Source of the DNA: Promethearchaeota archaeon
Lineage (GTDB): Archaea > Asgardarchaeota > Lokiarchaeia > Sigynarchaeales > SOKP01
Assembly (NCBI GenBank): GCA_016839655.1
Contig: JAEOTW010000263.1
Coordinates: 1-13,849, forward strand
Direction of reading: 5' to 3'
DNA length: 13,849 bases
The position numbers and the translations under genes were made by a program. The notes beneath the pieces were generated by a model, which searched no databases, was not told where the DNA came from, and saw only the letters and a list, made by a program, of their open reading frames with translations. Positions 1 to 13,849 of this stretch are shown here, piece after piece. Positions within the stretch are counted from its first letter, which is position 1; the number at the start of each line of letters is the position of its first letter.

Positions 1-1435
1 CTTTAGTCCGAACATCTAATAAAATACTCCCATTATTCGTGATATTAGTGAAATCATGCCAATGAATAATTGGCATATCATTTCTGAGATAATTAGATGC
101 AACAAAACCTGCCATATTTACAGGATCCTTAGCAGAACCATAAGGTGGAGCATAGCTTAACTCTAGTTCTTCTAAATCAAATACAGTTCCGTTGAATTTT
201 ATTACTGTTGAGATCACGTCAATTCTTTTCTCTGTACCTGGACCACCAACTGCTTGTACTCCAAGAATTTTACCCGATGGAACCTCAAATATTAATTTTA
301 ATGTTATCGGAATTGCCCCAGGATAATAACCTGCATGATTATTTGGATGGATATAGATTTTGTTATAGTCCATATCAAGATTTTTCAGTTGTTTTTCAGT
401 TAGACCTACTGAAGCAACTGTTAGATCAAAAACTTTAACAACAGATGCCCCTAGAACCCCCTTATATTCTGAAGATTTTCCCGCAATGTTATCTGCTGCT
501 ATTCTTCCTTGTTTGTTTGCAGGTCCGGCCAACGCAATTGATATTGGTTTTTTAGTTTGAAAATGTTCCAATTGAACAATATCACCCACAGCATATATAC
601 TCGGATTCGATGTTTGCATTTTCTTATTTACTATAACATATCCTCTATCATTAACATCTAATTTAGCCTCTTTAGCTAGTTTACTTTCTGGTCTGATTCC
701 AATAGATAATATAATTAAATCTGTGTCTATTATCCTGCCACTTCTAGTCTTTACAAAAGGGTTATCATTATCATCCATACCAAAAGAATCAACAGGATCT
801 TCTAAAACTAGGCAAATCCCATTTAATATTAGCTCTTGATGGATAAATTGTGCAATTTCCTTATCAATAGGGGGCATGACTTGATCTAACATTTCAATTA
901 TCTTGACTTTCACTCCTATATGGGCTAAATTTTCTGCCATTTCTAGCCCAATAAAGCCTCCCCCAACAACCACTGCCTTTTTAATATGAGATTTTTCTAC
1001 ATAATCACGAATTTTTATAGCATCTGGAATTGTCCATACTGTAAAATATGGGACCTTTTCAAGACCAATAAATGTAGGGACAATTGGTTTTGAACCGGTT
1101 GCTAGGACTAAACAATCATATTCAAGCGTATAATCATTAAAATGTTTTAAATTCTTTACTATAACTTTTTTCTCGTCCTTATTTATAGAAATTACTTCGT
1201 TATTAACTCGTACATCAATATTAAATCTTTCAAGGAACGTTTCAGGAGTTACTAATTCTAAAGATTCACGATCCTTTATTATATTACCAACATAGTAGGG
1301 TAACCCACAATTAGCAAAAGAAACGTATGGACCTCGATCAAGCATAATAATTTCAACGTCCTCCCTTAATCTTCTCAATCTAGCCGCAGTTGAAGCCCCT
1401 CCCGCTACTCCACCAACAATTAATACTCTTTTCAA
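1..1435 (-). CDS. CoA-disulfide / NAD(P)H persulfide reductase with C-terminal rhodanese domain (3' end cut by window)
   Basis: FAD-dependent pyridine-nucleotide disulfide oxidoreductase, 478 residues visible, with no stop before the window edge. Residues 5-16 (VLIVGGVAGGAS) form the FAD dinucleotide fold. Cys43 in SFANCGLPYYVG matches the single redox cysteine of CoA-disulfide reductases. VVVGGGFIGLEMAENL (155-170) is the NAD(P)H-binding motif, and YAVGDIV (281-287) is the second FAD motif. The dimerisation domain follows, with HPNNHAGYYPGA (363-374) and YAPPYGSAKDPVN. From about residue 455 (PIIHWHDF...ILLDVRT) a rhodanese domain begins; its active-site loop lies outside the window. The family (CoADR-RHD, Npsr) reduces CoA disulfide, CoA persulfide or polysulfide with NAD(P)H in the cytoplasm. 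I chose TTG at 1435 because AGGT lies seven bases upstream, an in-frame stop lies at 1447-1445, and no ATG or GTG occurs between. It is divergent from the HdrD-like gene. The exact substrate is uncertain. Confidence 0.9.
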   Translation of the reverse strand, partial: MKRVLIVGGVAGGASTAARLRRLREDVEIIMLDRGPYVSFANCGLPYYVGNIIKDRESLELVTPETFLERFNIDVRVNNEVISINKDEKKVIVKNLKHFNDYTLEYDCLVLATGSKPIVPTFIGLEKVPYFTVWTIPDAIKIRDYVEKSHIKKAVVVGGGFIGLEMAENLAHIGVKVKIIEMLDQVMPPIDKEIAQFIHQELILNGICLVLEDPVDSFGMDDNDNPFVKTRSGRIIDTDLIILSIGIRPESKLAKEAKLDVNDRGYVIVNKKMQTSNPSIYAVGDIVQLEHFQTKKPISIALAGPANKQGRIAADNIAGKSSEYKGVLGASVVKVFDLTVASVGLTEKQLKNLDMDYNKIYIHPNNHAGYYPGAIPITLKLIFEVPSGKILGVQAVGGPGTEKRIDVISTVIKFNGTVFDLEELELSYAPPYGSAKDPVNMAGFVASNYLRNDMPIIHWHDFTNITNNGSILLDVRTK

Positions 1436-1484
1436 AACAATTACCTATTTTATTATTAAATATTGCATATCTTAACCTTTTTTA

Positions 1485-1503
1485 GAAAGGAATTAATATA
1501 AAT
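1485..1503 (+). promoter_or_regulatory. Candidate BRE/TATA promoter of the HdrD-like gene
   Basis: A purine-rich BRE-like stretch (GAAAGGAA, 1485-1492) directly precedes a TATA-like element (TTAATATAAAT, 1493-1503). Archaeal spacing would put the transcription start near 1523-1527, giving a leader of about 40 bases before the ATG at 1565. No Shine-Dalgarno sequence is obvious in that leader. Assigned by pattern only. Confidence 0.4.
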
Positions 1504-1517
1504 TTGGTCATTATAAG

Positions 1518-1533
1518 TTAGTAAGATTACTAA
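1518..1533. promoter_or_regulatory. Inverted repeat at the predicted transcription start: possible operator
   Basis: TTAGTAA-GA-TTACTAA is a perfect 7-bp inverted repeat with a two-base spacer. It sits between the divergent oxidoreductase genes and over the start point predicted from the TATA-like element at 1493-1503, where an archaeal winged-helix repressor would typically block initiation. In such AT-rich DNA a chance origin cannot be excluded. Confidence 0.35.
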
Positions 1534-1564
1534 ATAATCAAATATTAATATTAGCGATATCAAA

Positions 1565-2698
1565 ATGGATGTTAATAAATTATTAACACAAATAAATTCA
1601 TGTATAGACTGTAAAGATTGTATGGAAGTATGTGATACTTACATGGTTACTTCCGATGAGCTAAAATCCCCTAATGGAAGATTAAGAATAGCTGAAAAAG
1701 TTTTTTCCGATAAAGAAATTACTGAAAATGAAGTTACCGGGCTCTACACTTGTACTTTATGTGGATTATGTGATTTAACCTGTCAACAAAATATTGAAAT
1801 ATCAGAAATTATTCATTCTTCAAAAATTAACCTTGTAGAAAAAGAACAAGGACCTTTAGAAATACATCATAAAATAATAAACGGAATTATTAAAAAAGAC
1901 AACTCTGTTGGGGGAAACCCGGATGAGAGATTAAATTGGTTGCCCGAAAAATATAAACAAAAAGAAGAATTTGAAAAGAAAGATTCAGATACTTTATTAT
2001 TTTTAGGATGTATGTCATCATTTCGAGTAACAGAAAGTGCGCTTGCTCCTTACGAAATTTTAAAACTTGCTGGTTTTGATTTTAAAATTTTGAAAGAAGA
2101 GCCTTGTTGCGGAGAATATGTATATTCTGCAGGGGATCTTAAACTTGCTAAGAAAATTTTTAGTGAGAATATTGAAATTTTTAAAAAAATAGGTGTAAAA
2201 ACTCTAATTGTTACATGTGGAGGCTGTTTATATGCGTTTGATAAAGTATATAGGAAATATTTTGGAGATTTCAATCTAAATGTCAGACATATAATTGAGG
2301 TTATTTATGAGTTAGAAAAAAATAATAAAATCAACTTAAAACCATTAAACAAATCAATTACTTATCATGATCCCTGCCGAGTGGGAAGAAAATACAAAAA
2401 TGGTCCTCTTTATTCTGAACCTCGAGAGCTATTAAAAAAATGTGGTTTAGATATAAAAGATTTAACTGTTAACCCTGAAGAAACGCCTTGTTGTGGTGCC
2501 GGTTCTGGAATCAGAGGAGTGGATAGTAGTATTTGTATAAAAATTGGTAAACAATTATTTAATAGTATAAGCACTAAAGATATTGCCAGTTCTTGTCCTT
2601 TATGTGTATTTAATTTTAGATATGTGAATTATAAGAATCAAATGGATAAAGAGAGTAAATATATAACTGGTTATATTTTAGAATCAATGAAAAAATAA
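1565..2698 (+). CDS. HdrD/GlpC-like iron-sulfur oxidoreductase (two [4Fe-4S] ferredoxin motifs, two CCG domains)
   Basis: A 377-residue soluble protein, close to the usual HdrD size. Two classical CxxCxxCxxxC [4Fe-4S] motifs lie at Cys13/16/19/23 and Cys63/66/69/73. Two complete CCG domains follow: Cys149, Cys181-Cys182, Cys218/Cys221 and Cys271, Cys309-Cys310, Cys344/Cys347. In HdrB/HdrD such CCG domains bind non-cubane [4Fe-4S] clusters that reduce disulfides; in GlpC and LutA-like proteins they serve dehydrogenase electron transfer. There is no membrane segment, and no hdrE, flavin subunit or dehydrogenase lies next to it, so the partner and substrate cannot be named. The ATG is the first possible start and lies about 40 bases after the predicted transcription start. 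The gene ends eight bases before the stop of the convergent iscU. It may work with the divergently encoded disulfide/persulfide reductase, but that is inference. Confidence 0.88.
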   Translation: MDVNKLLTQINSCIDCKDCMEVCDTYMVTSDELKSPNGRLRIAEKVFSDKEITENEVTGLYTCTLCGLCDLTCQQNIEISEIIHSSKINLVEKEQGPLEIHHKIINGIIKKDNSVGGNPDERLNWLPEKYKQKEEFEKKDSDTLLFLGCMSSFRVTESALAPYEILKLAGFDFKILKEEPCCGEYVYSAGDLKLAKKIFSENIEIFKKIGVKTLIVTCGGCLYAFDKVYRKYFGDFNLNVRHIIEVIYELEKNNKINLKPLNKSITYHDPCRVGRKYKNGPLYSEPRELLKKCGLDIKDLTVNPEETPCCGAGSGIRGVDSSICIKIGKQLFNSISTKDIASSCPLCVFNFRYVNYKNQMDKESKYITGYILESMKK

Positions 2699-2705
2699 AA
2701 AAAAA
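2690..2705 (-). terminator. T-tract terminator of the tusA-iscS-iscU operon
   Basis: Read on the minus strand, the seven bases between the iscU stop and the convergent gene, plus that gene's last codons, give T9-A-T6. This is the uridine-rich signal typical of archaeal termination. The tract lies inside the 3' end of the HdrD-like gene, so the two convergent transcripts must overlap slightly. Confidence 0.5.
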
Positions 2706-3506
2706 TTAACCTCTATAATCTAAAATTATAATTGCATCCACAAAAAGTTCGTAATTTTCATCTTCATCGAAATCATGTATAATTACTTTTTCTACTTCGT
2801 CTAATTCTCCTTTGATTTCATTCAATTCTGATTGATGTAATATTTTTACGTCAGATTGCTTTAATTTTTTTGCCAGTTCTACAGTACCTGGAATCTCTTT
2901 TGCAGAAGTCACTAGTATTACTCTGCCTGTATATTCTGTTAATTTCAGAGCTAAATCTAACGATTCATCACCAGTATCGACAATCAATGTTCTCTTCTCT
3001 CTTAATTCCTCAAGATCAGGAACCTCCAGATATACTCCTTTTCCCTTAAAATCGTCAACCCCTAAAATTACTCGTACATCTAACTGACATGAAGTAACTA
3101 CCTCTACTTCTGGTTTTGTGCCCTCCCGGTAATTATTAATTGCAGCTTTTAAAGCATCTGCGGCTAGATTTGAACAATGCATTTTGATAGGAGGTAAACC
3201 ATCTAATTCCTCTGCAACATCACTTCGAGTAATATCATATGCATCATCCAGTGTCATTCCCTTTGCCATTTCAGTTACCATGGATGAGGTCGATACTGCA
3301 GATCCACATCCAAAAGTTTTGAATTTAATATCATCAATAACTTCTTCTCCTTTATCATTTTTCCCTACTTTAATGAAAATTTCCATTAAATCTCCACATA
3401 CGGGGTTTCCAACTTTTCCATATCCATCAGGATTCTCAATTGATCCTACATTTCGTGGATTGCGAAAATGGTCCATAACTTTATCGGTATATTTATGTAC
3501 ACTCAT
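2706..3506 (-). CDS. iscU: IscU Fe-S cluster scaffold fused to a degenerate thioredoxin-reductase-like domain
   Basis: A 266-residue protein; typical IscU is about 130-150. Residues 1-130 are a complete IscU: NPVCGD (Cys37, Asp39), FGCGSA (Cys67) and KMHCS (His110, Cys111) supply the cluster ligands and the conserved Asp, so scaffold activity should be intact. An extra Cys140 sits in a linker. Residues about 150-266 read collinearly with the NADPH domain of thioredoxin reductase: GKGVYLEVPD where TrxR has GVSYCATCDG, LIVDTGDESLDLALKLT where it has VVGGGD(S/T)A..EAL.LT, then V-I-L-V, SELNEIKG and FVDAIIIL where it has VDGVFVAIG. The CxxC and the glycine-rich motif are lost, so the domain cannot be a working reductase and may bind a partner. 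This domain call is by eye. The start ATG directly abuts the iscS stop and has a perfect AGGAGG at 3515-3520. It is the third gene of the tusA-iscS-iscU operon. Confidence 0.9.
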   Translation of the reverse strand: MSVHKYTDKVMDHFRNPRNVGSIENPDGYGKVGNPVCGDLMEIFIKVGKNDKGEEVIDDIKFKTFGCGSAVSTSSMVTEMAKGMTLDDAYDITRSDVAEELDGLPPIKMHCSNLAADALKAAINNYREGTKPEVEVVTSCQLDVRVILGVDDFKGKGVYLEVPDLEELREKRTLIVDTGDESLDLALKLTEYTGRVILVTSAKEIPGTVELAKKLKQSDVKILHQSELNEIKGELDEVEKVIIHDFDEDENYELFVDAIIILDYRG

Positions 3507-4697
3507 TTAATTTTCCTCCTTTTGTAATTTTTTTAATAAATCTGGAGGTGTAAGTGGTGATAAAATTCTTAATCTTCTTACTACTCCAGGTAAAACTTCA
3601 ATAATTCTATTAATATCATTTTCTGTAGTAAATCTTCCTAATGTTAATAATAAACTCCCATGTGCTTCTTCATGTAAAAGACCACATGAGATAAGCGTAT
3701 GGGATGGTTCTAAAGTCTTTGAAGAACAGGCAGAACCTGTTGCTACTTCCACTTTTTCATCTTTTAAAGATAGAAGTAAAGATTCACCTTCAATATAATC
3801 AAACCTGAAATTAGCATTATTTGGTGTTCTTTTATCAGGATGACCATTTAAATAAGATTTAGGTATCTTTAATACTTCAGTAATTAATTTATCCCGCAAA
3901 ATTTTTAACCTAGTAGCTTCTTCATTTATTTCTGCTTTCATTATTTCAGCTGCTTTTGCAAATCCTATTATTCCGGGCATATTTTCAGATCCAGATCTCA
4001 TCCCTTTCTCCTGACCTCCTCCAATTAGAACAGGATTTACTCTTATTCCTTTCTTAAGATATAAAGCACCCACTCCTCTTGGACCATAAATATCATTAGA
4101 TGATAGAGTCAATAAATCAAATGGAACCTTTTGCACATCTATAGGAATAGCACTTTCACTTGCTACCGCATCAGAATGAAACCAAATGTTTTTTTTTTGT
4201 ACAATTTCTACAATTTCTTCTACAGGTTGAATTGAACCTATTTCATTACTAGCGGTAGAAATTGAGATCAAGATAGTTTCATCATTAATTAGTCGTTCTA
4301 ATTTTCCAAGGTTAATGACACCAAATCTATCAACAGGAACTCTACTCACTCTAAATCCTTGTCTCTCTAAATATTTCCCTATATTTAAAATGGAAATATG
4401 TTCAATTTCTGAAATAATGATATGATTTCCTTTTCTCTTATTCCGAAGAACCCCGCCAATTATTCCTAGATTATTTGATTCGGTAGCCCCAGAAGTAAAA
4501 ATGATATTTTCTGGACTTGGAGCATTGATGAACTCAGCAATTTTATTACGAGCTTCTTCTAAAGAATTAGTAGCATTATATCCAAAATTATGTAATGATG
4601 ATGGATTTCCAAATTTGGTAGTGAAGTATGGTTTCATAACCTCAAATACTCGAGGATCCACTGGTTTTGCTGCTTGGTAATCTAAATATACGCTCAT
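3507..4697 (-). CDS. iscS: IscS-family protein lacking the PLP lysine (Archaeoglobus-type, probably desulfurase-dead)
   Basis: A 396-residue class V aminotransferase-fold protein, full length for IscS/NifS. Conserved elements are YLDYQAA (4-10), SGATESNN (69-76), His100 in IEH, NEIG (151-154), Asp176 of HSDA (pyridine-nitrogen contact), RSGSENM, the sulfur-accepting Cys324 in GSACSS, and AHGSLLLTLGRFTTEND. The Schiff-base motif SSHK is replaced by SSND: Asn201 (4095-4097) and Asp202 (4092-4094) stand for His-Lys. The PLP-contacting Gln of DATQ is also changed (DAVA, Ala179). Known family fact: A. fulgidus IscS likewise has Asp at this position, lacks desulfurase activity, and can instead lend its Cys as a cluster ligand in the IscS-IscU complex. 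The same role is inferred here: a structural partner for IscU, not a sulfur donor from cysteine. It starts 16 bases after tusA and ends flush against iscU. Confidence 0.93.
   Translation of the reverse strand: MSVYLDYQAAKPVDPRVFEVMKPYFTTKFGNPSSLHNFGYNATNSLEEARNKIAEFINAPSPENIIFTSGATESNNLGIIGGVLRNKRKGNHIIISEIEHISILNIGKYLERQGFRVSRVPVDRFGVINLGKLERLINDETILISISTASNEIGSIQPVEEIVEIVQKKNIWFHSDAVASESAIPIDVQKVPFDLLTLSSNDIYGPRGVGALYLKKGIRVNPVLIGGGQEKGMRSGSENMPGIIGFAKAAEIMKAEINEEATRLKILRDKLITEVLKIPKSYLNGHPDKRTPNNANFRFDYIEGESLLLSLKDEKVEVATGSACSSKTLEPSHTLISCGLLHEEAHGSLLLTLGRFTTENDINRIIEVLPGVVRRLRILSPLTPPDLLKKLQKEEN
3515..3520 (-). promoter_or_regulatory. Ribosome binding site of iscU inside the iscS 3' end
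   Basis: AGGAGG on the minus strand, eight bases before the iscU ATG, lies within the last sense codons of iscS. It fixes the iscU start and indicates that the two genes are translated from one message. Confidence 0.75.
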
Positions 4698-4713
4698 TAT
4701 GTTTCACTCTTAT

Positions 4714-4968
4714 TTATTTCATTTTCTTAAAGACAAAAATTAAATCTTCGCCATCTTTATTAAATTCTACGACTTTTGTATCGGTTCTTTTAGCCCATCT
4801 TTTAAGATCTTCTTCTGCTGCGGGATCATCTGCAAGAACTTTAAAACACTGCCCTACATTTAAAGTTTCACTTAAATTTCTAACTTCGAATAGAGGTTCT
4901 GGACAATATAATCCGCGGGTATCTAATTCACTTTCAATTTTTAATTCATCACTTTGTTCTTCATTCAC
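4714..4968 (-). CDS. tusA: TusA/SirA-family sulfur carrier
   Basis: An 84-residue protein with the TusA hallmark LDTRGLYCPEPLFEVR: Cys22 in the CPxP motif is the residue that carries the persulfide. The rest fits the small two-layer alpha/beta fold (VGQCFKVLADDPAAEEDLKRW, ending in DLIFVFKK). TusA proteins pass sulfane sulfur between desulfurases, rhodaneses and acceptors in the cytoplasm. The start is GTG, fixed by an AAGGAGGT box at 4983-4976 with seven bases spacing; an overlapping ATG at 4964 is out of frame. It is the first gene of the tusA-iscS-iscU operon. Because the IscS here has lost its PLP lysine, TusA is a candidate to bring sulfur to IscU, which is inference. Assignment to a TusA subgroup is not possible by eye. 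Confidence 0.92.
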   Translation of the reverse strand: MNEEQSDELKIESELDTRGLYCPEPLFEVRNLSETLNVGQCFKVLADDPAAEEDLKRWAKRTDTKVVEFNKDGEDLIFVFKKMK

Positions 4969-4975
4969 TTTTAAG

Positions 4976-4983
4976 ACCTCCTT
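4976..4983 (-). promoter_or_regulatory. Near-ideal Shine-Dalgarno deciding the GTG start of tusA
   Basis: AAGGAGGT on the minus strand, seven bases before the GTG at 4968. The match to a typical anti-Shine-Dalgarno is essentially perfect, which supports GTG over any other start. Confidence 0.75.
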
Positions 4984-5111
4984 AGAAGGATTCTCATATA
5001 ACTTTTTCCTTGAGATATAAACAATCCAAAAAGAGTATAAATCTTCGGATTATAATTTAATATACTTTAATACTAACTAAGAAAGATGTATAAAATGCAT
5101 AAAAAAAGGAG

Positions 5112-5126
5112 TTTATAATTTATAAA
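5112..5126. repeat. Short AT palindrome in the tusA upstream region
   Basis: TTTATAA-T-TTATAAA is a perfect 7-bp inverted repeat around one base, in the 223-base gap between tusA and the corrinoid gene. The rest of that gap (4984-5163) holds several TATA-like stretches on the minus strand that could serve tusA. None is clearly best, and no gene is visible in the gap. Confidence 0.3.
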
Positions 5127-5163
5127 TTCTTTAAGGTTAGTTACTAAAAGAATTAAATAAAAC

Positions 5164-5189
5164 AAAAAAAACTCAGAAATACAAAAAAA
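5164..5189 (-). terminator. Double T-tract terminator of the corrinoid protein gene
   Basis: Directly after the TGA stop at 5194-5192, the minus strand reads T7 (5189-5183) and, eleven bases on, T8 (5171-5164). This is the usual archaeal uridine-tract termination signal without a hairpin. It separates the corrinoid gene from the tusA operon. Confidence 0.6.
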
Positions 5190-5191
5190 GT

Positions 5192-5827
5192 TCATTCAAT
5201 TCCTGCAAGCTTTTTAATATGTTTTACTCCATCTACTGCGTCATCAGCAAAATCATCTGCTCCTAGTTTTTTTGCAAGCTCCATATTTAATGGGGCACCT
5301 CCAACAATTAATTTGACTTTATCACGAATTCCTGCCGCTAGTAAAGCTTCATGAACAACTTTTATATGTTCTACAGTCATAGTTAATAAAGTGCTTAGTG
5401 CGATTATTGTAGCTCCTGTTTCTTTTACTTTTTCTACGACTTTATTTTCATCAACATCCATGCCTAAATCATAGAGATCAAAACCAGAACTTAAAAGAAG
5501 AGAGCCTAATATATTTTTTCCAATATCATGGTTGTCTCCTTTAACAGTAGCTAGAATTATTCCTACTTTATCCTCCGATTTACCTGAAGCAGCTAAAACA
5601 GGTTTCAAAATATTAAAAGCTTCCTTCATTGTTTCTCCAGCTAAAACAAGCTCGGTTAAATAATATTCTTTTTCTTCATAACGACGTCCAACTTCATCCA
5701 TCCCTTTTGTTAATGAATTTAAAACATCAAATGCATCCTTTCCTTCATCTAATGCTTCTTTGATCGCATCAGCAATATCATCTACTTCTAATTCAACTAC
5801 TAATTCAGTTAATTTTTCGAAATCCAC
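5192..5827 (-). CDS. Methyltransferase corrinoid (B12-binding) protein, MtbC/MtmC/MtaC type
   Basis: A 211-residue protein with the standard two-domain plan. Residues 1-85 are the helical B12-binding cap (MDEVGRRYEEKEYYLTELVLAGETM). Residues 87-211 are the Rossmann-like corrinoid domain: GDNHDIGKN gives DxHxxG, with His100 as the lower axial cobalt ligand; S145-T-L147 is the SxL motif; G176-G177 the GG motif. The family shuttles methyl groups between a substrate-specific methyltransferase and a CoM- or pterin-dependent one in the cytoplasm. No methyltransferase or reactivase lies next to it, so the methyl donor cannot be named. Start: GTG at 5827 with AAAGGAGA (5840-5833) five bases upstream; no other in-frame start is near. 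It appears to be a single-gene unit with its own terminator and a long upstream region. Confidence 0.93.
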   Translation of the reverse strand: MDFEKLTELVVELEVDDIADAIKEALDEGKDAFDVLNSLTKGMDEVGRRYEEKEYYLTELVLAGETMKEAFNILKPVLAASGKSEDKVGIILATVKGDNHDIGKNILGSLLLSSGFDLYDLGMDVDENKVVEKVKETGATIIALSTLLTMTVEHIKVVHEALLAAGIRDKVKLIVGGAPLNMELAKKLGADDFADDAVDGVKHIKKLAGIE

Positions 5828-5847
5828 AAAAATCTCCTTTCTGTTTG

Positions 5848-5856
5848 TTATATAAA
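5848..5856 (-). promoter_or_regulatory. TATA-like element upstream of the corrinoid gene
   Basis: TTTATATAA on the minus strand looks like a canonical archaeal TATA box. Its position would place the transcription start almost at the GTG, which conflicts with the good Shine-Dalgarno at 5840-5833. Either a farther promoter is used or both leaderless and leadered transcripts exist. Low confidence. Confidence 0.3.
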
Positions 5857-5949
5857 TGATAATTAATACTAAGGTAAATTAAATTTCTCCTTTAAATCTT
5901 ATTTTAATACAAAAATATAGTATCTAAAATTATAATTCTTCAAAAACTT

Positions 5950-6011
5950 AAAAAGAGAGAGAGGGAGATGAGAAAAAAACAAAATCTCAACATGTTTGTA
6001 TAAGATTTTGT
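5950..6011 (-). terminator. Hairpin plus U-tract and pyrimidine tract upstream of the corrinoid gene
   Basis: On the minus strand ACAAAATCT (6011-6003) and AGATTTTGT (5987-5979) form a 9-bp stem with a 15-base loop, followed at once by T7 and then a run of C and T to 5950 with a single purine. This has the shape of an intrinsic terminator or attenuator. No gene on this strand ends before it within the window, so it would end a short RNA or act in the corrinoid leader. Confidence 0.45.
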
Positions 6012-6052
6012 AAAATTTAGTTTAGTTACCATTTTAATTAGGAAATTCCACG

Positions 6053-6071
6053 AAAAAGGGAATCCCTTTTT
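6053..6071. promoter_or_regulatory. G/C-cored palindrome, possible operator or RNA hairpin
   Basis: AAAAAGGGA-A-TCCCTTTTT has perfect 9-bp arms around one base. The GGG/CCC core stands out from its AT-rich surroundings. The palindrome GGAAATTCC lies just before it at 6041-6049. In RNA from the minus strand it would fold into a hairpin upstream of the U-tract structure. Confidence 0.35.
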
Positions 6072-6340
6072 TCCTTAGGGGATATTATTTGTATTTTCTC
6101 AATCTTCCCTCTATTGTATAATTAGGATACTTTAATATTTAAATTTAATTTAACTAAAGCTAAACTATCCAAAAATTAATCATTAAATATACATATTCAA
6201 TCAATCTATGTTTTTTTTCTAAATTAGACTACTAAAGAAATATTAATTCTATAAGTAAATACCACTTTCTTATAAATTCATCATGTAGAATAGTGTAGTT
6301 TTCAGACTATTATTACAAATAATTAATTTGAACACTAAAA

Positions 6341-6350
6341 ATTTAAATTA
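6341..6350 (+). promoter_or_regulatory. TATA-like element of the ABC transporter genes (leaderless geometry)
   Basis: ATTTAAATTA is centred about 24 bases before the GTG at 6369. With normal archaeal spacing, transcription would begin at or next to the start codon. This fits a leaderless message and the absence of any Shine-Dalgarno there. Confidence 0.45.
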
Positions 6351-6368
6351 ATAATAATTATTTACTTC

Positions 6369-7163
6369 GTGCCAGAAATAGATAATTCCTTAGATGATAT
6401 TAAGAAAGAGAATTCAGTTAAAGGGGATAAACTTATCTCAAAAACCGAATTTTTGAAGGATATTAGTTCTAAATTTGCGATATTTTGTGAAGACCTATTT
6501 AAAGATTATGAAATTGGAGATTTCATTGTTCGAGCTGTTGATAATGTTTCTTTATCAATTAATAATGGGGAATTTTTAGTCATTAAAGGTCCTAGTGGTG
6601 CAGGAAAGACGACATTCTTAAATTTAATAGGAGGATTGGATTCACCTAATCGGGGAATATTATATTCTTATGGTGTAAAAATTTCAGATATGGAAGAAGA
6701 ATCATTAACAATCTGGAGGCTTTTGAATACAGGATTTGTTTTTCAAAATTATAACCTTATTAGTACCCTCACTGCTGAGGAAAATGTTATGTTTCCAATG
6801 AATCTTTCAGGAGTAGCTTTTAAGGAACAGAGAAAACGCGCAGAAGAATTATTAAGAAAGATGGGCCTTCATGAAAGGAGAGAACACTTACCTTTTCAAC
6901 TTTCTGCTGGAGAACAACAGAGAGTTGCTATAGCTAGAGCGCTAGCAAACAATCCTCCTATGATATTAGCTGATGAACCAACGGCTAATCTAGATAAAAA
7001 AACAAGTCAATTTATTCGAGATCTTTTTAAAGAGTTAAAAGATGATATTAGAACAATCATAATCGCTACACATGATGATTATTTAATAAATTTAGCTGAT
7101 AGAATTCTTTCTTTTGATGATGGTAAAATTATAAATGAAGAAGTACTAAGAAAATTCGAATAG
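6369..7163 (+). CDS. ABC transporter ATP-binding protein, LolD/MacB/FtsE type
   Basis: A 264-residue ATPase with all motifs intact: Walker A GPSGAGKT (74-81), Q-loop Gln126 in FVFQNYNL, signature LSAGEQQR (178-185, Ala instead of the common second Gly), Walker B MILADEPT (198-205) with catalytic Glu203, D-loop ANLD and H-loop His235. The first 35 residues, polar and charged, form an extension ahead of the ABC domain. The start is GTG: the frame opens after a TAA at 6336-6338 and holds no ATG before residue 108. No ribosome binding site is seen, and the TATA-like element fits a leaderless transcript. The permease gene follows 14 bases downstream, so the two form one export or mechanotransmission complex at the cytoplasmic membrane. 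MacB, LolCDE and FtsEX relatives move lipids, peptides or signals; the substrate is unknown. Confidence 0.92.
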   Translation: MPEIDNSLDDIKKENSVKGDKLISKTEFLKDISSKFAIFCEDLFKDYEIGDFIVRAVDNVSLSINNGEFLVIKGPSGAGKTTFLNLIGGLDSPNRGILYSYGVKISDMEEESLTIWRLLNTGFVFQNYNLISTLTAEENVMFPMNLSGVAFKEQRKRAEELLRKMGLHERREHLPFQLSAGEQQRVAIARALANNPPMILADEPTANLDKKTSQFIRDLFKELKDDIRTIIIATHDDYLINLADRILSFDDGKIINEEVLRKFE

Positions 7164-7177
7164 AAATTATAGAAAAG

Positions 7178-9094
7178 ATGTCCTCATTAGATTTTGCGCT
7201 GAAAGACTTATATCGGAAAAAAAAGTCTAATTATCCATTTTTAGTTATCATAATTTTAATAGTCACAATTACAGAATTCTTGATTTATTTTACTTCATCA
7301 CTAGGTTTAAATATTTTTATTCAACCTTCGTTTCTTAATATGTATTATTTTACAAGCGGAATTAGTCTAACTTATAAACAGTTTAATACATTAATTCAGA
7401 TCTTATTGATAGTATTAACCATTGGTATAGTGGTTGGTGTAAGTACTACTTTAATTATTACCAAAAAAAAAGATATCGCTATAATGAAATCCTTAGGCAC
7501 TCTCCCTAGAAAATTATATAGTTTTTATTTACTTGAAGTGTATATTTTGTTTTTTATTGGTTTTATATTAGGTCTAATTTTAGGACTGGTAATATTTGGA
7601 ATATTTGCTTTAATTATGCTTTTTTTCAATTTTCCAATTATATTTCAATTTGATTTCTTCTATACTTCAATTATTTTTTTCTTTTGTATAATTGGTATTT
7701 TTTTTGTGAGTGGTTATGCAATAAGGAAAATAGGGAAACAAAAAATAATCCAAACTTTCTCTAAAGATATCCCTTACAACTACAATGCAGGAAAACCTTT
7801 AAAACTTATTCCTAAATGGTTAACTGCATTTGGATTTAATATTAAAATTGCTGTTGTTAACACCTTAAGAAAAAAAGGTGAATTTAAGAGATATTTAATT
7901 CTTTTTTCTATTATTGGAATGTTGATATTTACACTAGGGATAGGAACAATTGTAATCAATTTTTCCTCTCGGGAGTGGATAAATAAATCACAAAGTGAAA
8001 ATATTGTGATTATAGGACATGAAGATGTTGTGTATAACTATTCCTTAATGTATAGCATGTTTTCTGATCCCTTTCTTTTAGTTGATGAGGAAAATATTAA
8101 TTTTACAGATTCACAATACTTCTTTAACTTGAGTGAAGTACAAATCTTAGATAACGTTATCGAAATTGAAAAAATTGATGAAAGAATTATAAGTTTTTAT
8201 GATGTAGAGGAACTTACTGGAACCTATATTGATGAAGATGGCAATTATATAACAGTAGGTCAAGTACCAGGTCGAGAAGGTAATATTCCAATAATTGGAG
8301 TGAACCCTGAAAATATTATTCAAAATTTTGAAATTGAGGGTAGATTTTTTACTGAAGAAGACGCTTTTGAAAATATGACTATTGCTGATGGATTGGCTCA
8401 TAATATTTTTGATTTTCCATTACTTCAAAGATTAGAACTTACTGGGCTTGGTAAAGTATTCCATATAGCGGGAATTGTTATCGATAGTTTTTATTCTGGG
8501 TGGAGTGGGTATATAAGTATTAATGAATCAAGGAATTTATTAAACCTTATCAATGATGAGGTTAATTTAATTATGTTAAAGCTAAGTCCTGGAACGTACG
8601 ATGGAATTAGTGAAACGCTTGAAAATGTGACTAACACTCTTGGAGAAAAATTTACCCATTTGAGATTAGATCAAGTATTCCAAGCAAATATAAATTTTGT
8701 GAGCTTTTTATCAATATATCCAATAATATTAATAATGGTAATATCTACTATAGCAATTTTATCATTGTATAATTATCAAAAATCAGGAATTTTAGAGAAA
8801 GCTCAAGATTTTCTTATTATGCGAGCTATTGGTTCAAAAACTAGATCACTGAAAAAAATACTTTTTATGGAATCAATTTTTGTCATATTTCCTTCTTTAT
8901 TATTAAGTCTAGCAATTGGAATGATTGTAAATTCATTATTTCTATTTAAGCAAGTCTATTTACCTCCCTTATACATACCATTTATTTTTTTTGTAGTTTT
9001 ATTTTTGATTTTTATGATTTTTAATTTCTTAAGTCTTATTCCAATAATCAAGAAAATCAATAAATTTTCTATAAAGGATTTTAGTCTGTACTAA
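7178..9094 (+). CDS. FtsX/MacB-type ABC transporter permease
   Basis: A 638-residue membrane protein with about eight predicted membrane helices: near residues 20-40, 71-95, 120-150, 160-180, 238-262, 508-532, 566-590 and 598-622. Two FtsX-type domains are visible, each with the family's cytoplasmic coupling motif: KKKDIAIMKSLGTLPRKLY (97-115) and AQDFLIMRAIGSKTRSLKK (542-560). Between them, residues 263-507 form one large extracytoplasmic domain resembling the MacB periplasmic core (IEGRFFTEED, MTIADGLAHNIF, FHIAGIVIDS). The ATPase is the separate gene just upstream, so this is a split MacB/LolCE-like system, presumably working as a permease homodimer. In an organism without an outer membrane, the extracytoplasmic domain would face the outside. 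ATG at 7178 lies 14 bases after the ATPase stop with only a weak purine-rich stretch before it. Confidence 0.9.
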   Translation: MSSLDFALKDLYRKKKSNYPFLVIIILIVTITEFLIYFTSSLGLNIFIQPSFLNMYYFTSGISLTYKQFNTLIQILLIVLTIGIVVGVSTTLIITKKKDIAIMKSLGTLPRKLYSFYLLEVYILFFIGFILGLILGLVIFGIFALIMLFFNFPIIFQFDFFYTSIIFFFCIIGIFFVSGYAIRKIGKQKIIQTFSKDIPYNYNAGKPLKLIPKWLTAFGFNIKIAVVNTLRKKGEFKRYLILFSIIGMLIFTLGIGTIVINFSSREWINKSQSENIVIIGHEDVVYNYSLMYSMFSDPFLLVDEENINFTDSQYFFNLSEVQILDNVIEIEKIDERIISFYDVEELTGTYIDEDGNYITVGQVPGREGNIPIIGVNPENIIQNFEIEGRFFTEEDAFENMTIADGLAHNIFDFPLLQRLELTGLGKVFHIAGIVIDSFYSGWSGYISINESRNLLNLINDEVNLIMLKLSPGTYDGISETLENVTNTLGEKFTHLRLDQVFQANINFVSFLSIYPIILIMVISTIAILSLYNYQKSGILEKAQDFLIMRAIGSKTRSLKKILFMESIFVIFPSLLLSLAIGMIVNSLFLFKQVYLPPLYIPFIFFVVLFLIFMIFNFLSLIPIIKKINKFSIKDFSLY

Positions 9095-9097
9095 ACA

Positions 9098-9110
9098 TTT
9101 TTATTTTATT
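9098..9110 (+). terminator. T-rich terminator after the permease gene
   Basis: TTTTTATTTTATT begins four bases after the permease stop codon. This is a plausible archaeal uridine-tract terminator, and the next gene appears to have its own promoter region. Confidence 0.4.
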
Positions 9111-9111
9111 A

Positions 9112-9144
9112 ATAAGATAAGATGGATAGGGATTGATAAGATAA
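9112..9144. repeat. Direct repeat ATAAGATAA, two copies 24 bases apart
   Basis: ATAAGATAA occurs at 9112-9120 and 9136-9144 in the 100-base gap before the coiled-coil gene, in phase with roughly two helical turns. It could be a regulator site. With such simple AT composition, chance is a real alternative. Confidence 0.25.
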
Positions 9145-9179
9145 ACTTTAATTTCTAAAATTTTATTAATCTAATATAT

Positions 9180-9186
9180 AGGTGAT
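9180..9186 (+). promoter_or_regulatory. Ribosome binding site of the coiled-coil gene
   Basis: AGGTGAT lies eight bases before the ATG at 9195 and matches the GGTGAT type of archaeal Shine-Dalgarno. It fixes this start. Confidence 0.7.
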
Positions 9187-9194
9187 TCTTTTTA

Positions 9195-10511
9195 ATGTCT
9201 GAAGATGCGCTAAAAGCCCGGATCAATGATTTAAAGGTAGAACTTGAGAGAAAAGATATGGAGATCCATAATTTACTTGATAGAATTGAAGAACTTGAAG
9301 ATAATATTATGAGATTAGAAGATCTTATTCCAGAAGAAGATACAAAAAAAAAAAGCAGGAAACAACAAGCAGTAGATTCAAAATTAGCTATTGAACTCGA
9401 TGAAAAAGATAGACAGATTAGAGAATTAAAGAATAGTATGGGATTTTTAAGAAAAGAGAAAGTACAACTTCAACAAGAATTTAATTTACTTAAATCTGAA
9501 CTGAGCGAATCTTCAGTTATTAGAGTTGAAGATCTAAGGAGTGCTCCCCCTCTTAACATGTTAGTAAAAGAACTCCAAGACAAAGTTAACAATTATCGCT
9601 CAATAATTAATAAATTAAGATCCCAGAATGTTGGAAACGAAGATTTAAGCAAACAATTAAATCAAAGAGAAGAAGAGATTGAAATTTTAAAATCAGAAAA
9701 TTTTGATTTACAACAAAAATTAATGGAATTTGATACTAATTCAAGTAAAAAGGGCTCAAATACAATAAAAAAAGAGTTAATAGAAGATCTCCAAGATCAA
9801 TTAACTAAATCAAAAAAACAAATAACAGATTTAAAGCTAAAAATTGCAAAATCAGATAAAAAAAGTAAAAAATTTGAAAAAGATATTACAAAAGTAAAGG
9901 AGTTTAAAAAGGAGATCAATGAGCAAAAAGATCTAGTTAAAGAAAGGGAAAATAAAATTAAAGATTTGAAGAAACAAATTATTTCACTTCAAAAAGCAGA
10001 AATCGCTGCGAATTTTGAACAAGATGACATTGCTTCAAATGAAATGATGAAAACTTTACAAGATGATCTCCAAAGTAAACTTAATAAAGCAAAACACCAA
10101 ATCGTATCTTTAAAATTTGAACTTAAGGAAACTCAAGAAGAAAAACCTATTGAACCTATGCAACCTCAAGGCGAGTTAGAAGGAAAAATAAAAATGCAAA
10201 GAGAAATGGCAATCTTCCTTCAAAAACAACTAAAAACAAAGGAAGAAGAAATTGAAACAATCAAGAATGAGGCAGTACAAATAAAGGGAAAATATAGACA
10301 ACTAGAGAATCAATTGAGGTTAAAAGAGGAAAAGCTTAATGATTTACAACGGCAATTGGATAGTTTAAATATTCAAACTCAAGTGCAACATGTAAGAGAA
10401 GATCCTAAATTAGATTTAAGAGTCAGAGAGCTTAAAAATAGACTCGAAAATTTAGAAAAATTGAATACCGAGCAAAAATTAGAGATTGCTCAGTTAAGAA
10501 AAAGAACATAG
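9195..10511 (+). CDS. Long coiled-coil protein of unknown function
   Basis: A 438-residue protein, almost wholly predicted coiled coil, rich in Lys, Glu, Gln and Leu. It has no signal peptide, membrane segment, cysteine or recognisable catalytic motif. Heptad stretches run from residue 6 to 45, then about 60-105, 120-175, 190-312 and 328-436. They are interrupted by short breaks: KKKSRKQQ near 52-58, SSVIRVEDLRSAPPLNML at 106-123, and a Pro-rich EKPIEPMQPQGE at 316-327. Two segments resemble each other (LQDQLTKSKKQITDLKLKI at 199-217; LQDDLQSKLNKAKHQIVSLK at 288-307), which suggests internal duplication. ATG at 9195 is fixed by AGGTGAT. The tRNase Z gene starts ten bases after its stop, so they are probably co-transcribed. 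A structural, cytoskeletal or tethering role is possible but cannot be shown. I do not recognise the family. Confidence 0.85.
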   Translation: MSEDALKARINDLKVELERKDMEIHNLLDRIEELEDNIMRLEDLIPEEDTKKKSRKQQAVDSKLAIELDEKDRQIRELKNSMGFLRKEKVQLQQEFNLLKSELSESSVIRVEDLRSAPPLNMLVKELQDKVNNYRSIINKLRSQNVGNEDLSKQLNQREEEIEILKSENFDLQQKLMEFDTNSSKKGSNTIKKELIEDLQDQLTKSKKQITDLKLKIAKSDKKSKKFEKDITKVKEFKKEINEQKDLVKERENKIKDLKKQIISLQKAEIAANFEQDDIASNEMMKTLQDDLQSKLNKAKHQIVSLKFELKETQEEKPIEPMQPQGELEGKIKMQREMAIFLQKQLKTKEEEIETIKNEAVQIKGKYRQLENQLRLKEEKLNDLQRQLDSLNIQTQVQHVREDPKLDLRVRELKNRLENLEKLNTEQKLEIAQLRKRT

Positions 10512-10521
10512 ACTTATTATA

Positions 10522-11502
10522 ATGGAACTGATTATATTAGGGAGTGCAGCTGCAACTCCCCTTAAAGAAAGAAACCTACCCTCTGTAGCATTAAAATACA
10601 AAAATCAAGTTCTTTTATTTGACTGTGGAGAAGATTTCCAGCGAAAGTTTGCTGAAGCTGGTTTAAAGTTTAACAAACCGACGAAGATATTTATTACTCA
10701 CTTTCATGGTGATCATATCTTAGGGTTACCTCCCTTCCTTTTTCGTTTAAGTTTAAATGGTAGGACTGCACCTATGATATTATTTGGTCCTCGAAATCTT
10801 TTTCTTTATTTATATATCCATAGAAAAATACTCGGATTAAAAGCACAATATCCTATTAAAATTGTAGAAATTGATTATCAAAATCAGAAATTGATAGAGT
10901 TTGAGGGATTAGAATCTGAAACACCAAAGAGAACACTCAATATTGAGGGTAGTATAATATTTGACTCAAAATATTTTTCTATAAAATATGCTGTTGTTGA
11001 TCATTCTATCATTACTTTCGCATATGCTTTTATTGAAAAACCAAGATTTGGTAAATTTGTGCCTGAACGTGCTAGAAGTCTAGGCATCCCTGAAAGTAAC
11101 CTATGGAAAAGATTGCAAGAAGGACAAATAATTGAATTCAATGGAAAAATGATTGATCCGGTTAAAGAAGGAATTGTTGGTCCTCAGAAACCAGGTAGAA
11201 AAATAACTTATTCTGGAGATTTGAAACCTTGTGATTCTTTAATAGAGTTAGGTAAGAATTCAGATATTTTAATTCATGAAGCAACATTTGCTAAAGCTTT
11301 AGCAGAAATAGCTAACGAGAAAAAACATTCTACATCAGTGGATGCTGCTAATGATGCAAAAAAAATGAATGCTAAAAAACTTATTTTAACTCATATCTCT
11401 GCTAGATACCAACATGATGCATTAGTATTATTGGAAGAAGCTAAAGAAATTTTTCCTAATACCATTTTGGCAGAAGATTTACTAAAAGTTGTACTTAATT
11501 GA
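10522..11502 (+). CDS. rnz: tRNase Z (tRNA 3'-end processing endonuclease)
   Basis: A 326-residue metallo-beta-lactamase-fold nuclease that cuts the 3' trailer of tRNA precursors in the cytoplasm. The zinc ligands expected for the short (ELAC1-like) class are all present: His60, His62, Asp64 and His65 in THFHGDH, His161 in VVDHS, Asp233 in YSGDLKP and His291 in THISARY. IHEATF (251-256) and KKHST (268-272) are further family motifs, and the start MELIILGSAAATP is typical. Residues 171-225 (KPRFGKFVPERAR, then GPQKPGRK) correspond to the substrate-binding region of this family. Length is normal. It sits ten bases behind the coiled-coil gene. ATG at 10522 has no strong Shine-Dalgarno, so translation may couple to the upstream gene. 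No tRNA gene lies in the window. Confidence 0.94.
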   Translation: MELIILGSAAATPLKERNLPSVALKYKNQVLLFDCGEDFQRKFAEAGLKFNKPTKIFITHFHGDHILGLPPFLFRLSLNGRTAPMILFGPRNLFLYLYIHRKILGLKAQYPIKIVEIDYQNQKLIEFEGLESETPKRTLNIEGSIIFDSKYFSIKYAVVDHSIITFAYAFIEKPRFGKFVPERARSLGIPESNLWKRLQEGQIIEFNGKMIDPVKEGIVGPQKPGRKITYSGDLKPCDSLIELGKNSDILIHEATFAKALAEIANEKKHSTSVDAANDAKKMNAKKLILTHISARYQHDALVLLEEAKEIFPNTILAEDLLKVVLN

Positions 11503-11521
11503 AGTTAATTATGTGATTAGA

Positions 11522-11558
11522 CTTTTAAAAAGAAGATTATAAAAAATTTAGATTTATT
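11522..11558. terminator. Shared termination region of convergent rnz and MoaD-like genes
   Basis: The 56-base gap contains CTTTT-A-AAAAG (11522-11532), a T-rich TTTATTTT run for the plus strand (11553-11560, reaching the MoaD-like stop codon), and A6 (11541-11546), which reads as T6 on the minus strand. It can plausibly end transcription from both sides. Weak evidence. Confidence 0.35.
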
Positions 11559-11768
11559 TTAAATTCCACCTGCTATGTGTGGAAGTATTATGATCTCGTC
11601 TTCTTTGCCTATTTTCGTTTCTGGAGTTGCCTTTTTCCCATTTACAAGAATTCCAAAATATTTATCTTCTAAGTTGAGTTCTTTCAATAGATCGGCAACT
11701 GTCATGGCTCTTTCTGGTTTATAGGTTTCGAACAATCCAGTGTCTAACAATTCACTAATCTGCTTCAC
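11559..11768 (-). CDS. MoaD/ThiS-family ubiquitin-fold sulfur carrier ending in Gly-Gly-Ile
   Basis: A 69-residue beta-grasp protein. MTVADLLKELNL (22-33), VNGKKATPETKI (42-53), the acidic turn GKEDEIIILP (54-63) and the final HIAGGI are the MoaD/ThiS pattern. Family members carry sulfur as a C-terminal thiocarboxylate, for molybdopterin, thiamine or tRNA thiolation, or are joined to proteins as archaeal SAMPs. The exposed C-terminus must be Gly-Gly. Here Ile69 follows Gly67-Gly68, so one residue would have to be removed, as known for HcyS and QbsE-type carriers. The start is GTG: an in-frame TGA lies at 11789-11787, no ATG precedes it, and AGGTG (11784-11780) lies eleven bases upstream, which is rather long. 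No E1-like or protease gene is in the window, so the pathway is open. Confidence 0.85.
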   Translation of the reverse strand: MKQISELLDTGLFETYKPERAMTVADLLKELNLEDKYFGILVNGKKATPETKIGKEDEIIILPHIAGGI

Positions 11769-11784
11769 TTTGTAAAAAACACCT

Positions 11785-12021
11785 ATTCAATATTTTTAAT
11801 TACTTATTATATGTTTGTAATAATATTTAATATTATTTCTTTAGTTTTATTCGTTTCAGAATGCTGTGAATTCCTAGATTTGAAATACTTAATTAAACTT
11901 ATTTCAACTATACAGTAATTCTATTAATATATCTTTGAAATCATCACGTTTTTTTAACTGAAATTAAAATCCAATTTTTTTTATTTTTACTTTAATTTCT
12001 ATATATAGGCTTTACTTTTTT
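11785..12021. other. Intergenic region between divergent MoaD-like and TPR genes
   Basis: No gene is visible; stops are frequent in all frames. It includes TATA-like stretches for the minus gene (around 11805-11815) and for the plus gene (CTATATATAGG, 11999-12009), plus a 19-base AT palindrome. From about 11840 to 11990 I see nothing specific. Confidence 0.5.
11819..11837. repeat. 19-base AT palindrome upstream of the MoaD-like gene
   Basis: AATAATATT-T-AATATTATT has perfect 9-bp arms around one base and lies about 50 bases upstream of the GTG start. It could be an operator for the MoaD-like gene. Since it is purely A and T, a chance origin is possible. Confidence 0.3.
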
Positions 12022-12152
12022 GAGGAGATAATAAAATTATTGAAGAAGAAGAATTCATAGAATATACTGAATTTTTAGAAAAACTTAGAAAATATGAATC
12101 TAAAATAAAACAAATAAAAGATCCAATAGAAAAAAAAATAAAAATACAAGAA
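12022..12152 (+). other. Probable 39-codon N-terminal extension of the TPR gene with ATT start and ribosome binding site
   Basis: GAGGAG (12022-12027) is followed eight bases later by ATT at 12036, which opens a frame that runs without a stop into the ATG at 12153. The extension reads as charged helix (IIEEEEFIEYTEFLEKLRK, then KIKQIKDPIEKKIKIQE) and joins smoothly to the first helix of the annotated protein. No ATG, GTG or TTG occurs in this frame after the TGA at 12021-12023. The ATG at 12153 has no ribosome binding site. An AUU start, a leaderless start or a base error at the true start codon would each explain this. Confidence 0.55.
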
Positions 12153-13688
12153 ATGATTTCAGAATCAATCAATTTCTCTAATGAGATTGCTCAAACTGGA
12201 GAATTTTTTGAAGCTGGGGAACTTCTATTTTCTGTTGCTGAAATGATGGAAATCATCGAGTTTTCTGAAGCACTTAAATTATACAATAAAATTATTGAAT
12301 TCTACAAAAAACAAATTGTTGATTATAAACTTCAAGCGAAATTACATGAAATTGCTGAGCTATACTTAAGAATAGCAGAAATTTATCGAGAGAAATTAAG
12401 AGATTATCAATCAGAGAAAAAAAATATTAAAAACAGTATAAAATTTTTGAAGCAAGAAAGTGATCTTTTAAAAGAATTTAATGAAACTAGAAAAATCGCC
12501 CAAAACTACCAAAATATAGCAGATTTATATATAAAATTCTCTGATTTCAATAATGCGATAAAGTTTTATGAAAAAGTTATTAATATTTCTAAAAATCATA
12601 ATTTTTTTGACATGTTATCCTTCTCTTATCAGCAAATAGGTTTATGTTATGAAGAGATCGATGATTACAATAAATCGCAATATATCATTTTAGATGGTGT
12701 AGAATTTTTCTCTATTTTAACCACAAAATTTGAAGAGAAAAATGATAATTTAACTTTAGCTCAAATTTATCAGATTCTAAAAAATTTATATAAAATTTTG
12801 GATAAACAAGATCAATACTCAATATTCTCTAAAAAAGAAGCAGGAGCATATATAGACTTAGCAGAAACCCTAGAAAAGTCACCAGAAAATTATTATAAAA
12901 TCGCACGATATTATAGAGGTGCTGGATTATGTTATCAAGAAATTCAAAATAATTTAATTGAATGTGCATCCTGTTTCGTGTTAGCTGGTAATTTTTCAAA
13001 GAAAATTGAAGATTTTAACCAAGCGGCTACAAATTTTTTTGACGGAGCAAACATATTTAAAGAAATGAATAATTTTGAGATGGCTTACAAACATTTTGTA
13101 GAAGCAGGTGATAATTATTGGAAGGTTGGAAGCTATAATGAATCTACTGAAAGTTATTTAAATGCCTATGATGCAGCAGTTGAAGGGAATTTAGAATTCA
13201 ATAGATTTGGTATTTTTAATCAAATTATTAGAGGATTAAATAAAATAGTTGAAGACGGATTAAAAAATAAACAATTCTTTACAGCAGCTACCTTAATTTT
13301 AGAAAGTATAAAGTTTTATGAACAGCTCGATACTGCCAAAGATTTCCTCCTTAGAGAAATGGTTAACAATTTATATCGTTATTATTATCGAGCAGCTAAC
13401 TTAAAAAAGATTGGTTATTCTCACATCGTTCTCAGCTATGTTTTGGCCTCAATTTCATGTATTTTGATTGGAAAATTAGATAAGGCCTGGAAAGTTATAT
13501 CTGAAATAGAATCTGAAGAACTAACAGTAAAAAAATATAAAGAAATAATAAAAATAATGATTGAATGGGTTTCTAAAGGAAGGAATGTAGAATTAAATAA
13601 TTTCCCTTTTGATTTAAAGAGAATAATTGAATCTTCGGAAGAAATTATGTTCCTTTTAAAACTTTTTAAGGGATTTACTTTAAAATAA
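12153..13688 (+). CDS. Helical TPR-like / SNAP-like repeat protein of unknown function
   Basis: 511 residues from this ATG, or about 550 if translation begins at the upstream ATT. The protein is all helical, with repeated pairs of amphipathic helices of TPR type: AQNYQNIADLYIKFSDFNNAIKFYEKVI (116-143), YQQIGLCYEEIDDYNKSQYIIL, YYRGAGLCYQEIQ (253-265), then a striking run at 267-343 of Ala/Tyr/Phe-rich helices (CFVLAGNFSKKIEDFNQAA, FFDGANIFKEMNNFEMAYK, FVEAGDNYWKVGSYNEST) that resembles the helical array of alpha-SNAP. There is no signal peptide or membrane helix. The C-terminal 170 residues remain helical but lose the repeat pattern. Such proteins are scaffolds for protein-protein contacts; the partner is not indicated. 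It is alone on its strand here, preceded by CTATATATAGG (11999-12009). SNAP kinship is only an impression from the repeat spacing. Confidence 0.85.
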   Translation: MISESINFSNEIAQTGEFFEAGELLFSVAEMMEIIEFSEALKLYNKIIEFYKKQIVDYKLQAKLHEIAELYLRIAEIYREKLRDYQSEKKNIKNSIKFLKQESDLLKEFNETRKIAQNYQNIADLYIKFSDFNNAIKFYEKVINISKNHNFFDMLSFSYQQIGLCYEEIDDYNKSQYIILDGVEFFSILTTKFEEKNDNLTLAQIYQILKNLYKILDKQDQYSIFSKKEAGAYIDLAETLEKSPENYYKIARYYRGAGLCYQEIQNNLIECASCFVLAGNFSKKIEDFNQAATNFFDGANIFKEMNNFEMAYKHFVEAGDNYWKVGSYNESTESYLNAYDAAVEGNLEFNRFGIFNQIIRGLNKIVEDGLKNKQFFTAATLILESIKFYEQLDTAKDFLLREMVNNLYRYYYRAANLKKIGYSHIVLSYVLASISCILIGKLDKAWKVISEIESEELTVKKYKEIIKIMIEWVSKGRNVELNNFPFDLKRIIESSEEIMFLLKLFKGFTLK

Positions 13689-13692
13689 TTAT

Positions 13693-13713
13693 AGCTTACT
13701 TTTACTTTCTTGT
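13693..13713 (+). terminator. T-rich stretch after the TPR gene
   Basis: Shortly after the stop codon the plus strand reads a pyrimidine-rich segment with short T runs (cttacttttactttcttg). This is a weak candidate for an archaeal terminator. The rest to the window end is AT-rich, with a TATA-like TTAAATATATTAAA at 13741-13754. Confidence 0.3.
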
Positions 13714-13849
13714 AGAATGGTATTAGAACTTGATAAAAACTTAAATATATTAAATTAAATCTTTATGATAATATCAAAAAGAGATTTCTGAAATATCTAA
13801 AATAACAAAATTTAGTCAAAAATTAGATAATTTCAGTAATCGAATTTTA

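Follow-up and report, generated by a model that had tools for sequence, protein, structure and literature searches.

The window (the whole 13,849-nucleotide stretch of promethearchaeal DNA that was analysed) carries on its reverse strand three genes for sulfur and iron-sulfur cluster proteins. The TusA-type sulfur carrier (4714..4968; PF01206, E 7.2e-19), which retains the cysteine of the CPxP motif (YCPEP), is encoded directly upstream of iscS (3507..4697), the product of which matches PF00266, scores below the IscS and NifS cut-offs, and lacks the pyridoxal phosphate (PLP)-binding lysine. The iscU gene (2706-3506, reverse strand) is a single uninterrupted frame of 266 codons, encoding a protein of 266 amino acids. 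A convergently transcribed neighbor (1565..2698, forward strand) codes for a Fer4/CCG iron-sulfur protein that, judging from its family matches, resembles TfrB. The flanking genes include one for a methyltransferase corrinoid protein upstream of tusA (5192-5827, reverse strand), whose best NCBIfam matches, pyl_corrinoid and MtbC, are both below the cut-off, and those for an ABC transporter ATPase and then a 638-aa protein resembling a permease of such a transporter (6369-9094, forward strand); an open reading frame (ORF) similar to the latter was found in 19 related loci in addition to the window.

The N-terminal part of the iscU product is a complete scaffold domain of the IscU/NifU_N family (residues 5-129; 3120..3494, reverse strand), as had been stated in the initial annotation, with a match to PF01592 at E 7.8e-46 and a TIGR03419 score above the cut-off of that model. 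The cluster ligands Cys37, Asp39, Cys67, and Cys111, as well as the LPPIK motif, are invariant across 53 sequences, so that all the hallmarks of such scaffolds (three cluster cysteines, Asp39, and LPPxK) are found in the window protein. In one related locus (L135:4822-6402, forward strand), iscU contains an intein with Intein_splicing and LAGLIDADG domains (Pfam matches), inserted at the first cluster cysteine; this gene adjoins that for a Lys-less IscS. The scaffold domain is followed by a linker with little conservation between the two matched domains (residues 130-142; 3081..3119, reverse strand) and by a C-terminal tail (residues 143-266; 2709..3080, reverse strand), which profile and sequence matches assign to the NAD(P)H-binding domains of the thioredoxin reductase (TrxR)/ferredoxin-NADP reductase (FNR) family, in a version without the cofactor motifs.

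This assignment, proposed initially from the order of the motifs of the central TrxR domain, was confirmed by the sequence comparisons. The tail alone (2706-3080) scores 24.5 bits against the Pfam model Pyr_redox (PF00070; gathering score 22, E 4e-5), and the NCBIfam model TRX_reduct matches residues 148-261 of the whole protein at 1.1e-10, a score below the whole-protein cut-off of the model, as is to be expected of a tail that represents only part of it. In a single-sequence phmmer search, the tail matched PDB entry 2zbw, which bears the name thioredoxin reductase, with an E of 1e-8. With a profile built from 18 tails, i.e., the kind of search that had been suggested as a check, the same entry came up at 8e-15, followed mostly by TrxR, FNR, or AhpF chains (60 of the 82 PDB matches listed bear one of these three names), with no unrelated family on top. 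In an hhalign comparison, 34 tails matched the NAD domains of 24 Asgard TrxRs with a probability of 99.8%. The possibility of a chance match was therefore rejected, as the TrxR/FNR scores far exceed those expected by chance, and so was an unrelated Rossmann domain, since the best matches are to TrxR and FNR. By descent, the tail belongs to the TrxR/FNR family as a homologous NAD(P)H domain; of the features of the enzymes themselves (the FAD domain, GxGxxA/S, HRR, and CxxC), none is present in the window tail. The domain was found where it had been placed (2709..3060), but the matched region extends further, to approximately position 3080. Proteins consisting of the tail alone are annotated as NAD-binding proteins in Asgard metagenome-assembled genomes (P0123-P0135 and others); many of the 18 such proteins that were read start in or near the linker, so they are probably split genes or effects of gene calling rather than stand-alone tails. 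In another protein (P0178), encoded on a contig of 925 bases, the tail is joined to the start of a different NAD/FAD-dependent dehydrogenase, which is probably an assembly chimera.

The combination of IscU with the tail is found in many Promethearchaeota and also, although rarely, in members of several bacterial phyla. When the genome collection was scanned with the whole protein, 429 relatives were obtained, and an ORF comprising both IscU and the tail was present in each of the best 80 loci, which were the ones retained. Their hosts, judged by the title or lineage of the record, include several kinds of Promethearchaeota, WOR-3, Stahlbacteria, Aminicenantes, Thermodesulfobacteriota, and Actinomycetota, along with a single contig assigned to Myxococcota. 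When the tail profile was applied to 148 Asgard genomes, drawn from the phylum of the genome G002 (whose contig is titled Thorarchaeota), 65 of them reached the score level of the truncated fusions (E 8.2e-36 or better), and the IscU-plus-tail ORF was seen in all of the best 30 that were inspected. Four further genomes with matches at 1e-28 to 5e-27 turned out to encode full-length reductases, and the remaining matches listed were mostly open frames of the size of an ordinary TrxR. Elsewhere, the tail is rarer. With the threshold set at E 1e-22 and the center genome counted in each case, the tail profile picked up 3 of the 247 genomes from the phylum of G009, 2 of the 296 from that of G154, and 10 of the 120 from that of G003.

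In some relatives, a complete reductase is joined to IscU. Of the four intermediate matches just mentioned, three (L111, L113, and L114) are individual genes with 448 codons each, in which IscU is followed by an entire TrxR/FNR-like flavoprotein; the Pfam matches of the L111 product comprise NifU_N and Pyr_redox_2, the latter over its full length. In the fourth, L112 (1459-2805, forward strand), whose neighbors resemble those in L111, an in-frame stop codon divides the IscU part from the reductase. A search with the L111 protein yielded 6214 matches among 7998 scored candidates; the best 120 of these matches, inspected by eye, combine NifU_N with flavoprotein domains in all cases except P0251-P0253 and P0341. 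The full-length fusions among these 120 are 433-454 aa long and come, where the host is named, from Methanoperedens, other Methanosarcinales, and Jordarchaeaceae; most are annotated as the Fe-S cluster assembly scaffold protein NifU and some as thioredoxin reductase. A scan of viral contigs with the Methanoperedens fusion detected no relative. A protein of 617 aa in L115 (2339-4192, forward strand) appears, by eye, to combine a TrxR-like flavoprotein with a ferredoxin-reductase-like part.

Comparison with these proteins shows a graded loss of the cofactor motifs. The former dinucleotide-binding motif of the window tail reads DTGDES (residues 177-182; 2961..2978, reverse strand) instead of GGGDTA/GGGDSA, the HRR motif is missing from the aligned sequence, and EVPD (residues 161-164; 3015..3026, reverse strand) occupies the CxxC position, in agreement with the initial view that the cofactor motifs had gone. 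A GxGxxA-type motif was found in all 22 full-length fused and all 24 stand-alone TrxR domains but at the corresponding site in none of the 34 truncated tails (two off-site pattern matches in the latter were left out of this count). The HRR motif is retained in 18 of 24 stand-alone Asgard TrxRs, 2 of 22 full-length fusions, and 0 of 34 truncated tails. Among the 18 proteins from this search that were read, one from Methanoperedens (P0273) has kept both GGGDSA and HRRDELR, the Jordarchaeaceae protein P0244 has GNGEQA, and those from Methanocomedens and Methanosarcinaceae (P0350 and P0356) have GxGYNA, with no HRR in the last three. As for CxxC, it is present in 8 of the 24 stand-alone Asgard TrxRs and in none of the fused domains, whether truncated (0/34) or full-length (0/22). 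The cysteines of the window tail are thus missing, as initially noted, but their absence need not signify decay, as it is shared with all 22 full-length fusions and 16 stand-alone proteins. At the site of the old dinucleotide motif, Gly179, Ser182, and Ala186 are near-invariant, and the tail alone still exceeds the Pyr_redox cut-off, both of which could be expected of a sensor with an altered pocket for a dinucleotide or some other nucleotide; with GxGxxA at the motif and HRR missing from every truncated tail, such a function appears quite unlikely.

A tree of the NAD domains was built from 34 truncated and 22 full-length fused domains together with 24 stand-alone Asgard TrxRs (128 columns). 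In this tree, the fused domains form one clade (support 100/98), within which the truncated tails form a nested clade (100/100) surrounded by the full-length fusions, which have no resolved clade of their own; the branch leading to the truncated tails is long (0.99), and only Asgard TrxRs serve as the outgroup. The tail is also under strong purifying selection. In the unsaturated comparisons, its dN/dS ranges from 0.046 to 0.097 (6 of the 20 comparisons were saturated and gave no ratio), with 0.055-0.056 for the two closest loci; the respective range for the IscU part is 0.023-0.073. Given these low values, the tail is not decaying. The notion of a functionless, decaying relic could draw on the lost cofactor motifs and on a dN/dS that, in the comparisons with the two closest loci, is approximately double in the tail relative to the IscU part, but the low ratios overall, the residues that remain invariant across phyla, and the 65 Asgard genomes, of the 148 sampled, that reach the score level of the truncated fusions make it highly improbable. 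The term "decayed" in the initial annotation is accordingly misleading for a domain that is conserved in several phyla and has a single origin within the clade of complete-reductase fusions.

The alignments also show a conserved acidic hairpin in the tail, HDFDEDENYELFVD (residues 244-257; 2736..2777, reverse strand), in which Glu248, Tyr252, Leu254, and Asp257 are invariant. The net charge of the tail has a median of -11 in 53 sequences (range, -24 to 0) and is -14 in the window; in the tree set, the median charge of the domain is -9 for the truncated tails, -4 for the full-length fusions, and -2 for the stand-alone TrxRs. A loose version of the acidic pattern is found at the hairpin in all 34 truncated and all 22 full-length fused domains, but also in 13 of the 24 stand-alone TrxRs, and it was therefore dropped as a signature of the fused domains. 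The tail could, in principle, be an acidic regulator or iron-handling module with a frataxin-like role, with TrxR ancestry being incidental and the hairpin serving to bind Fe(II) or IscS; the charge, which is more negative than in the full-length fused and stand-alone domains, and the four invariant hairpin residues would fit such a role. So would the lack of any frataxin match in the 148 Asgard genomes, which is, however, not telling, as the frataxin control was positive in a single genome of the 14 well-known ones used. The wide spread of the charge, reaching 0, the occurrence of the pattern in stand-alone TrxRs, and the invariant Gly, Arg, and Lys residues elsewhere in the tail, which point to a wider surface than the hairpin, speak against this role and make it unlikely. 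A mere dimerization or solubility domain, which would carry over the dimeric habit of TrxR and bring two IscUs together on one IscS dimer, could be conserved with no cofactor motifs, having no need of a ligand. Enzymes of the TrxR family are indeed dimers, but the dimer contact largely involves the FAD domain, and much of it has gone with that domain, which leaves this role similarly improbable.

In the IscS encoded next to the tail-bearing IscU of the window, Asp202 (4092..4094, reverse strand) takes the place of the PLP-binding lysine (SSND versus SxHK), and Cys324 of the mobile loop (TGSACSS; 3726..3728, reverse strand) has been kept, so the protein has the loop cysteine that carries the persulfide in cysteine desulfurases and not their lysine, a combination that characterizes the IscS of the Archaeoglobus fulgidus type. 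In the best 80 loci, an IscS ORF was in view in 79 cases and the lysine site was readable in 75, with N-D in 72 and N-E in 3. Among 142 loci with IscU plus the tail, the IscS site is Asp in 122 and Glu in 5, is not covered in 3, and could not be assessed in 11, where no IscS is in view; the one other locus (L045) has an adjacent IscS with Asp and, in addition, a paralog with Lys. Some of these 142 loci represent identical genes counted twice; among distinct IscS sequences found with fusions, the site is Asp in 116 and Glu in 5 of the 121 that are readable, with lysine in none, so that the expectation of a Lys-less IscS beside the tail held wherever the site could be read. The mobile-loop cysteine is present in all 124 distinct sequences, and two further positions of the PLP pocket, presumably His205 and Gln183 in E. 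coli numbering, have been changed in all 121. In the 11 Lys-containing IscS proteins used for comparison, Lys, His, and Gln are found at the three positions without exception.

The same association was seen at the level of genomes. The pattern N-[D/E]-I-Y-G-P, searched for in the DNA, was detected in 54 of the 69 fusion genomes of the Asgard draw versus 5 of the 79 others (Fisher p 1.2e-20, with kinship ignored), and in 49 of the 69 no more than 4 kb separates it from the fusion. The pattern is missing from 15 fusion genomes. Thirteen of these were read, and 10 of the 13 encode a Lys-less IscS with NDL, NDF, or NDV instead; the other three have no IscS in view, and neither have the last two of the 15, those of L111 and L113. 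Conversely, in two loci with the pattern and no fusion (L133 and L135), a Lys-less IscS is encoded together with a tail-less IscU, and in a third (L131), with no IscU in view; no IscS was found in L132 and L134, where the pattern matches are therefore probably due to chance. A strict two-way coupling was thus rejected: the tail occurs with Lys-less IscS, but Lys-less IscS, having tail-less partners in L133 and L135, does not need the tail.

Second copies of IscS and IscU were looked for in 10 genomes with fusion loci. For seven of these (G001 and G003-G008; loci L116, L118, and L120-L124), the stretches read encode both a tail-less IscU and a Lys-containing IscS. In G009, a Lys-containing IscS adjoins a classic NifU, and in G010 there is a Lys-containing IscS with no IscU in view. 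The second IscS of G002 (L117:4093-5304, reverse strand), encoded near a tail-less IscU, has Arg in place of the lysine (HR versus HK) and has kept the loop cysteine; owing to this Arg, a normal type I desulfurase is not established for that genome. The genome of NaphS2 carries, in addition to a truncated IscU-tail fusion, a classic NifU (NifU_N, BFD-type [2Fe-2S], and Nfu domains; L125:3264-4094, reverse strand) adjoining a Lys-containing IscS.

In a tree of IscS (50 rows, built with a quick method and leaving out the A. fulgidus sequence), the Lys-less proteins form one clade (support 99), with those of L131, L133, and L135 on the outside, followed by that of L114 (97) and, innermost, the partners of the truncated fusions (98). 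L114 is the only full-length fusion with an IscS in view; there is none in view in L111 and L113. This branching order suggests that the loss of the lysine was followed by the fusion and then by the loss of the FAD part, the middle step being represented by a single sequence (L114). The tree of the IscU domains is weakly resolved, with canonical IscU falling between the full-length and truncated fusions, and was set aside as too weak a guide to the order of events.

Some of the genes in the vicinity offer hints on sulfur, electrons, and iron. A TusA-like ORF is present in 70 of the 80 related loci, and some of the other ten loci end near the gene. A cluster of DsrE-family-like ORFs, one member of which was tested against Pfam, is represented in 41 loci, albeit not beside the genes of the window. 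The TfrB-like Fer4/CCG protein, found in 12 of the 80 loci, could possibly belong to the system as a candidate electron donor. Clusters resembling rubrerythrin, desulfoferrodoxin, or ferritin (four clusters, three of which were assigned through Pfam matches of representatives) occur in 38 of the 80 loci, e.g., at L022:8482-9066 and L062:4020-4412, and are absent from the window; such neighbors hint at a link to oxygen stress or to the handling or storage of iron.

What the sequences establish is the identity of the domain, the occurrence of fusions with a complete reductase, the grouping of the fused domains in one clade, the purifying selection on the tail, and the absence of the lysine from the partner IscS. 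Since the IscU of some relatives is fused to an entire reductase, the tail looks like a conserved remnant of a built-in electron supply. The reading that appears best suited to these data, with a probability of roughly 0.55, is that IscU has retained the NAD(P)H domain of a complete TrxR/FNR-type FAD/NAD(P)H reductase, the FAD half having been lost, and that this remnant serves for docking in a complex whose IscS partner works independently of cysteine. The partner IscS would release no sulfur from cysteine and, by the precedent of A. fulgidus, would act as a docking subunit and provide a cysteine ligand. Sulfur might arrive as sulfide or as persulfide delivered by TusA (and by DsrE where present); the thiols and ligands for such a relay and for cluster binding, namely the CPxP cysteine of TusA, the loop cysteine of IscS, and the Cys/Asp set of IscU, are all in place. 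Elsewhere, electrons are supplied to IscU by ferredoxin and its reductase. The ancestral fused flavoprotein may have had a comparable role, providing electrons for the reduction of sulfane sulfur to sulfide or for the completion of the cluster. In the branch that includes the window, the FAD half, which lies on either side of the inserted NAD domain, would have been lost, and the remaining domain would bind no FAD and, judging from its motifs, probably no NAD(P)H. It has probably been retained as a surface on which an electron donor acting in trans, or IscS, docks.

A broader version of this scheme is a tentative possibility. It posits a widespread cysteine-independent complex, in which the PLP-dead IscS, receiving sulfur from TusA/DsrE or as sulfide, only partners the scaffold and relays persulfide, while IscU once had its own NAD(P)H:flavin reductase replacing ferredoxin and ferredoxin reductase, later pared down in Promethearchaeota and some bacteria to an adaptor that recruits the donor. 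Both types of fusions make the role of Lys-less IscS, and the source of sulfur and electrons for its partner IscU, accessible to experiment: if the scheme is right, clusters should be assembled on the full-length fusions at the expense of NAD(P)H and with no need of cysteine, and a partner should dock on the remnant in the truncated ones. The results would bear on the making of Fe-S clusters in anaerobic archaea, including the relatives of the ancestor of eukaryotes.

Lys-less IscS proteins as such are already known, e.g., in A. fulgidus. Among solved structures, chain A of 4eb5 is nearest to the window IscS (E 1.2e-148); this entry, like 4eb7, represents the A. fulgidus IscS-IscU complex. The SSNDIYGP site, in which Asp replaces the PLP lysine, is identical in the two IscS proteins. 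The IscU chain of 4eb5 has 153 aa, and its match to the window protein stops at the end of the IscU domain, leaving no room for a TrxR-type domain. The A. fulgidus IscS with Asp instead of Lys reportedly has no desulfurase activity and provides a cysteine ligand to a [2Fe-2S] cluster (PMC7585200). The same source, which also reports a deletion of iscSU2 in Methanosarcina acetivorans, describes IscS1 of Methanosarcina acetivorans (MA0808) as devoid of the lysine, like the window protein, and gives the mass of its IscU1 (MA0807) as 24.2 kDa versus 13.9 and 14.0 kDa for the paralogs, from which it follows that IscU1 carries an extension; no remark on the extra mass was found in the text consulted (PMC7585200, section 5). 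The supposition that the architecture had not been described agrees with the literature as far as it was available, in which no description of an IscU with a TrxR-type domain was found (the accessible text of PMC12442378, PMC12192291, PMC6857552, and PMC7585200 included); subscription papers were thinly covered, and an earlier description is possible. The proteins themselves are not new to the databases, where both the truncated and the full-length forms already have records, mostly under the name NifU.

The TrxR-like ferredoxin-NADP reductases (3lzw and 5xhu) and the thioredoxin reductase 2zbw share with the tail a homologous NAD(P)H domain, but they are complete FAD enzymes, whereas the tail has neither the FAD domain nor the nucleotide-binding motifs. 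Another point of comparison is the minimal iron-sulfur (MIS) system, reportedly defined by Garcia et al. Like the window, it has a two-gene pair of an IscS-like and an IscU-like protein, MisS-MisU (PMC12442378 and PMC12192291), which in the window is found together with TusA. Judged by the lysine, however, the window IscS does not qualify as the desulfurase component: the MIS system, as described in these sources, has a cysteine desulfurase, whereas in the window the lysine is missing and the scaffold carries a reductase domain (PMC12442378 and PMC12192291).
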